A stretch of DNA of 64,000 nt, taken from the NCBI GenBank assembly GCA_945861665.1, contig CAMAVS010000002.1, forward strand, positions 207,527 through 271,526, read 5' to 3'. Position numbers and translations under genes: made by a program. Below are positions 1-64,000 of this stretch, piece by piece. Each line of letters begins with the position of its first letter. The first letter of the stretch is position 1. Source of the DNA: Chitinophaga pinensis. Its GTDB lineage: Bacteria; Bacteroidota; Bacteroidia; UBA4408. Under the pieces are notes generated by a model that was not told the DNA's origin, did no database searches, and saw nothing but the letters and a program-made list of their open reading frames with translations.

Positions 1-62
1 CTTTTATCCTTTGTTGTTTTAATAAAGAAGGGGGCGAGGAGGTTTGTTTGTTTTGTTAATTC

Positions 63-91
63 GAGGGGTTGCAACCAACCGCTGCAACCTC
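63..91 (-). promoter_or_regulatory. Possible intercistronic hairpin after atpE
   Basis: Bases 63-73 and 83-91 are complementary except for a two-G bulge, so the atpE transcript could fold into a GC-rich hairpin about 25 bases after the atpE stop. No clean T tract follows in the direction of transcription, so a processing or stabilising stem in the atp operon is more likely than a terminator. The next gene, probably atpF, would lie beyond the left edge. Weak call. Confidence 0.3.
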
Positions 92-115
92 ACGATTTTT
101 TTTGAGATTAAAGGC

Positions 116-367
<252 letters not shown>

Positions 368-431
368 TTATTTCCTGTTTTTATTTTACTCATACCGGCA
401 ACAGGAAACAACCGGTATTTTTTTTATTTTA

Positions 432-1529
432 TCAATGACGCTCTTTGTGGTGAGGCTCTTCCACACAAGCTCCGAAATACATTGCAGTAAGCAAAGTAAA
501 AACATAGGCCTGTAAAAAAGCAACCAACAACTCCATTGCATTCATAAACAGTGCGAAAGCCATAGAAATAGGGCTAAATAACCAACCCCCTAAATCACTT
601 GAACTTCCAAAAACAAATATCAAACACACGAATGATAATATTACTATGTGACCTGCTGCAATATTTGCAAACAGTCGTATCATTAATACAAATGGACGTT
701 GAAAGACTCCTATGATTTCAATAGGAGTAAGTAGGAATATTTTCACCCAAGCAGGAACGCCTGGCATCCAAAGTATGTGTCCCCAATAGTGCTTATTGCC
801 TATGAATAAGGTAATTATCAATACAATAAATGCCAACGTAAACGTAACGGCAATATTCCCTGTTACGTTAGCGCCACCTGGGAAAATGGGGATGAGGCCA
901 AGCAGATTATTGACAAAAATGAAAAAGAAGGCGGTAAGCAAAAAAGGAACAAAACGCGCATAATGCTTTTCACCAATGGAGGCCTTCGCAATATCGTCAC
1001 GCACAAAAAGGATTACTGGTTCAATAAAAGACTGTAAGCCCTTAGGAGCCAACCCTGTTCTTCTAGTATATGATTTTGCAACGGTTAAAAATACCCACAA
1101 CAATAGGAAGCAAGCAAGGAGTATTTCGGAAGTGGTTTTGGTAATCGAAAAATCGTAAAATTCTGCATTGTCTTCAGCTTCAATATGACCATCGTGAGTA
1201 AGTTTATATCCGTTGCAGGAAGCTTTTCCGTGTTCAAATCTGGCGGAAGAGAATACGTTCAGGCCTTTTTCTTTCGAATAAAGGATAATAGGAAGAGGTA
1301 TGGAAGTAGGGTCTTCGTGAGAACCCCAAAGGTGCCACTCATATTTATCAGTTACGTGGTCAATGATAAATTTCCCAGCATTGAATTTTTCGTGCTCGCC
1401 ATCATTTGTAGCAGTGTGCCCAGCATCTTTAGCAACTTCTTCTCCTTGAGTATTGATGCTCAAAAAGCAAAAAAGTCCAAGTAAAAGAAAAAACGCTCTG
1501 AAAGTGTTAATTTTACTGCGCATTACCAT
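432..1529 (-). CDS. atpB: ATP synthase F0 subunit a
   Basis: This is the stator channel subunit of F0F1 ATP synthase. The 365-residue protein starts with a signal-like hydrophobic segment (residues 10-28) and a polar N-terminal extension of about 110 residues, as is common in Bacteroidota and longer than in E. coli. The multi-spanning channel domain follows. The signature RLFANIAAGH carries the essential Arg that faces the c-ring Glu. The C-terminal helix is followed by a short His-rich tail. It sits between the AtpI-like gene and atpE and is probably cotranscribed with both. Confidence 0.96.
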   Translation of the reverse strand: MVMRSKINTFRAFFLLLGLFCFLSINTQGEEVAKDAGHTATNDGEHEKFNAGKFIIDHVTDKYEWHLWGSHEDPTSIPLPIILYSKEKGLNVFSSARFEHGKASCNGYKLTHDGHIEAEDNAEFYDFSITKTTSEILLACFLLLWVFLTVAKSYTRRTGLAPKGLQSFIEPVILFVRDDIAKASIGEKHYARFVPFLLTAFFFIFVNNLLGLIPIFPGGANVTGNIAVTFTLAFIVLIITLFIGNKHYWGHILWMPGVPAWVKIFLLTPIEIIGVFQRPFVLMIRLFANIAAGHIVILSFVCLIFVFGSSSDLGGWLFSPISMAFALFMNAMELLVAFLQAYVFTLLTAMYFGACVEEPHHKERH

Positions 1530-1673
1530 TTAAATAAGGTTCTCCATCGATTTTTTACGGTGCAAAACTATAATATTTATGTGAATTAAAAGAATGAAAA
1601 TGAAACTATTTTTTAATCTCACTCAAATACCTTGTAAATATTGAGTCTACTTATCTAAGATAGAAATAAGCGA

Positions 1674-2042
1674 TTATTTTTTAAGGTGTTTAAGAAGTAA
1701 GATTACTTCAAAAGCAGTAAACAAAAAATAATGAAACATAAAACCAATTGCAAATGGAATCACTGTGGCTTTATCTGCAAAACGATAAATGAGTATAACC
1801 ATAAGGCAAAGCCCCATTTTTAAAGCGGTTGAACCCATATAAAAACGTATAAAATTTTGAGGTTTTCCTTTTGCTGCTTTTATGGAAAACAAGTGAAATC
1901 CTAAGGTTGTCACTATAAAAAAAGCAACAATGAGATCCCAATGAGGAATAGAATACGCCGATTCCATAAAATTATTCCAGCAATAATCAATCGCTACAAT
2001 TGCTATGGAAAAGGAAACTAATTTTAAAAAAAAGGAGGTCAC
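1674..2042 (-). CDS. AtpI-like ATP synthase accessory membrane protein
   Basis: A 122-residue protein with four hydrophobic segments (about 5-23, 36-53, 68-88 and 95-116) and a Lys-rich C-terminal tail. Size, topology and position directly upstream of atpB fit subunit I-type proteins that help assemble the c ring or stabilise F0. There is no strong motif, so the call rests mostly on synteny and topology. It lies between the AtpZ-like gene and atpB, all on the minus strand. Confidence 0.7.
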   Translation of the reverse strand: MTSFFLKLVSFSIAIVAIDYCWNNFMESAYSIPHWDLIVAFFIVTTLGFHLFSIKAAKGKPQNFIRFYMGSTALKMGLCLMVILIYRFADKATVIPFAIGFMFHYFLFTAFEVILLLKHLKK

Positions 2043-2089
2043 TGTTTTTGTAAAAATTCAATAACAAAGGTATATAAAGAATATGCTTT

Positions 2090-2389
2090 TTATTTCTTTT
2101 TGATAAAATCTTTTATCACCCAATAAATAGCGCCAATAACTGAAAAAAGGGATAGCGCTATTGAAAAAAGCGGAAATTTATTGCTGTAATACTTGTCGAG
2201 TGAAGTGCCACCCCATACTCCCAAGGCAACGATTGCAGCCATTTGAAAAGCCATAGCAGAGTATTTAGCGTAATAATTTATTTTTTCTCCTTCACTTTTT
2301 TTCTCTTCTTTCACTTTTTGTATTTTATTGATTGTTTTCGGCAGAGGACATCTAATGCATTCAGTATATTTGACACTAAAATTAGGCAT
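2090..2389 (-). CDS. AtpZ/AtpI-family F0F1 ATPase subunit
   Basis: A small membrane protein of the ATPase gene 1 (AtpZ) family. The C-terminal half has the family pattern: YAKYSAMAFQM, a first helix with GVWGG, a Lys/Asp-containing loop and a second helix ending in WVIKDFIKKK. An upstream Met at 2518 would overlap the divergent SDR gene and adds no family-like sequence, so I take the Met at 2389 (99 residues). A GTG nearer the conserved core is also possible. First gene of the atp operon here; the product is thought to assist F0 assembly or stability. Confidence 0.8.
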   Translation of the reverse strand: MPNFSVKYTECIRCPLPKTINKIQKVKEEKKSEGEKINYYAKYSAMAFQMAAIVALGVWGGTSLDKYYSNKFPLFSIALSLFSVIGAIYWVIKDFIKKK

Positions 2390-2491
2390 TTTTAAACGAA
2401 AGGCAAAGGCTGTAATTTTTAATAAAACAATAATATTTTGGGTTAATCGTTGTAAATGCTTTATTTTGTGAAAGTAGCAAATTTTTAACAA

Positions 2492-3280
2492 ATGAATATT
2501 GATCTTTCTGGTAAACACGCAATGGTGTGTGGAAGCACACAGGGCATAGGGAAGGCTATTGCTATAGAGTTAGCATTCCTTGGAGCCGATGTTACCTTAG
2601 TGGCTCGAGATGAAAAAAAACTGTTACAAGTAAAAAAGGAATTGTCTGTTAAAATGGGGCAAAAGCACGATTGCATTCACGCAGATTTTTTTTTCCCTGC
2701 TGAACTTCAGTTGAAAGCCGAGCGTTATATAAAGCAAAAAGGGCCAGTCCATATTTTGGTTAACAATACAGGGGGCCCTCCGGGAGGCGAAATAACACAA
2801 GCAAAGGTTGAGGAATTTACAAAAGCGTTTTCGAGTCATTTAGTGTGTAACCATATTTTGGTTCAATCTGTATTGGAAGGAATGAAAGCAGAAAAATATG
2901 GTCGAATTATAAACATCATTTCTACTTCGGTAAAGCAACCTCTAAAAGGATTAGGCGTTTCTAATACCATAAGGGCGGCTGTTGGCAATTGGGCAAAAAC
3001 ACTTTCTGTTGAGCTTGCCCCTTTTGGAATTACTGTTAACAATGTGCTCCCCGGTGCAACAAACACTGCGCGCATAAGCACTTTGCTCGAAACAAAATCG
3101 AAAAAAACAGGAAAGCAAATTAAAGAATTGGAAGAAGAAATGTTGAAGGAAATACCTGCAGGCAGGTTTGCCGAACCTTCGGAAGTTGCTTGTGCCGTTG
3201 CTTTTTTAGCATCGCCAGCTGCAGCCTATATCAATGGCATAAATGTTCCAGTAGATGGAGGCAGAACAGCTTGCCTATAA
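2492..3280 (+). CDS. SDR-fold protein with atypical active site
   Basis: A 262-residue short-chain dehydrogenase/reductase. The Rossmann nucleotide motif is present as CGSTQGIGKA (residues 13-22), the structural NNTGG at 91-95, and the C-terminal GINVPVDGG is typical. The classical Tyr-x-x-x-Lys is missing: after Ser144 the expected Tyr/Lys stretch reads GVSNTIRAA (about 155-163). The same replacement occurs, as far as I recall, in an SDR subgroup annotated as 3-oxoacyl-ACP reductase-like, so it is probably real. Catalysis may be altered or lost. It starts about 100 bp from the divergent atp operon and is followed after about 30 bp by the glycosyltransferase-like genes. Confidence 0.85.
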   Translation: MNIDLSGKHAMVCGSTQGIGKAIAIELAFLGADVTLVARDEKKLLQVKKELSVKMGQKHDCIHADFFFPAELQLKAERYIKQKGPVHILVNNTGGPPGGEITQAKVEEFTKAFSSHLVCNHILVQSVLEGMKAEKYGRIINIISTSVKQPLKGLGVSNTIRAAVGNWAKTLSVELAPFGITVNNVLPGATNTARISTLLETKSKKTGKQIKELEEEMLKEIPAGRFAEPSEVACAVAFLASPAAAYINGINVPVDGGRTACL

Positions 3281-3311
3281 ATAATTCTATTAATTGGGGC
3301 TTATAAAAAAG

Positions 3312-5612
3312 ATGAAAATAGACAGAGGTGCATTACTGTGTTTAATACTATCCCTTAGCATCTTGTTTTTATTTTTTGGCAAACTAATTCTACACGCTAA
3401 TTCGGTTTATTTTAGTAAGTCTGGCGATGGATTTCTTACCTACTATACGTCACAATATCACGTAAAGTATGATAAGCAACTGTTTCACGATGGCTCGATG
3501 AATTATCCATTTGGAGAGAATGTTTTTTTTACAACCTGTCAGCCGGGTATTAGTAATTTCATAAAATGCATTCAGCCTGTCATTGATCTTTCCAACTACA
3601 TAACCGGCATAACGAACCTATTGATGCTTTTTTCTATTGTGTTTTCAGCCCTATTTCTGTACCTTATATTTAAAAACTTAAAATTGCCTTATTGGTATGC
3701 AGCCATTGCTGCAACAGCCATTGCTTTTTTATCGCCACAAATGCATAGGCTGGGTGGACACTTTACCCTTGCCTACCAATTTGCCATACCTTGCTATATC
3801 TATTTATTGATGTTGTTTTACAATAGTCCATCCATAAAAAAGAGTCTTTTTATAGGAGCACTTACTTTTTTAATGGCAGTAAGCCATATGTATTTTTTAG
3901 TTTTCTTTACCTTCCTTTTGTTGCCTTTTTGGGGAATTCTTATCCTGTTTAAAAAAGTGCCTTTTAAAAATCTTGCCTTTTTCATAAAGCATATTCTTCT
4001 TCAATTTGTTGTGCCATTTCTGCTGCTGGAATTGTTTATTCATATTGACTTTTCTGTAACAGATCGTACTGCTGAACCCTGGGGTTACTTGATTTTCAGG
4101 TCGAACCCCGATGGAATATTTTATCCTTTTGGAATGCTATACGAAGACATCGTTAAATCGTTTCATACACCTTCGCTAATTGAATGGGAAGGCGTTTCTT
4201 ACAGTGGCATAGTTGGAATAATTACTATACTCATTTTATCCATTCAGCTGATAGGAAAGTTGGTTAAACGAAAGTTTAGAGAGGTGTTGAAAGTAAGCGA
4301 CAACAAGCTGCTAACTGTTTTTTTTGCAGCTTCAATGGCGGCTTTATTATTTTCTTTTGGTTTCCCTTTCGTTTTTCCCAAACTTCATTGGATGTGGGAT
4401 TATGCAGGAATTATCAAACAGTTTAGAGGTATTGGGAGGTTTGCTTGGTTGTTTTATTATCTAATAAACATACTTGCATTTTATGTCATATATGGTTTAG
4501 TTAAAAATGCAAAAAAACAGATTGTAATAGCCGTTCAAATTATCTCATTGATGTTGGTGTCTATGGATGCATATTCCAATATTTATTGGATGCAAGAGGC
4601 CTTTAATAATCGATTGCCTGTGTACGAGGATAAAGCAAACGCATTGCCTGAAAATAGGTGGATGAATACCTTAGACACTTCTTTATACCAAGCAATTTTA
4701 CCGCTGCCTTATTTTCACGTTGGCTCAGAAAATGTCTGGCTGGATGCTTCTTCGGAAATAAAAAACGACGCCTTTGCCGTTTCCTTAAAAACAGGACTGC
4801 CTCTTATGGCAGTTACTTCGGGACGGACTTCATTAAGCCAAACCTATAAAAGTATAGAGATTGTGTTAGAACCTTCAGAAGGGTTTAGCATTCTAAAAGA
4901 ATTACCCAACCAAAAACCCTTGTTGGTTATTGCCCGTTCCAATCAATTAACAATAAATGAAAAGGCAATAGTAGCGGTAAGCAAGTTGTTGTTCGAAACA
5001 GAAAATTACAATGTATATGCTTTGAGCGTTGACGGTTTAACTTCCTTGACCAAGCACCTATATGAAAAAAATGGCGCAGTATTAGCGCAAGCAAAAACTT
5101 TTACTGTGCGCGATTTTCAAGTGTCAGATTCTTTAGGAACTTTTATTTACGAATCGTTTAACAACAACAAAAGTGATACTGCATTTATGGGCGGTGGCTT
5201 TATACAAGGGGATTCAAGAAAATACATTCCTCTGTACGATGGAAAAATACCCGCAAGAGGAAAGCATAAATGGGTCTACTCATTCTGGATGTATGATTTT
5301 AAAAAAGACCTTTACCCTCGCTCTATAATAGAAGTTGCCTTGTGTGATGCTTCGGGAAAGGCATATAAAGCAAATTACAATAACCCTCATCGTTTGGTAA
5401 AAATGTTCATAGGTAATTGGGCCTTGCTGGAAGATACTTTTGCGCTCGCTTCGCCAACCGACAAAATAAAAATTACAGTGTGGAACGATGAATTGGGAAA
5501 GTATAAAAAGCTCCTGTTTGACGAATTGCTAATCCGCCCCTCAAACATTGATGTGTATAAAAAATCGGACCTGTATATTTTTAAAAACAACCGTTATTAT
5601 TATAGTAAATAA
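3312..5612 (+). CDS. Polytopic membrane protein, putative GT-C glycosyltransferase
   Basis: A protein of about 766 residues from the ATG at 3312; a TTG at 3294 is a poorer start. The first about 430 residues contain roughly a dozen hydrophobic segments. After the first helix, a short loop holds SGDGFLTYYTS and NYPFGENVFF, similar to the acidic loop of GT-C enzymes that bind polyprenyl-phosphate sugars. The last about 330 residues are soluble and probably periplasmic. No family name is certain. The neighbours (a second GT-C-like protein, a GT2 enzyme and a methyltransferase) suggest a glycan or glycolipid assembly operon. The substrate is unknown. Confidence 0.65.
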   Translation: MKIDRGALLCLILSLSILFLFFGKLILHANSVYFSKSGDGFLTYYTSQYHVKYDKQLFHDGSMNYPFGENVFFTTCQPGISNFIKCIQPVIDLSNYITGITNLLMLFSIVFSALFLYLIFKNLKLPYWYAAIAATAIAFLSPQMHRLGGHFTLAYQFAIPCYIYLLMLFYNSPSIKKSLFIGALTFLMAVSHMYFLVFFTFLLLPFWGILILFKKVPFKNLAFFIKHILLQFVVPFLLLELFIHIDFSVTDRTAEPWGYLIFRSNPDGIFYPFGMLYEDIVKSFHTPSLIEWEGVSYSGIVGIITILILSIQLIGKLVKRKFREVLKVSDNKLLTVFFAASMAALLFSFGFPFVFPKLHWMWDYAGIIKQFRGIGRFAWLFYYLINILAFYVIYGLVKNAKKQIVIAVQIISLMLVSMDAYSNIYWMQEAFNNRLPVYEDKANALPENRWMNTLDTSLYQAILPLPYFHVGSENVWLDASSEIKNDAFAVSLKTGLPLMAVTSGRTSLSQTYKSIEIVLEPSEGFSILKELPNQKPLLVIARSNQLTINEKAIVAVSKLLFETENYNVYALSVDGLTSLTKHLYEKNGAVLAQAKTFTVRDFQVSDSLGTFIYESFNNNKSDTAFMGGGFIQGDSRKYIPLYDGKIPARGKHKWVYSFWMYDFKKDLYPRSIIEVALCDASGKAYKANYNNPHRLVKMFIGNWALLEDTFALASPTDKIKITVWNDELGKYKKLLFDELLIRPSNIDVYKKSDLYIFKNNRYYYSK

Positions 5613-5617
5613 TCAAA

Positions 5618-6904
5618 GTGAAAAGGATAAAAAATTATGTATTTGTAGGGCTTGTTTTTTGCTGTTTTAACGTTTTCCTTTCAGCACAATACCATAACAA
5701 AGGACATATTAACAACATTATTGCCTCAGATGCGCGAGGCTATTACCAGTATTTGCCATACTTTTTTATTAAGCACGATATAAAACTCCAAGACTACTCG
5801 TACCATTTTGATAACGGAGTAAGTTTTAATAAGCACACCTGCGGAGTTGCAGTTTTACAAACACCCTTTTTTTTAACTGCCCACGCATTTGATTGTATAG
5901 TAAAAAAGGACCTTAGTGGCTACGGTAATATATATGCCTATTCTATAATTATTGCCACCAGTTGTTATTTGTTTCTTGGCCTGCTATTTACTTTTTTATT
6001 AATTGTAAAATGGTTTAATAAAAAAACAGCTTGGTTGTCTGTAATGCTTTTGTATGGCAGTACAAATATGTTTTTTTATTCCATTGTCGAGCCCGGGGCA
6101 TCACATATATACTCCTATTTCTGTTTTGCCGGTTTTGTTTATTTTGTAGATAGGTTTTACGCATCACCGAATTTTAAAAATAATCTGGGTGCAGCACTAT
6201 TTTTCGCAATGGCCTTTTTAATAAGGCAAACAAATATATTTATGATTCTTTTTATGCTTCTCTACAATGTTTATTCATTCAACGATTTTTTTCTGCGAAT
6301 TCGCTTTTTTATCAAAGAGTATAAGTATATACTAATCTATATTCTTTGTTGTTTCCTGCTTTTCGTACCACAAATGTTGTATTGGAAAACGGTAGTAAAC
6401 GAGTACATTGTGTTTGCCTATAAATATAGCTACAGCGAAGAATCATTTTTATATTGGAAGAACCCTAAAATATTCGAAGTGCTTTTCGGAATGTCTTGCA
6501 GTTGGTTACCATATACGCCCATTATGGCAATTAGTTTAGCAAGTTTATTTTATTTGGTCTTTAAAAAGCAATATCAGGCAATTCCTATTTTACTTATTTT
6601 TTTATTGGCTTTGTATACTTGCGCAAGTTGGTGGGCATATAATTTTAGTTGCGCTTTTGGATATCGTCCTTTCATAGAGTATTATAGCATACTTATAATT
6701 CCTTTAGCTTATTTAATAAATGGCATACTAACTATGTGGGGAAAAACGGCACTAAAATCAGGCTTCTTAATTCTATTTCTTATGTTTGTTTTTTTGAATG
6801 TGTCAATGACATATCAATTTCAATGGGAAACATGGTGTGGTCTTGATTGGAATTATGAAAAGTATTTCGAAATGATTGGTAAAATAATGCGCAATGTATC
6901 TTAG
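5618..6904 (+). CDS. Polytopic membrane protein, putative GT-C glycosyltransferase
   Basis: A 428-residue protein read from a GTG at 5618; there is no in-frame ATG nearby and the start follows the previous stop by only 5 bases. An N-terminal hydrophobic segment is followed by SDARGYYQYLPYF, an acidic loop typical of ArnT/PMT-like glycosyltransferases, then about ten membrane segments. LIRQTNIFM and a Trp-rich loop (ASWWAYNF) are also in keeping with that fold. The end overlaps the next gene by 11 bases, indicating coupled translation with the GT2 gene. The sugar and acceptor cannot be told. Confidence 0.65.
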   Translation: MKRIKNYVFVGLVFCCFNVFLSAQYHNKGHINNIIASDARGYYQYLPYFFIKHDIKLQDYSYHFDNGVSFNKHTCGVAVLQTPFFLTAHAFDCIVKKDLSGYGNIYAYSIIIATSCYLFLGLLFTFLLIVKWFNKKTAWLSVMLLYGSTNMFFYSIVEPGASHIYSYFCFAGFVYFVDRFYASPNFKNNLGAALFFAMAFLIRQTNIFMILFMLLYNVYSFNDFFLRIRFFIKEYKYILIYILCCFLLFVPQMLYWKTVVNEYIVFAYKYSYSEESFLYWKNPKIFEVLFGMSCSWLPYTPIMAISLASLFYLVFKKQYQAIPILLIFLLALYTCASWWAYNFSCAFGYRPFIEYYSILIIPLAYLINGILTMWGKTALKSGFLILFLMFVFLNVSMTYQFQWETWCGLDWNYEKYFEMIGKIMRNVS

Positions 6905-7622
6905 TATAATTATTCCTTCCTATAAGGGTGCAAGTACGCTTAATAATCAGTTGCCCGGATTCATTGAGTATCTAAAATCTCTAAAAACGGATTTTGAAAT
7001 CATTATTGTGGACGATGGCTCGGACGATTCAGGAAAAACAGCTGCAGTTGCAAAAAAGCACAATTGTATATTTTATGGCAATGTAATAAATGAAGGGAAA
7101 GGTTCTGCAGTAAGAAAAGGGATGCAGTTAGCAACTGGTCAGTATAGAATTTTTACGGATGTTGACATTCCTTTTGAGTTTGACGCATTCAGTCGCTTTT
7201 TACAGTATTTAGATACAAAGGAGTTTGATGTTGTGGTGGGCGATCGCACCTTGCCGGGCTCAAGCTATTTTGCAGAAATACCTGCTTTGCGGAAAGTAGG
7301 AAGTAACATTTTTTCATTTATTGTAGGAAGGTTTGTTGCTGGAGGGCATTTTGATACACAGTGCGGTATGAAAGGGTTTAAGGCTGACGTTGCGAATGAT
7401 TTATTTTCTATAAGTACAATAGATGGTTTTGCTTTTGACGTTGAATTGCTATATATTTCATTGAAAAGAAATTATGATATCAAACGCTTGCCTGTTGTAT
7501 TAAGATGCCAAGAAGGTTCAACAGTAAATGTGCTGCGTCACGGGCTGGGAATGCTTATCGACCTCTATAACATAAAATGGAACCACATACAAGGGAGATA
7601 TAAAAAACAAGCTGCACAATGA
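6894..7622 (+). CDS. Family 2 glycosyltransferase (dolichyl-phosphate glucosyltransferase-like)
   Basis: A 242-residue GT-A fold enzyme. The UDP/GDP-sugar binding motif is IIVDDGSDD (37-45), followed by NEGKGSAVRKGM (66-77), very like ALG5/DPM-type enzymes that transfer a sugar to a polyprenyl phosphate. The metal-binding DxD is TDVDIPF (88-94). CGMKGFKA and the later FAFDVELLY are also typical. No membrane helix is present, so it acts at the cytoplasmic face. It probably makes the lipid-linked sugar donor used by the two upstream GT-C-like proteins. It overlaps both neighbours (11 bases and 4 bases). Confidence 0.85.
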   Translation: MYLSIIIPSYKGASTLNNQLPGFIEYLKSLKTDFEIIIVDDGSDDSGKTAAVAKKHNCIFYGNVINEGKGSAVRKGMQLATGQYRIFTDVDIPFEFDAFSRFLQYLDTKEFDVVVGDRTLPGSSYFAEIPALRKVGSNIFSFIVGRFVAGGHFDTQCGMKGFKADVANDLFSISTIDGFAFDVELLYISLKRNYDIKRLPVVLRCQEGSTVNVLRHGLGMLIDLYNIKWNHIQGRYKKQAAQ

Positions 7623-8362
7623 GCCAATCAAGTGTTTTAGATAAATTTCCAAAGAAAAGAATAGAACTTCCCGAAGCATTTCAAAAAATATACAATCAAC
7701 ACTACCTAAGCAACCGCGAAGGAAAGTATAAAACAACATCACTGTCTCAAAAGTTGGAGTCTTGGATGCATAAAAAAGTTGCGGAAGATGTAGTTAGAAG
7801 TAAGGAGCAATTCTCAACATTGGAAATCGGTGCAGGAACCTTAAATCAATTGAAATACGAGCCTACACAAGAAGCGTACGACATAGTAGAACCTTTTAAT
7901 GAGTTGTTTGAAGGCTCAGCCTTGCTGAAAAATATTCGTACAGTTTATAAAGATATTCAAGATGTAAAAAAAACCAAATACGACCGCATAACTACTATTG
8001 CAACTTTCGAACACATTATGGACTTGCCTTTTGTGGTTGCAAAAGCTGCAACATTCCTAAATGAATTAGGTCATTTAAGGGTTGCAATCCCTAACGAAGG
8101 GACAATTATGTGGAAATTAGGTACGCAGGTTACGGGATTTGAGTTCAAGAAAAAATACGATTTAGATTATCAAATTTTAATGCATTATGAACACGTAAAT
8201 ACTGCCGATGATATTGAACAGGTGTTAAATTACTTTTTTAAAAGTGTTAACTGTTCTGTTTTTGGTATAAGCAAAGGTTTGGCACTGTATCGTTTTTATG
8301 ATTGCGCTAATCCAGATATGGAAAGGGTAGATAACTATTTTGCAAATACAAACAGGCAATAG
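7619..8362 (+). CDS. Class I SAM-dependent methyltransferase
   Basis: A 247-residue protein with the SAM-binding glycine motif LEIGAG at residues 68-73 and a second acidic residue in the following strand (YDIVEPF). TFEHIMDLPF resembles the post-II motif of sugar or lipid methyltransferases. Its ATG overlaps the glycosyltransferase stop in an ATGA junction, so the two are translationally coupled. Probably modifies the product of the same glycan pathway; the substrate is unknown. Last gene of the operon, followed at once by a strong hairpin. Confidence 0.8.
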   Translation: MSQSSVLDKFPKKRIELPEAFQKIYNQHYLSNREGKYKTTSLSQKLESWMHKKVAEDVVRSKEQFSTLEIGAGTLNQLKYEPTQEAYDIVEPFNELFEGSALLKNIRTVYKDIQDVKKTKYDRITTIATFEHIMDLPFVVAKAATFLNELGHLRVAIPNEGTIMWKLGTQVTGFEFKKKYDLDYQILMHYEHVNTADDIEQVLNYFFKSVNCSVFGISKGLALYRFYDCANPDMERVDNYFANTNRQ

Positions 8363-8367
8363 AAAAT

Positions 8368-8408
8368 AAAAAAGGGAGATAAGTGAATTCCTCCTATCTC
8401 CCTTTTTT
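8368..8408. terminator. Bidirectional intrinsic terminator
   Basis: A perfect inverted repeat: six A plus GGGAGATA (8368-8381) pairs with TATCTCCC plus six T (8395-8408) around a 13-base loop. It lies just after the methyltransferase stop and just after the end of the convergent broken gene, and can work in both directions. Confidence 0.9.
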
Positions 8409-8420
8409 AATAAAATAATC

Positions 8421-9718
8421 TTAAAAATGTACGAGTGTAACCCCTACAGTAAAAGGGTACAATTGCGGTGCGACTGCATTTTGCTCAAACAATGTAGACA
8501 AAGAATAGGTTGCAAAAACATTAAATTTCCCATAGCCGATTCTTACAGTCGCTCCATATTTAAAAGGGTTTAGATTGTAATCATCGCTTACTTTGTTTTT
8601 ATAAGTACGTCCTGCCAATTCATAAATCTGTTTTACTCTACTCGAAAGCCTATAGCCAGCGATAACTCCTACAGCAAAATGAAATGACTTTTTCGCTTTT
8701 TTATTTGTGTTAAATTCAAGCAACAATGGAACATTTATGTAGGTGCCTTTCAAACAATTTTTTTGAAATCCATAACTGTTATAAACAACCTAAAGGGTTT
8801 TTGTATTGGGCGTTAGTGTAATGTTTTCTTTAAACATATAGCGGTTAAATTCAAAGCCAAGCCCGGTTGTTAGTGCAATGTAATTTTGGTATAGTTTCAA
8901 ATGCTTCTCAAACATATTTAGGTTTATAATTAAACGATTTGCCGTAGTTTAATGCTAAATAGTCATAGTTAGCAGGCAAACTTTCTTGGTTGTTACTGTT
9001 CATAAATCCATTAACACCAAGTTCAACACCTCCCCAAATATCTTTTACCTCATTTTCTTTTTCTTTTTGTTTTTAACAGTTTTACTTGTGTCGTTATCGT
9101 CAATGATTATAACTCTGTTTCCTCGAATACGAAATCTGGCAGTGTCGTTTTTAGTAGTTGGATTATCATAAGGTGTTTCTATGCTTATGTCCGATTCATT
9201 GTTTGATTGTCTAATGGACCCAAATCCGTTTATTTCTAATTGTCTGTCTATAGGCTCCCCTTTGTAAATAATATTTCCATTGCCCGAAACCTCTGCTGTT
9301 AGTTATTCTTTTACATTTGCTTTTGCATCACCGGCACCCGATGTCTTCACGACAGCTTTTTTAGTTTCCAATTTAAAAGCTTTTAAATCACCTGCCCCCG
9401 AAAGCTCTATTTTTTTTAGATCCTTTACGGTGATGTATATTTTTAAATTGTCTAAATTAAAAGTGGGCTCTTCACAGGGGATTTTTAGTGTATTGTCCTT
9501 TACTTCCGTTTTTATTTTTTCTGCAGCCTTTTCGTCACCTTCCATTCGTATGCTGCAGGAGCTTCCCTGAGTAATAATTACTTCAAATGATTTATTCAGC
9601 TTTAATGAATTAAAGTCTTCTAAGGCCCTTTCAGTAACTTGTGCTTGTAATTTACCAGTGCCTATTAGAATAAAAAAAGCATTATGAACGGTACAATTTT
9701 GTAATGATTCGTTTTCAT
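8421..9718 (-). pseudogene. Broken GIN-domain / outer-membrane beta-barrel protein gene
   Basis: Joining the minus-strand frames rebuilds one protein of about 430 residues: a signal peptide (ATG at 9718), a DUF2807/GIN domain (LSGAGDLKAF, TSGAGDAKA, VSGNGNIIY, GFGSIRQS), a linker with RFRIRGNRVIIIDD, and a barrel domain (IWGGVELGVNGFMN, TGLGFEFNRYMF, TYINVPLLLEFN, ending LYPFTVGVTLVHF). The lesions I see are a frameshift in the signal peptide near 9665-9680 (A7 run), an in-frame TAA at 9303-9305, a frameshift in an A-rich stretch near 9045-9075, a frameshift near 8915-8930, and an in-frame TAG at 8790-8792. Such barrel proteins are common intact in Bacteroidota. With five lesions it cannot make the normal product. 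Confidence 0.85.
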
Positions 9719-9938
9719 ATTTTGTTTTTATAATTGGTTGTAATAGGTTTAAGACGCAAATACCTTTTTAAAAGTTACGGCACAGGTGTTTTTTATTGTC
9801 GATGTTTCTACTAAACAATTCATTACGTCATAGTTCTGTCATTTTGTTTTCAAAACCCCATTATTTAGAATCAATATAAATTAGTTTAACTGTTAAAAAT
9901 TCCTAAAAGTTTTTTCTTTATCGTGTTTACTTTCTTAT

Positions 9939-9947
9939 TAAGTTTGC
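9939..9947 (+). promoter_or_regulatory. Candidate -7 box for the act-cox operon
   Basis: TAAGTTTGC matches the Bacteroidota -7 consensus TAnnTTTG, 58 bases before the actA start. The -33 region upstream is only T-rich, so the match is partial. The 286-base gap between the broken gene and actA (9719-10004) shows nothing else recognisable and probably holds the regulatory region of this operon. Confidence 0.5.
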
Positions 9948-10004
9948 GACCGATAAAAATATAGCCTTTCAACAAAGGGGGCGGATTTTAAAGAAAAAAA
10001 CAGT

Positions 10005-11258
10005 ATGGATTATATGTGTCAAAAGCCACAACCAACTAAGCGTTTAACGCTATTACCACTTATTATTCTTTTTGTTTTAAACATTACTTTTTCGTTCGCA
10101 GGTGATACTGAGAAGGGGGAGAAGCTATTTAAACAAAACTGTGCATCTTGTCATAGTATAGGTGATAACAAGGTAATTGGTCCGGGATTAAAAGGTGTGA
10201 TGGATCGTGTTCCGAAGCCGGCTGAAGCGTGGTTGGCTAAGTGGGTTAAAAACTCTAGAGCCGTTATTGCATCAGGCGATGCATATGCTGTTAAAGTATT
10301 CAACGACAATGGAAAAGTGGATATGCCTGCTCAAGCAGTAAGCGATGAAGAAATTAAGGCAATATTTGAATATGTACAAAACCCTCCAGTAAAAAAGGAA
10401 ACTCCAGGCGATCAAGCTTCAGGAACCTCTACCCAAAAGGACGAAGGAAGTCCAACCTTACTTATTATAGTTGGCCTATTGTTTCTTGCCTTGTTCTTCA
10501 CGTTAAGAACCGTTCAGAAATCGTTAGGGAAAATTGTTAGGGAAAAAGCGGGACTTGCAGAACCTGTAAAGTATAAAGGGCCAAGTGGAGTTTTGCTATG
10601 GATGCGTACTCACAAAAAATGGGTTGCCGTAATATTGTTGTTTTTAGCCGGCTGGGGTTCTCGTGCTGCCTGGAACGGTATGTACGCAATTGGTGTTTAC
10701 CAAGGATATATGCCTGAACAACCAATTTTCTTTTCACATAAAATACACGCAGGGCAAAATGGAATTAACTGCGTTTACTGTCACTCAAGTGTGGAGAAAG
10801 GTAAAGTTTCGGGGGTTCCTTCAGTAAATGTTTGTATGAATTGTCATAAAGGGATACAAGAAGGAGCAGTTACAGGCAAAACGGAAATTGCAAAAATATA
10901 TGCAGCAGCAGATTACGATGTAAATACTCAAAAATACGGCCCAAATCCTAAGCCAATTAAATGGGTGCGGGTACATAACCTCCCCGATTTTGCTTATTTT
11001 AACCATTCGCAGCATGTAAAAGTGGGGCAACAGGATTGCGCTAATTGTCACGGACCAGTTGCAACAATGGATACTATTCGTCAAGTTTCTAAATTAACAA
11101 TGGGTTGGTGTATTGATTGCCACAATAAAACCGAAGTTAAAATGGAAGGCAATAAATACTACGAAGAGCTTCACGCAAAACTTAAAGAAAAATTCAAAAA
11201 CCAACCGATTACCGTTTCCAAAATGGGCGGTATTGAATGTGGTAAATGCCATTATTAA
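10005..11258 (+). CDS. actA: Alternative complex III subunit A, hexaheme fusion
   Basis: ActA is the multiheme c-type cytochrome of ACIII, which oxidises quinol and passes electrons to the oxidase. This 417-residue form has a signal segment (about 10-32), an N-terminal class I cytochrome c domain (CASCH, GPGLKGVMDR), a membrane anchor near 150-166, a second helix near 200-220, then the pentaheme part with CVYCH, CMNCH, CANCH, CIDCH and CGKCH. Six CxxCH motifs in all, one more than the pentaheme ActA described from Rhodothermus, because of the fused monoheme domain. First gene of an eight-gene plus-strand operon. The start could also be the Met three codons later. Confidence 0.92.
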   Translation: MDYMCQKPQPTKRLTLLPLIILFVLNITFSFAGDTEKGEKLFKQNCASCHSIGDNKVIGPGLKGVMDRVPKPAEAWLAKWVKNSRAVIASGDAYAVKVFNDNGKVDMPAQAVSDEEIKAIFEYVQNPPVKKETPGDQASGTSTQKDEGSPTLLIIVGLLFLALFFTLRTVQKSLGKIVREKAGLAEPVKYKGPSGVLLWMRTHKKWVAVILLFLAGWGSRAAWNGMYAIGVYQGYMPEQPIFFSHKIHAGQNGINCVYCHSSVEKGKVSGVPSVNVCMNCHKGIQEGAVTGKTEIAKIYAAADYDVNTQKYGPNPKPIKWVRVHNLPDFAYFNHSQHVKVGQQDCANCHGPVATMDTIRQVSKLTMGWCIDCHNKTEVKMEGNKYYEELHAKLKEKFKNQPITVSKMGGIECGKCHY

Positions 11259-11295
11259 TATATAAAATTATTCAACACTCAAAATATACCAAGGT

Positions 11296-14200
11296 ATGAG
11301 TAACAAAAAGATATACTGGAAAGGATTAGAAGACCTAAACAACTCGCCTTCTTTTATAAAGTCTACTCAGCAAGAGTTTGCGGAGGAAGTTCCGGCTGAA
11401 AATTTTTTAGCAAAGGAAAATTTAGGTGAAACATCTACTCCACGAAGAGATTTTCTTAAATTTTTAGGATTTTCAGTAACAGCAGCATCACTTGCCGCTT
11501 GCGAAACTCCTATAAGAAATGTAATTCCTTACGTTTTTAAACCGGAAGAAATTACCCCTGGTATTGCTAGCTGGTACGCCTCAACATATTCTGACGGTAA
11601 CGATTTTTGCTCGGTGTTGGTAAAAACACGTGAAGGTCGACCAATTAAGATAGAAGGGAATAAATATTCAAGTATCACTAAAGGTGGAACAAACGCACGT
11701 GTTCAGGCATCTGTTTTATCTTTGTATGACTCTGCTCGTTTAACGGGGCCAACAGCTAACGGAACTGTTACTACTTGGCAAGTTTCCGACAAAGCCATTG
11801 GCGCTAAATTAGACGGTATTGCAAAAGCAGGTGGTAACATTAGAGTATTAACATCTTCTATAACAAGCCCGTCTACTAAAAAAATAGTAGGGGAGTTTGC
11901 TGCTAAATATGCTAATGTAAAACACGTAAGCTACGACCCGGTATCTTATTCAGCAATTATTAAGGCAAATCAAGAAAGTTTCGAAACACCTATTGTCCCT
12001 ACCTATATGTTTGATAAGGCAAATGTAATAGTTGGTTTTGGGGCAGATTTCTTAGCCAATTGGGTGTCCCCAATTGAATTTGCAAAACAATACTCTAAGA
12101 ATAGAAAAGTAAACAAAGAAAATGCGAAAATGTCTCGACATTTTCAGTTCGAATCAACATTGTCAATAACCGGGAGTAATGCCGATGTAAGAGAGGGGCT
12201 TAAGCCTTCTCAGGTTCCTGTCGCCATCGTTAATTTATATAACAATATTGCTAAACTTGCTGGTAAAAGCGGAGTTTCGTCAAAGGCAATTGATGCCGAC
12301 AAGCAACTTGCTAAAGCAGCAAAAGAGTTGTGGGAAAATAAAGGCAAATCATTGGTTGTTTGTGGGGTAAATGATATTGCATCACAATTGTTTGTGAATG
12401 CCATTAATTCCATGCTAAACAACTATGGAGCAACTATTAATTTAGATGTTTCTGACAATACGAAACAGGGAGACGATGCGGAAGTTGTTTCATTGATTGA
12501 AGAGATGAAAGGCGGTAAAGTAGCAGCATTGTTTCTGTACAACGTAAACCCCGTTTACTCATTGCCAGCATCGTTGGGCTTTGCCGATGCCCTTAAAAAA
12601 GTTAACCTTAGCGTGTCTTTTGCTGATAGAGCGGACGAAACAGCATCATTAGTGCAATACATTTGTCCCGACCACCATTATTTAGAGTCTTGGGGTGATG
12701 CAAATCCAAGAAAAGGGCATTACGCACTTATACAACCAACAATATTTCCTTTATTTAACACACGTTCTTTTCAAGAATCAATGTTGAAGTGGGCTGGAAA
12801 TAATACGAATTACCAAGCATACGTAAAAAAATATTGGAGGAACAATATTTTCCCTTTACAAAGCGCAGAAATGTTTTTTGAGAATTTTTGGATGAAAAGT
12901 TTGCACGATGGAATTGTAGAATTACCCCCGGATGCTAAACCTATTCAAAAAATGATGGCAGCAGCGGCCGACACAGCTATGGCGGCAACGGTTGCGGATG
13001 TTGACTCATTAGGTGTTCTTGCGGATGAGAACAAGGGGCCTTTACAAAAAGTGGTTGACAAACCAAAAGAGGCAGTAGGGTTAAAAGCAGAAACAGCAAC
13101 AACGGCAAAGGGTGTTGCAATAGCAGGTGTAACAGTAAGCTTTAACACAAATTTATTTAGCAAAGATTTGTCAAGTGCGGCTGGAACAATAAGCAAGGCT
13201 AGTTCTTCAGTTGGAGTATTTGAAATTACCTTATATGAAAAAATAGGAATGGGTAATGGTAATCAGGCAAATAATCCTTGGTTATTAGAAATGCCCGATC
13301 CGATATCAAAAGTTACTTGGGATAATTACATAACTATGTCGCCAAAGCAAATGCAAGAGCTTGGTTTAGAGACATTTTTAGAAAAGGAAGTGGATGTTGA
13401 TGTAGTAGAAGTAACAGTAAACGGAGTTAAACTGCCGCTACCAGTTTACCCTCAGCCGGGTCAGCCATACGGCACTGTTGGTTTAGCATTGGGTTATGGA
13501 AGAACCGCTGCAGGTAAAGCAGCAAACGGAGTAGGACAAAATGCATTTCAATTTGTGAGTATTGCAAATGGAATGATGATGTACACCTCTTACAATGCAC
13601 AAGTAAGTGCATCAGTAGGAAAGCACGCACTGGCGGCAACGCAAACCCATCACACCATTATGGGTAGAAAAATTGTACAAGAAACTACATTAAAAGAGTA
13701 CAAAAAAAATCCTGCTGCCGGGAATGAAAAAATTTATTTGTCCATTAAAAATGGACACGAGCACACGAAAGTGTTGGCAGAAGATGTTGATTTGTGGGCT
13801 ACAAAAGAAAACCCAGGCTTTGACAAACCTGGTCTTTTTTGGAATATGTCAATCGACCTTAACTCGTGTATCGGTTGCGGAAATTGTGTTGTTAGTTGTC
13901 AAGCAGAGAACAACGTTGCTGTAGTTGGTAAGGACCAGGTTCGTTTAACCCGTGAAATGCATTGGATACGAATAGATCGTTATTATTCAAGCGATGTAAA
14001 AAATCAAGAACAAGCAGCCGAAGGCGGATTGGGGCTAATTGCAGGTTACAAAGCGATGGAGGCTCCATCCGAAAATCCTCAAGTGGTTTTTCAGCCAATG
14101 ATGTGCCAACACTGTAATCACGCACCTTGCGAAACAGTTTGCCCGGTTATAGCAACTACACACAGTAATGAAGGATTGAACCAAATGACCTACAACCGTT

Positions 14201-14637
14201 GTTTAGGAACTAAATATTGCGCAAACAATTGTCCATATAAAGTAAGAAGGTTTAATTGGTATCGTTTCACTGAAAATTCAGCATTCGATTTCAATATGAA
14301 TGACACATTGGGCAAAATGGTTTTAAATCCAGACGTAACAGTTCGCACCAGAGGAGTTATGGAAAAATGCTCTATGTGTATTCAACGTATCCAAGAAGGC
14401 AAATTGAATGCTAAAAAAGATGGCAGAAGAATCAAGGATGGCGAGGTTCAGGTAGCTTGTGCTCAATCCTGTCCAACTGATGCTATTACTTTTGGTAACG
14501 TAAATGACACAGAAAGTAAGGTTGCAAAAATTAAAGCAGACGAAAGAGTGTATCACGTATTGGCAGAGCTAGATATCAAGCCATCGGTGTTCTACTTAAC
14601 GAAAGTGCGAAACACAGAAGAAAAAGCAGAAGCATAA
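11296..14637 (+). CDS. actB: Alternative complex III subunit B (molybdopterin-like / iron-sulfur fusion)
   Basis: A 1113-residue periplasmic subunit. A Tat-like motif PRRDFLKFLG (49-58) precedes a hydrophobic stretch ending SLAAC, so export by Tat, perhaps with lipid anchoring, is likely. The large middle part resembles molybdopterin oxidoreductases but is thought to lack the cofactor in ACIII. The C-terminal quarter is a ferredoxin-like domain with Cys clusters CIGCGNCVVSC (near 858), CQHCNHAPCETVCP (near 936), CANNCP, CSMC (near 1025) and CAQSCP (near 1055), enough for four Fe-S clusters. A low-complexity Ala/Lys-rich insert lies near residues 550-620. It follows actA after 37 bases. Confidence 0.93.
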   Translation: MSNKKIYWKGLEDLNNSPSFIKSTQQEFAEEVPAENFLAKENLGETSTPRRDFLKFLGFSVTAASLAACETPIRNVIPYVFKPEEITPGIASWYASTYSDGNDFCSVLVKTREGRPIKIEGNKYSSITKGGTNARVQASVLSLYDSARLTGPTANGTVTTWQVSDKAIGAKLDGIAKAGGNIRVLTSSITSPSTKKIVGEFAAKYANVKHVSYDPVSYSAIIKANQESFETPIVPTYMFDKANVIVGFGADFLANWVSPIEFAKQYSKNRKVNKENAKMSRHFQFESTLSITGSNADVREGLKPSQVPVAIVNLYNNIAKLAGKSGVSSKAIDADKQLAKAAKELWENKGKSLVVCGVNDIASQLFVNAINSMLNNYGATINLDVSDNTKQGDDAEVVSLIEEMKGGKVAALFLYNVNPVYSLPASLGFADALKKVNLSVSFADRADETASLVQYICPDHHYLESWGDANPRKGHYALIQPTIFPLFNTRSFQESMLKWAGNNTNYQAYVKKYWRNNIFPLQSAEMFFENFWMKSLHDGIVELPPDAKPIQKMMAAAADTAMAATVADVDSLGVLADENKGPLQKVVDKPKEAVGLKAETATTAKGVAIAGVTVSFNTNLFSKDLSSAAGTISKASSSVGVFEITLYEKIGMGNGNQANNPWLLEMPDPISKVTWDNYITMSPKQMQELGLETFLEKEVDVDVVEVTVNGVKLPLPVYPQPGQPYGTVGLALGYGRTAAGKAANGVGQNAFQFVSIANGMMMYTSYNAQVSASVGKHALAATQTHHTIMGRKIVQETTLKEYKKNPAAGNEKIYLSIKNGHEHTKVLAEDVDLWATKENPGFDKPGLFWNMSIDLNSCIGCGNCVVSCQAENNVAVVGKDQVRLTREMHWIRIDRYYSSDVKNQEQAAEGGLGLIAGYKAMEAPSENPQVVFQPMMCQHCNHAPCETVCPVIATTHSNEGLNQMTYNRCLGTKYCANNCPYKVRRFNWYRFTENSAFDFNMNDTLGKMVLNPDVTVRTRGVMEKCSMCIQRIQEGKLNAKKDGRRIKDGEVQVACAQSCPTDAITFGNVNDTESKVAKIKADERVYHVLAELDIKPSVFYLTKVRNTEEKAEA

Positions 14638-14668
14638 ATAAAAAAAACATTAACAGAAATAAACGATT

Positions 14669-16054
14669 ATGTACGAAGCTTCAATAAGAGAACCGTTAAT
14701 TTTAGGTGATAAAACCGCTCACGATATTACGGAAGACATTTGTAGACCCATTGAAGGCAAAGCCAATAAATATTGGTGGTGGTGTTTTAGCGTTTCAGTA
14801 GCTGCTTTAATTTGGTGGGTGTTGTGCGTAAGCATTACTGTGGGTCAAGGGATTGGCGTTTGGGGCTTAAACAACGTTGTTGATTGGGGTTGGGACATTA
14901 CCAACTTCGTTTGGTGGGTTGGTATTGGTCATGCAGGAACCTTGATTTCTGCAGTATTATTATTGTTCCGTCAAAAATGGAGACTATCAATTAACCGTGC
15001 TGCAGAGGCAATGACAATTTTTGCCGTTATTTGTGCAGCATCTTTCCTGTTAACACACACAGGTCGCCCTTGGTTAGATTATACCCTTTTCCCATTACCG
15101 AACCAGTTCGGATCCTTGTGGGTAAATTTTAACTCACCACTTATTTGGGATACTTTTGCAGTTTCTACTTACTTCTCCGTATCCTTGGTTTTTTGGTATA
15201 CTGGCCTTATTCCCGATTTTGCGGTTGTTCGTGATAGAGCAAAAACAAAAGGAATGAAATTTTGGTACGGTTTGTTAAGTTTTGGTTGGGTAGGCTCAGC
15301 TAAAAATTGGCAACGTTTCGAAGAGGTTTCTTTAGTGTTGGCAGGTATGTCAACGCCACTTGTTCTTTCGGTTCATACCATAGTATCAATGGATTTCGCC
15401 ACATCTATCGTACCGGGTTGGCATACAACCATATTTCCTCCTTATTTCGTTGCTGGAGCTATTTTCTCAGGATTTGCAATGGTTCAAACCTTGCTCATTA
15501 TTACACGTAAAGTGTTAAGCTTAGAAAATTATATTACTACTTATCATATCGATATGATGAATCGAATCATTATGATTACGGGTTCTATCGTTGGTATTGC
15601 ATACATCACTGAGTTTTTCATGTCTTGGTATTCAGGAGTTGAATATGAGAGCTACTGTTTTGTAAATCGTGCTACGGGTTATTATTGGTGGGCATATTGG
15701 AGCATGATGACGTGTAATGTTATTTCGCCACAATTGTTTTGGTTCAAAAAATTACGTACCAATTTCACTTTTACTTTTATACTCTCTATTGTTGTAAATA
15801 TTGGGATGTGGTTCGAGCGTTTTGTAATCATTGTTACTTCGTTGCACAGAGCTTATTTGCCTTCAGAATGGTCAACCTATCACCCAACATGGGTAGAGGT
15901 CGGTATTTTTATAGGTTCTATAGGATTGTTCTTTACTTGCTTCCTGTTGTTTGCCAGATTCTTCCCAGTAATAGCAATGAGTGAATTAAAAACAATTGTA
16001 AAATCATCAAGTTCACAAGCAAAAAGAGAGTTTAAAGAAGAAGCACATCACTAA
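14669..16054 (+). CDS. actC: Alternative complex III subunit C, NrfD/PsrC-like quinol-binding membrane protein
   Basis: A 461-residue integral membrane protein of the NrfD/PsrC family with about ten helices. ActC is one of two large membrane subunits of ACIII and is thought to form a quinol-binding site near ActB. Family-like features include WWVGIGHAGTLISAVLLLFR and an acidic/His-containing core (LSVHTIVSMDFATSIVPGWH). Length is normal. It lies 31 bases after actB. Confidence 0.93.
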   Translation: MYEASIREPLILGDKTAHDITEDICRPIEGKANKYWWWCFSVSVAALIWWVLCVSITVGQGIGVWGLNNVVDWGWDITNFVWWVGIGHAGTLISAVLLLFRQKWRLSINRAAEAMTIFAVICAASFLLTHTGRPWLDYTLFPLPNQFGSLWVNFNSPLIWDTFAVSTYFSVSLVFWYTGLIPDFAVVRDRAKTKGMKFWYGLLSFGWVGSAKNWQRFEEVSLVLAGMSTPLVLSVHTIVSMDFATSIVPGWHTTIFPPYFVAGAIFSGFAMVQTLLIITRKVLSLENYITTYHIDMMNRIIMITGSIVGIAYITEFFMSWYSGVEYESYCFVNRATGYYWWAYWSMMTCNVISPQLFWFKKLRTNFTFTFILSIVVNIGMWFERFVIIVTSLHRAYLPSEWSTYHPTWVEVGIFIGSIGLFFTCFLLFARFFPVIAMSELKTIVKSSSSQAKREFKEEAHH

Positions 16055-16078
16055 ATAACGCGATATATAGAATTAGCT

Positions 16079-16603
16079 ATGAGTAAACAAATTTTCGCCA
16101 TTTTTAACGATGAGGATGTACTGATGAAAAGTATAAAGCCTCTTCGCGGCACTGGAGTAAACATCAAAAATGTATTTAGTCCTTTTCCAATTCACGGATT
16201 GGATACCGAGTTGGGCTTAGCAAGAACACGAATTTCTATTTGTGCATTTTTATATGGACTTACAGGCTTGTCATTAGCGGTGCTAATGACTTGGTATATG
16301 ATGATTTCAGATTGGCCAATGGACATTGGCGGCAAACCAAACTTTTCGTATTATAAAAACATTCCTGCATTTGTGCCAGTATTGTTTGAGTCAACAGTGC
16401 TTTGTGCGGCACACGGAATGGTAATTACTTTTTATTTGAGAAGTAAACTTTTGCCGGGAGTAACAGCATTTGTTCCGGATGTTAGAATGACAGATGACCG
16501 TTTTGTAATGCAAGTAGAACTTGAAGATGCAGCTACAGAGGAACAAATAACTGCTGTACTAATACAACACGGTGCAGAAGAGGTAAAGGAATACGGAAAA
16601 TAA
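16079..16603 (+). CDS. actD: Alternative complex III subunit D (DUF3341)
   Basis: A 174-residue protein with a soluble N-terminal region, two membrane helices (about 57-80 and 101-120) and a soluble C-terminal tail, the standard layout of the DUF3341 subunit of ACIII. The N-terminal pattern FAIFNDEDVLMKSIKPLR and IHGLDTELG are typical. Its role in the complex is structural. It sits in the conserved slot between actC and actE. Confidence 0.92.
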   Translation: MSKQIFAIFNDEDVLMKSIKPLRGTGVNIKNVFSPFPIHGLDTELGLARTRISICAFLYGLTGLSLAVLMTWYMMISDWPMDIGGKPNFSYYKNIPAFVPVLFESTVLCAAHGMVITFYLRSKLLPGVTAFVPDVRMTDDRFVMQVELEDAATEEQITAVLIQHGAEEVKEYGK

Positions 16604-16632
16604 TAAACAAAAGAGTTAATCAACATAAGATT

Positions 16633-17283
16633 ATGAATCTTTCATACAAAAAAATACAATCAAAAACAGTTGCCTTGGTTATGGCTGCGGGTCTTGTGTT
16701 TTCAATAGTGTCGTGCAATAAAAATCCGCAAAGTCCGGGTGTTGAGTTTATGCCCGATATGTATCGTGGACCAGCAAGTGAACCGTACTCTGTAAATGAG
16801 TTTTATAGTGATAGCTTATCATCTCGCAAACCAGTTCCGGGAACTATTTCTCAAGGAAGTATCCCTAATTCTCCTTTTGGTGTAAACAATACAATTTATG
16901 CCTATCCAAATACAAATGAGGGTTACGAGGCTGCGGGAAATTTTTTACATAACCCTATTGCAAATACAATTGAAAATACAGAACAGGGAAAAGATTTGTA
17001 TATTAAATTCTGCCAACATTGTCACGGTGAAACAGGTGATGGAAATGGAAGTATTGTAGCAAATGGTAAGTTCCCTAACCCTGGTTCATATTGGAGTAAA
17101 GCGGGACTTACAGATGGGAAAATGTTTCATAGTATGAATTATGGAAAAGGATTAATGGGTTCACATGCATCACAATTGGATAAAGAAGAAAGGTGGAAAT
17201 TAGTGTTGTATGTTCAAAGTTTAATTGCTAAGAACGGACCAAAAACAGAAGCAGCACCGGCCGACACAATAGGAAAAAAATAG
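16633..17283 (+). CDS. actE: Alternative complex III subunit E, monoheme cytochrome c lipoprotein
   Basis: A 216-residue lipoprotein (lipobox SIVSC near residue 28) with one heme c site, CQHCHGETGDGNG, near residue 130 and a distal Met in the C-terminal part (GLMGSHASQL). EFMPDMYRGPASEPY before the heme domain is conserved in ActE. It likely carries electrons from the Fe-S/multiheme part of ACIII towards the oxidase. Position between actD and actF supports the name. Confidence 0.92.
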   Translation: MNLSYKKIQSKTVALVMAAGLVFSIVSCNKNPQSPGVEFMPDMYRGPASEPYSVNEFYSDSLSSRKPVPGTISQGSIPNSPFGVNNTIYAYPNTNEGYEAAGNFLHNPIANTIENTEQGKDLYIKFCQHCHGETGDGNGSIVANGKFPNPGSYWSKAGLTDGKMFHSMNYGKGLMGSHASQLDKEERWKLVLYVQSLIAKNGPKTEAAPADTIGKK

Positions 17284-17307
17284 AAAAATTTATAAAGAGA
17301 AAGTTTT

Positions 17308-18480
17308 ATGAACTACGTAATAACAAAAAATAACAAAACCCTTTCCTTTGTATTAATGGGCGTTGGCATACTGTCTATCGTATACGGATTTGCAACCGAC
17401 TCATTAAGGGCTTGGGGAAGTTTGTTGATGAGTAATTTTTATGTGATGGCAATTGCTTTGGCCGGTATTTTTTTCTTAGCTGTGCAGTATGTTGCTGAAG
17501 TTGGATGGAGCGTTCAAATAAAAAGAGTGTTGATGGCAATGGGGACTTATTTACCTTATGCGGGGGGATTTTTAATTTTAATATTTGTAGTGGGCCATCA
17601 CGACTTATACTTTTGGACACACCACGAATATTACGATAAGGCATCACCAGATTACGATCGTTTGTTAGATGGGAAACACGCATTTTTGAATATGCCTTTT
17701 TACATTACACGTTTAGTTTTATATGCTGGAATTTGGAGTTATTTTGCCCTAATGCTTCGTAAAGAGTCTTTAAAAGAAGACATCGTAGGGGGAGTAATAA
17801 ATTACAAAAAAAGTGTAAAATTATCTGCCATATTTTTGGTATTATTTGCTGTTAGTTCATCAACTTCAGCTTGGGATATTTTAATGTCAATTGACGCACA
17901 CTGGTTTAGTACATTATTTGGCTGGTATGTTTTTGCCGGAATGTTTGTTAGTGGTCTTACCGTAATCGCAATGTTGGTAATTTACTTAAAAAGAAGCGGC
18001 TACTTACCTAACGTAAACGATAGCCATATCCATGATTTGGGTAAATTTATGTTTGCCTTTAGCATTTTTTGGACTTACTTATGGTTTTCCCAATTCATGT
18101 TAATTTGGTATGCAAACCTTCCTGAAGAAGTTGCGTATTATGCTTTTCGCCAAGATCATTTTAAGGCAATATTTGTATTGAATTTTTTAATTAACTTTTT
18201 CTGTCCGTTCTTAATTTTAATGACAAGAGACAGTAAAAGAATAAAAGGCTTGATACTTTTCATAGGTTCAATTATGTTAATTGGTCATTGGTTAGATGTG
18301 TATTTAATTGTTATGCCGGGTGTAGTAGGAGATCATGCCACTGTTGGTATAACAGAAGTTGGAACAACCTGTTTCTTTGCCGGTTTGTTTTTGTATGTGT
18401 TTTTTAACTCACTGTCAAAAGCACCACTTGTTCCAAAAAATCATCCAATGTTGGGCGAAAGCTTACATCATCAAATTTAA
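17308..18480 (+). CDS. actF: Alternative complex III subunit F, quinol-binding membrane protein
   Basis: A 390-residue membrane protein with about ten helices, the smaller relative of ActC. WTHHEYYDKASPDYDRLLDGKHAFLN cannot be quoted whole here, but its loop of His and acidic residues (about 111-128) is characteristic, as is WDILMSIDAHWFSTLFGWY. It completes the ACIII gene set and is followed after 35 bases by the oxidase subunit II gene, so the quinol oxidoreductase and terminal oxidase are made together. Confidence 0.92.
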   Translation: MNYVITKNNKTLSFVLMGVGILSIVYGFATDSLRAWGSLLMSNFYVMAIALAGIFFLAVQYVAEVGWSVQIKRVLMAMGTYLPYAGGFLILIFVVGHHDLYFWTHHEYYDKASPDYDRLLDGKHAFLNMPFYITRLVLYAGIWSYFALMLRKESLKEDIVGGVINYKKSVKLSAIFLVLFAVSSSTSAWDILMSIDAHWFSTLFGWYVFAGMFVSGLTVIAMLVIYLKRSGYLPNVNDSHIHDLGKFMFAFSIFWTYLWFSQFMLIWYANLPEEVAYYAFRQDHFKAIFVLNFLINFFCPFLILMTRDSKRIKGLILFIGSIMLIGHWLDVYLIVMPGVVGDHATVGITEVGTTCFFAGLFLYVFFNSLSKAPLVPKNHPMLGESLHHQI

Positions 18481-18515
18481 TTAAAGAGTAGTATTAGAAA
18501 AACAAAAACACAGTT

Positions 18516-19583
18516 ATGATTTACATAGTAATATTAATAGGAATATTGGCATTTTGGCAACTGATAAAAGTGTACGAGTATGCTACCATAATAAACGGGT
18601 CTGAGGAAGAGACAGTTACCGAAAGCGATACTCGTTTCAATGCAAAAATGATGATGGTTTTTTGTGTTGCTTTTTTCGTTTTTTGTATTTGGAATTTTTG
18701 GATGTATCAAGATAGTTTATTACCGCCTTCTGCTTCAGAATATGGTAAAGCGCTAGACACCCTGTTCAACTTTAATATGATTATAATTGGGTTTGTGTTT
18801 TTTATAGTAAATGCAGTATTGTTCTATTTTGCCTCAAAATACTATTATAGAAAAGAAAACAAAGCAACCTTTTTTGCACATAGCAGTAAACTGGAAATGA
18901 TTTGGACAATTGTTCCTGCAATTGTGTTGACGGTAATTATTATTTATGGATTAAAAGTGTGGAATAATATTACAGCACCTGTTAATCCAAATGAAACAAT
19001 CCAAATGGAGCTATACGCTCAGCAATTCGCTTGGACAGCACGTTATGGAGGGAAGGATAACACTTTAGGGAAATCAAATTATAGATTAATTACAGATAAC
19101 AACCCTTTGGCATTGGTAGTGGAAGACCCAAATAATGGAGACGATAAATTGGTAAAAGGAGAGTTTCACATTCCTATTGGGAAAATGGTACAATTCAAAT
19201 TGCGTTCGCGCGATGTAATTCACAGTGCTTTTATGCCGCATTTCAGCGCACAAATGAATTGTGTTCCGGGCATGGAAACGGAAATGCATTTTGTGCCAAT
19301 ATACACTACCATTCAAATGCGTGAAATGACAAAAAACCCAAAATTTAATTACATTTTATTGTGTAATAAAATTTGTGGTGCAGCACATTATAACATGCAA
19401 ATGGATATAATAGTTGAAAGTGAAGAGGACTATAATAAGTGGCTAGCTACGAAAAAAACTTTTGCCGAAACTATGTCTGCCACACCTGACGAACCCAAAG
19501 TTGAATCTGTAAAAGAAGAAATGAAAAAATATACTGCGATCACTGCAACAGTAGAAGAAGTGAAAGTAGAAGAGAAAAAATAA
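18516..19583 (+). CDS. coxB: Cytochrome c oxidase subunit II
   Basis: A 355-residue subunit with an extra N-terminal helix, the usual two-helix hairpin (about 45-65 and 88-110, plus 128-150), and a periplasmic cupredoxin domain. The CuA ligands are visible: His in DVIHSAF, and CNKICGAAHYNM with both Cys, His and Met. No fused heme c domain, so electrons come from a separate carrier or directly from ACIII. The C-terminal tail is Glu/Lys-rich. It lies between actF and coxA. Confidence 0.95.
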   Translation: MIYIVILIGILAFWQLIKVYEYATIINGSEEETVTESDTRFNAKMMMVFCVAFFVFCIWNFWMYQDSLLPPSASEYGKALDTLFNFNMIIIGFVFFIVNAVLFYFASKYYYRKENKATFFAHSSKLEMIWTIVPAIVLTVIIIYGLKVWNNITAPVNPNETIQMELYAQQFAWTARYGGKDNTLGKSNYRLITDNNPLALVVEDPNNGDDKLVKGEFHIPIGKMVQFKLRSRDVIHSAFMPHFSAQMNCVPGMETEMHFVPIYTTIQMREMTKNPKFNYILLCNKICGAAHYNMQMDIIVESEEDYNKWLATKKTFAETMSATPDEPKVESVKEEMKKYTAITATVEEVKVEEKK

Positions 19584-19610
19584 CAAAAGAGTAATAACGA
19601 AAAATATAAT

Positions 19611-21422
19611 ATGGATCACGCACACGACACACACACACACGAAGGTCACGATCACGGTCACGATGTGCACACGCATCACGATGAGCCTGGATTTTGGACA
19701 AAACACATTTTTAGTGAAGACCACAAAGTGATTTCGCGCCAGTTTCTAATAACCGCTATTTTTATGGGTGTGTTAGCAATGATGATGTCCGTTTTCTTTC
19801 GTTTACAGTTGGCTTGGCCTGGGCAAAGTTTCCCTATTCTGAATTATTTTTTAGGTGATAAATGGGCTCCGGGAGGAGTAATGAGTCCTGACATGTACCT
19901 TGCTCTCGTTACAATACATGGTACTATTATGGTATTCTTTGTATTAACAGGCGGCTTGAGCGGCACATTCAGTAACTTGCTTATTCCTTTACAAGTAGGT
20001 GCTCGTGATATGGCATCGGGCTTTTTAAATATGTTATCCTACTGGTTTTTCTTTATTTCCAGTGTTATTATGTTTGCTTCTTTATTTATTGAAGACGGAC
20101 CAGCATCAGCAGGTTGGACAATTTACCCCCCTTTAAGTGCCTTGCCACAAGCAATACCCGGGTCGGGATTAGGGATGACACTTTGGTTAGTGAGCATGTC
20201 CTTGTTCGTTGTCTCTTCCTTATTGGGAAGCTTAAATTACATTGTAACGGTAATCAATTTACGTACAAAAGGAATGACCTTTACCCGTCTTCCACTTACG
20301 GTATGGGCATTTCTTGTTACTGCTATATTAGGCGTACTTTCTTTCCCTGTATTATTTTCGGCAGTACTATTATTAATTTTCGACAGAAGCTTCGGTACAA
20401 GCTTTTACTTATCCGACATTTTTATAAGCGGACAAGCCCTTGAACAAACAGGAGGTAGTCCAATATTGTTCCAGCATTTATTTTGGTTCTTAGGCCATCC
20501 GGAAGTATATATTGTATTGTTGCCAGCACTGGGAATAACTTCCGAAATTATAGCTACAATGTCTCGTAAACCCATTTTTGGATACAGGGCAATGATTGGC
20601 TCTATCTTGGCAATTGCATTTTTGTCGTTCATTGTATGGGGTCATCATATGTTTATTACGGGAATGAACCCTTTCCTAGGCTCAGTGTTTGTATTTACAA
20701 CCTTGCTTATTGCAATACCATCAGCGGTAAAAGCGTTTAACTACATTACAACTTTGTGGAAAGGAAATCTAATAATGTCTCCGGCAATGTTGTTCGCTAT
20801 AGGTTTAGTTTCAACATTTGTTACAGGAGGCGTAACAGGTATTATTCTTGCCGATTCGGCCTTGGATATTCCATTACACGATACGTATTTTGTGGTAGCT
20901 CACTTCCATATAGTAATGGGTGCATCAGCGATCTTTGGTATGTTTGCCGGTGTTTATCATTGGTTTCCTCGTATGTTCGGACGAATGATGAGCAATAAAT
21001 TAGGATATGTGCATTTTTGGATAACTTTTATTGCCGTTTATGGTGTGTTCTTCCCAATGCACTTTATCGGCCTCTCCGGTGTGCCGCGGAGGTATTATTC
21101 AAACGAAGCCTTTGCATTATTTGACAACACGCACGAATTAAACGTAATTATTACTGGATTTGCAGTACTTGGCGCAATTGCTCAAGTAGTATTTTTGTTC
21201 AACTTTTTCTTTAGTATTTATAAAGGAAAAAGAGCCACACAAAATCCTTGGAAATCGAATACGCTTGAGTGGACAGCTCCGATAGAGCATCTGCATGGAA
21301 ACTGGCCGGGTTCTTTACCCGAAGTTTACCGTTGGCCTTATGATTATAGCAAACCAGGCAAAGACGAGGATTTTGTGCCGCAAAACGTTCCTTTGTCAGC
21401 AGGTGAAGTCGAAAATCATTAA
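19611..21422 (+). CDS. coxA: Cytochrome c oxidase subunit I
   Basis: A 603-residue heme-copper oxidase catalytic subunit with about twelve helices. The active-site motifs are present: WFLGHPEVYIVLLP (CuB His, the D-channel Glu and the cross-linked Tyr), VWGHHMFITGMNP (two CuB His) and VVAHFHIVMGA (heme ligands), which fits an A-type proton-pumping enzyme. The first about 30 residues are very His/Asp-rich (12 His), a soluble tag that could bind copper. No subunit III or IV gene follows; a terminator closes the operon. Confidence 0.96.
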   Translation: MDHAHDTHTHEGHDHGHDVHTHHDEPGFWTKHIFSEDHKVISRQFLITAIFMGVLAMMMSVFFRLQLAWPGQSFPILNYFLGDKWAPGGVMSPDMYLALVTIHGTIMVFFVLTGGLSGTFSNLLIPLQVGARDMASGFLNMLSYWFFFISSVIMFASLFIEDGPASAGWTIYPPLSALPQAIPGSGLGMTLWLVSMSLFVVSSLLGSLNYIVTVINLRTKGMTFTRLPLTVWAFLVTAILGVLSFPVLFSAVLLLIFDRSFGTSFYLSDIFISGQALEQTGGSPILFQHLFWFLGHPEVYIVLLPALGITSEIIATMSRKPIFGYRAMIGSILAIAFLSFIVWGHHMFITGMNPFLGSVFVFTTLLIAIPSAVKAFNYITTLWKGNLIMSPAMLFAIGLVSTFVTGGVTGIILADSALDIPLHDTYFVVAHFHIVMGASAIFGMFAGVYHWFPRMFGRMMSNKLGYVHFWITFIAVYGVFFPMHFIGLSGVPRRYYSNEAFALFDNTHELNVIITGFAVLGAIAQVVFLFNFFFSIYKGKRATQNPWKSNTLEWTAPIEHLHGNWPGSLPEVYRWPYDYSKPGKDEDFVPQNVPLSAGEVENH

Positions 21423-21447
21423 TTGCCAAAGACACAATGAAATTAAT

Positions 21448-21478
21448 AATGTCCTAATTTTTTTAGGACATTTTTTTT
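21448..21478 (+). terminator. Intrinsic terminator of the act-cox operon
   Basis: AATGTCCTA (21448-21456) pairs with TAGGACATT (21464-21472) around a 7-base loop and is followed by a T run to 21478. It begins 25 bases after the coxA stop and ends just before the next start codon. Confidence 0.88.
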
Positions 21479-21480
21479 AT

Positions 21481-22146
21481 ATGAAAAATAAAGCATTGAC
21501 CGTAATTTGCTGTTTTACCTTGTTGCACGCTTTTGTGTGTGCGCAAACACAGCTAACAGATACATTAAGAATGTGTATTAAAAGGAAACCTAGTCCAGAT
21601 TTTAGTTTAGATTCTCGCGATTCATTTATTGCCAACCGCCACGCTCGTACCTATGGCATTAAAATAGGGGTGGATTTTGGGGGTAGATTAAAAATGGGCG
21701 GAGGCTATTATCAATTAGGAGATGAATTAATTAAGTTTGAATTGTTGCCAACAAGTGCCGGAAGCAAGTCTATAAAATCCAATTTATTTTTAGGCTATTT
21801 GTGTTACTATGTCGAGTATGTGTTTTATAATACAAAGCGCTGGAAGTTTTCTACCACACCACAAGTAGGAATAGGCCTAACATCCTATAATTATTTTTAT
21901 GGCAACTTGCCGCTGAAAACAGAAAGGTACCCTGCATTTATTTATGAGCCCTGTCTTTCGGGCGAATATAAGCTTACTCGATGGCTAGGAGTAGGTGCCA
22001 GTGCAGGGTTTAGGTTAGTGCTAAAAAACAGAAATTCAGTTAAAGAAAATTTTAATGCCCCTATTTATTCTTTTAGTGTATTAATACATTGGGATAAATT
22101 ATACAAAGTACTGTTTCCAAACACTACCTTAGCTAAGAAAATATAA
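21481..22146 (+). CDS. Secreted protein of unknown function, possibly outer-membrane
   Basis: 221 residues from the ATG at 21481, which directly follows the coxA terminator. An in-frame start further upstream would lie inside coxA and is rejected. A signal peptide (MKNKALTVICCFTLLHAFVC, cleavage after CAQ) is followed by an alternating polar/hydrophobic pattern rich in Gly, Tyr and Phe (KIGVDFGGRLKMGGGYY, LTSYNYFYG), like a small beta-barrel. I do not recognise a named family. It lies four bases before the SET-domain gene and may share a transcript with it. Confidence 0.75.
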   Translation: MKNKALTVICCFTLLHAFVCAQTQLTDTLRMCIKRKPSPDFSLDSRDSFIANRHARTYGIKIGVDFGGRLKMGGGYYQLGDELIKFELLPTSAGSKSIKSNLFLGYLCYYVEYVFYNTKRWKFSTTPQVGIGLTSYNYFYGNLPLKTERYPAFIYEPCLSGEYKLTRWLGVGASAGFRLVLKNRNSVKENFNAPIYSFSVLIHWDKLYKVLFPNTTLAKKI

Positions 22147-22149
22147 TAT

Positions 22150-22548
22150 ATGCTCATCGTAAAAAAATCAAAAATTCCACGTAGCGGAAAGGGATTGTTC
22201 ACTACATCTTCAATTAGAAAGGGAGATATAATAGTAGAATACCAAGGCGAAAAAATTAGTTGGAAAGAATGTGAAAAGCGCGACAGGTATCACATTAGTA
22301 GGGCCCCCTATTTATTTTTTGTATCAAAACACAATTGTTTGGATGCCGAATATACTATGGATGCCTTAGCGCGTTATGCAAATGATGCGCAAGGCTATGT
22401 TCGTTTTAATGGGCTAAAAAACAATGCCGATTACAACATCATTAAAAGCAAACCGTACATTGTTGCCAGCCGAAACATTAAAGCGGGCGGGGAAATACTG
22501 GTGAGCTATGGCAAGGATTATTGGGAAGCTATAATGGGAGATAAGTAA
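22150..22548 (+). CDS. Stand-alone SET-domain protein
   Basis: A 132-residue protein that is almost entirely a SET domain, the lysine methyltransferase fold. Visible motifs are the N-terminal SGKGLFTTSSIRKGDIIVEY, the SAM-site stretch RYANDAQGYVRFNG (in place of the eukaryotic RFINHS) and the C-terminal GGEILVSYGKDYW with the catalytic Tyr. The compact size resembles viral SET proteins and bacterial stand-alone ones. The substrate is unknown; ribosomal or DNA-binding proteins are possible. It follows the secreted protein gene by three bases. Confidence 0.85.
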   Translation: MLIVKKSKIPRSGKGLFTTSSIRKGDIIVEYQGEKISWKECEKRDRYHISRAPYLFFVSKHNCLDAEYTMDALARYANDAQGYVRFNGLKNNADYNIIKSKPYIVASRNIKAGGEILVSYGKDYWEAIMGDK

Positions 22549-22615
22549 ATATAGTAGCACTTAGGCTCTATTGTTAATCGGTAGCTGCCAATGCAAACGA
22601 AATTTTCAATAAACA

Positions 22616-23707
22616 TCAAATCTTATTCATCACCTTTGTTTGCACACGTATTGATTCTTTGTGTACCAATTCCAACAGGCCTTTTATGAAATCGGTGTTA
22701 AGTCCCATAATTTCTCCTTTATGCGTTCGCGTGTTTAGTATTTCATACCAGCGTCCCAATTGTAATATTGTAACCTGATTGTCTTTTTTATATTCTCCAA
22801 TTTTTTCTACCACAGCCATTCTATTGGAAAGCGCTTGCAACAATTGTATGTCTATGGCATCAATTTCAATTCGTAATTCTTGTAATTGATTTTCAAATTC
22901 AGGATTATTGCTATTTGCATTGCGCTGTATTAATTCGTTGAGTAAATGGCCTAATTGCTCAGGGTTAACTTGCTGTTCGGCATCACTCAGTGCTACTTTA
23001 GGATTGATATGCGTCTCTAACATCAGCCCATCCATATTCAAGTCGAGGGCTTTTTGCATTACAGGCAACAACATATCGGTGCGCCCACAAATGTGGCTTG
23101 GGTCGCAAATAACAGGCAATTCCTTACACATTATTTTTAACTCAATAGGAATGTTCCAGGCAGGGGAATTACGGTATATTGTTTTTTCATAGGAGTAAAA
23201 ACCTCTGTGAACGGCAACCAGTTTTTTTATTCCCGCTTGATTAATTCTTTCCAATGCCCCCGCCCATAATTTTATTTCGGGATGAATAGGGTTTTTAACC
23301 ATCACAGGAATATCAACACCTGCTAATGCACTTGCAATTTCTTGCACAGCAAAAGGGCTTACAGTAGTTCTTGCGCCTATCCATAAAATATCAACATCCG
23401 CTTTTAATGCTAATTTAACGTGTTGCGCATTGGCAACTTCAACAGTAGTTAATAAGCCTGTTTCTTGTTTCACTTCCTTTAGCCACTCTAAGCCTACTGA
23501 ACCTACACCTTCAAAAGCGTTGGGGCGTGTGCGTGGTTTCCAAATTCCCGCCCTAAAAACAACAACTTTATTTAACTTGGCGATCTCTCTTGCCGTATTC
23601 ATTATTTGCTCTCTGCTTTCTGCACCACAGGGCCCTGCAATAATAAGTGGTCCGGTATAGTTGGGCAACCAAGTTTTTAAAGGGCTAATGTCTAATTCTA
23701 ATTTCAT
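22616..23707 (-). CDS. Bifunctional DAHP synthase / chorismate mutase
   Basis: A 363-residue fusion for aromatic amino acid synthesis. The N-terminal about 260 residues are a 3-deoxy-7-phosphoheptulonate synthase of the AroAII/KDPS-like class, with IIAGPCGAES, GIWKPRTRPN, AVHRGFYSYE and DPSHICGR. The C-terminal about 90 residues (from about 270) form an AroQ-type chorismate mutase helix bundle: LRIEIDAIDIQLLQALSNRM, then VVEKIGEYKK. This arrangement is common in Bacteroidota and may allow feedback control through the mutase domain. It lies 21 bases after murF-alr on the same strand, a shared transcript being likely. Confidence 0.93.
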   Translation of the reverse strand: MKLELDISPLKTWLPNYTGPLIIAGPCGAESREQIMNTAREIAKLNKVVVFRAGIWKPRTRPNAFEGVGSVGLEWLKEVKQETGLLTTVEVANAQHVKLALKADVDILWIGARTTVSPFAVQEIASALAGVDIPVMVKNPIHPEIKLWAGALERINQAGIKKLVAVHRGFYSYEKTIYRNSPAWNIPIELKIMCKELPVICDPSHICGRTDMLLPVMQKALDLNMDGLMLETHINPKVALSDAEQQVNPEQLGHLLNELIQRNANSNNPEFENQLQELRIEIDAIDIQLLQALSNRMAVVEKIGEYKKDNQVTILQLGRWYEILNTRTHKGEIMGLNTDFIKGLLELVHKESIRVQTKVMNKI

Positions 23708-23728
23708 AAATAAACTTCCACGTACTTT

Positions 23729-26203
23729 TTATTCCTGAAAATAAATGCGTTTTACTCTGCGTGAAATGGTCGTGAGTATTTCGTAAGGAATAGTCCCGGC
23801 CGCTTTTGCTATTTCACTTATGGGATAACTTTCTCCAAATATAATTACCTCATCGCCTTCATTGCACGCAATATCTGTAACATCTATCATGCACATATCC
23901 ATACAAATATTGCCTACTGTTGGAGAAAAAATGTCATTTACCAACATCTTTCCATTCCCGTTTCCCAATTTTCTATTATACCCATCAGCATAACCGATAG
24001 GAACTGTAGCAATACGCGAATTTCTTTTTACAATACCTTTTCTGCTGTATCCGACAGTTTCATTTGTGGCAACATTTTTAATTTGAGAGATGTTTGTTTT
24101 TAATGTACTAACGTGTTGCAAATTCATTTGTTCATAATCGTTCGATGAAATTCCGTACATGCCAATTCCTAGGCGTACCATGTCAAACTGTGCATCTGGA
24201 AAGCGAGTAATGCCGCTTGAATTAAGAATGTGTTTTAAAATAGGATAATTGAAACGGGAAAGTATTTGTTCACTGGCATCATTGAATCGTTGAATTTGCA
24301 ATTTCGTAAACTCATCGTGTTCTTTTTCATCGCTTGCTACAATGTGCGAAAAAACTGATTTTATAACAATGTTTTTGCTATTCTGTATGCGTATAATTAG
24401 TTCATTTATTTCATCTAAATCAAAACCCAATCGGTGCATTCCGGTATCTATTTTTAGATGAACAGGTGTTTTTTTACCCTTTAACTTCGACCTGTTTGCA
24501 GCATCGTTAAAGAGGTTTAGGGCTCTAAAGTTAAATAGCTCTGGCTCAAGGTTGTACTCAATCATGGCATCGTAACTTTGCTCTTCCGGATTCATAACCA
24601 TAATGGGAGCGGCTATTCCAGCCTTTCGCAATTCAATTCCTTCATCGGCATATGCTACCGCTAAATAATCGATACGATTAAATTGCAACACATTCGCTAT
24701 CTCATAACTTCCACTTCCATACGAAAAAGCTTTTACCATGGCCATTACTTTGGTTGTAGGCTTTAGCTTTGACCGAAAGTAGTTGAGGTTGGATACCAGT
24801 GCATTTAAGTTAATCTCCAATAATGTTTCGTGCGCTTTTTGTTGAATGGTTTTACTAATATTTTCAAAACCAAAAGCTCGCGCACCCTTTATAAGTATAA
24901 TTTCATTGTTAAATAAACCTACATTGTAGTGTTTTAAAAAATCGTTGGTGGTTATAAAAAATCGTTTATCAAGGCTAAAAAAAGCAGACTGACGCGAGAT
25001 GGCTTCTCCTATACCGATAATACGTGTTATGTTTTTTTTAAATAAGAGATCAGCAACCTCTTTGTATAAACTCGCTTCGTCCTTGCCGCTTTGAAGTATG
25101 TCAGACAGAATAATGGTTCGTTTAGTAAATTGTTTCTGCTGATTTAAAAAATTCAAGGCAATTGCCAAAGAACCTAAATCCGAATTATAGCTATCGTTTA
25201 TAATAGAGCAATTGTTCACTCCTTCTTTCATTTCCAATCGCATTGCAACAGGACTAAGCTGCAGCATTCGCTTTTCAATTTGCTCAGAATTGTATTTTAT
25301 TAGCAACATAAGCGCCCAACAATTAATGGCATTTTCAATGGATGCTTCATCTGTAAAAGGAATACGTATTTTTATAAAATCGTTGTTGTAAATCCCCTGT
25401 ATATATGTTTCGTTCTCTTGTTTTGCAACTTTTGTTATTTGCAAATCTGCTTTTGATTTTCGCGACCAAGTAACCATTTTTGTATTTATTAAAGAAGCTA
25501 CAGATTCGTTAACTATTGAGTAATCTTTACAGTATATGAGTGTTTCGCAGTTGCTAAAAAGGGCTAACTTCTCTTGTGTTTTTATTTGGTTTGTTTCAAA
25601 ATTTTCTGAATGCGCTTGACCAATGTTCGTTAGTATTCCGATGGTGGGTTTAATAATACTTTCCAGTACCGCCATTTCGTTGCGTTTTGAAATTCCAGCT
25701 TCAAATATTCCCAATTCATTCCCTTCACCCATTTGCCATAACGACAAAGGAACACCTACTTGAGAATTAAAACTTTTAGGCGAACGAACAATGTTAAAGT
25801 CCTCACGTAATAATTGAAAAAGCCATTCTTTAACAATTGTTTTCCCGTTGCTTCCGGTTATTCCAATAACAGGATAGTTGAACTGATTACGATGGTGGGC
25901 ACACAGTTTTTGTAGCGCAACTAAGGTGTTTGCCACTTGTATAAAATTGGCTTCGGGGTAATTGCTTTTCGAATAACTACTAGTGTCCGAAACAATAAAA
26001 TTTCGAATTCCCCTTTTATATACCTCAGCAATAAATTGATGCCCATTATTTCGCTCTCCGTGTATTGCAAAGAACAAAACGTTTTCAACATTAGCAACAT
26101 TGCGACTATCAATTAAAAGCTGACTTATTTTTTCTTCTCGCGCTGGAGCATTTAGGACCTTTCCTTTAACAATATTTACTACTTCTGTTAGATAATAACT
26201 CAT
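23729..26203 (-). CDS. Bifunctional MurF ligase / alanine racemase
   Basis: 824 residues from the ATG at 26203. A longer frame from 26275 would overlap tdk by 71 bases and is rejected. The N-terminal half is MurF (UDP-MurNAc-tripeptide:D-Ala-D-Ala ligase), with the P-loop GITGSNGKTIVKEW and the Mur-ligase ISKRNEM and NDSYNSDLGS motifs. The C-terminal half is alanine racemase, with the PLP lysine in AMVKAFSYGSG (usually VKADAYGHG), MVRLGIGMYG and a C-terminal NICMDMCMIDVT. The fusion links D-Ala production to its use in peptidoglycan. It starts two bases after the tdk stop. Confidence 0.93.
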   Translation of the reverse strand: MSYYLTEVVNIVKGKVLNAPAREEKISQLLIDSRNVANVENVLFFAIHGERNNGHQFIAEVYKRGIRNFIVSDTSSYSKSNYPEANFIQVANTLVALQKLCAHHRNQFNYPVIGITGSNGKTIVKEWLFQLLREDFNIVRSPKSFNSQVGVPLSLWQMGEGNELGIFEAGISKRNEMAVLESIIKPTIGILTNIGQAHSENFETNQIKTQEKLALFSNCETLIYCKDYSIVNESVASLINTKMVTWSRKSKADLQITKVAKQENETYIQGIYNNDFIKIRIPFTDEASIENAINCWALMLLIKYNSEQIEKRMLQLSPVAMRLEMKEGVNNCSIINDSYNSDLGSLAIALNFLNQQKQFTKRTIILSDILQSGKDEASLYKEVADLLFKKNITRIIGIGEAISRQSAFFSLDKRFFITTNDFLKHYNVGLFNNEIILIKGARAFGFENISKTIQQKAHETLLEINLNALVSNLNYFRSKLKPTTKVMAMVKAFSYGSGSYEIANVLQFNRIDYLAVAYADEGIELRKAGIAAPIMVMNPEEQSYDAMIEYNLEPELFNFRALNLFNDAANRSKLKGKKTPVHLKIDTGMHRLGFDLDEINELIIRIQNSKNIVIKSVFSHIVASDEKEHDEFTKLQIQRFNDASEQILSRFNYPILKHILNSSGITRFPDAQFDMVRLGIGMYGISSNDYEQMNLQHVSTLKTNISQIKNVATNETVGYSRKGIVKRNSRIATVPIGYADGYNRKLGNGNGKMLVNDIFSPTVGNICMDMCMIDVTDIACNEGDEVIIFGESYPISEIAKAAGTIPYEILTTISRRVKRIYFQE

Positions 26204-26204
26204 A

Positions 26205-26783
26205 TTATATATTAGTTGCTTTGTAAAAACAGTCTCTGCACAAGGGTTCGTAATTATTTGTTTCTCCCAATACAACTAAAGAGTTCTCTTTGCTTATTCG
26301 ATGGGAGTTATTTGCCAAACCTCCGCAACGCATACAAACAGCATGTACCTTCGTTACGTATTCAGCCACTGCCATTAAAGGAGGAATAGGACCAAATGGT
26401 TTCCCTAAATAATCCATATCGAGCCCCGCAACAATAACCCGTATTCCTTTGTTTGCTAATTGGGTGCAAACATTCACTATTTCAATGTCAAAAAATTGTG
26501 CTTCATCAATACCAACAACATCTACATCGTTTGCTAACAGCAATATGTTTGCTGAAGTTTCTACGGGAGTTGAGGGGATAGAAGTTAAATTGTGCGAAAC
26601 AACATTTATTTCATCGTAGCGTTTATCGATAGCGGGCTTAAATATTTCTACTTTTTGTTTTGCAAAGGTTGCTCGTTTCAGTCTGCGAATAAGTTCTTCG
26701 GTTTTACCTGAAAACATTGAGCCGCAAATAACTTCTATCCAACCTTTTCCTTTATCGTTATTTATCGTGTTTTCGAGGAACAT
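26205..26783 (-). CDS. tdk: Thymidine kinase
   Basis: A 192-residue type II thymidine kinase that phosphorylates thymidine in the salvage pathway. The P-loop is [15 protein letters not shown] (20-34), the Mg-binding motif DEAQFFD follows near 113, and the C-terminal zinc site shows CMRCGG and CRDCF. The lasso loop before the second Cys pair is present. Length is normal. First gene of a minus-strand group with murF-alr and the DAHP synthase gene. Confidence 0.95.
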
Positions 26784-26906
26784 TGTCTGTTAAAACAAAT
26801 ATTTTATCGTTATTTATGTAGTTTAAGTAACCTTTTTTTCTGTTTTACGTTCAAAGTTAGGATAATTAATTTACTCAAGCCACAATATGTAATTTAATGA
26901 ACTTAA

Positions 26907-27440
26907 ATGAATAGAAAAGATATAGGAAAAGAAATTGAAGTGCTTATTCATGCTATTAAAGTACATTACGATACTATTGGAGAGGAAATAAAAATTCCAG
27001 GGATAGAGCTAGAGCTAATAACTTCCAAAATTCGAAAATTATACGAAAAATCAATTGTGTATAATTATTTATATTCCATAGAAGAAGAGCAATTGCGTAA
27101 TCATAAAAAATCGTCTGGAAATGCAGATGTCCCAAATTTAGTATTAAGCAAAAGTGTAGGTTTTGACAAAGTGCAAGCTGTAGAAACGGAGACCGCTTTT
27201 GTTGAATTTCAAAAAAATCCTTTCAAAAACATAAAATCCCTTATCGGCATAAACGATCGCTTTTTATTTATCAAGGAACTGTTTGGAGGAAACACCTTGG
27301 AGTATAATGAAGCAATTGATAGGTTAAGCGCCACTAATGTTTCGGAAACACACAGTTTTTTAGAAGACTTACATCGAAAATATAAGTGGAACAAAGAAAG
27401 CGAAACCGTTAGCAGTTTTGTTTATTTTGTATCTCAGTAA
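26907..27440 (+). CDS. Conserved hypothetical protein of Bacteroidota
   Basis: A 177-residue soluble protein with no signal peptide or membrane segment. The N-terminal half is helical and charged; the C-terminal half has GINDRFLFIKELFGGN and the later YNEAIDRLSA, a pattern I recognise from many Bacteroidota proteins of unknown function found near cell-division or DNA-related genes. No catalytic motif is visible. It is transcribed divergently from tdk across a 123-base gap and followed by a terminator. Confidence 0.75.
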   Translation: MNRKDIGKEIEVLIHAIKVHYDTIGEEIKIPGIELELITSKIRKLYEKSIVYNYLYSIEEEQLRNHKKSSGNADVPNLVLSKSVGFDKVQAVETETAFVEFQKNPFKNIKSLIGINDRFLFIKELFGGNTLEYNEAIDRLSATNVSETHSFLEDLHRKYKWNKESETVSSFVYFVSQ

Positions 27441-27545
27441 AATATCTATTCCATTTCTTTTTTCATAAGCAATTTATCATGTGGAATGAGTTATGTAACC
27501 CCTTAAAGCAATGTGAAGAACTAGTTTTAGCATTACAACAACAAC

Positions 27546-27582
27546 AAACCCGCCCCACCAGGAATTCTTCGCGCGGGTTTTT
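27546..27582. terminator. Intrinsic terminator
   Basis: AAACCCGC (27546-27553) pairs with GCGGGTTT (27573-27580), followed by TT, about 105 bases after the hypothetical gene stop. The rest of the 27441-27728 gap is AT-rich and must hold the promoter of the large T9SS gene; no confident box was found. Confidence 0.75.
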
Positions 27583-27728
27583 AGTTAGAGTATTGCTATT
27601 ATTTATAAATTGCAGATATATTAATTGTTAATGGCTATAAAAGGTATTAATATAATCTTTTAATTTTTTTTTATAAAAAAAATTTGCAATTTTATAAAAA
27701 ATTATAACAACCCTAAATCAAATTGATT

Positions 27729-30700
27729 ATGAAAATTAATACTCGTTTTTTAAAACCGTTAACTATAATAGTAGGTTTACTGGCGGTGCAGTTTACCTTC
27801 GCACAGTGTCCTGTAATAACTTGCCCGGGTAATCAAACAGTAAATAACACCCCTGGCACTTGTGGTGCAGTGGTTAATTATGCAACTCCCGTTGGCGCTA
27901 ATCCTTGTGGTGGCGGCCCAACAACATTTACATATACAGGTGTTGCGCAGAACTATACTGTTCCTGCAGGGGTGACAACCATCACTATTGACGCATTTGG
28001 CGCCCAAGGGGGTACTTATGGTAACTTTACTGGTGGTTTAGGTGCAAGAATAAAAGGAAATGTTAGTGTTACTCCGGGACAAGTATTGCTAGTTTATGTT
28101 GGCGCGCAGGGTATCCCAAGTCAAAATGCTGGTGGAGGTGGTGGCGGAAGTGGTGTTTCAAATGGAGGAACAGCTTTAGTTGTAGCAGGTGCAGGAGGTG
28201 GTGCTTGTTCTGTAAATGGTGAGAATGGTTACCCAGGACTTATAACAACTATAGGAGGAAACTCTTCAGGTGCAGGTGGAGCAGGTGGAAATGGCGGACA
28301 AAAAGGATATAAATCTGGAGATTGTGGATGGGCCGGAGGAGGTGGCGGTTTTTTGGGTGACGGTTATGGAGGTCCTCAAGGTAATGATGGTGGTGCTTTA
28401 CCTGGTACATTAGGCGGTCCAGCAGGAGGAAAATCAAGAACGAATGGAGGAGCAGGGGGAGTTGGGGGTTGTTGTGGCTTTTCAAATTTAGGTTCAGGTG
28501 GCTGGGGATGCGGTGGTGGAGGTCGTGCGGAGTATGGCGGAGGCGGGGGCGGAGGTTATAGTGGCGGTGGCGGTGGCCAGTACGTTGACGTAGCTGGCAA
28601 AAGAGGTGGAGGCGGAGGAGGGTCGTATAATTCAGGGGTAAGCCAAACGAATACTTCCGGAGTGCAATCAGGAAATGGACAAGTTGTTATTACACCAATA
28701 ATAAATGGACAAACAATATATAACTACACAGGGGCAATGCAAACATTCACAGTTCCTGCAGGTGTTACTTCAATTAATATTGTTGCAAAAGGGGCACAAG
28801 GTGGAGGTTCCGAAGATTGTGGAGGAATTATTACAAGTGATGGAGGGCTTGGCGGAAGTGCTTCTGGCGACTTGACAGTAGCTCCGGGTCAGGTATTGAA
28901 TATATTTGTAGGTAGATATCCATCAACAGTGTTGGGTGGAAATTCACCTGGAGGATACAATGGTGGCGGTGGCGCGGGTCAATATGGTGGCCCTGGTGGT
29001 GGCGCATCTGATGTAAGACTTGGTGGCGTAGCTTTAGCTGATAGAAAGATTGTAGCTGGTGGTGGTGGTGGTGGCAACACTGGTTGTCCTGACCATGGTT
29101 TCGGTGGTGTTGGTGGTGGATTAAATGGCGCTAACGGGTCAGGTTTAGGACAAGGCTTTACACCTGGTGGAGGTGCTAGCCAAGTTGCTGGAGGAACAGC
29201 AGGTTCAGCTCCTGGTGCGGCAGGCGTTTTAGGTATTGGGGCTGGCACAGGAAATAATTATCATGAAGGAGCTGGTGGTGGAGGTTATTACGGTGGCGGT
29301 TCAGCATATGCTGCTGGAGGTGGCGGTGGATCATCATTTATCGGTGGTGTGCTGAATGGTGTAACTACTTCCGGTGTAAATACAGGTAATGGACAAATAA
29401 TACTAACGTATGCAGGAGGCGCTGGTGGTGCTGTAACTACAATTCAAACTGCAGGTTTAGCAAGTGGAGCAACCTTCCCCGTTGGAACAAGGGTAAATAC
29501 TTTTCAAGTTACTGACGGTTTAGGAAACACAGCATCTTGTTCATTCAATGTGATTGTAGTAGATAATCAAGTTCCTACAATAACTTGTTTGGGTAATATA
29601 ACAGCAAATACAAGCTTAGGTGTTTGTGGTGCAGTAGTAAACTTCAATGCACCAGTAGGAACAGATAATTGTTTGTCAACTACAGCACGTACAACAGGCC
29701 TGGCAAGTGGTTCATTGTTCCCTTTGGGTGCAACAACACAGACATATGTTGTTACAGATGCATCGGGTTTAACGGCAACTTGTTCTTTTACTGTAACAGT
29801 AACAGATAATCAAGCTCCAGCAATAACTTGTCCGGGTAATATAACAGTAAACAATGCATTAGGAATGTGCAATGCAGTAGTAACGTTTAATGCTCCAGTA
29901 GGCACAGATAATTGCTCAGCAACCACAGTTCGTACAGCAGGTTTGCCAAGCGGTTCAACTTTCCCTGTAGGAGTAACAACTCAAAGCTATACAGCAACAG
30001 ATGCAGCAGGAAATGCAACATCTTGTTCCTTTACCGTAACGGTAGTAGACAATGAATTGCCAACAGTAGTTTGTCCAGCAAACGTAGCAACATGTAATCC
30101 ATTGGTAACAGGTATAGCACCAACTAGTACAAACGATAATTGTGCAGGCACAACAGTAGCATATGCTTTAACAGGTGCAACCACGGGCAACGGAAACACC
30201 GATGCAAGTGGCACTACATTTAATGTAGGAACAACCTCTGTAAAGTATACCGTAACTGATGCAGCAGGTAATACAAATAACTGTTCCTTCAATGTGGTAA
30301 TTCACCCAACTCCTGTAGTAGTATTGAGCGCATTTGCGAACGATACCATTTGTGAAGGAGATGCAGCTTTAGCATTACCAAATGCGACTCCTGCAGGAGG
30401 AACCTTTAGTGGAGCAGGTGTAGTAGGTGGAAACTTTAACCCAGCAACAGCAGGAACAGGTAACCACTATGTAGTTTATTCAAGCACCAATGCCGATGGT
30501 TGCAATGATATAGATTCAACAATGATAACAGTATTAGTATGTGCCGGCATCAAAGGAGAAGCAAATGGTTCAAACATAGTAGTTTATCCAAATCCAACAT
30601 CGGGAATGATTACTATAACATTAGGATCGATGAGTAAATTAGTAGAATTAACGGTAACAGAATTAAACGGCCAACTGGTAAAATCAGCAAAATATGCCAA

Positions 30701-30806
30701 CTCCAATAATGTGAGAATGGATATCAGTAATTTATCAGATGGAATGTATTTTGTTACAGTAAAAGCTGACAATGAATTGAAACAAGTGAAGATCGTGAAG
30801 AACTAA
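27729..30806 (+). CDS. T9SS-exported HYR and glycine-rich repeat surface protein
   Basis: 1025 residues from the ATG at 27729. Order: a signal peptide (to about residue 27); the start of a HYR domain (CPVITCPGNQTVNNT); two glycine-rich modules, each opening with a strand such as FTYTGVAQNYTVPAGVTTI or YNYTGAMQTFTVPAGVTSI and rich in GGGGG; the end of the HYR domain (PVGTRVNTFQVTDGLGNTAS); then three more HYR repeats; an Ig-like segment; and a type A sorting domain (VVYPNPTSGMITI to the final QVKIVKN). HYR repeats are beta-sandwich adhesion modules. It is exported by T9SS to the surface or medium. Probable adhesin or matrix component. It stands alone, closed by a terminator. Confidence 0.88.
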   Translation: MKINTRFLKPLTIIVGLLAVQFTFAQCPVITCPGNQTVNNTPGTCGAVVNYATPVGANPCGGGPTTFTYTGVAQNYTVPAGVTTITIDAFGAQGGTYGNFTGGLGARIKGNVSVTPGQVLLVYVGAQGIPSQNAGGGGGGSGVSNGGTALVVAGAGGGACSVNGENGYPGLITTIGGNSSGAGGAGGNGGQKGYKSGDCGWAGGGGGFLGDGYGGPQGNDGGALPGTLGGPAGGKSRTNGGAGGVGGCCGFSNLGSGGWGCGGGGRAEYGGGGGGGYSGGGGGQYVDVAGKRGGGGGGSYNSGVSQTNTSGVQSGNGQVVITPIINGQTIYNYTGAMQTFTVPAGVTSINIVAKGAQGGGSEDCGGIITSDGGLGGSASGDLTVAPGQVLNIFVGRYPSTVLGGNSPGGYNGGGGAGQYGGPGGGASDVRLGGVALADRKIVAGGGGGGNTGCPDHGFGGVGGGLNGANGSGLGQGFTPGGGASQVAGGTAGSAPGAAGVLGIGAGTGNNYHEGAGGGGYYGGGSAYAAGGGGGSSFIGGVLNGVTTSGVNTGNGQIILTYAGGAGGAVTTIQTAGLASGATFPVGTRVNTFQVTDGLGNTASCSFNVIVVDNQVPTITCLGNITANTSLGVCGAVVNFNAPVGTDNCLSTTARTTGLASGSLFPLGATTQTYVVTDASGLTATCSFTVTVTDNQAPAITCPGNITVNNALGMCNAVVTFNAPVGTDNCSATTVRTAGLPSGSTFPVGVTTQSYTATDAAGNATSCSFTVTVVDNELPTVVCPANVATCNPLVTGIAPTSTNDNCAGTTVAYALTGATTGNGNTDASGTTFNVGTTSVKYTVTDAAGNTNNCSFNVVIHPTPVVVLSAFANDTICEGDAALALPNATPAGGTFSGAGVVGGNFNPATAGTGNHYVVYSSTNADGCNDIDSTMITVLVCAGIKGEANGSNIVVYPNPTSGMITITLGSMSKLVELTVTELNGQLVKSAKYANSNNVRMDISNLSDGMYFVTVKADNELKQVKIVKN

Positions 30807-30826
30807 TTATTAATTTTTGTCATTGC

Positions 30827-30855
30827 AAAAGGCTCACGATTTTTGTGGGCCTTTT
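30827..30855 (+). terminator. Intrinsic terminator
   Basis: AAAAGGCTCAC (30827-30837) pairs, with one G-U, with GTGGGCCTTTT (30845-30855), 20 bases after the stop of the large T9SS gene. Confidence 0.8.
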
Positions 30856-30927
30856 CCTTTTAAATAATAGAGTAATAAATAAACAATTTTAAGTTTTGTC
30901 TGTTTAGTGTTTTAGTAAACATTAACT

Positions 30928-30956
30928 TTTGTCTAATTATTATTCCCTTATATTTG
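30928..30956 (+). promoter_or_regulatory. Promoter of the desaturase gene
   Basis: A TTTG at 30928-30931 and TATATTTG at 30949-30956 match the -33 (TTTG) and -7 (TAnnTTTG) elements of Bacteroidota promoters with 17 bases between them. The start codon follows 16 bases later. Confidence 0.65.
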
Positions 30957-30972
30957 CTAAATAAAACTACAA

Positions 30973-31695
30973 ATGGCTATACTTATTTTTTTTCTTCTGC
31001 ATTGGTTTCTTTCATTGTTTTGTCAAACCTTTTTTCTGCATCGATACTCTTCTCATAAAATGTTCTCAATGAATAAATTTTGGGATCGCTTTTTTTATTT
31101 TTTTACATTCATTACCCAAGGCGCTTCTTTTCTAAACCCAAGAGCTTACGCTATTTTACACCGTATGCATCACGCCTATAGCGATACTGAAAAAGACCCA
31201 CATTCGCCAGTTTTTGTAAAAGATGTTTGGGGCTTAATGGTTAAAACAAAAAATGTTTATCAGCAATATGCTTTGTACAAAGTGGAGCCTGAGCCTCAGT
31301 TTGTAGACCGCTACCCTACTTGGACATTGATTGATAAAATAAGCGATATGTGGATAGTGAGAATAAGTTTTGCTTTAGGGTACATTGCTTTTTACTATTA
31401 TTTTGCCATTTCTCCTTGGGTGTATTTATTATTACCTATCCATTTTTTGATGGGCCCTGTTCACGGGGCTATCGTTAATTGGTGTGGACATAAATATGGC
31501 TATTCTAATTTTGATAACGGAGACCACAGCAAAAACATGTTGCCAATGGATTTTTTAATGATGGGAGAATTGTTTCAGAACAATCACCATAAGAGTCCTA
31601 ATGCGCCCAACTTTGCTAAAAAATGGTATGAAGTAGACCCTACTTACCCCATCATGCTTTTTTTAAACTGGACAAAAATTATTAAACTCAGATAG
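30973..31695 (+). CDS. Membrane fatty acid desaturase
   Basis: A 240-residue di-iron membrane desaturase related to acyl-CoA delta-9 desaturases. The three histidine boxes are present: FLHRYSSH (22-28), LHRMHHAYSDTEKDPHSP (from about 60) and FQNNHHKSP (near 205), with an additional WCGHKYG. Hydrophobic segments lie at about 2-20, 40-55 and 130-165. It introduces a double bond into membrane acyl chains, probably for fluidity at low temperature. It has its own promoter and terminator. Confidence 0.9.
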   Translation: MAILIFFLLHWFLSLFCQTFFLHRYSSHKMFSMNKFWDRFFYFFTFITQGASFLNPRAYAILHRMHHAYSDTEKDPHSPVFVKDVWGLMVKTKNVYQQYALYKVEPEPQFVDRYPTWTLIDKISDMWIVRISFALGYIAFYYYFAISPWVYLLLPIHFLMGPVHGAIVNWCGHKYGYSNFDNGDHSKNMLPMDFLMMGELFQNNHHKSPNAPNFAKKWYEVDPTYPIMLFLNWTKIIKLR

Positions 31696-31725
31696 CAGGG
31701 ATTTAATTTTTAAACTGGTTATGAT

Positions 31726-31765
31726 AAAATAAAAAAGACCGATTTAATTCAGTCTTTTTTATTTT
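31726..31765. terminator. Bidirectional intrinsic terminator
   Basis: A perfect 14-base inverted repeat, 31726-31739 and 31752-31765, with GAC/GTC at the loop side and A/T runs outside. It separates the convergent desaturase and lipoprotein genes. Confidence 0.9.
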
Positions 31766-31776
31766 ATTGGAATCTT

Positions 31777-32541
31777 TTATTTTTTGATTAATCCGATCCT
31801 AGATAAAAAAGCTTTTATTGGCGATTTTTTCTTTTCACCATTATCGTTTTGTTCAGCAACGGTTGATTTTGCTGGCGATGGTGCATCATCAGATGGTGAA
31901 ACATTTCCATTCAATTTATTATATTGATCAATCAATGATGGTTTGTTAGTGGTTGTGTGGAGTAAATGCATTTGTCCAAAATTAGACCCACCAGCTGAAG
32001 CAGTTCCGTTTTTAGCATCTCCACCACAACAAGCAGCACCTTTTGTGTCAATTAAAAAAGTTTTAACCTCTTCGGAACCTAAAGTAGCAATTTTAGATAG
32101 TTTTTCTAATTTTTTAACTTTTTCATCAAATAAATCAGCGTCTGCCTTTATTGTTTTTGCAACTTCAACGCTCATTGGTCTTGGGTTAACGTAATAACCA
32201 GCAAATCCTACAACCATAGCTCTGCTTTTTCCGCCAAAGATTAAAAGTTTAGCACTTGTTTCAATGCTATAAATAGGGTCTACTAACACATGAATTTTAT
32301 TATCAACAATAGCTTTATAATAAGCCTCTTCTCTGGCCGATTTTTCTGAACTGTGTTTTCCAGAAGTTGCTGTAACAACCTTTGTAAAATCATGAGTAAC
32401 GTCAACAACATATTTGTCAGCAACTCTAAGGTCTTTATTTGCAACATCAGTTACTCTGTAGGTGTGTGTGTAGGACGAACAACTTGCCATAAATAAAACA
32501 CTTATTGCAATTGTTACTGTTTTTAAAATGTTTTTTTTCAT
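31777..32541 (-). CDS. Lipoprotein of unknown function
   Basis: A 254-residue protein with a lipoprotein signal peptide (lipobox FMASC, Cys21). The body has a conserved-looking stretch: VDVTHDFTKVV, SAREEAYYKAIVDNKIHVLVDPIYSIE and MVVGFAGYYVNP, which suggests a small alpha/beta fold. Then come a coiled-coil-like Lys/Glu region (about 130-160), a CC-containing linker (AACCGGDAKNG) and a low-complexity tail ending in KKKSPIKAFLSRIGLIKK. No family recognised. Monocistronic by position. Confidence 0.75.
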   Translation of the reverse strand: MKKNILKTVTIAISVLFMASCSSYTHTYRVTDVANKDLRVADKYVVDVTHDFTKVVTATSGKHSSEKSAREEAYYKAIVDNKIHVLVDPIYSIETSAKLLIFGGKSRAMVVGFAGYYVNPRPMSVEVAKTIKADADLFDEKVKKLEKLSKIATLGSEEVKTFLIDTKGAACCGGDAKNGTASAGGSNFGQMHLLHTTTNKPSLIDQYNKLNGNVSPSDDAPSPAKSTVAEQNDNGEKKKSPIKAFLSRIGLIKK

Positions 32542-32688
32542 TTGTTTCTAATTTTAAATACCTCCCATATATTTAGCTTAGGGCCTTGCTCCGTTTTTAT
32601 TAAGGTCTCTGCCTCCTTATATTTAACAAATATATACAGTATTAACATAGAATTAACATAGAAGAGCAAAGTGTTTCACAAGTTTTAA

Positions 32689-32956
32689 TTAATAGTAATC
32701 TGAGCCACCGATATAATCTGTCGATTTATCTCTGTTTAAATACCTCTCTATTGCTGATCTAACATCCAATTGTTCTTAATAACTCCAGCTCCGCTGGTGG
32801 TAACTTTGTAATGTATTTAAACGACCTTGAAAGATTTTCTTTTTGCGTTTTAGCAAGTAAGAACATACCGGCTACAATAACTAGTAAGGAAAAGGAGGCT
32901 GCTATTAGTATCATGAGTTTAGTTTTACCAAAGTTATAATAATGTAGTAAATTCAC
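32689..32956 (-). pseudogene. Small one-helix membrane protein, frame broken near 32760
   Basis: The first frame (32956-32759) gives a protein with one membrane helix (ILIAASFSLLVIVAGMFLLA) and a basic segment ending PPAELELLRTIGC. Directly after the stop the neighbouring frame continues as VRSAIERYLNRDKSTDYIGG and stops at 32689, and dropping one G in TTGGAT joins the two into about 88 residues. The tail is protein-like, so I infer a one-base insertion. It could be an assembly error or a truncated but still working gene. Function unknown. Confidence 0.45.
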
Positions 32957-32969
32957 AAAAAGTATTAAT

Positions 32970-33644
32970 TTGTTCTCCTTAAAACTGCGGACTTTCTTAG
33001 TAAAAAATTTAAAAATTTCTAATCAGGAAGTAGCACAGCTTTTGGTCCAAAATAGAGTGTTGTTGAATGGGAATTCTGCGAATGGCTCTGACAGTGTTAG
33101 TGAAAAAGATGAGGTCTGTGTGGATGGAAAAACAGTACAAGAAAAGAAAAAGTATAGCTACATTCGTTTTTATAAACCAAGAGGAATTGAAAGTACTCTT
33201 AACAAAAACATTCCAGATAATCTCACTATCCTATTTAAGCATCCTAAAAAATTATACCCTATAGGGCGCTTGGACAAAGAATCAGAAGGCCTGTTGTTGC
33301 TTACTGATGATGGAGCTTTTTACAAACAAGTAACACAGAGCAATAATAAGGTAGAGAAGGAGTACCTTGTTTCCGTCAATAAAATAATCACGAAAGAATT
33401 TTTAGCTACTATGAGAAAGGGGGTGGTTATTATGGGAAGAAAAACCAAACTAGCCAAGGTGGAGGAATGTAATTCTAAAAACACTTTCAGTATAATTTTA
33501 ACCGAAGGTATGAATCGACAAATTCGGAGAATGTGTTACAAGCTAGGATATGATGTACTTAGGCTGATAAGAATACGAATAGGAAATACAAACTGTAAAA
33601 ACTTGAAAGAGGGGGAATGGGAAGATATTGTTATGCACTTATGA
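32970..33644 (+). CDS. 23S rRNA pseudouridine synthase, RluF/RluE type
   Basis: A 224-residue RsuA-family enzyme: an N-terminal S4 RNA-binding domain (about 1-52) and a synthase domain with the catalytic Asp in YPIGRLDKESEGLLLL (Asp102), then GMNRQIRRMCYKLGY, a stretch typical of RluF, which isomerises a uridine in 23S rRNA. It reads from a TTG at 32970; no suitable ATG lies nearby, and the S4 domain would be cut by a later start. Divergent from the small membrane protein gene. Confidence 0.85.
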   Translation: MFSLKLRTFLVKNLKISNQEVAQLLVQNRVLLNGNSANGSDSVSEKDEVCVDGKTVQEKKKYSYIRFYKPRGIESTLNKNIPDNLTILFKHPKKLYPIGRLDKESEGLLLLTDDGAFYKQVTQSNNKVEKEYLVSVNKIITKEFLATMRKGVVIMGRKTKLAKVEECNSKNTFSIILTEGMNRQIRRMCYKLGYDVLRLIRIRIGNTNCKNLKEGEWEDIVMHL

Positions 33645-33748
33645 GTAGGACAATAACCTTTTTAATAAAGCGTATTTTCTTGTTTTCTAAATCATACTTC
33701 TGGGTTCTGTTTTGAGGGTAGGCTATTATCAAAATGACCTAATTCAAT

Positions 33749-36700
33749 TTATCTTTTTCGGAACAGTTGTAACCTATCGTTGTTATTCCCCACAAGTATA
33801 AGTTCCTTTCCTGTTTTTGCAGAGAGTAGCATTTTCATGCTCTGAACATTTTTATCGGCAAAAAAACCACTTTCTTTAATTTTTACAGGAGAAAAACCTG
33901 TTTTTCCATTCCCTATTAACAACAAACCCGTACCGGCATCATATCTTCCTGTTTCAATTTCGGGAGCATAACTATTTCCTGCCAGCAAAATATCTATTTT
34001 GCCATCGTTGTTAAAATCGCGGCACACAATACCATTTGTTGGTGAAAATTGAGCTTCAATAGGAAGTGGAGTCATTTTAAAGGACCCGTTTCCTAAATTT
34101 TCTACAATGCTTGTTGCGAAATTTTTACTTAACAATACCAAAGAACTATCTACTTTTTGTTTTGGAAAAATATCATAGATGGTTGCATTTGAATAAGATT
34201 CATATCGCAAATATTTTTTTCTTAAATCACGAACTTGATCTAGCAGTTGATCGCGTTGGTGAATGGGATAGCTTTTGTCGCCAAAGAAGATAGACATAAC
34301 AGCATCGGTACTTCCATTATTATCAAAATCATTTGCAACAACAAATGCCGGATGAAGATCAGTTGCTTTAATACGCGAATTAAGTCCCAAATTACCTACA
34401 ACATAATCCATGTCGCCATCGGAGTCAAGGTCACATTCCGCTATGCAGTTCCACCACCCATTTGTCATTTGCAATCCTACATTTTCAAATGTTTTACCTA
34501 TATTTTTTAGCATAGTAATTTGCATCCATTGTCCTACTACAATCAAATCCAATTTTTTATCGTTATTAAAGTCGGTCCAAATGGCATCGCATACCAATCC
34601 TGGTGTTTCTAACCCCTTACATACAGCGGTTGTTACATCACTGAATTTCCCTGCGTTGTTTTGTAGTATATAACTTCGCGGACTAATTGGATATTTGCCT
34701 GAAAGAATTCTTCCACCTACAAAAAGATCAAGGTCGCCATCATCATCGTAATCACCTGCTGCTAAACAGGAGCTGCTGGTATTCATTGTAGGTAGTGCAT
34801 CTTTTTTGCGCGTAAAATATCCTCTCCCATTGTTGATATACAATCTCCCCTGGTAGTTAGGTGAATTTTCTATAAACTCATTTCCTCCACTCGCAACATA
34901 AAGATCCTTGTCACCGTCTTTATCTACATCAAAAAACAAAGCGTCAACATCTTCATGCAGTTTATCGGCATTCAAGTCGGGGCTGTTTATTTTAGTAAAT
35001 TTTCCCTCTTTACTCTGTATGTACATAGCTCCTGAAAAACCAGCAGCCCCACCAACAAAAAAGTCGTCTGTGCCATCGTTGTTTACATCTCCAACAGCGA
35101 GACAGGGGCCTTCTTCCGAAAATTTTTGTGGCAATAATGGCTCGCGTTTAAAATCAATAAAATTATTTTCTGTGTGCTTGTAGTTTATACCACTTGCATT
35201 AGCCTCTTCTATAAATAACCCCTCGTATATTTTTTCAATTGCGCTGTTTTTTTTCGTTGCGTTTTTTCTATCTAATGTAAGTACTTGATTTGCTTTTACA
35301 TTTTGTAGTATTTGTACTGTACCATCAGGCCAAGTAACTTCCAATTCCTCAATTGTGGATGTTGTGTTTAATCCAAAATGTACCTTAGCTTCAATGGTCG
35401 ACTGAAAACCTCTTGTTGGACAATTTAATTGGTATTGCGAAACTGTATTTGCTGTTATTTTTACAGAAGCACCAATTCCATTATCGTTTTTTTCTTGCGA
35501 GTTTTTAAATACAACATCCAAATAATTATTTTTGGTTAGTTCGCGGCTATTATTTTTATAAATAAAAGCAGGCATATCAATGTTGTTGATTATAATATCT
35601 AAGTCACCGTCATTGTCTAAATCAGCATAAGTACCACCATTTGAAAAGGAAGGTTCTCCAAACCCCCATTCCTCTGTTTTTTTAGTAAATGTTAGGTTGC
35701 CATTGTTTTTGTATATATAATTTTGCATTTTGTTTGAAGGAATTTGTTTTAATGCTTCAAGAACAGTTTGGAATGTTACCCTTCCTGTCGTTTTAAGTAT
35801 TGAGTCAATCGTATATCGATTGTAATCCAAATTAGTAATGTCCCTGCGATAACCATTGGTAATTAAAATATCTTTCAACCCATCGTTGTCGATATCTGCA
35901 AATAAGGGACTCCAACTCCAGTCGGTATTCGATATGCCGGCAAGCTGACCAATTTCACTGTAAGTGCCATTTCCATTATTCAACTGCAACATATTGCGCA
36001 TATACTGATGATGAAAACCATTTTCAACCATAGTTTGATAAGTATCGTAAGTGCTTCCGCCTTTTAATTTTTTTTGTCTTTTGTTGCTTTCGGGAATCAT
36101 ATCAACTGTTATTATGTCCATCAAACCATCGTTATTAAAATCAGCGATATCGTTCCCCATAGTAAAGTTGCTACAATGCTTCATGTATTTTTTTAAACTT
36201 TCGGTAAAAGTGCCGTTGTGGTTGTTAATGTATAGGAAGTCGGGTTCAATGTAATCGTTGCCAATGTATATATCGGGCCAGCCATCCTTATTAATATCAG
36301 CAGCACTTACACTTAAGCCAAAAGCGTAATTAATAATTCCAGCTTTCTCGGTTACGTCTGTAAACGTATTATTCCCATTATTTTTATATAAACGGTCACT
36401 AACATTTGTGTTGTTCTTATTGGATTGAATTAAAAAATTTGCATTGTCAAAATCTACCGGATGGTTTACTATGTAAACGTCTAAATCACCATCTTTATCA
36501 TAATCGAAAAAGCAGGATTGTGTACTAAAGCTCATATCATTAAGCCCATAAGATTTTGCACTTTCGGTAAATGTATTGTTCTTGTTATTGATGTATAATA
36601 AATTAGCCCGTTTTTCGGGAGTAAATTTTCCGCTTTGGCAAATGTAAATATCTAGCCAGCTATCGTTGTTTATGTCAATCATTGTTACACCGGTCGCAAG

Positions 36701-37060
36701 TGCTTGGTGTTTTTCAATACCCGCTTTTTTACTGATGTCTTCAAATGCTAAATTGCCTTTGTTAAGGTATAATTTATTATCAACGTTGCTTCCTGTAAAA
36801 AAAACATCTACTAATCCATCATTATTTATATCGCCTACAGAAACACCGCTGCCATTGTAATAATATTCATAACTAAGAATATTGTTGTCGGCAGTAGCGG
36901 ATAGTTCATTGTTAAAGTCAATGCCGGTTTTGCCCGAAAGTAAAAGACTAAGCATTGTTTCGGGCACATTTTCTTCCGCATCATTTTTCTTTTCCTGTTT
37001 ATTACTACAAGAAAATAGCAATAGCGAAAGAAGTAAAATTGAAAAAAAAGGATTTTTCAT
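33749..37060 (-). CDS. FG-GAP/VCBS repeat and ASPIC/UnbV lipoprotein
   Basis: A 1103-residue surface lipoprotein (lipobox LLLFSC, Cys18). It has two long runs of FG-GAP/VCBS repeats, each with calcium-binding DxNxDGxxD loops (for example DINNDGLVDVFF, DIDNDGLKDILI, DVNNDGTDDFFV), forming predicted beta-propellers. Between them, near residues 500-600, is an ASPIC/UnbV domain (GIGASVKITA, VTWPDGTVQIL). Such CRTAC1-like proteins are frequent in Bacteroidota, often near carbohydrate or TonB systems, and their role is unclear. It follows the acyl-CoA dehydrogenase gene after 42 bases on the same strand. Confidence 0.88.
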   Translation of the reverse strand: MKNPFFSILLLSLLLFSCSNKQEKKNDAEENVPETMLSLLLSGKTGIDFNNELSATADNNILSYEYYYNGSGVSVGDINNDGLVDVFFTGSNVDNKLYLNKGNLAFEDISKKAGIEKHQALATGVTMIDINNDSWLDIYICQSGKFTPEKRANLLYINNKNNTFTESAKSYGLNDMSFSTQSCFFDYDKDGDLDVYIVNHPVDFDNANFLIQSNKNNTNVSDRLYKNNGNNTFTDVTEKAGIINYAFGLSVSAADINKDGWPDIYIGNDYIEPDFLYINNHNGTFTESLKKYMKHCSNFTMGNDIADFNNDGLMDIITVDMIPESNKRQKKLKGGSTYDTYQTMVENGFHHQYMRNMLQLNNGNGTYSEIGQLAGISNTDWSWSPLFADIDNDGLKDILITNGYRRDITNLDYNRYTIDSILKTTGRVTFQTVLEALKQIPSNKMQNYIYKNNGNLTFTKKTEEWGFGEPSFSNGGTYADLDNDGDLDIIINNIDMPAFIYKNNSRELTKNNYLDVVFKNSQEKNDNGIGASVKITANTVSQYQLNCPTRGFQSTIEAKVHFGLNTTSTIEELEVTWPDGTVQILQNVKANQVLTLDRKNATKKNSAIEKIYEGLFIEEANASGINYKHTENNFIDFKREPLLPQKFSEEGPCLAVGDVNNDGTDDFFVGGAAGFSGAMYIQSKEGKFTKINSPDLNADKLHEDVDALFFDVDKDGDKDLYVASGGNEFIENSPNYQGRLYINNGRGYFTRKKDALPTMNTSSSCLAAGDYDDDGDLDLFVGGRILSGKYPISPRSYILQNNAGKFSDVTTAVCKGLETPGLVCDAIWTDFNNDKKLDLIVVGQWMQITMLKNIGKTFENVGLQMTNGWWNCIAECDLDSDGDMDYVVGNLGLNSRIKATDLHPAFVVANDFDNNGSTDAVMSIFFGDKSYPIHQRDQLLDQVRDLRKKYLRYESYSNATIYDIFPKQKVDSSLVLLSKNFATSIVENLGNGSFKMTPLPIEAQFSPTNGIVCRDFNNDGKIDILLAGNSYAPEIETGRYDAGTGLLLIGNGKTGFSPVKIKESGFFADKNVQSMKMLLSAKTGKELILVGNNNDRLQLFRKR

Positions 37061-37102
37061 CTGCCCTCCAAATTGTTTTTTATTTGATAGGAATTTATTA
37101 TT

Positions 37103-38287
37103 TTATTCAAAAGCAGCAATGCCTGTTATGTCCATGCCTGTTATGAGTAAGTGTATATCGTGCGTACCTTCGTATGTAATTACAGACTCTAAATTCATCA
37201 TATGTCGCATAATAGGGTACTCTCCTGTTATTCCCATTCCGCCATGAATTTGACGAGCTTCACGAGCAATTTGCAACGCCATATTCACATTGTTTCTTTT
37301 TGCCATTGATATTTGTCCAGGAGTAGCTTTGTGTTTATTTTTTAACACCCCCAGTCGCCATGTAAAAATTTGCGCCTTTGTTATTTCGGTGATCATTTCA
37401 GCTAATTTTTTTTGAGTAAGCTGAAATCCTGCTATTGGTTTACCGAACTGCATTCTTTCTTTTGAATATTGTAAAGCGGAGTTGTAGCAATCCATTGCTG
37501 CACCAATTGCACCCCAAGCTATTCCGTAGCGTGCAGAGTTTAAGCAACTCAATGGGCCCTTTAAGCCCTTTACTGTTGGAAATATATTTTCTTTTGGAAC
37601 CCTAACATTGTCAAACACCAATTCCCCTGTTGCGCTTGCTCTCAAGGACCACTTTCCGTGTGTTTCTGGGGTAGTGAAACCGGGCGTTCCGCGTTCAACA
37701 ATCATCCCACGAATGTCAGAGTTTTCATCTTTAGCCCATACTATTGCAATGTCGGCAAAAGGAGCATTTGATATCCACATTTTTGCTCCGTTCAAAATAT
37801 AATGGTCACCTTTATCTTTAATATTGCTAATCATTCCTGAAGGGTTAGATCCGTGGTCGGGCTCTGTTAAGCCAAAGCAGCCCATTAAATCGCCACTTGC
37901 TAATTTAGGAAGGTATTTGTTTTTTTGCTCTTCTGTGCCAAATCTATATATTGGAAACATAACTAATGAACTTTGAACAGATGCTGTGGACCGAAGTCCT
38001 GAATCGCCCCTTTCCAGTTCTTGCATAATAATGCCGTAGGAGATTTGGTCGAGTCCTGCTCCGCCATATTCCACAGGTATATAAGGACCAAATGCCCCCA
38101 CTTCTGCTAAGCCCTTAATCCACTGTTTTGGAAATTCTGCTTTTTGGCAAGCCTCTTCAACTATAGGCGAAACTTCTTTTTTTACCCAAGCACGAACTGT
38201 ATCGCGAATGAGTTTTTGCTCATCGGTAAGCAGCTCGTCTAATAAATAATAATCGGGATGTTGAAAACTGTCGGTTTTAGCAGCCAT
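37103..38287 (-). CDS. Acyl-CoA dehydrogenase, glutaryl-CoA dehydrogenase-like
   Basis: A 394-residue FAD-dependent dehydrogenase. CFGLTEPDHGSNPSGM is the FAD/substrate motif, and the C-terminal VITYEGTHDIHLLITGMDIT carries the Glu base at the glutaryl-CoA dehydrogenase position. RYGIAWGAIGAAMDCYNSA and GGMGITGEYPIMRHMMN also fit that subfamily. The likely reaction is glutaryl-CoA to crotonyl-CoA in lysine/tryptophan breakdown, with electrons passed to ETF. Length is normal. No other pathway gene is next to it. Confidence 0.88.
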   Translation of the reverse strand: MAAKTDSFQHPDYYLLDELLTDEQKLIRDTVRAWVKKEVSPIVEEACQKAEFPKQWIKGLAEVGAFGPYIPVEYGGAGLDQISYGIIMQELERGDSGLRSTASVQSSLVMFPIYRFGTEEQKNKYLPKLASGDLMGCFGLTEPDHGSNPSGMISNIKDKGDHYILNGAKMWISNAPFADIAIVWAKDENSDIRGMIVERGTPGFTTPETHGKWSLRASATGELVFDNVRVPKENIFPTVKGLKGPLSCLNSARYGIAWGAIGAAMDCYNSALQYSKERMQFGKPIAGFQLTQKKLAEMITEITKAQIFTWRLGVLKNKHKATPGQISMAKRNNVNMALQIAREARQIHGGMGITGEYPIMRHMMNLESVITYEGTHDIHLLITGMDITGIAAFE

Positions 38288-38388
38288 TTTTAATTGTATT
38301 AAATAAAATCTTTTCGCAAAATTAAGATAATAAATAGAATGGTAAATTAAAATGAGGAATACACAAGTATAACAATAGTACGAGCGAC

Positions 38389-41300
38389 TTACCGTATCAA
38401 AGTAATATTTCCCTTTTTTAAATAGTCCTTGCCGTTAAAGCACTTAATTTTTACATAATAAGCAAACACATCGGGGTTGGCGGCTTTGTTTTTATAGGTT
38501 CCGTCCCATCCTGTTTTTTTGTCGTTTGAATCAAATACTTTTTCTCCCCACCGGTTGTATACAGCTAAGTAAGATATATCAATATTGTTTCCACGCACAT
38601 TAAAAATATCATTGTTCCCATCACCGTTTGGAGTAAAAGTATTGGGGATAAAAATATCAGGCTCATCACAAATATTTGAAAGCACTACTATGGTTATTTG
38701 TTTGGTAACTCCACAGCCTCCCGCCCCTGCAATGAAAACAGTATAGGTTGTTGTTTTTATAGGCGAAGCAATAGGATTACTGATGCTAGGATTGTTTAAA
38801 CTTTCAACCGGTAGCCAAGTGTATGAATTGGCATTTGTTGGAGTTACAGTAAGTTGCGTGCTTTCTCCTTTTAAAATAGTGTCGCGATTGCTTGTTAGTG
38901 TTGCGTTGCCCACAGTTAAAATAACCACATTAACGGTGGTATTAAGTGTAACAAGGCAAGTGTCGCCATTGTTATTCACAACGCTTACAACAACAGTATA
39001 AGTAGTGGTGTCATTGGGCGCAGCAATTGGGTTTGAAATGTTCGTGTTGCTTAGTCCTGTTGATGGCGACCAGCTATACGCAAAACCTCCAGATGCATAA
39101 AGCTGTGCTGATGTTCCTTGGCAAATTGTTGTATCAGAATTTACGCTCGCAACCACGCCAACAAATACTATTTGCACTACTACAGTATCGGCACACCCTT
39201 TTGTAGTAGAAGAGATTAGTGTTACGTTATATGTGCCGTTTGCATTATAGGTATGTTGGGGGTTTTTAATGTTTGAGCTTTGTCCATCCCCAAAATCCCA
39301 ATTCCAAGTGGCAGCGGTGTCAGCTACAGCTGTAGAGGAATCTAAAAACTGAACGAAATTGGTGCAAGGCAGGGTAGTGAAATTAAAATCGGCTACAAGT
39401 GGAGGGTAAACGGTAATGTACTGGAATGAAGTATCTGTTTTATTGCAACTGGAGGTATCGTTTACGATTAGTATAACGAGGTATGTTCCGGGATTGTTAT
39501 AAGTGCGTATAGGGTTTGAAATAAGCGAAGATGTATCGTTGTTCCCAAAGTCCCATAAAAAACTTTGGGTATTTGGGTTGGTATTATTAAACTGCACAAT
39601 AGCAGGAGCACACTGACTTTGGTAGGAAGTTGTAAACTCAGAAGAAGCAAGTTTTACTTGAAAATCAAATTTAAACACACCATTATTGCAATTACTACTG
39701 TTGTTTGTTTGTGACCAAGCCCCAACAGTAGTAGGGAAATCATCGTTGCTGCCACAGCCTGCGCATACCGATTGGTATACAATTCCTTTTTTATTAAATC
39801 TGCTCGTTCCTCCATCAACGTGCTCTTGACTAGTAGCCCCCCCGAAATAAGTAGCATAAATTAGGGCTTGAATATCTTTCGAAAATACTATAAGGTAAAA
39901 GTTAAACCCATCGGTTGTATTTTGAAATGCATTGTTTGTGAGCGGCATATTGTTGGTGGGTGTACCATTTAGAATGTGTCCCCCCCAGCCCGACACATAA
40001 ACGTTTTCACAATCGTCCACTAAAAAGGCAGAAGGAGAAATATTCGGTATTCCATTTCCGTTTCCAAAAACGGTTGAATATATATAGTTGGTTAAATTAT
40101 TATCGAGCTTTACAATAAACTGGCCACTGCCGGGATTACTATATACCCCTCCGGAAACAGGGAATGCCCCAAGAGTTTGGCCGACAAGATACACTCTTCT
40201 CTTTTTGTCCAATTGAACAAAAAAACATTGGTCGTAAAGAGCTGTTCCGATATAGGATGCGCAAAGAATAGTCGTTCCTGCTTTGTTTATTTTAGCAATA
40301 AACCCATCTGTTAAACCGCCTAAATAATTTGCATTGGCGCTACCCAAGGTTGTCGGAAAATTAGCACTGCTGGTGCCGCCTGTAACGTATGAAACGGATG
40401 AATCGTCAACAGCAATGGCATATGCACCATCCTCTCCCGCGCCACCTATATAGCTGCTCCAGATGAGTGTTGTTAAAAGAGGGTTCATCTTAAATACAAC
40501 ACCATCGATACCACCTCCATGTATTGGCTGAAAAGCATTTACCGTAGGAAAATCCAAAGAATAGGTAAAGCTTGCAATGTAGCAATTTCCGTTAGGGTCA
40601 AGCGTAATTTCGCCACGGTAATAATCGCCATAATTATAGGCAAGTGTTCCGCTTGAGTTAACACCGTCATTTTTAGTTCCGCCTACATAAGTGCAGCCAA
40701 TAAGGGAAGAGCCAGTAGCATCAAATTTTGCAATGTACAAGTCGGCTCCATTTTGAAAATTTGTTCCGTTTGGCACATTATTAAAAGCTGTACCGCCTGC
40801 AAAGCTAGTATCGTAAGCATTTGACGTTACCGGAAAATCGTTGGAGCCTGTTGCGCCATATAACAATAATTCATTTTGATCGTTTACAATTAAGCTACTT
40901 ACAACTTCGGTACTGTTTGCCCCTCCAATGTACGTTGAGTAAATTAAATTGGTGCCGGCTGAGTCGTATTTTGTAATAACAACATCAGTTCTTCCCGATT
41001 GTACAATTCCATTGTATGTTGGGTCAAATGCACCAACGGTTATAGGGTACCCTGTTGCAAATGCGGTGCCTCCTGCATATAAATGGCCCCTGTTATCATA
41101 GGTAGCGGTCATCCCAAAATTATCGGCAGTAGAGCCAGAGTAACTACCAAAAATTAGAATGGGGTCGATAACAAGTTCAAAGTTTTTATTGTAGTTGCCT
41201 AATCCGAAACTGACGGTGGTTCCGTTTAATATAAATTTACAAGGCACATTTATTTTTTTTCCATCTATCCACTGGTATGCATATGGTTCCTGTTCTGTTA

Positions 41301-41943
41301 TTTCTTGGAGAATGGTTTTAATAATTAATTTCCCTTTAATTAATTCGATGCAGGAAAGTCCATCATAATGCATTTTTATTTGTTCAGAATTTGCAGTAGC
41401 TTTTACAATAAAATTGTATTTTACACTATTATTTAAACCAATAATTTCCATATCAATTTTGTCGTACAGATTAGTATACAATACTTGAGTGTATCTTTTT
41501 ACATTTGAAACCCATCGGGTGTGATTGCGTCCTATAAAATAATTCTCGTAATCACTGCTTGGCTTAAAATGCGAAGTAGAAGTTATCGGTAAACAATTGA
41601 CAAAATTAATTCGAAAAGCGTGTGAACGAATGGCTGTATTTGTTATTTTGTGAAGTTCACTTGTAGATGCTAAGTGTAATTTATGCAGAAGTTCTTTGTC
41701 GTAAAAGGAGTAAGTAAAGGCGGTTTTTTCCAAATAAAGTGCCCCGCCATCTAAGGCCGCTCTGTAAAGTATTTTACTGTCCCATTGGCCTTTATTTTCA
41801 GAAAAAAAAACATTTGCAGCCTCATTTGTGGCGACATTAGCTAAACAATTAATTTGACAACAAAATAAAGCAATAAAAAAAACGAAAGAAGTTTGTTTTT
41901 TCAACAAAAGGAGTTTGACTTGCTTTTCTTTTTGATGATACAT
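38389..41943 (-). CDS. SBBP-repeat/PKD protein with type B T9SS sorting domain
   Basis: A 1184-residue exported protein. After an N-terminal hydrophobic segment (about 18-37) comes a conserved module beginning FFSENKGQWDSKILYRA, then SBBP beta-propeller repeats (YIGGANSTEVV, YVGGTKNDGVN, YIGGAGEDGAYAIAVD), two PKD domains (FLWDFGNNDTSSL, WNWDFGDGQSSN), two Ig-like segments and a type B (gliding-motility) C-terminal domain with IPNTFTPNGDGNNDIF and YNRWGEKVFDS. The type B domain targets it through T9SS, usually together with a PorP/SprF-like partner, which is not seen adjacent. Probable adhesin or gliding-related surface protein. Confidence 0.9.
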   Translation of the reverse strand: MYHQKEKQVKLLLLKKQTSFVFFIALFCCQINCLANVATNEAANVFFSENKGQWDSKILYRAALDGGALYLEKTAFTYSFYDKELLHKLHLASTSELHKITNTAIRSHAFRINFVNCLPITSTSHFKPSSDYENYFIGRNHTRWVSNVKRYTQVLYTNLYDKIDMEIIGLNNSVKYNFIVKATANSEQIKMHYDGLSCIELIKGKLIIKTILQEITEQEPYAYQWIDGKKINVPCKFILNGTTVSFGLGNYNKNFELVIDPILIFGSYSGSTADNFGMTATYDNRGHLYAGGTAFATGYPITVGAFDPTYNGIVQSGRTDVVITKYDSAGTNLIYSTYIGGANSTEVVSSLIVNDQNELLLYGATGSNDFPVTSNAYDTSFAGGTAFNNVPNGTNFQNGADLYIAKFDATGSSLIGCTYVGGTKNDGVNSSGTLAYNYGDYYRGEITLDPNGNCYIASFTYSLDFPTVNAFQPIHGGGIDGVVFKMNPLLTTLIWSSYIGGAGEDGAYAIAVDDSSVSYVTGGTSSANFPTTLGSANANYLGGLTDGFIAKINKAGTTILCASYIGTALYDQCFFVQLDKKRRVYLVGQTLGAFPVSGGVYSNPGSGQFIVKLDNNLTNYIYSTVFGNGNGIPNISPSAFLVDDCENVYVSGWGGHILNGTPTNNMPLTNNAFQNTTDGFNFYLIVFSKDIQALIYATYFGGATSQEHVDGGTSRFNKKGIVYQSVCAGCGSNDDFPTTVGAWSQTNNSSNCNNGVFKFDFQVKLASSEFTTSYQSQCAPAIVQFNNTNPNTQSFLWDFGNNDTSSLISNPIRTYNNPGTYLVILIVNDTSSCNKTDTSFQYITVYPPLVADFNFTTLPCTNFVQFLDSSTAVADTAATWNWDFGDGQSSNIKNPQHTYNANGTYNVTLISSTTKGCADTVVVQIVFVGVVASVNSDTTICQGTSAQLYASGGFAYSWSPSTGLSNTNISNPIAAPNDTTTYTVVVSVVNNNGDTCLVTLNTTVNVVILTVGNATLTSNRDTILKGESTQLTVTPTNANSYTWLPVESLNNPSISNPIASPIKTTTYTVFIAGAGGCGVTKQITIVVLSNICDEPDIFIPNTFTPNGDGNNDIFNVRGNNIDISYLAVYNRWGEKVFDSNDKKTGWDGTYKNKAANPDVFAYYVKIKCFNGKDYLKKGNITLIR

Positions 41944-42012
41944 ATCGTTTTATAAGGAGTAATTAAAAATAGCTATAATTTTTTACGTATCAAAATATAA
42001 TAATAAATACGC

Positions 42013-42286
42013 GTGAACAATGAATATATAATTACCTCAGGAAACATTATTGAGAATGCAAACGGAAAAGAGTTAATATTTAAATTAGAAAAGATTAATA
42101 GTCTTGGTCCGGAGAGTTTGAAATGTTATTCGAAACAAATACTTGGCCCTTTTTTATATTCAAATAAAGGTGAGCAGTGGATTAAATAGCTCAGTTTCAA
42201 ATGATGACTGCCCGATTAGTTATGAGATTAATTCGTACAATGACACTTACTCTTTGGTATTGTTAAAAATTGTTGCAAAGGAATAA
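42013..42286 (+). pseudogene. Remnant of a small unrecognised gene, frameshifted
   Basis: A GTG-started frame (42013-42189) encodes a protein-like sequence ending FLYSNKGEQWIK and a stop. The +1 frame then continues KVSSGLNSSVSNDDCPISYE to LVLLKIVAKE and a TAA at 42284. One indel near 42165-42180 would join them into about 90 residues with a beta-strand-like pattern. No signal peptide is found and no family recognised. It occupies the 355-base gap between two minus-strand genes; nothing else is visible there. Confidence 0.35.
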
Positions 42287-42297
42287 TTCACTATCGT

Positions 42298-43221
42298 TTA
42301 TTTTACCGGAATAGGCGATAAATCATACACTCCCTCTATTTTAGTTTTTGATTTTATTCCTACTAAATAAGTTAACGAAAGCTGTGCTGATTTATTTACA
42401 TCGTGTTTTGCTAAAGGGACATATCTGTAATTCAAAGAGCCAATTGAATACCTTATATTTAGTTTAAAGTTTTCGTTAAGGCGGCACCCTATGTCAACCA
42501 AAAATCCATAATCAAACGTTCTAAAAAACATTTTATCGGTTGACTCTGTTAGTTGGGGGGATTTATATCCTGGAAATTGTGAATTAATGAGTGAGCTTAC
42601 TAAAGGCCCAACGAACTGAACGCTATCTATTAAGGGTAAAAAAAGATCCAACAATTGACTTTTTTGAGTAAGGCTTTCTTTATAAGCCGATCGTATTAAA
42701 AAAGCAAAATATGGACCGGCCGAAAAATCAAAAGAGCCGATATGATAAGTAGCCAATAAAGGCAATTCAATGTATGAAAGAGACACAGCCCCAACGGTGT
42801 TGGAATAAACAGTATCGTTTAAGAAACCTGAAACAGTGTTTAGTATTGCACTGTCAATTAAACCACCCGTGAATCCGGAATTAAAATTTGCAAACAGCGA
42901 TTCTGTTGAAGAAAATGAGTATGTTTTTTTCTTCACAGTATAAAGAACTTCAGGGCTGATAGAAAAATGTTTGTTTAGAACAACTTTTGTGGCAATGCCG
43001 GAATTTATTCCCAAATGATAGGTTTGACCGAATGCTTCAGTTTTATAGGTGGGGATAATGTTAAGCCCCAATTTTGGGCCAATATAAAAAACAGGCTTAA
43101 CTTCTTCTGCAGCTTTTTTTCGAATACTATCTTGAGCATTAGTGGTGCTAATTGTAAAACACAAAATAAAAATGCAGGAAATTATTCTCATCGATTTTCT
43201 TATAAAAGAATTAATAAACAA
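42298..43221 (-). CDS. PorT-like outer-membrane beta-barrel protein
   Basis: A 307-residue protein with a signal peptide (ISCIFILCFTISTTNAQ) and a barrel that opens with YIGPKLGLNIIPTYK, the usual first strand of PorT-family proteins. Further strands alternate (HFSISPEVLYTVKKKTYSF, LSYIELPLLATYHIGSFDFS, LNIRYSIGSLNYR). A long loop around 110-150 is unusual in length. PorT-like barrels include components linked to T9SS, but this is a broad family and the specific role is unknown. The Met at residue 11 is an alternative start. Confidence 0.8.
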   Translation of the reverse strand: MFINSFIRKSMRIISCIFILCFTISTTNAQDSIRKKAAEEVKPVFYIGPKLGLNIIPTYKTEAFGQTYHLGINSGIATKVVLNKHFSISPEVLYTVKKKTYSFSSTESLFANFNSGFTGGLIDSAILNTVSGFLNDTVYSNTVGAVSLSYIELPLLATYHIGSFDFSAGPYFAFLIRSAYKESLTQKSQLLDLFLPLIDSVQFVGPLVSSLINSQFPGYKSPQLTESTDKMFFRTFDYGFLVDIGCRLNENFKLNIRYSIGSLNYRYVPLAKHDVNKSAQLSLTYLVGIKSKTKIEGVYDLSPIPVK

Positions 43222-43234
43222 AGGTATTAATCTT

Positions 43235-44245
43235 TTAGTTAATTGTTTTTATGTATGCCAAACATAGTTCAATAGTAGCCTCAATTCCTTTTTTATGAGT
43301 ACGTTCCATACCGTGTGATGCAGCCACCCCCGGACCAATTAAGGCAACTTTAAAATCATTTCCTGCCCTTAAAGCAGCAGAGCCGTCTGAACCATAATGA
43401 GGGTATACGTCAATTTTGTATGATATTTTATTTGTTTCCGCAACCTGCACCAGTTTTTTTCTGAATTCGTAATCATAAGGACCGGTTGAGTCTTTGGCGC
43501 AAATAGAGCAAGAAAGTTCATCGCCTTCACAGTCATCGCCTAAAACTCCCATATCTATTACTAGCAATTCTTTTATTCCAGGAGCGTATCCAGTTGCTCC
43601 TCCGTGACCAACCTCCTCGTAATTCGAAAAATAAAGTTCAACGGGAGCTTGTTTTTTTTGCTCTTTTAGGAGTCGGGCAATTTCTAACAGTACGAAGCAG
43701 CCTGCTTTATTATCCATAAAACGCGATTTAATGAACCCTGATGGAAGTTCTTGGTATTTGGTATCGAAACAAATTATATCTCCGTTATTTATCCCTAGCG
43801 CTTTTGTTTGTTCTTTCGCACCGACTTGTTCATCAATACGTATATGCATATTCGCTGCTGTTCGTTCAATAGTGCCTGCTTTGTTATTTGCATGAGACGA
43901 TGGATTGTTTAACAATAATGTTCCGGTAAATATTTTTCCAGAAAGAGTATAAATCCTAACATATTCGCCCTCAAAACCGTTTAACAATGGGCTCCCCAAA
44001 GTAGAAAAACTAAGCGAACCATCTTTTTTTACACCCGATACGATTGCTCCAAGTGTATCTGTATGCCCCGCAATGCTAAGGGTTGGATTATTTCCTAATG
44101 CACATTTAACGGCACCTTTATTGGTATACTCAGGCGAATAGCCATATCCGCTAAGTGTGTTAAAAATATATTCACAAGCTTTTTGCGTGAAACCCGTGGG
44201 CGAATCAATAGCTACAAGTTGTTGAAGTGAAATATAATGGAACAT
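43235..44245 (-). CDS. M42-family metallopeptidase
   Basis: A 336-residue cytoplasmic aminopeptidase of the M42 family. Metal ligands are seen in AGHTDTLGAI (His, Asp), MDNKAGC (bridging Asp), the catalytic pair NYEEVGHGG, VIDMGVLG (Asp) and the C-terminal ASHGMERTHKKGI (His). Family members form large tetrahedral assemblies and trim peptides. FIKSRFMDNKAG and the N-terminal SPTGFTQKACEYIF support the call. It lies upstream of the PorT-like gene on the same strand, 13 bases apart. Confidence 0.9.
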   Translation of the reverse strand: MFHYISLQQLVAIDSPTGFTQKACEYIFNTLSGYGYSPEYTNKGAVKCALGNNPTLSIAGHTDTLGAIVSGVKKDGSLSFSTLGSPLLNGFEGEYVRIYTLSGKIFTGTLLLNNPSSHANNKAGTIERTAANMHIRIDEQVGAKEQTKALGINNGDIICFDTKYQELPSGFIKSRFMDNKAGCFVLLEIARLLKEQKKQAPVELYFSNYEEVGHGGATGYAPGIKELLVIDMGVLGDDCEGDELSCSICAKDSTGPYDYEFRKKLVQVAETNKISYKIDVYPHYGSDGSAALRAGNDFKVALIGPGVAASHGMERTHKKGIEATIELCLAYIKTIN

Positions 44246-44271
44246 TTGTTTTTGCTACTAAAGTAAATAAA

Positions 44272-44300
44272 AAAGCCTCACGATAATTTCGTGAGGCTTT
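44272..44300. terminator. Intrinsic terminator
   Basis: AAAGCCTCACGA (44272-44283) pairs perfectly with TCGTGAGGCTTT (44289-44300) around 5 bases. It lies 18 bases after the stop of the upstream minus-strand Omp28-like gene and ends its transcript before the M42 gene. Confidence 0.88.
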
Positions 44301-44318
44301 ATAAATTATAAATCCAAT

Positions 44319-45338
44319 TTATCTTACAACAGATAACTTATCAGTAATAACATTATTGCCAACAGTTAAGCGTACGTAGTACAAGCCTGTTGAAAGAGTT
44401 TTTGTGTTGATGTCTAATTGGTAGTCACCAGCAGTTTGAACACCTTCGTTTTTTGTATAAACAACTTGCCCAATACTGTTTAATACATCAACCTTAACAG
44501 TGTTGCTGTTTTTTACTTGGTAACGTAAAGAAGCTTCTTGAGAAGCAGGATTTGGAAACAATGAAATAATACCGGCTTCTTTAGGCGATGCCGCATCAGC
44601 ACCCAACATTTTAACTCCCCAAGCTGATTGCCTTACTGATTTATCGGTATTGTCCTGAATCCAGCAAACAACAGATAGCTCCCATATATCCTCAACGTTT
44701 GTAGAGGACATATCAAATGTAGCATTTTTTGTGATTGCAGTATTTGCAGTGAATGGACCAACAACAGTACCTGATGCAGTTGGTAACATTTTCATGTTCA
44801 CATACATAAAACTTGTCTCACCATTCGTTCCGGTATTTTGTACTGTTTTTCTTTCAACAACAGCTATATGTAAGCGGTTTGAAGTCCCGGCAATATCAGT
44901 TCCGGAAGTAATACTTGCATTAACAGTAATTGATGTACCACTGATATCGTATGTTGCATTGATTGTTATATCAGAAGGAATGGCATAAAACGCATCAAAC
45001 TGACCTTGATTGTAAGTTTGTGGATTAATTTTATTTAGACCATTAACGTACATATCGGGAATTCCGAGTGAACCGTCAGTGTCGTAGTAAGTTAATCGCG
45101 TTTGTGCATCAACAATATAGTAAGGGTCGCCAGCTCCAGGAAACCAACATTGGTGTTTTACGCAAGTAAATTTAAGGGGGTTTGCATTGAAAATAGTTTT
45201 TAAATTAACGTTTCCCGAAACGCAAGGCCCGCAAGTTGAGCTAGAGAACACTTCGTGTAATGGTAAACGTTGAACTTGAGCAATACTAATATTACTCACA
45301 CTAGCAATAATCAATAATAAAGTAGATGTTTTTTTCAT
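44319..45338 (-). CDS. Omp28-like thioredoxin-fold protein with type A T9SS sorting domain
   Basis: A 339-residue exported protein. A signal peptide (to about 20) is followed by an Omp28-related domain that starts like thioredoxin, with HEVFSSSTCGPC (Cys36 and Cys39), then a beta-rich region (about 130-240) and a type A sorting domain (ISLFPNPASQEASLRY to DKLSVVR). T9SS cargo probably released or attached through A-LPS. The CxxC suggests a redox or disulfide role, but none is proven for this family. Flanked by its own terminator. Confidence 0.85.
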   Translation of the reverse strand: MKKTSTLLLIIASVSNISIAQVQRLPLHEVFSSSTCGPCVSGNVNLKTIFNANPLKFTCVKHQCWFPGAGDPYYIVDAQTRLTYYDTDGSLGIPDMYVNGLNKINPQTYNQGQFDAFYAIPSDITINATYDISGTSITVNASITSGTDIAGTSNRLHIAVVERKTVQNTGTNGETSFMYVNMKMLPTASGTVVGPFTANTAITKNATFDMSSTNVEDIWELSVVCWIQDNTDKSVRQSAWGVKMLGADAASPKEAGIISLFPNPASQEASLRYQVKNSNTVKVDVLNSIGQVVYTKNEGVQTAGDYQLDINTKTLSTGLYYVRLTVGNNVITDKLSVVR

Positions 45339-45482
45339 AGGTTTAGTTTTAAATTATTCAGCTAAGGTAAAGCGGAATTAAAGGAAAGCCAAATTAATTT
45401 TAGCTTAAATGCTTAAAAACTAATTAACAGTTTGAAAAGATTAAGTTTTTAATGACATTTGTGACTTATAATTAGCAGTTTA

Positions 45483-48107
45483 ATGAAAAAAACTATTTTC
45501 GTAGCCCTTTGTGTTTTATTTATTACCCAGGGCTGTAAAACGTCAAAACGCTCTCCCAAAAATAATATCAAAACGGTAACACTTGATACGCTGACAGTAA
45601 ATGGAAACAAAGATCCAATGGCATACATGGCTTCTGAGACACGAGATAACGATCTACTTGATACAAAATTAGAGGTTTCATTTGACTGGATAAACAGTTA
45701 TTTGTTGGGGAAGGCAACAGTGAGAATAAAACCACATATGTATCCGGTTAAACAAGTAAAACTAAACGCAGTGGGATTTGAGCTGAAAGAAGTAAGCTTG
45801 TTGTTGGGCAATAGTAAGTTTAATTTAAGCTATGCATACGATAAAAAAATACTAACAATTGATTTAGACAGAGAATACCTGAGAAGTGATTCGTATGTGT
45901 TATATATAGAATATACTGCCAAACCAAACGAGCTAGATGCTGGTGGAAGTGCAGCCATTACATCCGATAAAGGGCTTTATTTTATTAATCCATTAAGTAA
46001 AGAAAAAGGGAAGCCTCAACAAGTTTGGACACAAGGAGAAACACAAGCAAACTCTTGCTGGTTCCCCACCATAGACGCTCCTAATCAGAGAATGACACAA
46101 GAAATTTTTATTACAACAGATAAAAAATTCACAACGCTTTCAAATGGTTTGTTGTTATCGCAAACAAACAATACCGATGGCACACGAACTGATCATTGGA
46201 AACAAAGTTTACCTGCAGCTCCATACCTTACAATGATGGCTGTAGGCAATTTTACAATAGTAAAAGATCGTTGGAGAGACAAAGATGTAAATTATTATGT
46301 TGACCCAACTTATGCACCTTATGCGAAGCAAATTTTTGGGAATACACCGCAAATGTTGGAATTTTTCTCAGCCAAATTAGGTCTTGAATATCCTTGGGAA
46401 AAATATTCGCAAGTAGTAGTTCACGACTACGTTTCTGGAGCTATGGAAAACACAAGCGCTACAGTACATGGTGAATTTTTGCAACGTACAGCGAAAGAAT
46501 TGCTTGATGATACAAATGAAGATATTATATCCCACGAATTGTTTCACCAATGGTTTGGCGATTTGGTAACTTGCGAATCGTGGTCGAATTTACCTTTGAA
46601 TGAATCGTTTGCAACCTATGGAGAATATTTGTGGCAGGAATTTAAGTATGGAAGAGCATCAGCCGATCACCATCTTCAGCAAGATTTACAAGGATATTTT
46701 GCAGAAGCGTCAAACAAACAGGTAAATATGATTCGATATTATTACGATGATAAAGAAGACATGTTTGATTCACATTCTTATGCAAAGGGGGGTGTAATTT
46801 TGCATATGCTAAGAAAATATGTTGGGGACGAAGCGTTTTTTGAATCGCTCAAAATATATTTGCTTAAAAACAGATTCACTGCTGTAGAAATAGCGCAATT
46901 GCGATTAGCGTTTGAGGAGGTTACGGGCCAGGATCTTAATTGGTTTTTTAATCAATGGTTTTTTGATAAAGGGCACCCTATTCTTAAAATACAACATCAA
47001 TATATTGATAGCACAAAGCAAGAAAAAATTACCATTGAACAATTGCAGGATTTAAACGCAAGCCCCTTGTATAGATTGCCGATTGAGGTTGATATATATA
47101 GCGGTATAGCCAGCAAAAGAGAACGTCTTTTTTTGGAAAAACAAAAACAAGATTTTTTTATCCCTGTTGTTGTAAAACCAAATTTAGTAAATATTGATGC
47201 AGAAAAGATGTTGTTGTGTAAAAAAATTGAAAACAAAAGCACAGAAGAATATATCCACCAATATAATTACGCGCCACTTTATATAGATCATTATGAGGCA
47301 ATTGAAAGTTTAGCAAAAACAACCGAAACATTACAAGCACAAGAAACCATTATTAAGGCACTTACAGATGAGCATTGGAACATTCGTTGTTTAGCCATCA
47401 AAAACATTGAGAATTTAGCAAAAACAAACGAAAATATTATAAAACCAATTCTGATTAAGTTAGTGAGGGAGGACGAAGAAGCCAGCGTGCGCGTTGCAGC
47501 ACTCAATGCACTTGCTAAATATTATTCGGGAGACGATATTACAGAATTGTATAAAATGGCGGTGAATGACAAAGCCTACTCTGTGCAGGCAAAAGCGCTG
47601 ATGGTTTTAAAAGAGAAAAACCTAAGTATCGCTTTTGATGCTGCTCAAACACTTGAAAACGACAGTAATTCTACCTTGCTTGTAACCATTGCTTATATAT
47701 ATGCTGAAGCAGCTTCTGATGTCGAAAATGCATTTTTTTTGAGAGCATATAATTATGTAAAAGGATTTGAGAGAAATGCACTTACTAATTATTACATTAA
47801 ATACATTGTGGGTAAAAAAGACGAAACAATAAACGCTTCTTTGCCTGTATTTGAACAAATAGCAAAGAGTGGCGGCGTTTGGTGGATGCGTTATTCAGGA
47901 TACGATGCCTTATTTTCCATAAAGAACATGTATGCTGATAGAGCAAAGGAAACAAGCAGTAAATTAGAAGCGAATCCTGCTTTAGCGGAAGAGCTTCAAA
48001 AAATAATTGATGTGAGCAAAACGCAACAAAGCAAAATAGCGTCAATAATTGAGACGCTCAAAAAGGAAGAAAAAAGCAAAGATATTTTAAAGTATGTAGG
48101 GAATTAA
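45483..48107 (+). CDS. M1-family aminopeptidase lipoprotein with HEAT repeats
   Basis: An 874-residue zinc metallopeptidase with a lipobox (FITQGC, Cys18). The M1 signatures are the substrate-binding GAMENTSATVHGEF (near 319), the zinc motif HELFHQWFGD (near 351) and the downstream zinc Glu in NESFATYGEYLW. The C-terminal about 300 residues consist of helical HEAT-like repeats (RCLAIKNIENLAKTNE, VRVAALNALAKYYSG). It is likely anchored in the outer or inner membrane facing the periplasm, degrading peptides. Alone on its transcript, closed by a hairpin. Confidence 0.92.
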   Translation: MKKTIFVALCVLFITQGCKTSKRSPKNNIKTVTLDTLTVNGNKDPMAYMASETRDNDLLDTKLEVSFDWINSYLLGKATVRIKPHMYPVKQVKLNAVGFELKEVSLLLGNSKFNLSYAYDKKILTIDLDREYLRSDSYVLYIEYTAKPNELDAGGSAAITSDKGLYFINPLSKEKGKPQQVWTQGETQANSCWFPTIDAPNQRMTQEIFITTDKKFTTLSNGLLLSQTNNTDGTRTDHWKQSLPAAPYLTMMAVGNFTIVKDRWRDKDVNYYVDPTYAPYAKQIFGNTPQMLEFFSAKLGLEYPWEKYSQVVVHDYVSGAMENTSATVHGEFLQRTAKELLDDTNEDIISHELFHQWFGDLVTCESWSNLPLNESFATYGEYLWQEFKYGRASADHHLQQDLQGYFAEASNKQVNMIRYYYDDKEDMFDSHSYAKGGVILHMLRKYVGDEAFFESLKIYLLKNRFTAVEIAQLRLAFEEVTGQDLNWFFNQWFFDKGHPILKIQHQYIDSTKQEKITIEQLQDLNASPLYRLPIEVDIYSGIASKRERLFLEKQKQDFFIPVVVKPNLVNIDAEKMLLCKKIENKSTEEYIHQYNYAPLYIDHYEAIESLAKTTETLQAQETIIKALTDEHWNIRCLAIKNIENLAKTNENIIKPILIKLVREDEEASVRVAALNALAKYYSGDDITELYKMAVNDKAYSVQAKALMVLKEKNLSIAFDAAQTLENDSNSTLLVTIAYIYAEAASDVENAFFLRAYNYVKGFERNALTNYYIKYIVGKKDETINASLPVFEQIAKSGGVWWMRYSGYDALFSIKNMYADRAKETSSKLEANPALAEELQKIIDVSKTQQSKIASIIETLKKEEKSKDILKYVGN

Positions 48108-48133
48108 AACCCCTCATAGGTTTTATACCACAA

Positions 48134-48167
48134 AAAAAGAGCTCTCTATTTCTAGAGAACTCTTTTT
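48134..48167. terminator. Bidirectional intrinsic terminator
   Basis: Bases 48134-48148 pair with 48153-48167 with one mismatch, around a 4-base loop, and carry an A run on the left and a T run on the right. It separates the M1 peptidase gene from the convergent broken lipoprotein gene. Confidence 0.85.
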
Positions 48168-48186
48168 AATCTGAAACATATAAGAA

Positions 48187-48417
48187 TTACTTCTTCTCTT
48201 CAGTTGCATCAACAGCCTCAGTTACATTAGCAGCACTATCAACAGTAGTAGTTTCTTCTGTTGCAGTTTGTTCCATTGCAGCATTTGCTGCGTTCAAAAT
48301 TGAATCAGCAGCAGCAGCCTCAGCAGCCTCCAATTTAGCTTTTTATTCAGCGCCTGGACCACAAGATACCAATGCAACAAAACTCACAGCCATAAAAAGA
48401 ATAGATAATTTTTTCAT
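48187..48417 (-). pseudogene. Small Ala/Glu-rich lipoprotein with one in-frame TAA
   Basis: From the ATG at 48417 the frame gives a lipoprotein signal peptide (FVALVSC) and GPGAE, then a TAA at 48343-48345, then continues in the same frame as KAKLEAAEAAAADSILNAAN to a normal stop at 48187: 76 codons with one internal stop. All other features are intact, and Glu (GAA) would fit the stop position. It may be a fresh nonsense mutation, a base error, or a short peptide with readthrough. Function unknown; such Ala-rich lipoproteins are common in the family. Confidence 0.65.
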
Positions 48418-48531
48418 TGTGTTGGTTTAAATTTTTAATTATTTAGTTAATAATGGGACAAAAGTAGTTTTTTTATTGGTAATCAAAACCTAATGATAAA
48501 ATTGTTTTTAAAATAGATGTTTAATAATTTC

Positions 48532-48539
48532 TACCTTTG
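48532..48539 (+). promoter_or_regulatory. Candidate -7 box upstream of superoxide dismutase
   Basis: TACCTTTG matches TAnnTTTG, 38 bases before the sod start codon. No good TTTG is found at the expected -33 distance, so the match is partial. Confidence 0.5.
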
Positions 48540-48577
48540 AGAAACAATAATTATTAACCTTTTAATACCAAATTCAT

Positions 48578-49183
48578 ATGGCATTTGAACTTCCTAAATT
48601 ACCTTATGCATACATTGCATTAGAACCTCATATTGACGCTAAAACAATGGAGATCCATCATTCAAAACATCACAATGCCTACGTTACAAATTTAAATGCA
48701 GCTATTATCAATACCGATGCAGATAAATTAACCATTGAAGATATTTGTAAGAATATCTCAAAATATCCAATGCCAGTTCGTAACAATGGTGGCGGACACT
48801 TCAACCATTCTTTATTTTGGAGTATTATGGCTCCGAATGCAGGGGGCGTTCCAACAGGCGATTTAGCGGCAGCTATTAATACAGCATTTACTTCTTTTGA
48901 TAAATTTAAAGAGGAATTTATCAAAGCGGCTACTACTCGTTTTGGGTCCGGTTGGGCATGGCTATTGGTGCACGATAATAAATTGGTAGTGAGCTCTACT
49001 CCTAATCAAGATAATCCATTGATGGATATAGCAGAAGTAAAAGGAACACCCATTTTTGGATTGGATGTATGGGAGCACGCCTATTATTTAAATTACCAAA
49101 ATCGCAGACCGGATTACGCTGTTGCATTTTGGAATGTTGTAAACTGGAATGAAGTAGCTCGTAGGTTTAAAGAAGTAAAATAA
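48578..49183 (+). CDS. Superoxide dismutase, Fe/Mn family
   Basis: A 201-residue enzyme that dismutates superoxide to oxygen and peroxide. The metal ligands are His27 ([13 protein letters not shown]), the second His in [11 protein letters not shown], and Asp and His in [19 protein letters not shown] places the outer-sphere Gln where Mn-type enzymes have it, so Mn or cambialistic use is inferred. No signal peptide, so cytoplasmic. It has its own promoter-like box and is followed by the TM2 gene. Confidence 0.95.
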
Positions 49184-49215
49184 ACGCCTTTACCCTAACA
49201 AATCATCGAGTGGCA

Positions 49216-49656
49216 ATGCATAAAACAGGAATTATAATTTTTCTATTTCTTTTTTGCTTTAGTGTTTTTAGCAAAGCGGAGCAAATTGCAAAGCAAGTAG
49301 AGGACTCAATTTTTTCTATTCCTAAGATTGATTTTAATCCAATCAACGACACCGCAACAAGTATTGATAAACAACAATTACAAAGTGTATTGTTAAAACA
49401 CCCAATACTAAATGAGTATATAAAGGGTCATCGCGAAAACAAAAAATTAATAGCCCTAGCGCTAACAACAACCCTCGGAATGTTAGGTGTACACAGGTTA
49501 TATTTAGGCACTAAGCCTTGGATTCCTGCTGTTTATTTATTCACTTTCGGGGGTTGTTTTTTTATACTGCCTTTTATTGATTTTGTTGTTATTCTTATTT
49601 CAAATGATATTTCAAAATTTGAAAATAACAACAGGGTATTTATGTGGACAAATTAA
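49216..49656 (+). CDS. TM2-domain membrane protein with signal peptide
   Basis: 146 residues from the ATG at 49216; a GTG two codons earlier is less likely. A signal peptide (to about 20) is followed by a polar segment and a TM2 domain: two helices joined by GMLGVHRLYLGTKPW, the conserved GxHRFYLG-like turn. The C-terminal tail is short and charged. The TM2 family is widespread with no settled function. It lies 32 bases after sod. Confidence 0.8.
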   Translation: MHKTGIIIFLFLFCFSVFSKAEQIAKQVEDSIFSIPKIDFNPINDTATSIDKQQLQSVLLKHPILNEYIKGHRENKKLIALALTTTLGMLGVHRLYLGTKPWIPAVYLFTFGGCFFILPFIDFVVILISNDISKFENNNRVFMWTN

Positions 49657-49690
49657 CTCATCTAACAACAAGTCAATTTTGTAAAGGAGA

Positions 49691-50377
49691 TTAAAAATCG
49701 AATTTATAACCAATTCCTTTTACAGTTTTTATGTAGCTGTCACCCACCTTTTCCCTTAACCTTCTTACGTGTACATCAATCGTTCTGTCATCTACCACTA
49801 CTTGTTTCGACCAAACATGGTCCAGTATCTCATTACGAGTAAAAACTTTTTTTGGCTTCGAAGCCAATAGAGATAGTAGTTCAAATTCTTTTTTTGGTAG
49901 ATATAATTCCGAACCATTTTTAATAACGATGTATTTTTCACGATCTATTTTAAGACCGCCTACATAAATATTTTCTGTTTCCTTTTTGTCTGTTAGTGAA
50001 AGTCTGCGAAGCATAGCAGCAATGCGGTATAGTAGTACTCGTGGCTTAATAGGTTTGTAAATATAATCATCTGCTCCCGCATCAAATCCTGCAATTTGTG
50101 AATAATCTTCGTGTCGTGCAGTGAGAAAAGTAATTAGTACATTTCGGAGTCCTTCGGCACCTCTTAATTCCCTGCAGGTTTCAATTCCATCTTGTCCAGG
50201 CATCATAACATCCAGTATCACCAAGTGTGGCAATACCTTTTTTGCCAAAGCAACTCCCTCTTTTCCATTCCCTGTAGAATACACTTGGTAGCCTTCTTTT
50301 CTAAGATTATAACCTAGAAACTCTATTATATCTGGTTCATCGTCTACCAACATTATTTTATACTCACTGTTATTCAT
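49691..50377 (-). CDS. OmpR/PhoB-family response regulator
   Basis: A 228-residue regulator. The receiver domain has acidic residues at 12-13 (MLVDDEPD), the phosphorylated Asp56 in HLVILDVMMPG and a conserved Lys near 108 (YIYKPIKP). The winged-helix DNA-binding domain (about 130-228) ends with VKGIGYKFDF and contains the recognition-helix stretch VVDDRTIDVHVRRLREKVG. No histidine kinase gene lies next to it. It is divergent from the TonB-dependent receptor gene over 164 bases with palindromes, which suggests regulation of that gene and possibly itself. Confidence 0.93.
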   Translation of the reverse strand: MNNSEYKIMLVDDEPDIIEFLGYNLRKEGYQVYSTGNGKEGVALAKKVLPHLVILDVMMPGQDGIETCRELRGAEGLRNVLITFLTARHEDYSQIAGFDAGADDYIYKPIKPRVLLYRIAAMLRRLSLTDKKETENIYVGGLKIDREKYIVIKNGSELYLPKKEFELLSLLASKPKKVFTRNEILDHVWSKQVVVDDRTIDVHVRRLREKVGDSYIKTVKGIGYKFDF

Positions 50378-50493
50378 TGTAATTTTTTGTGTAAAGGTAT
50401 GTTCGTTGTTATGTTGCGAACATTAAACCCGTGTTAATTAAACATTACGAAATACCTTTTCTGTTCATTTCGATTTAACATTAGTATAAAAAT

Positions 50494-50530
50494 GGGTTAA
50501 CCCAATCACAAAGGCTTCAAAATAGCTTTG
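50494..50530 (+). promoter_or_regulatory. Candidate promoter and operator of the TonB receptor
   Basis: TAGCTTTG at 50523-50530 matches the -7 consensus TAnnTTTG, 11 bases before the start codon. The perfect palindrome GGGTTAACCC at 50494-50503 lies where the -33 element would be, which suggests an operator or activator site. Further upstream, TGTTAATTAAACA (50432-50444) is another near-palindrome. The divergent response regulator could bind here; this is an inference. Confidence 0.45.
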
Positions 50531-50541
50531 TCAAAAAAAAT

Positions 50542-53361
50542 ATGAGGTCAGCATTTCATTTAATTGTAACATTTTTATTGTGTGTTTCGTTAACGTTTGC
50601 ACAGAATAAATCAGCCATAAAGGGCAAAGTAGTAGATAAGGTAACGGGAGAAACATTGCCTGGGGCTACTTTAAGTATAGATGGCACTACCAAGGCTGCA
50701 GCCTGTGATTTAGATGGAAATTTTTCCCTCAATGATATTGCCCCCGGAACATATAAAATTAATGTTAGATTAATTTCTTATTCACCAAAAGTGATTAACG
50801 ATGTGGTTGTGGTTGAAAACAAGGTATCAATTTTAAACGTTTCTCTAGAGTCTTCTTCCAATGGCCTTAAAGAGGTAATAATTGAGGCAACCGCAAAAAG
50901 AGAATCGCAAAATGCCTTGCTTATTGCTCAAAAAAATGCAGTCACTGTTTCAGATGGAATATCCGCAGAATTCATCAAAAAGTCGCCCGACAAGAATACG
51001 GGAGAAGTGCTTAAGCGCGTTAGTGGCACCAGTATACAAGACAATAAATTTGTTATTGTAAGAGGACTGAGTGATCGTTATAATTTTGCTATGATTAACG
51101 GAGCACCTCTTCCTAGCACTGAGCCCGACAGAAGGGCTTTTTCCTTTGATATGTTCCCCTCTAATCTTATAGATAATATTACAATTATTAAAACAGCTTC
51201 GCCCGATTTGCCGGGTGAATTTGCAGGAGGAATCATACAAATTAATACACGCGATATCCCCGAAGAAAACTTTTACAGTTTTACGGATGGTTTAAGTAAC
51301 AATGCTATTGCAACGCACCAAGAGTATTATACATATAGAGGAGGAAAAAAAGATTTTCTCGCTATGGATGATGGTACACGTGCATTACCAAAAGATTTCC
51401 CTACTACCGGTGAATTTCAAAAAATGAGCAAAACAGATAAATTGAAGTATAGCAAATTGATGGAGAATGATTGGGAAACATATAAGGAAAGTGCATTTCC
51501 TTTTAATAGAAGCTATCAATTCTCAATGGGCAACACTTGTAAGGTATTCAAAAACGATTTTGGGAGTGTGTTTGCTTTAACCTATAATAAAAATCATAAA
51601 ATTAACGAAGTGAAGCGCCAAGATTACGAAGGGGCAGACACAACACGAACTTTTGCATACAACGATAAACAATACGGAACCGATATATTGGGAGGAGCTT
51701 TATGGAATATTTCTTATAAAATAGGAGCCAACCATAAAATATCATTTAGGAATCTACTAAGCCTTTCTTCCGAAGACATTACTACAAAGCGCACAGGGGC
51801 TTGGTTTGAGAACCAACAATTTGTACAAAGCAGTATCATGCAATATACAACCAATCTTATTACAGTAAATCAATTAGGAGGAGAACACTTGTTGCCTAAA
51901 ACAGGAATACGTATTAAATGGCAGGGAAATTATAGCACAACGAAACGTGATGTGCCAAACTTAAGAAGGACCTATTACAGTAAAAACTTTGTCCCAAATG
52001 ATGATGCCGACACACTTTTCCTAGCCTATATACCAGGAGTTGCCTCACCTAGTTATGGCGGTAAATTTTATTCTACTATGAATGAAGAGGTGATGAGTGG
52101 TTCCACAGACGCTTCCTATCCTTTTATTTGGTTTGGTAAAAAGCAAAGTATTAAAACAGGAACATTTCAACAGCAAAAGAGTAGGGACTTTAGTGCACGA
52201 GTAATGGGTTATGTGGTAAATAATTTTGCAAAATTTTACCAAAATGGCGGACAAGAACTGTTTAAACTTTCGGAAGATCAAATATTTGACACAGCAAACA
52301 TCAATATAAACGGTTTTCGCATCGATGAAATCACGAATGGTTCAGACCACTATTTGGCATCATCCTACCTGAATGCGAATTATTTAATGATGAGTAATAA
52401 CATAGCCAAAAAATTGCACATTGACTGGGGGGCACGATATGAAATATACAATCAAAAACTAAATAGTAAAGGCTATAGTAATGATACTATAATGATAGAC
52501 ACAACCTTTTTTGATTTGCTACCTTCACTAAATGCAACCTATGCTATAACAGAAAAAACAAACTTGCGTTTTGCCGCTTCACGCACAGTATCACGACCTG
52601 AATTCAGAGAATTTGCACCATTCTCTTTCTTCGACTTTAATCTTTTTACGGCAGTTGTTGGTAACACAAAACTATTGCGTGGAACCATAAACAATTTCGA
52701 TTTGCGTTTTGAGTATTATGCCGGACGTGGTCAATTGGTTGCCCTTAGTGCCTTTTACAAAAAATTTGAAAATCCTATTGAGCAAGTGCTTGCTTTTAGT
52801 GGTGTTGGGTCGCGCACGCAAACATTTGCAAATGTTCCTTCAGCTGTAAACTATGGATTAGAAGCGGAGTTTCGTAAAAATTTCGACTTCATTGCTGAGT
52901 TGATGAAATGGAAGGGCCTGGAGAATTTATCTGTTTTTTCCAACGTTGCTTATATTGTATCGAAAGTAGATTTGTCAACAATTGTAGCATCCGATACTGC
53001 CTCACGACCATTGCAAGGACAATCGCCTTACTTGATTAATGCAGGTTTGCAGTATTCAGGAAACAAAGGGACCAACATCAGTATTTTGTTTAATCAAATT
53101 GGTAGAAGAATTACTCAAGTAGGTTCGCTCGGCTACAAGGATATTTATGAAAATCCACGAAAATTAGTTGATATACAGGTAAGTCAACGTGTGCTGAAAA
53201 ATGTAGAATTAAAAGCCGGAGTGAGCGACTTGTTGCACGAGGATGTAATTTTTTATCAGGATGTAAACAACAACGGAAAATACGATGATGTTACTGATAA
53301 TAAAATGACAAGTATAAAAAGAGGCTTAACTATTTCAGGCTCTTTGACTGTTCGTTTTTAA
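50542..53361 (+). CDS. TonB-dependent outer-membrane receptor
   Basis: A 939-residue receptor: a signal peptide (to about 21), a carboxypeptidase-regulatory-like domain (about 25-105, AIKGKVVDKVTGETLPGA), a plug domain (about 140-235, VLKRVSGTSIQDNKFVIVRG, then GEFAGGIIQINTRDIP) and a 22-strand barrel ending in a C-terminal Phe (SLTVRF). No SusD partner is present, so it is not a classic glycan-utilisation pair. The next gene, a T9SS beta-helix protein, may be its extracellular partner. The substrate is unknown. Confidence 0.92.
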   Translation: MRSAFHLIVTFLLCVSLTFAQNKSAIKGKVVDKVTGETLPGATLSIDGTTKAAACDLDGNFSLNDIAPGTYKINVRLISYSPKVINDVVVVENKVSILNVSLESSSNGLKEVIIEATAKRESQNALLIAQKNAVTVSDGISAEFIKKSPDKNTGEVLKRVSGTSIQDNKFVIVRGLSDRYNFAMINGAPLPSTEPDRRAFSFDMFPSNLIDNITIIKTASPDLPGEFAGGIIQINTRDIPEENFYSFTDGLSNNAIATHQEYYTYRGGKKDFLAMDDGTRALPKDFPTTGEFQKMSKTDKLKYSKLMENDWETYKESAFPFNRSYQFSMGNTCKVFKNDFGSVFALTYNKNHKINEVKRQDYEGADTTRTFAYNDKQYGTDILGGALWNISYKIGANHKISFRNLLSLSSEDITTKRTGAWFENQQFVQSSIMQYTTNLITVNQLGGEHLLPKTGIRIKWQGNYSTTKRDVPNLRRTYYSKNFVPNDDADTLFLAYIPGVASPSYGGKFYSTMNEEVMSGSTDASYPFIWFGKKQSIKTGTFQQQKSRDFSARVMGYVVNNFAKFYQNGGQELFKLSEDQIFDTANININGFRIDEITNGSDHYLASSYLNANYLMMSNNIAKKLHIDWGARYEIYNQKLNSKGYSNDTIMIDTTFFDLLPSLNATYAITEKTNLRFAASRTVSRPEFREFAPFSFFDFNLFTAVVGNTKLLRGTINNFDLRFEYYAGRGQLVALSAFYKKFENPIEQVLAFSGVGSRTQTFANVPSAVNYGLEAEFRKNFDFIAELMKWKGLENLSVFSNVAYIVSKVDLSTIVASDTASRPLQGQSPYLINAGLQYSGNKGTNISILFNQIGRRITQVGSLGYKDIYENPRKLVDIQVSQRVLKNVELKAGVSDLLHEDVIFYQDVNNNGKYDDVTDNKMTSIKRGLTISGSLTVRF

Positions 53362-53387
53362 CATTCCCACAACTCATAATTAATATT

Positions 53388-53430
53388 GTATTAAGCCAAG
53401 CATAACTAAACGTTGTGGTTGGCTTAATAC
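53388..53430. terminator. Hairpin between the receptor and T9SS genes
   Basis: GTATTAAGCCAA (53388-53399) pairs perfectly over 12 bases with TTGGCTTAATAC (53419-53430) around a 19-base loop. The following T tract is short, so it may be a partial terminator or an RNA-stabilising stem. Confidence 0.65.
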
Positions 53431-53498
53431 TTTACTAATACCCCACATCTACTTTTGGTTCATAAAAATTAAACTATTAAACTATTAAACTACAAAAA

Positions 53499-55991
53499 AT
53501 GAAAAAAATTTTACTCGCATTTTCAGCTCTGTTACTTAGTCTTACAGAAATGAATGCTGCTGTTATAACCGTTTCGGGTGATATAGCGAGCAACACAAAC
53601 TGGACAAATAATAACATTTACTTGTTAAGCGGATTTGTTTATGTAACAAACAATTCTACGTTAACAATTCAACCGGGTACTATAATTGAAGGTGACCAAG
53701 CAACAAAGGGCGCATTGATTATTACACGTGGTTCTAAAATGCAAGCAATTGGAACTGTAAGTCAGCCCATTGTTTTTACTTCCAATCAACCTGCCGGTTT
53801 TCGTTCTTATGGAGATTGGGGCGGACTTATTTTGTGTGGGTCAGCACCTGTTAATGACCCTGCAGGAGAAAGGCTTATTGAAGGTGGAGTTGATGCTGTA
53901 AAAGGCTTATACGGTGGTGTGAACCCTACCGATAATTCAGGCACATTAAAATATGTGAGAATAGAATTTGCAGGTATTGCATTTCTTCCTAACAATGAAG
54001 TAAACGGACTTACTTGCGGTGGTGTTGGTAGTGGAACTACCATAGATTATGTACAAGTTAGTTATTCCGGTGATGATGCTTATGAGTGGTTTGGTGGAAC
54101 AGTAAATGCAAAGCACCTTATTTCTTTGCGCAACTGGGATGATGATTTTGATACCGATTATGGTTATTCCGGAAAAATACAATTTGGTGTTGTATTGCGC
54201 GATTCAACAATTGCCGATGTATCAGGTTCTAACGGTTTTGAATCGGATAACGATGCAAACGGGTCAACAAACTCTCCTTATACCAAACCTATCTTTAGTA
54301 ACATAAGTGTATTTGGTCCTAAAATTACTGCAAATACAACGATAAATTCAAATTATAAAAGGGCATTGCATTTACGCAGGAGCACAAAAACGTGTACTTA
54401 TAACTCTGTTTTTGCAGGCTACCCTGTTGGTTTGAAAATAGAAAATGCAAATACAGCAACAAATGTTACCAATAATGAGTTGCAATTTAAAAATAACATC
54501 ATTGCAGGTTGTGCAATACCTCTTGACTCTACAGCATTGATTTTTGGTATGGCAACATGGTTCAGCAGCAATGGAAATATTAAATTGCCAAACAGTACCG
54601 ACTTGATGGCGGTTAGTCCTTATAATTACACAGGACCCAATTTTAGCCCTGGTAACAATTCACCAATGTCTTCAGGTGCTAATTTTTCTTCTCCGAACTT
54701 GAGCGATCCATTTTTTGATGTTGTAGCATATAGGGGAGCATTCAATTATTCCAACTGGACAAGCTGTTGGTCATCTTATGACCCTCAATACGAACCGTAT
54801 AATGGAGCTATTAATTACAGTACTCAACCTTTAGTTACAGCCGGAGGCTCAACTACATTTTGTCAAGGAGGAAGTGTAACATTAACTTCTACCGCTTCTG
54901 CATCCTACCTATGGTCGAATGGTGCGACTACCCAAGCCATTGTTGTCAATACATCGGGTTCTTATTCAGTTATTTGTACAAATAGCCGTGGCTGTACAGC
55001 AACATCTGCAGCAACAACGGTAGTAGTTAATCCATTGCCTACTGCAACAATAACAGCAGGCGGACCAACCACTTTTTGTACAGGTGATAGTGTAGTATTA
55101 ACGTCAAGTGTTGGGTCATCGTACCTTTGGTCGAACGGTGCAACTTCACGAAGTACAACCATTTACGCTTCGGGCAATTATACGGTAAGTGTTACTAATG
55201 CTAATACTTGCTCAGCTGTTTCAGCTGCCACAACTGTATCTGCAAGTCAGTCACCAGTTCCTACTATTACAGCAGGTGGTCCTGTAGCTATTTGCCAAGG
55301 GGCATCTGTGGTGCTTACATCAAGTGTAGCTGATACTTATTTATGGTCACCTGGTGGACAAACTACTCAGAGTATTTCTGTTACACAGGCGGGCAACTAT
55401 CACGTTACTGCAACCAATAGCAACCCTTGTAATGGTGTAGGTGCATCTGCAGATATAACCATTACCGTAAATCCATTGCCAGCTGCTTCCTTTACATATG
55501 GTAGTAATGGAGTAACCTATGTTTTCACCAATACATCTACAGGAGCAACAACTTATCTTTGGGATTTTGGCGACTTCAGTAATTCGGCTGTTGCAAGTCC
55601 TGTGCATAACTATGCTTCTAATGGAGTATATAAGGTGTTATTAACAGCATATACTGCGGCAAATTGTAGTGACACTGTTTCTGAATGGATTCCATTCCTG
55701 GTTGGTATTAACGAGAATAAAACAAATACCGGCATTCAAGCTGCTAAATTGTATCCTAATCCGAATAAAGGAACAACTACATTGGAGTTGGAGGTGAGCC
55801 AAAATAACACACAAACTTCCATCCATATTTTTGACCTTACCGGAAAAGTAGTGTACAACCAAATTGCTACATTAAATGAAGGTACTCAAATGATTGCTAT
55901 TGATACACAATCTTACAATGAAGGTATTTACTATGTGCGCGTAACTACTGATAGTGAAGTGAAAATTGTTAAAATGGTGGTTCAGAAATAA
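53499..55991 (+). CDS. T9SS-exported beta-helix/PKD protein
   Basis: An 830-residue exported protein: signal peptide (to about 21); a 410-residue beta-helix-like region (ITVSGDIASNTNWTNNNIYL, GALIITRGSKM, DYGYSGKIQFG); three Ig-like repeats of about 85 residues opening with TAGGxTxFCxGxSVxLTS; a PKD domain (TTYLWDFGDFSNSAV); and a type A sorting domain (AKLYPNPNKGTTTLEL to VKMVVQK). Secreted through T9SS. It is encoded 137 bases after the TonB receptor and may be induced with it. Substrate binding is possible, but no catalytic motif is recognised. Confidence 0.87.
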   Translation: MKKILLAFSALLLSLTEMNAAVITVSGDIASNTNWTNNNIYLLSGFVYVTNNSTLTIQPGTIIEGDQATKGALIITRGSKMQAIGTVSQPIVFTSNQPAGFRSYGDWGGLILCGSAPVNDPAGERLIEGGVDAVKGLYGGVNPTDNSGTLKYVRIEFAGIAFLPNNEVNGLTCGGVGSGTTIDYVQVSYSGDDAYEWFGGTVNAKHLISLRNWDDDFDTDYGYSGKIQFGVVLRDSTIADVSGSNGFESDNDANGSTNSPYTKPIFSNISVFGPKITANTTINSNYKRALHLRRSTKTCTYNSVFAGYPVGLKIENANTATNVTNNELQFKNNIIAGCAIPLDSTALIFGMATWFSSNGNIKLPNSTDLMAVSPYNYTGPNFSPGNNSPMSSGANFSSPNLSDPFFDVVAYRGAFNYSNWTSCWSSYDPQYEPYNGAINYSTQPLVTAGGSTTFCQGGSVTLTSTASASYLWSNGATTQAIVVNTSGSYSVICTNSRGCTATSAATTVVVNPLPTATITAGGPTTFCTGDSVVLTSSVGSSYLWSNGATSRSTTIYASGNYTVSVTNANTCSAVSAATTVSASQSPVPTITAGGPVAICQGASVVLTSSVADTYLWSPGGQTTQSISVTQAGNYHVTATNSNPCNGVGASADITITVNPLPAASFTYGSNGVTYVFTNTSTGATTYLWDFGDFSNSAVASPVHNYASNGVYKVLLTAYTAANCSDTVSEWIPFLVGINENKTNTGIQAAKLYPNPNKGTTTLELEVSQNNTQTSIHIFDLTGKVVYNQIATLNEGTQMIAIDTQSYNEGIYYVRVTTDSEVKIVKMVVQK

Positions 55992-56009
55992 GTTTAATTT
56001 AATAAGTAT

Positions 56010-56046
56010 AAAAAGGGAGCCGCTGTATCAGCGACTCCCTTTTTTA
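56010..56046. terminator. Bidirectional intrinsic terminator
   Basis: Bases 56010-56024 pair with 56030-56044 with one mismatch around a 5-base loop, with A and T runs outside. It lies 19 bases after the T9SS gene stop and before the convergent broken exonuclease gene. Confidence 0.87.
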
Positions 56047-56061
56047 TTTACACAGATGTTT

Positions 56062-56700
56062 TTACAATACAATCGTCTTCGCTTTTTTGTCCTGCTTCAG
56101 CCAACCTCGCAAAAGGTCATCGGCATCAGGACAGTAGTCTGTTTTCTTAATTAAGGCTTTAAACTATTCGGGCGAATTTATTTGAGTGCCTCCATCTATA
56201 TAGCCATAACCGGCATAACGACCATTCTCTAATAATATAAGTGATTGTTCACCGGGAGCTTTTCCTTTGTCGATAATTACAAAATTGGGGAAATCAAAAA
56301 GATAACGTTAAAAATTTTACTTAGCGCGGTTGTTGTAAACTACTACAGCCTCCTCTTCCGTACTAATAGCATTACGCTTTTTAATTTGGTGGTTGAAGCA
56401 TAATGATTCTTCATTTGTTAAGCCGCAATAGGGTAAACACAAACTGTAATCGTCTAACCAAGTTTCTAATTTGTTATGTGTAGCAAAGTGTATTGAATGA
56501 CATTAGTGCATTTTCTGCTTGTTCGTATTCTACAATCTTAAAATTGATAATCTTTTTTTCGTCTTTGAACCAAGTAATAAGAGTGCTTTACGGCTATTGT
56601 TTTTTAAAAGAAAAATTAAATATAGGGAATTGTTGATTTTGATATTATTGACAACCGCTGGAATAATTGCTTCATTGTCTAATAAAACAGAAGTTTAATT
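56062..56700 (-). pseudogene. Decayed exonuclease/UvrC-like gene, 3' part
   Basis: Minus-strand frames rebuild the C-terminal part of a protein like the DNA polymerase III epsilon-type exonucleases fused to a GIY-YIG/UvrC-like domain: ALITWFKDEKKIINFKIVEY, KLETWLDDYSLCLPYCGLTN, SLCFNHQIKKRNAIS, YLFDFPNFVIIDKGKAPGEQ and ENGRYAGYGYIDGGTQINSP. The last about 140 codons are in one frame interrupted by TAA at 56317-56319, TAA at 56308-56310 and TAG at 56164-56166; Glu would fit all three. Upstream, one-base indels are needed near 56487 and 56590. The N-terminal nuclease domain is absent. The 711-base gap between genes is explained by this remnant. Confidence 0.75.
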
Positions 56701-56702
56701 AG

Positions 56703-57500
56703 TTATAATTTAAGCTGAACTCCTAAAGTAATGTTGTAATAGTAGTTATCAATAGGCAATACTCTATAATCGTCATAATTATGGTCGTAATGTAAAATAA
56801 AATTTAATTTTTTAGACATTTCAAAATACAGATTAGAATCAAATGCCCAACGTGGTTTAAAAAAATGACCATTGAGTGGAAACTGAACAAAATTTACACC
56901 AGCAAAATCAACTTTATCTCCTAATTTAAAGGCAAATTTGGCAGAGGTATTTAACCGTATTAATTCTCGTTTTATGTTTATAGGTATGTCGTTAGAGTAG
57001 GCGTAAGTAATTAAATTTGTATTCCAGTTTTCTAACTCATAAAATGCCCCAATACTTAAATAAAAATCCGATTTCTTTTTTTCTAAACAATTGATTCTGC
57101 AATTAGCGCCTAACAAGGAACGGTTTTCCATACCTAATATACCATTCCATTGAAATTGGGTAAATGCATCTAAAGCCACAACACGCGTATCTTTATCACG
57201 AAAACGAATTTGAATAAATCCATTGTTTTCAATGGATTTATTGCCATTAAAGGCTAAATCAGTTTGATTTAATAAAATAAAAAAGTAATTATTTTTTAAG
57301 AAATAATCTAACTCTGTTGTATTTGAAAATTCTAAAAAATTACTTTTTTGTTTATCACTTGCAAACGAAGCAATCACAGATGCTTTAAATTTTTTAGGAA
57401 TGGTATCTGTTCCATTTTCTCTATCAACATTTAAAATTTGGGCTTGAACCGAATTGCATAATAATAAAATAATAGCTAATAATACAGCTTTAGTAAACAT
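56703..57500 (-). CDS. DUF481-like outer-membrane protein
   Basis: A 265-residue protein with a signal peptide (KAVLLAIILLLCNSVQAQ) and a beta-strand-rich body that looks like the DUF481 family: VVALDAFTQFQWNGILGMENR, FYLSIGAFYELENWNTN, ALDxF and a C-terminal YYYNITLGVQLKL. An Asn-rich loop near 65-85 is present. Two Cys close together (ANCRINCLEKK) are unusual for a barrel. It is the last gene of a minus-strand cluster that begins near 63.8 kb. Confidence 0.75.
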   Translation of the reverse strand: MFTKAVLLAIILLLCNSVQAQILNVDRENGTDTIPKKFKASVIASFASDKQKSNFLEFSNTTELDYFLKNNYFFILLNQTDLAFNGNKSIENNGFIQIRFRDKDTRVVALDAFTQFQWNGILGMENRSLLGANCRINCLEKKKSDFYLSIGAFYELENWNTNLITYAYSNDIPINIKRELIRLNTSAKFAFKLGDKVDFAGVNFVQFPLNGHFFKPRWAFDSNLYFEMSKKLNFILHYDHNYDDYRVLPIDNYYYNITLGVQLKL

Positions 57501-57515
57501 TCGTCTTCGTGTTTT

Positions 57516-57698
57516 TTAAGCGCCAATTTTAAATAACATCTTTATAACCCAATACCAAAATGCCCCTAATATAACTAAGCCAATGGCAACAGCAATAATT
57601 CCAACAACTTTAATTAGTTTAACACTGAAAAAATCTAAATCTTGATTTGTTTTACGATCATGCGTTTCATCAATTTTTGATTTTTTAATTTTTCTCAT
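57516..57698 (-). CDS. Small one-helix membrane protein
   Basis: A 60-residue protein with a very basic N-terminus (MRKIKKSKIDETHDRK) and one or two hydrophobic stretches in about 28-56 (VVGIIAVAIGLVILGAFWYWVIKML). The positive-inside rule predicts a cytoplasmic N-terminus. No family recognised. One base separates it from the next upstream gene in the cluster, which supports expression with its neighbours. Confidence 0.6.
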   Translation of the reverse strand: MRKIKKSKIDETHDRKTNQDLDFFSVKLIKVVGIIAVAIGLVILGAFWYWVIKMLFKIGA

Positions 57699-57699
57699 A

Positions 57700-58098
57700 C
57701 TATTTTAAATAACAAGCTATTTTTATTTTTAATATTGAACTTAAAAATGCTCCAATAGCAGTTTCACCAAGTATTCTATCTTTTAGCGAAACGTAATTGT
57801 CGCTTGGTTTAATAAACCAACGTAATACTTGAAAGATTGAAAATACTGATGAGAAGCAAAGTATTATTGTAATTATTAGTGGAATAATTGAAAATTGATG
57901 TTTTAAATTAGTAATAAACATTAATGCATAAAATGGTATTATTATGCAATCAATAATTTGAAATATGGCATTTAAAAATGCATACGGAAATTTAAAATAA
58001 AATGTATTTATTTTAGTTTCAATGTTAAATTCATGAACTTTTTGGGTAGGTAGCGGAATAAGTTCATCATACAATTCTCTAATTAGTCCCATAATCAA
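57700..58098 (-). CDS. Membrane protein of unknown function
   Basis: A 132-residue protein with an amphipathic N-terminal region (RELYDELIPLPTQKVHEFN) and three hydrophobic segments (about 40-58, 66-95 and 100-125). The Met three codons in (58092) is an equally good start. Its start overlaps the end of the upstream 106-residue gene by up to 20 bases, so translation is probably coupled. No family recognised. Confidence 0.6.
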   Translation of the reverse strand: MIMGLIRELYDELIPLPTQKVHEFNIETKINTFYFKFPYAFLNAIFQIIDCIIIPFYALMFITNLKHQFSIIPLIITIILCFSSVFSIFQVLRWFIKPSDNYVSLKDRILGETAIGAFLSSILKIKIACYLK

Positions 58099-58399
58099 TT
58101 GATTTTGTAAATAATGTTTTAATTAAAATAATTACTGCTATTGCATTTGTGATAAGTGTAATAATGGCTAAATAATAATAACCTTTATCTTTTGCAGGGC
58201 CTGATGTAATAAATAAGGAGTAAGCAATTGTCCCAAAAAATCCAATAAAAATTAAAGCTAATAAAAACCACCAAAATACAGTTTTGTTTCTATTCTTAGC
58301 TCTCAATGCAAAAATACTGAACGCAAGCCCTCCAAATAAAGAAGCTATTAAATAAATAATTAGAAACGGTAGAGAATTATTTTTTTCTTTTTTAGCCAT
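58079..58399 (-). CDS. Membrane protein of unknown function
   Basis: A 106-residue protein with a basic start (MAKKEKNNS) and three to four hydrophobic segments (about 10-30, 37-57 and 74-98). FGGLAFSIFALRAKNRNKTV between helices 1 and 2 is the only polar loop of note. It lies one base after the 56-residue basic protein gene and overlaps the 132-residue protein gene. Function unknown; it probably acts with its neighbours. Confidence 0.6.
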   Translation of the reverse strand: MAKKEKNNSLPFLIIYLIASLFGGLAFSIFALRAKNRNKTVFWWFLLALIFIGFFGTIAYSLFITSGPAKDKGYYYLAIITLITNAIAVIILIKTLFTKSIDYGTN

Positions 58400-58400
58400 A

Positions 58401-58571
58401 TTACCAATTTTTAAATAACATTCTAATTAAAGACCTCCCTATTTTTCTTTCTACTCCACCTTTAGTAGTTGGAACCCCTGTTTTAGAAGCAATACTTGAT
58501 TTTAAGCCACTAATGCCTAATAGTCTTTTCCATGAAAATGAAAACCCATATTTTCCTTTAAAGCCGAACAT
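58401..58571 (-). CDS. Small basic protein of 56 residues
   Basis: Reads from the ATG at 58571 as a compact basic protein: MFGFKGKYGFSFSWKRLLGI, SGLKSSIASKTGVPTTKGG and ERKIGRSLIRMLFKNW. It has 13 Lys/Arg and only one acidic residue, with no membrane helix, and could bind nucleic acid or membranes. Proteins of this look (SxKRxxGIS, then SxxTGxPTTKxGxxRKxGR) occur in phages and bacterial accessory regions, as far as I recall, without known function. It stops one base before the next gene. Confidence 0.6.
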   Translation of the reverse strand: MFGFKGKYGFSFSWKRLLGISGLKSSIASKTGVPTTKGGVERKIGRSLIRMLFKNW

Positions 58572-58701
58572 AATTATTTATTGTATTGATATAGATTTGG
58601 ATTATTTTTTGATTTAAGAATTAACACGATTCATTGATAATTAAATTAGTTATTTTTCTATGTGTTTCTTTTTCTAAGCTTTTTTTACAGCCAATTACAA
58701 A

Positions 58702-59772
58702 CTATTCAAAATAAATGTCGCCACCTTTTTTTATTTCATTTGCAATTCTATTATTTGCATCTTCAATTCTATTGTATATATTCAAATTTGAAATATTCAT
58801 ATTGATTTCAACATCATACTCATTAATAATTTGAGTTAGATTACTAATTATTTCATTGCTAAAATTAGTTTCATTTTGTTTTAAATATATTTTTGTGGTA
58901 CTAAGTTCAGACTTTAATTTATTAAGCAATTTGGCATAATCTTTCAAAATATTTAAAGAGGATTCGTACTCTGAATCATCTGATTTTATGAAATTGGTCA
59001 TATTGTTTAGTTCACTTTCAATATCAGAACATTCATTTCTTTTGATTTTATTTAAAATTAAAAGACGAACAACTTTATTAGATTCTATCAGCAAATTTTT
59101 AAATGCTTCCAAATTTTCATTTAATCCAGAATCATCAATAATATTAGTAGGTATTTTTGCTGTTGATCTAATACTTTTGAACTTTTTAATTCGTTCTGTT
59201 TCATAGCGAGAATATTCATCAAGAAATACGTTGTTTATTGATATAAATTTAAGTACATATTTTAAACTATCCATTTTGGAAGCACTATACGTTTTTTTAT
59301 ACTCCTCGTAGTTAGACTTATAGTCAAATGCTACTCCTGATACTGAAACTATTAGCCCTGCACCATTCCAAGCCCCTTTTGCAAATGATTTTAATATTTT
59401 ATATGAACCATTAGCAACCGAGAGTGCATTTTTATTATCTATTTGATCGGCAGTAATAGAATCGTTCACAAATTCTGCCGTATTATCTAAAAAGTTACAC
59501 ATTTTATCACCCGTTGTTGAAAATGCTTCAAATGCACCCTTCACATATTTACTTAAAACCGGATCCGATTCTATGTTTTTGGGAACGTAATCGATGATGT
59601 TGTCACTTGAATTTAATGATTCGTTGCATTTAGAAATAGTCTCCTTATTTTGATTTTCATTTGTGTTGCTCTGTTTTTTATTTTCATTACATCCTGTTTG
59701 AGTAAACACAATAATTATAAGCATAGCAATAAAAGCTATCATTGGTCTGTTTTTAAATATATTTTTTTTCAT
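58702..59772 (-). CDS. Lipoprotein with helical/coiled-coil body
   Basis: A 356-residue lipoprotein: a basic start, a hydrophobic segment and lipobox FTQTGC (Cys28), then an Asn/Lys-rich linker. A small Gly-containing region near 125-150 (SFAKGAWNGAGLIVSVSG) is followed by about 200 residues of charged helix with coiled-coil character (SSLNILKDYAKLLNKLKSEL). No family recognised. It lies 58 bases after the KAP NTPase gene and so belongs to the accessory cluster; an envelope-facing partner of that ATPase is possible. Confidence 0.7.
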   Translation of the reverse strand: MKKNIFKNRPMIAFIAMLIIIVFTQTGCNENKKQSNTNENQNKETISKCNESLNSSDNIIDYVPKNIESDPVLSKYVKGAFEAFSTTGDKMCNFLDNTAEFVNDSITADQIDNKNALSVANGSYKILKSFAKGAWNGAGLIVSVSGVAFDYKSNYEEYKKTYSASKMDSLKYVLKFISINNVFLDEYSRYETERIKKFKSIRSTAKIPTNIIDDSGLNENLEAFKNLLIESNKVVRLLILNKIKRNECSDIESELNNMTNFIKSDDSEYESSLNILKDYAKLLNKLKSELSTTKIYLKQNETNFSNEIISNLTQIINEYDVEINMNISNLNIYNRIEDANNRIANEIKKGGDIYFE

Positions 59773-59830
59773 TGTTATAAGTTAAATTTCCTTGCTCTTT
59801 ATGCTTTTCGGTTTCGCCTAGTTTTTATAT

Positions 59831-61588
59831 TTATTTTTTTGTGTTTGATAATTCATTGAATCGATTTCTTAATTCTGTTTTAATGGTTTCATTGAAATCG
59901 TCTATGTTTTTAATTGCGGCTGCTTTACCTGCATATTCAAAAATAACAAAGTCTTTTTTTAATCGAATAAAGATTAATGTTTTTACTCTTGTGCTTGCAA
60001 ATTTACAGGCAATCGTTAAAAAATTTGGTGTATAATTAAACTGTATTAAATCTTTAAATTCTGTTTCAAAATAATCATGAATAGATTTTAATGTTGGAAT
60101 AAATGGAACAATGTTTTTATTTTCCTTCAACATAAATTCAAAACCTGCCCAACCTTCATACCTCACTTTATCTCCTTTTTTGGTTTGTTTAGGCGTATAA
60201 TCTAAACTAACACTTGTTACTGCGCTTGTTCCTATAATTTTTGTTAGTTCGTCATGAAAGTCCAAATTCTCTGGTACTAATTCGCTTAAATAATTTAAGA
60301 GTTGTGAAATTTGAAATGTTCTTGAAGATAAATACGGATCTTTTTGACACAGTCTGTATAGCACTGTTTCCCATTCTTCATCAAATTCTGTGGTATCTTT
60401 TAATATAATACTTTGAGATTCTGTTATATCAGGAAGGCGCATTTTCTTTGCTGTTTTTTCATTCCATTCCTTGTAATTTGTATCTTCAATGAGGGCTTGG
60501 TAAATTTTAGGATACGCAATTTGAATACACACTAAACCAAAATTGATAACTAATTCGTAGGCCTCTTTATTCGAATTATTTTTTCGTTTATCAATGATGT
60601 TTAAAAGAGAAAGGGTGTTAATTAATCGCTTTAATGACCTTGGATTTGTACCTACCGATAACATCGCAAAATCAGTTAATTTATCTTTTAAAGATTCGTT
60701 TGCCGCAAATTTTTCATCAATATATCCAATGTCTTCTAATGATTGCAATAAGAAATGATTCACATCATACATTGCTACTGGCATCGAAAATGGAAGTTGA
60801 ATAATTTTATCGAAGAACGAACGAAATTCTCTTTCGTTTTTTTCGGTTAACGGACCAAATTTTGGGATAAGGCCTTTTACAACAACTTCATAATCAATTG
60901 CTAATACGAAAATACAATTATCAACTTCAAAAATATTTTTAATTAATTCTAATATTTCAACGGCAACTGGTGGATCAATCCTATCCAAATCATCTATGAA
61001 GAAAATAAATCCTCTGTTGTTATTACCTTGTTTTTTGTCTAGTCTTAAGCATTCAGCAATTGCGTCTTGTAGTGAATTTTTGAAGTTTAATAGGTCTACA
61101 GACTCATCCTCTCCATCAAAAAAACCATCCACAACATCCCCTTCTAAGCCGATATTACTCACCGCCACTTTAGCGCCAGCTTTAGCTACTTTGCCAAAAA
61201 AACTAGTTACTTTGCTTAGTACAGCTTTAGATTGGGATTCATGCTTTCTTTTTATGATGCGAGATATTTCATTTGTTAAACCGCTAATAATAGCCATTAG
61301 CGTTTCTTCTCTCGTCTTCATGATTGAATATTGCCAGGTATTAACCCAAATGCCATAGTAAGGCAATTCCTTATCCAAGTTTTCATTCAATCCAGTTTCG
61401 CAAAGCTCATGTCTAATTTGATTGAGCATAGATGTTTTTCCGCTTCCCCATTCGCCTTGAACAGCAATGGTTGTTGGCATATTACATGTTTCAATAAATT
61501 TAATTAATGAATGCATGTAATCATCTACGCCTAATAAATCTGGTGCGCCTGCTTTTCTAGGTTTATCAATAATATTTGAGTGGTTCAT
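59831..61588 (-). CDS. KAP-family P-loop NTPase
   Basis: A 585-residue ATPase. Walker A is GEWGSGKTSM (45-54) and Walker B is FIFFIDDLDRIDPP (near 195-208), followed by FVLAIDYEVV, the hallmark KAP order. The usual KAP transmembrane insert between the motifs is replaced by a soluble stretch with an Ala-rich weak hydrophobic patch (about 110-135). The last about 130 residues (from about 450) form a separate alpha/beta domain that I cannot name. KAP NTPases occur in several antiphage and membrane-linked systems. Directly upstream lies one copy of the 29-base repeat. Confidence 0.88.
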   Translation of the reverse strand: MNHSNIIDKPRKAGAPDLLGVDDYMHSLIKFIETCNMPTTIAVQGEWGSGKTSMLNQIRHELCETGLNENLDKELPYYGIWVNTWQYSIMKTREETLMAIISGLTNEISRIIKRKHESQSKAVLSKVTSFFGKVAKAGAKVAVSNIGLEGDVVDGFFDGEDESVDLLNFKNSLQDAIAECLRLDKKQGNNNRGFIFFIDDLDRIDPPVAVEILELIKNIFEVDNCIFVLAIDYEVVVKGLIPKFGPLTEKNEREFRSFFDKIIQLPFSMPVAMYDVNHFLLQSLEDIGYIDEKFAANESLKDKLTDFAMLSVGTNPRSLKRLINTLSLLNIIDKRKNNSNKEAYELVINFGLVCIQIAYPKIYQALIEDTNYKEWNEKTAKKMRLPDITESQSIILKDTTEFDEEWETVLYRLCQKDPYLSSRTFQISQLLNYLSELVPENLDFHDELTKIIGTSAVTSVSLDYTPKQTKKGDKVRYEGWAGFEFMLKENKNIVPFIPTLKSIHDYFETEFKDLIQFNYTPNFLTIACKFASTRVKTLIFIRLKKDFVIFEYAGKAAAIKNIDDFNETIKTELRNRFNELSNTKK

Positions 61589-61592
61589 AGTT

Positions 61593-61621
61593 TTATATAA
61601 ATAATTGTTTTTTAAAGTGTT
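61593..61621. repeat. 29-base direct repeat, copy 1
   Basis: Identical over 29 bases to 62975-63003. This copy lies four bases upstream of the KAP NTPase start codon. It repeats the last nine codons, with stop, of the UDG-like gene. Together the copies bracket the EcsC/TerB-like gene. Confidence 0.95.
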
Positions 61622-61728
61622 AATTAAATTTGTTGGCTACTTTTTTCCGTTTAGTATTTTTGCATTTGCATCTTGTAAATCAAATTTTGCTGCCAATATC
61701 AATAAAATCTCCTGAATCATTATCTAAA

Positions 61729-62958
61729 TCAGCAAAGGGCTTCAATGAGATTATTATTTATATCATTAGATTCAATTGTTTTGCCATTATCAATTATTAT
61801 TTTTCTGCCACCATTTTGGTAGCTACCTTTTAATATTATTTCATTATTGTTGTCAAATATAAATAGTCGATTGTCTGCATAAAACTGCGCTTTATTTTTA
61901 GTGTTATTGAAAGTATATTCAATAATATCATTTATTTCAACGGCATCAACTTTTAGAAAGTACTTTACGGCTAAGTAATTAGCGAATAATTCGTTTATAA
62001 CAAATTTAACATCGAGATTTAATTTTTCGCATACAGTCATAATATATTCAAATTCTTTTACATGAACTTTGCCATCTCGTTTAGCTAAAGAAATCATGTC
62101 TATTAATAAGCTGTCTTTATCAGATTTACTTGATAGTTCAAGTAATTTAAAATCAACCTTACTTTGCGAACTTAATTCTAAATCAACTTTAAGTTTAGCT
62201 GATGTGTAATAGCTAAAATCAATGTTATCAATTATTTGTTTAATATATTCTTTTTCTTTTTCATTAGATTCATCATCAACTTTCATTAAGTTCATCAAAA
62301 CAATAACTTTGTTTTCTAGCACTTCTATTGTTTCTTCAGGATCTAATTGGTATTCATCTATTTGATCAGTCTCTTGCACATCTATATCTTTGCTTAATAT
62401 TAGCGCTGAATTTTCTCCGATTTTTGCAGTTGTATATTTTACCCATATTCCAATAGCCAAACCACCTAGTACAGGAACAAATTTTGCTACTGCAGATTTT
62501 ACTACTCCTGCAGAAAGCTTAATTCCTAATACTTTAGCCATTTGTTGAAATACTTTAACACTTGCTTTTTTAATCAGTATTTTTTCCCCTTGCCTTGCAA
62601 CTGCATTTATGCCAGCTGAACCAAAACCAGATTGCATGGCGAGTGCTAAAACCGTTTCTTTTGACATATGCTCTTCCTTTCCATTCGCAACGCCAATGTC
62701 ATAAATCATTGCAATCTGATTTTCAATGGTAAATTTTAATTCAGGAATAATTGCTAATAACCCAGCGGGGCCAGGAATCATTCCAGATATACCTGAAATT
62801 GCCCCATTAGTTTTGCTACAAGAACTAATGATGTCTTCAACATGTTCTTTACTAGGCTTTTCATTTTCTAAGTAATATTTTTTTCTATCCTCAATTGATC
62901 CCTCAAAAAGTGGGATAATTATTTGAATAAATTTCTCTTGGAATTTTTCTATTGCCAT
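61729..62958 (-). CDS. EcsC/TerB-like protein, C-terminus probably frameshifted
   Basis: A 409-residue protein. Residues about 40-175 resemble EcsC, a helical family with SGMIPGPAGLLAIIPELKF and VANGKEEHMSKETVLALAMQ. Residues about 210-325 look like a TerB-type helical domain (LMNLMKVDDESNEKEKEYI and LAKRDGKVHVKEFEYIMTVC). A short beta-rich tail follows. At the end the frame stops after IEALC, but skipping one T gives EALADLDNDSGDFIDIGSKI with a stop at 61680-61682, so the tail has probably been cut by a one-base insertion. Bracketed by the 29-base repeats. TerB-like domains recur in phage defence and stress systems. Confidence 0.75.
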   Translation of the reverse strand: MAIEKFQEKFIQIIIPLFEGSIEDRKKYYLENEKPSKEHVEDIISSCSKTNGAISGISGMIPGPAGLLAIIPELKFTIENQIAMIYDIGVANGKEEHMSKETVLALAMQSGFGSAGINAVARQGEKILIKKASVKVFQQMAKVLGIKLSAGVVKSAVAKFVPVLGGLAIGIWVKYTTAKIGENSALILSKDIDVQETDQIDEYQLDPEETIEVLENKVIVLMNLMKVDDESNEKEKEYIKQIIDNIDFSYYTSAKLKVDLELSSQSKVDFKLLELSSKSDKDSLLIDMISLAKRDGKVHVKEFEYIMTVCEKLNLDVKFVINELFANYLAVKYFLKVDAVEINDIIEYTFNNTKNKAQFYADNRLFIFDNNNEIILKGSYQNGGRKIIIDNGKTIESNDINNNLIEALC

Positions 62959-62974
62959 TTTATTAATTTGTTTA

Positions 62975-63003
62975 TTATATAAATAATTGTTTTTTAAAGT
63001 GTT
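62975..63003. repeat. 29-base direct repeat, copy 2
   Basis: Identical to 61593-61621. This copy forms the last codons (HFKKQLFI and stop) of the UDG-like gene and ends 16 bases upstream of the EcsC/TerB-like start codon. Confidence 0.95.
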
Positions 63004-63811
63004 GAATTTTTTTTCCTAATTCATTCATTTCATTATTGTTTTTAAGTAATCCTATTGAAATAAATAAATTAGCAATGGTTTGAATATTTTGAGTTACTGT
63101 TCTTGAAATATGAGGCATAAATAAATAGGTGATGTTGTTTATGGTTTCTAATATTTCCTTTGACTTTATATTTTGTATTGTTTTTAAGGCGTTTGCCGAT
63201 TCGATGCCTAACGTAATAATCATATCAGGTTGAATGATTTTAATTTCTTCATTCAATATAAATTTATGTAGCGCATAATACTCACTATTATTACCTGTAA
63301 AACTTTTGTCCTTATTGCTTAGTAGTGTTTTGTTTTGTTCTTGATATTCATAATAAAGTTTATATACATCAGTGATATAAACTAAATTGTTTTTTGTAAG
63401 TGGTTCTATAAAACGCCAATAATCATTTTTCTTAGTATTTCTATCATTTTTGTTATGAAGGCTAAATACAGTGCTTAAGCTAATTTCATCATGATGCTGC
63501 GCATTGCGTTTTGGATCCATCGCAACAATCATTATTTTTTTTTGGAATGAATTTGTGTTTCCTAATAATATAGGAAAATCAATTCCGCAATTACTTAAGT
63601 TAACTTTTTGTTGTGCTATGTTTGAAAATAGATTTAATTCTTTAAACAAAACATTATTTAAAATTAACCTATCTTCTTTTTCAAACTCGAAATTATTGTA
63701 AATACATTCATAATAATTTTCTAATGTATTATGAAAACTAGTATTAAATAAATTCTCCGAAAGTACTACCGTAATCTTTTTCTGAAGATCTTTATGGTTA
63801 AGTTTATTCAA
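62975..63811 (-). CDS. Uracil-DNA glycosylase superfamily-like protein
   Basis: A 278-residue protein. The C-terminal two thirds look like a UDG-type fold: a strand and loop KKIMIVAMDPKRNAQ (91-105) in place of the first catalytic motif, a strand leading to LVYITDVYKLYY (143-154), then PDMIITLGIESANAL (195-209), a strand typical of the family, and FMPHISR (231-237) in place of the second catalytic HPS-type motif. The usual catalytic Asp/Glu pattern is not clear, so enzymatic activity is uncertain. The N-terminal about 85 residues are helical. First intact gene of the accessory cluster. Confidence 0.6.
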   Translation of the reverse strand: MNKLNHKDLQKKITVVLSENLFNTSFHNTLENYYECIYNNFEFEKEDRLILNNVLFKELNLFSNIAQQKVNLSNCGIDFPILLGNTNSFQKKIMIVAMDPKRNAQHHDEISLSTVFSLHNKNDRNTKKNDYWRFIEPLTKNNLVYITDVYKLYYEYQEQNKTLLSNKDKSFTGNNSEYYALHKFILNEEIKIIQPDMIITLGIESANALKTIQNIKSKEILETINNITYLFMPHISRTVTQNIQTIANLFISIGLLKNNNEMNELGKKIQHFKKQLFI

Positions 63812-63823
63812 TTTTATTTTTAT

Positions 63824-64000
63824 TTAAACTTGTCCTTTAATGCTTTTTATATATCCGTTAATGCGCTCTATATCGTTCTTTTAAGATTCAATTTGGTTTA
63901 CAATGCTGTTTACTCTTCCGATTTTTGTTTTTACTAATATGCCAGTTTTTTTTAGTGGATTCTGGACTCCACAGAATTACATTACAGTTTTAATTAATTG
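63824..64000 (-). pseudogene. Remnant of an accessory gene at the window edge
   Basis: The minus-strand frame ends NDIERINGYIKSIKGQV with a stop at 63824. Upstream in frame are a TAA at 63881-63883 and GILVKTKIGRVNSIVNQIES, a heptad-like helix; Glu fits the stop. Further back, a run of eight A may hide a frameshift, since the other frame reads NVILWSPESTKK. The start lies outside the window. No family recognised. Confidence 0.4.

Follow-up and report, generated by a model that had tools for sequence, protein, structure and literature searches.

An HYR domain interrupted by two glycine-rich ALK/LTK-like modules in a putative type IX-secreted adhesin of Chitinophaga pinensis

Does a single HYR domain in a predicted surface protein of Chitinophaga pinensis begin, give way to two glycine-rich modules and then resume? 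The question is raised by an open reading frame on the forward strand (27729-30806) of the window, i.e., the whole stretch of 64,000 nucleotides that was analysed, which encodes 1025 amino acids counted from its ATG, or 1027 if translation were to start at a TTG located 6 bases 5' of it. In Pfam searches, this protein displayed HYR (PF02494) in four stretches, ALK_LTK_GRD (best stretch, residues 353-557) and one Por_Secre_tail, and its parts follow one another as a signal peptide, the N half of an HYR domain, two glycine-rich modules (m1 and m2), an HYR C half, three whole HYRs, a further stretch and the tail. HYR domains were delimited with a profile trained solely on open reading frames without a glycine-rich domain (GRD), hereafter the clean profile; an earlier HYR profile was dropped because its training sequences contained module starts. 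The features are as follows, in window coordinates:

27729-27806, forward strand: signal peptide, residues 1-26; hydrophobic N-terminus ending in FAQC, with the mature start placed by eye near Q26/C27
27807-27920, forward strand: N half of the split HYR, residues 27-64 (CPVITCPGNQ...NPC); clean HYR profile and Pfam on the joined flanks
27924-28700, forward strand: first glycine-rich ALK/LTK-like TG module (m1), residues 66-324; own GRD profile, 116.7 bits at 66-322
28716-29411, forward strand: second glycine-rich ALK/LTK-like TG module (m2), residues 330-561; PF12810, 63.9 bits (cut-off 24.5), and own GRD profile, 178.5 bits (331-561)
29430-29558, forward strand: C half of the split HYR, residues 568-610; HYR profile positions 39-80, 38.1 bits (569-610), and Pfam alone, 31.6 bits
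29562-29801, forward strand: uninterrupted HYR, residues 612-691; clean HYR profile and empty-site match to the joined first HYR
29805-30044, forward strand: uninterrupted HYR, residues 693-772; clean HYR profile
30048-30302, forward strand: divergent uninterrupted HYR, residues 774-858; clean HYR profile, 46.0 bits, versus 76.7 and 90.6 for the other two
30582-30803, forward strand: type IX secretion C-terminal sorting domain, residues 952-1025; PF18962, E 3.4e-15, and TIGR04183, 46.6 bits (cut-off 23)

Since the protein carries this sorting tail and its genome contains sprA (2615 bits; the gene of the type IX secretion system, T9SS, that was searched for), a combination expected of T9SS type A cargo, export by this route is predicted, and its sequence makes it most likely a T9SS-exported surface adhesin. 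In the surroundings of the gene, a terminator-like stem lies at 30827-30855 (one found, versus 3.1 expected by chance), and an 848-residue open reading frame on the reverse strand (23729-26275) reads by eye as MurF ligase fused to alanine racemase, a kind of fusion known in Bacteroidota. A rise in GC over the gene was set aside as a sign of foreign DNA, because glycine codons would raise GC.

The Pfam HYR family, whose cut-off is 21.7 bits, was applied to the flanks of the first HYR joined by removing the modules and the short linker that follows m2. The joined flanks scored 44.5 bits over positions 5-81 of the 81 in the profile, versus 14.4 bits for the N half alone and 31.6 bits for the C half alone; the full profile is matched by the first HYR only after removal of the insert, and in the intact protein the N half is absent from all Pfam HYR matches. 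The interruption claimed in a preliminary description of this DNA is thus restored to a whole domain when the modules are taken out, and the insert, placed at one loop, measures about 500 residues by profile placement, close to the approximately 490 originally given. Further, the joined first HYR aligned by BLAST with the next HYR of the same protein (E 4e-30), and the joined first HYR of a paralog encoded in the same genome aligned with that same repeat (E 1e-39), the gap being located at the insertion point in both cases. At the DNA level, a 69-base stretch of the N half is 70-72% identical to the beginnings of two of the later HYRs (family D2). The later repeats had been described as uninterrupted, and all three are indeed covered in full by the clean profile, the third being more divergent.

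The locus could also be read as containing no split, the start of the module substituting for the C half that the first HYR would lack, and the C half found after the modules belonging to another, truncated repeat. Such a reading draws on the likeness between the module opening (FTVPAGVTSI) and the HYR C half (FPVGTTTVTY): the first strands of both modules (27924-28016 and 28716-28809) resemble the latter and pull HYR profiles across the junction, and the clean profile itself runs into m1, covering residues 27-94 at 33.1 bits. However, the joined halves fit the HYR profile with little missing and nothing repeated, the C half at residues 569-610 earns its 38.1 bits from the clean profile by itself, the part matching ALK and LTK begins with the first strands of the module itself (model residue 37-42), and both flanks appear to align jointly to single Ig/PKD-like domains, all of which leaves this reading very improbable. 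The likeness of module starts to the HYR C half may nevertheless mislead annotation.

An HYR interrupted by inserted modules is also supported by its uninterrupted counterparts, whose search had been suggested at the outset. Joined flanks were compared by BLAST with a database from which all detected GRDs had been cut out, 268 of 353 distinct GRD blocks being queryable (at least 20 residues on both sides), and a match counted as strictly junction-spanning if it had E < 1e-10 and extended 25 residues or more into both flanks. By this criterion, all 47 HYR-nested units as well as 94 other blocks matched contiguous sequence across the junction, HYR sequence in the case of the nested HYRs, and the gap sits at the insertion point in the six nested-HYR alignments listed. 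The matched sequences are uninterrupted domains of the same type, in many cases an adjacent HYR, and do not imply orthology to the same copy.

Regarding the identity of the modules, PF12810 recognized one of the two, m2, at a score above its cut-off, and the piece holding m1 yielded no Pfam GRD match. A profile of 30 nested units, built from sequence only, had ALK and LTK chains as its sole matches under E 0.01, with E-values from 9.5e-14 to 1.7e-11. The likeness to the ALK/LTK TG domain (PF12810) consists of the score of m2 over the Pfam cut-off and of structure models of relatives, with Z 12.7-14.7 over 149-180 residues, whereas the window modules differ in being bacterial, devoid of a kinase, predicted to be T9SS-exported and nested in another domain, with m1 lying beyond the Pfam model. 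Relative to the HYR family, both halves fit the profile and uninterrupted HYRs follow, the difference being the one to two whole domains carried in one loop. A GxTGxxGP(T/D)Q...AY stretch, which may resemble the start of the ALK TG domain, precedes some bacterial modules (upstream of the first module in L208 and L226, and in L093 and L161 block 3). Two full tandem glycine-rich modules are also found at L197:3191-4723, whose contig bears the title Candidatus Magasanikbacteria, a group remote from Bacteroidota.

Structure prediction had likewise been proposed as a check on whether the split HYR closes around its insert. AF2 models were made for two one-module relatives, L165 (30 sequences) and L170 (27 sequences), one for each module type, the types being separated by eye. 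Mean pLDDT and pTM were 71.2 and 0.68 for L165, and 67.6 and 0.65 for L170; in both models, averaged in blocks of ten, the HYR halves and the beta base mostly displayed pLDDT 80-97, with some blocks at 63-79, and the glycine-rich heads 30-57. In structural comparisons (VIA), residues 39-301 of the L165 model matched ALK at Z 14.5 (159 aligned residues, 2.9 A), and the model also matched the phage Pam3 fibre (Z 10.5) and the Bxb1 tail tip (Z 10.0); the L170 model matched LTK at Z 14.7, ALK at Z 14.4 and Pam3 at Z 11.1. With Foldseek, the whole L165 model retrieved 19 matches at E < 0.001, all of them ALK or LTK (best 2.6e-5), with poor superpositions (TM about 0.3, rmsd > 10 A, ranks 1-19). In these relatives, the models strongly support that the insert adopts the TNF-like/glycine-rich (TG) fold of ALK and LTK, with both the TNF-like base and the glycine-rich part that define ALK_LTK_GRD, the glycine region being at low pLDDT.

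As for the HYR part, the L165 model aligned with single Ig/PKD-like domains over 69-82 residues, in ranges extending from approximately residues 1-7 to 348-351 (7jrl and 4m00, both at Z 7.4). This fits a domain made of the two flanks, because about 86 residues of the model lie in the flanks, beyond its ALK-like part; the ranges give first and last residues only, and the joint alignment of the flanks is read from them rather than from coordinates. The L170 model behaved likewise, its best match of this kind being SraP (4m00) at Z 8.4 over 79 residues (2.1 A). Values of Z 6-8.4 for the Ig part speak for a common fold only, in a range reachable by chance for common folds. Taken together, the models suggest that, in one-module relatives, the two halves form one HYR enclosing the insert, and the nested architecture proposed for this T9SS-type protein is supported by its sequence, by the empty-site alignments and by the models of relatives.

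The same TNF-like plus glycine-rich fold is present in phage tail-fibre and tail-tip proteins (Pam3 gp24 and Bxb1 9d93; Z 9.5-11.1). The Pam3 domain is terminal, on a helical stalk with a chaperone, whereas the bacterial modules are inserted in an Ig-like domain. In the Pam3 study, this domain is described as the receptor-recognising tip of the fibre, with a conserved glycine stem and a variable distal end (PMC9608196). In our collection, 39 viral contigs (L243-L281) encode relatives of a search query that contained the HYR N half, the matches beginning at query residue 20 or beyond and none covering the whole HYR N half; they are possibly tail-fibre or adhesin genes.

To what extent is this arrangement particular to the window? 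PF12810 was found in 79 of the 395 genomes of the class and at two places in the own genome, the second corresponding to the mentioned paralog, a protein of 736 residues in which the same first HYR is split at the same place by one module. Among the eight genomes of the window's family, HYR is present in two (G000 and G003) and PF12810 in two (G000 and G002); in the own genome, all seven HYR matches fall in the window protein and its paralog. Within loci L001-L162, a junction-spanning HYR match was obtained for 18 of 221 GRD blocks (L010 and L113 being one gene). Loci were added from named genomes (80 of 340 confirmed loci kept) and from viral contigs (39 loci), and 47 of the 353 distinct GRD blocks in the enlarged set are nested in HYR, a biased frequency, since the query for the added loci contained the HYR N half. 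Two L207 blocks look HYR-nested by BLAST and stand outside the 47, and L175 was left out because its contig ends within the C half.

These nested blocks share several traits. The insertion point falls in HYR profile columns 38-45 in all 47, in a loop located a few residues past a DNC/NPC-type cysteine present in most members. In 37 of the 47, the nested unit begins within 100 residues of the open frame start, at least one of these (L209) being cut by the contig end, and a leader like that of the window protein precedes the HYR in the 18 nested blocks listed. A YPNP-type motif occurs in the last 95 residues of 29 of the 33 nested open reading frames with a complete C-terminus; the tails of the other four are similar by eye in L165, L167 and L177, and dissimilar in L209. 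Flavobacteriales account for 18 of the 30 named nested loci; Aequorivita soesokkakensis, Ulvibacter litoralis and Sediminibacterium goheungense are represented among the nested loci. Record titles place two of them in other phyla, L209 in Planctomycetota and L178 in Lysobacterales, and the latter title may be a binning error, since L178 is 95% identical to Aequorivita L177 in its shell as well as in its module.

It had been anticipated that an insert forming a fixed part of the family would speak against the initial claim; the insert does recur in the family, and is hence no one-off, and the nesting itself stands. Two full tandem modules (>400 residues) occur in four of the 353 blocks, of which the window's is the sole one nested in HYR. 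Nine nested blocks displayed two profile matches, and eight of them are considered to hold a single module because of their length (247-262 residues), the ninth being the window's. It is therefore well supported that the nesting at the first HYR is a recurrent family feature, the window protein standing out by carrying two modules that are unrelated to each other.

The initial description of m1 and m2 as similar holds for fold and composition and not for sequence; it identified neither their ALK/LTK TG fold nor the apparent exchangeability of such modules. Outside shared glycines, their identity is 0.22, about the median of random GRD pairs (0.233; 95th percentile 0.357, 99th 0.416; 39060 pairs), and that between m1 and the module of the paralog is 0.24; m2 and the paralog module reach 0.47, above the 99th percentile. 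Tandem duplication of m1 and m2 was rejected on this 22% identity, and the share of identical codons at same-residue positions of the two modules (8/19 at the start, 30/75 in the interior and 6/13 at the end) also counted against it. Between m2 and the paralog module, the first and last 30 residues gave 0.80 and 0.77 and the interior 0.63, which would be as expected for a conserved base and a variable head, in this one pair. As judged from these comparisons, the ancestor of the paralogs most likely had one m2-type module, and the window copy would have gained an unrelated m1 in front of it after gene duplication; loss of m1 from the paralog, rather than its gain by the window copy, is the alternative.

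The pairing of unrelated modules with related shells extends to other nested units. Over 1081 pairs of nested units, identity of the shells was only weakly correlated with identity of the GRDs, the latter computed without shared glycines (Spearman 0.18). At shell identity of 0.65 or higher (44 pairs, which are not independent and represent a few events), GRD identity is at least 0.60 in 19 pairs, below 0.42, about the 99th percentile of random GRD pairs, in 24 and between these values in one, the window pair; at shell identity of 0.65-0.90 (34 pairs), the corresponding counts are 9, 24 and 1. Aequorivita L186 and L181 display a shell identity of 0.85 and a GRD identity of 0.33, and L165 and L107 values of 0.83 and 0.33. 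L107 is the same sequence as L183 and belongs to the same assembly as L165, so that L165 and L107 are paralogs in one genome; this pair recurs in a second MAG (L167/L175, GRD 0.32; L175/L107, GRD 0.97). For some of the modules counted as unrelated, identity is 0.32-0.38, towards the top of what random pairs give (95th percentile 0.357). That closely related shells carry unrelated modules is nevertheless strongly supported by these sequence comparisons.

A single ancient insertion followed by vertical descent, with modules evolving faster than the HYR shell and no exchange, might account for the narrow range of insertion points shared by all 47 blocks and for the parallel divergence of shell and module in several relatives. 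A further point in its favour came from a FastTree tree of this low-complexity domain. The tree holds 280 GRDs, left after a set of 340 with a length of 190 residues or more was thinned at 85% identity; 40 of the 280 are HYR-nested, and the others include Ig_7-nested modules. Nested and other GRDs required 22 state changes, whereas 200 shuffles gave 38 on average and never fewer than 34; nested GRDs are therefore partly clustered, but they do not form one group, and the interleaving of GRDs from nested and free proteins argues against a single insertion. Moreover, faster drift of the modules fails to explain the unlike heads, because vertical-looking pairs diverge at about the same rate in module and shell (shell 0.65-0.99, GRD within about 0.15) and because 18 pairs with shell identity below 0.60 keep a GRD identity of at least 0.60 (e.g., L055/L060, shell 0.34 and GRD 0.61); neither would drift give a GRD identity of 0.33 beside shells at 0.83-0.85, as in L165/L107 and L186/L181. 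We regard strictly vertical descent as quite unlikely. Rather, unlike modules in alike shells point to cassette replacement or to repeated insertion at one hot spot, two processes that would leave the same pattern in these sequences.

HYR is not the sole domain interrupted by this kind of module. Ig_7 (PF19081), a CHU_C-associated Ig-like domain of other Bacteroidota, is interrupted likewise, the host domain and the loop (near Ig_7 profile position 67) being different from those of HYR nesting. In the Pfam test, carried out on an L011 block, the joined flanks restored Ig_7 at 46.9 bits over positions 1-83 of 84, versus 38.8 and 14.5 bits for the pieces alone. GRDs interrupt Ig_7-like domains near the last loop in L011 and L101 (G043), L127, L082, L095 and similar loci, and in several Ig_7-type loci more than once within one long protein. 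From the 94 non-HYR blocks with a strict junction-spanning match, a simple text pattern for Ig_7-like sequence picked out 35, another 2 are HYR-like, and the remaining 57 were left unsorted; 40 of the latter were inspected by eye, many being Ig_7-looking and some (L234) clearly other repeats.

Together, these findings show or strongly support that the HYR is split, that insertion occurs at a single site, that empty versions exist, that the modules of relatives have the TG fold and that the arrangement recurs, and we favour, as the more probable account, that the protein is a T9SS adhesin whose first HYR serves as a socket for exchangeable ligand-binding TG heads. In this mechanism, the chain would leave the Ig-like first HYR at one loop past the DNC/NPC-type cysteine, build two complete ALK/LTK-type TG modules, each with a TNF-like base and a glycine-rich head, and return to finish the HYR. 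By analogy with their relatives, the heads may bind ligands, i.e., glycans, proteins or cells; closure of the HYR would anchor them firmly through two chain crossings; and binding specificity would change as modules are exchanged or inserted anew while the shell stays constant.

The modules might instead be structural spacers or self-association elements involved in stalk formation, trimerisation or matrix, the nesting being merely a rigid joint. TNF-like domains often oligomerise and glycine-rich proteins are often structural, both of which count for such a role, as does the trimeric state of phage Pam3 gp24 (PMC9608196). The nearest solved relatives, however, are ligand-bound receptors (ALK:ALKAL2 and LTK:ALKAL1) or a fibre tip described as host-recognising; besides, most nested units (37 of 47) begin close to the open frame start, and the presence of unrelated modules in similar shells is more easily reconciled with recognition than with a structural role. 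We thus hold a structural role to be rather unlikely, and exchangeable ligand-binding heads remain the preferred reading.

Among the titles and abstract openings of open-licence papers listed (up to 12 per search), neither the nesting of GRDs in HYR nor a socket-and-cassette arrangement was found, and no open-licence papers were retrieved that link the HYR domain to type IX secretion in Bacteroidetes, to glycine-rich sequence in Bacteroidetes, or to gliding in Flavobacterium; the parts themselves are already known. ALK-type ligand-binding domains are best known from animals and phage tips. On a broader scale, we tentatively suggest that HYR and Ig_7 could be standard sockets of Bacteroidota in which ALK-type modules are inserted, doubled and swapped, and that the ligand-binding domain of animal ALK/LTK and the phage tips might share one mobile pool with them. 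Split domains can escape standard annotation, as illustrated by the N half missed by the Pfam HYR matches here. Plug-in modules, with alike shells carrying unrelated heads, provide a testable model of how surface recognition may be changed without rebuilding the stalk.

What the first reader, a model, noticed from the sequence alone, without database searches (positions are those of the whole stretch)
56703..63811. Candidate undescribed system: KAP NTPase, UDG-like protein, EcsC/TerB-like protein, lipoprotein and small membrane proteins
Nine minus-strand genes, several overlapping or one base apart: UDG-like, EcsC/TerB-like, KAP ATPase, lipoprotein, 56-residue basic protein, three small membrane proteins, DUF481-like barrel. 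KAP NTPases and TerB-like domains occur in antiphage and stress systems, and a UDG-like protein could recognise modified DNA. The cluster is more AT-rich to the eye, has unrecognised small genes and is flanked by gene remnants at both ends (56.1 and 63.8 kb), as in an island. No described system that I know has this gene set. Operon unity is not proven.
Basis: inference. Interest (0 to 1): 0.7.

Follow-up and report, generated by a model that had tools for sequence, protein, structure and literature searches.

The report
Mobile KAP-NTPase and DNA-glycosylase envelope cluster
A rare, horizontally moving set of bacterial genes (an ATP-using switch protein, a DNA-base-removing enzyme relative and several cell-envelope proteins) keeps recurring together across Bacteroidota in shuffled order; it looks like an undescribed system, perhaps a defence against invading DNA, but its function is untested.

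Summary
Iterated profile searches over about 37 loci find the same families together in shuffled order: KAP NTPase, UDG-like glycosylase, DUF481-like barrel, small proteins E-D-C-B, plus K, J, L and regulator M. The grouping holds even where KAP is only 38% identical, and again when searching from the UDG side. The window cuts the system: three more genes lie just beyond its end, two directly behind copies of the DUF805 cis-regulatory RNA (Rfam RF03081). A degraded copy precedes the UDG gene (63924-63977); DUF805 or DUF805b RNAs precede system genes in seven other loci. KAP is rare (about 1-2% of sampled genomes) and horizontally transferred. The UDG-like protein keeps an invariant Asp/His pair matching the UDG active site. 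Best reading, inferred: an envelope-anchored, NTP-controlled conflict (anti-phage or anti-mobile-element) system with a glycosylase effector, confidence 0.45. No described system found here has this gene set.

The parts
56519..56698 (+). remnant: C-terminal tail of an EamA-type transporter
   Evidence: homologous to the end of the intact 300-aa gene beside the same cluster in L005
56703..57500 (-). A: 265-aa signal-peptide, DUF481-like outer-membrane barrel
   Evidence: DUF481 E=0.0082; family in 14 loci, all KAP-anchored
57516..57698 (-). B: 60-aa single-TM protein
   Evidence: 10 KAP loci and 2 UDG-first loci; hydropathy
57700..58098 (-). C: 130-132-aa membrane protein (probable ATG start at 58092)
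   Evidence: 7 KAP loci plus L115 and L120; at least 2 TM-like segments
58079..58399 (-). D: 106-aa protein with three TM-like segments
   Evidence: 8 KAP loci plus L115 and L120
58401..58571 (-). E: 56-aa basic protein (12 K/R, 1 D/E), GFSFSWKRLLGIS...TGxPTTxGG
   Evidence: 60-95% identity over long distances; dN well below dS
58702..59772 (-). F: 356-aa lipoprotein, optional component
   Evidence: only 3 loci; absent from the otherwise near-identical L005
59831..61588 (-). G: soluble KAP P-loop NTPase, 585 aa, Walker A GEWGSGKT, Walker B FIDDLDR
   Evidence: PF07693 2.4e-37; Walker motifs conserved in 17 homologues
61729..62958 (-). H: EcsC-like plus TerB-like protein, 409 aa, optional component
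   Evidence: TerB 1.4e-5, EcsC 3.2e-4; PDC-S30 7.9e-8; 3 loci
62975..63811 (-). I: UDG-superfamily-like protein, 278 aa, D99 and H234 invariant
   Evidence: AlphaFold2 model and Foldseek
61593..61621 (.). 29-nt direct repeat, copy 1 (between KAP and EcsC/TerB)
   Evidence: 100% identical to copy 2
62975..63003 (.). 29-nt direct repeat, copy 2 (3' end of the UDG-like gene)
63924..63977 (-). degraded DUF805 cis-regulatory RNA upstream of the UDG-like gene
   Evidence: RF03081, 40.7 bits (gathering 51.1), E 5.5e-6 to 1.5e-4

Best explanation
A mobile, multi-gene conflict system of Bacteroidota, most likely anti-phage or anti-mobile-DNA. Shown by computation: a soluble KAP NTPase, a UDG-superfamily-like protein that keeps an Asp/His pair matching the glycosylase active site, an outer-membrane-barrel-like protein, a set of small basic and membrane proteins in constant order (E-D-C-B), a tandem-repeat protein (K) and a TM protein with or without a peptidoglycan-binding OmpA domain (J) are inherited together, move horizontally, and exchange optional parts; DUF805-clan cis-RNAs precede many of its genes. 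Inferred: the membrane proteins and J hold the complex at the envelope, where DNA enters; the KAP NTPase is the ATP-driven switch that responds to invasion; the glycosylase excises bases, perhaps modified ones, from invading DNA, leaving abasic sites; EcsC/TerB and the lipoprotein are accessory.
For: Co-conservation across about 37 loci and deep KAP divergence. Rarity: 3 of 396 and 9 of 395 sampled genomes. Horizontal transfer: the KAP of same-family genome G003 groups with G725 of another family (100/100), and its second KAP with G539 of another family; a 98.6% identical DNA block shared with L005. KAP matches PADLOC PDC-S20, PifA and QatA models; EcsC/TerB matches PDC-S30. Invariant D99 and H234 in nine UDG-like proteins; Foldseek hits are UDG, UdgX, SMUG1 and TDG. 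A distant UDG relative (L118) sits beside GmrSD, an AAA (IetA-like) and a DEDDh exonuclease. UDG-superfamily enzymes Brig1 and Brig3 are proven anti-phage glycosylases (PMC11078745, PMC13160076). UDG-like and some barrel proteins diverge fast while KAP and E are strongly constrained.
Against: No phenotype, transcript or biochemical datum. Ninety-six neighbouring genes are mostly housekeeping, with only a few candidate-defence (PDC) hits. No homologue of KAP or E in the phage and plasmid collections, and none of KAP in viral contigs. DUF805 RNAs also precede many unrelated surface and membrane genes, which fits an envelope role as well. The OmpA domain is present only in some J proteins. The UDG model is of moderate confidence (pLDDT 62.7) with TM-scores of only 0.3-0.5.
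Confidence: 0.45

Rival explanations
1. Envelope-maintenance or envelope-stress machine: a regulon of membrane and cell-wall proteins controlled through DUF805 RNAs, with the KAP NTPase driving membrane remodelling and the UDG-like protein acting on nucleotides or as a non-catalytic binder.
For: Most parts are membrane or envelope proteins: DUF481-like barrel, OmpA protein, lipoprotein, small TM proteins, DUF4230 neighbours. DUF805 RNAs precede many secreted and membrane genes in the same genomes.
Against: Rare, patchy, horizontally transferred and component-swapping, unlike housekeeping. An invariant glycosylase-type Asp/His pair is hard to explain.
Confidence: 0.25
2. Interbacterial antagonism or secretion module: the tandem-repeat (perhaps ubiquitin-like) protein K, the coiled-coil protein L and the membrane proteins form a small export device in the style of type VII secretion, and the variable genes are cargo and immunity.
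For: K is two homologous repeats (hhalign 97%) whose weak best fold hits include tandem ubiquitin-like proteins; L has a weak YwqH-like match (E 0.037); gene content shuffles.
Against: No EssC/FtsK ATPase and no toxin domain found; the fold hits have E above 0.1; UDG and KAP are not explained.
Confidence: 0.1
3. Not one system: independent mobile genes that accumulate at the same integration hot spots.
For: Order is shuffled, single members occur alone (E in L039, UDG in L117 and L118), and some loci lie near tRNA genes.
Against: The E-D-C-B order and tight spacing recur in 8 loci; KAP with barrel and UDG recurs across a deep KAP split (L059); the reverse search from UDG recovers E-D-C-B in L115 and L120.
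Confidence: 0.15

Closest known systems
Brig1 / Brig3 (anti-phage DNA glycosylases)
   Same: UDG-superfamily protein in a mobile, patchy gene cluster; a relative (L118) sits next to GmrSD, which also targets modified phage DNA
   Different: Brig enzymes protect alone or with one hydrolase (BapA); here the UDG-like gene is tied to KAP and envelope genes. Activity untested, and direct homology to Brig1/3 was not tested
Qat system (QatA) and PifA
   Same: KAP-type P-loop NTPase (QatA model 77 bits; PifA model 1.1e-27)
   Different: far below the QatA cut-off (600 bits); no QatB/C/D; the PifA match covers only the NTPase part (7-315 of 720); soluble KAP with a different gene set
Zorya
   Same: NTPase/nucleic-acid effector logic combined with a TM protein carrying an OmpA peptidoglycan-binding domain (the OmpA part of J matches ZorB models, 1.8e-13)
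   Different: no ZorA (MotA-like), ZorC, ZorD or ZorE; the match covers the OmpA region only; many J proteins lack OmpA
PADLOC candidates PDC-S20 (KAP) and PDC-S29/S30 (EcsC-like)
   Same: KAP matches PDC-S20 at 7.4e-29; EcsC/TerB matches PDC-S30 at 7.9e-8
   Different: by their names single-gene candidates; here they are parts of a 10-12-gene set
DUF805 / DUF805b RNA (Rfam RF03081, RF02914)
   Same: leaders of this system belong to these families above the gathering score
   Different: not itself a system; function unknown; also precedes many other genes

Membership tests
KAP P-loop NTPase (PF07693) | profile match above gathering score with intact Walker A and B | tested here: met
   129.2 bits against 20; GEWGSGKT and the DDLDR motif invariant in 17 homologues
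Uracil-DNA glycosylase superfamily (PF03167) | profile match above gathering score | tested here: inconclusive
   window copy 21.8 against 24.3 bits; siblings 29.3 (L011), 34.3 (L117), 24.9 (L118)
Uracil-DNA glycosylase superfamily (PF03167) | UDG fold and catalytic Asp/His positions | tested here: inconclusive
   Foldseek top hits all UDG/UdgX/SMUG1/TDG, E 2.9e-4, prob 1.0 but TM 0.3-0.5; D99 and H234 invariant; equivalence to E. coli D64/H187 is by motif inspection
Uracil-DNA glycosylase superfamily (PF03167) | base-excision activity | not testable with these tools
   needs biochemistry
Brig1/Brig3 defence glycosylases | sequence homology to Brig1/Brig3 and phage protection | not tested
   their sequences were not compared; only superfamily resemblance is known
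Qat | QatA above the equivalog cut-off | tested here: not met
   77.4 bits against 600
Qat | presence of QatB, QatC, QatD | tested here: not met
   no such PADLOC/NCBIfam match in the cluster
Zorya | ZorA (MotA-like) and ZorC/D or ZorE | tested here: not met
   no match in the cluster; only the OmpA region of J matches ZorB
TerB / EcsC | profile match above gathering score | tested here: inconclusive
   TerB 25.8 against 24.4 met; EcsC 20.9 against 30.4 not met
DUF481 outer-membrane proteins | profile match above gathering score | tested here: not met
   16.6 against 21.1 bits; only DUF481-like
DUF805 RNA (RF03081) | covariance-model score above gathering 51.1 | tested here: met
   78.7 and 70.3 bits beyond the window end, 65.3 before KAP in L034; the in-window copy (40.7) is below cut-off

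The most novel reading that the evidence does not exclude
A categorically new trans-envelope immune machine of Bacteroidota: an outer-membrane barrel, wall-anchored and small inner-membrane proteins and a ubiquitin-like tandem-repeat protein couple DNA entry to a KAP NTPase and a base-excising glycosylase, with expression gated by the orphan DUF805/DUF805b RNA, whose signal would then be infection- or envelope-related.
Probability: 0.2. Interest if true: 0.9.

Novelty: new variant of a known kind. Interest (0 to 1): 0.64.

Why it matters
If the defence reading holds, it is an undescribed multi-gene system that pairs a KAP NTPase with a DNA glycosylase and a cell-envelope module, outside classical defence islands where gene-neighbourhood screens would miss it. 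Most components match no Pfam, NCBIfam or PADLOC family convincingly. It also gives a concrete, testable biological context to a class of cis-regulatory RNAs (DUF805/DUF805b) for which no functional study was found in the paper library held here.

Tried and rejected
Integron-like cassette array: the repeats at gene boundaries turned out to be DUF805 RNA leaders plus remnants of a duplicated UDG/EcsC junction; no recombination-site pattern was found. tRNA-targeted integration: a tRNA-Leu lies just beyond the cluster, but no att-like repeat of 12 or more bases was found. Phage, plasmid or viral origin: no hits for KAP or E in phages and plasmids, none for KAP in viral contigs. Defence-island context: scanned 96 neighbours, mostly housekeeping. 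PHROGs for the novel families: no informative match apart from OmpA. PDB profile search with KAP and K gave no meaningful hit. The ubiquitin-like fold of K is only weakly supported (best E 0.18) and is not claimed.
Full report
Observation. The nine ORFs are exactly as described: one minus-strand run with 1-140 bp gaps, GC 26-31% in a window that is mostly 33-40%. Pfam confirms the KAP NTPase (2.4e-37), TerB (1.4e-5), weak EcsC (3.2e-4), weak UDG (2.1e-4, below cut-off) and a suggestive DUF481 (0.008); the 56-aa protein, the small membrane proteins and the lipoprotein match nothing convincing. The window ends inside the cluster. In the source genome (G000:C2; window number = L019 number + 54473) follow a decayed duplicate of the UDG-3'/EcsC-5' junction (from 64005), a 74-aa Zn-ribbon-like ORF (64382-64606), J, a TM protein with a C-terminal OmpA domain (64752-65876, OmpA 2.9e-22), K, a 126-aa protein (65947-66327), and a tRNA-Leu (67293-67373).

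Is it one system? Iterated profiles of each window family and of recurring neighbours were then run over 31 loci. The same families recur in shuffled order: DUF481-like barrel A in 14 loci, UDG-like I in 13, E in 12, B in 10, D in 8, C in 7, K in 15, regulator-like M in 11; EcsC/TerB H and lipoprotein F in only 3 each (window included). The most telling case is L059 (genome G574), whose KAP is only 38% identical to the window's yet which reads M-K-K-E-D-C-B-UDG-KAP-A on one strand. L034 (G003, same family as the window genome) reads M-K-K-(Zn-ribbon)-KAP-E-D-C-B-UDG-A. The block E-D-C-B in that order recurs in eight loci. Control DNA (185 kb: the rest of the window and unrelated loci) gave a single hit, an M regulator that lies in another UDG cluster. 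The reverse test, starting from the UDG family (375 genomes), recovered E-D-C-B with UDG in L115 and L120, a MORN-like partner shared by L114, L116 and the KAP locus L015, and a Zn-ribbon shared by L119 and the KAP locus L034. Single members do also occur alone (E in L039; UDG in L117 and L118).

Mobility and selection. KAP of this kind is rare: 3 of 396 phylum-wide and 9 of 395 class-wide genomes. The tree shows transfer between families: G003's KAP groups with G725 of another family (100/100), and its second KAP with G539 of a third family on branches of 0.03 and 0.05. A contig from Kiruna (L005) shares a 98.6% identical KAP-EcsC/TerB block and an 86% block from E to the barrel, lacks the lipoprotein gene, and carries intact the EamA-type gene whose tail is the remnant at 56519-56698 in the window. 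KAP, E, K and J are under strong purifying selection (for example KAP dN 0.001-0.26 against dS 0.09-2.3 or saturated; E dN 0.03-0.28 against dS 0.27-2.0), whereas the UDG-like protein and some barrels diverge fast (dN about 0.7-0.9), still below dS.

Parts. KAP is predicted soluble, with Walker A GEWGSGKT and the Walker B DDLDR motif invariant in 17 homologues. The UDG-like proteins share invariant D99 (motif AMDP/AMDS) and H234 (motif PHIS), plus T147-D148, K151, N166, E189 and G202. By motif these correspond to the catalytic Asp and motif-B His of UDGs; this equivalence is my inspection, not a structural superposition. The AlphaFold2 model has pLDDT 62.7 and pTM 0.70; its best PDB matches are all UDG, UdgX, SMUG1 or TDG (E 2.9e-4, probability 1.0), though TM-scores are 0.3-0.5. 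K consists of two homologous repeats (hhalign 97.1%); its confident model (pLDDT 86, from the L006 homologue) gives only weak matches, several of them tandem ubiquitin-like proteins (best E 0.18), so a ubiquitin-like fold is a lead, not a result. D, C, B and J have TM-like segments; A and F carry N-terminal signal segments, F with a lipobox-like TQTGC; E has 12 basic and 1 acidic residue.

Regulation. An element first seen as a repeat upstream of the genes is the Rfam DUF805 RNA (RF03081, cis-regulatory). In the source genome 11 copies were found, three of them within 2.5 kb at this cluster: before K (70.3 bits), before the 74-aa ORF (78.7) and, degraded (40.7, below the 51.1 cut-off), before the UDG-like gene. 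DUF805 or the related DUF805b RNA (RF02914) also sits directly before K in L007, L012, L057 and (33.2 bits, just below cut-off) L059, before KAP in L034, before J in L018, and before small ORFs leading into UDG operons in L117, L119 and (42.9 bits, below cut-off) L114. Several loci show none (for example L005, L009, L011, L054, L115). The RNA is not specific to this system: it precedes many secreted and membrane genes elsewhere. No paper in the held library discusses DUF805 RNA as far as titles and hits show.

Function. Shown: a co-inherited, mobile, multi-component gene set. Inferred: its role. For defence: KAP matches PADLOC PDC-S20, PifA and QatA models, EcsC/TerB matches PDC-S30, UDG-superfamily enzymes Brig1 and Brig3 are proven anti-phage glycosylases acting on modified phage DNA (PMC11078745, PMC13160076), a distant UDG relative sits beside GmrSD, an IetA-like AAA protein and a DEDDh exonuclease (L118), and distribution and turnover are those of conflict genes. 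Against or neutral: neighbours are mostly housekeeping, the RNA's other targets and the many envelope proteins fit an envelope function too, and there is no phenotype. My commitment is an envelope-anchored, KAP-controlled conflict system with a glycosylase effector (0.45), rivals being an envelope-stress machine (0.25), coincident mobile genes (0.15) and an export or antagonism module (0.10).

Comparison. It fails membership of Qat (QatA 77 against 600 bits; no QatB-D) and Zorya (only the OmpA region of J matches ZorB; no ZorA/C/D/E). It works, if the model is right, like a cross between Brig-type glycosylase defence and envelope-anchored Zorya, but is neither. Literature searches for KAP with UDG, OmpA, EcsC or TerB found no description of such a set; most subscription-journal papers are not in that library.

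Noticed in passing
G000 loci L064, L066-L069, L075, L087, L101; other genomes L073-L102: DUF805 RNAs precede a broad set of secreted or membrane genes (metalloprotease-like proteins, TM2-like proteins, a rhodopsin-like protein in L089, cupredoxin-like proteins) at a nearly constant distance to the start codon, suggesting a wide surface-protein regulon.
   Followed up: partly
L118:9170-15165: Distant UDG-like relative in a compact cluster with an AAA (IetA-like) protein, a DEDDh exonuclease and a GmrSD-type nuclease: a possible modified-base defence island.
   Followed up: partly
L039:9895-11995 (G122): The 56-aa E family occurs without this KAP, next to membrane proteins and a Cys-rich protein.
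   Followed up: no
L036 and L037 (G233): Two copies of a KAP plus two flanking genes at distant sites of one chromosome, one of them inside an array of 263-aa proteins.
   Followed up: no
L114:10905-12813, L116:805-2568, L015:4627-5706: A MORN-like, unannotated protein repeatedly sits directly or nearly directly before the UDG-like gene.
   Followed up: partly
window 27001-31000: Sharp composition change (GC up to 47%, GC skew +0.32) unlike the rest of the window.
   Followed up: no
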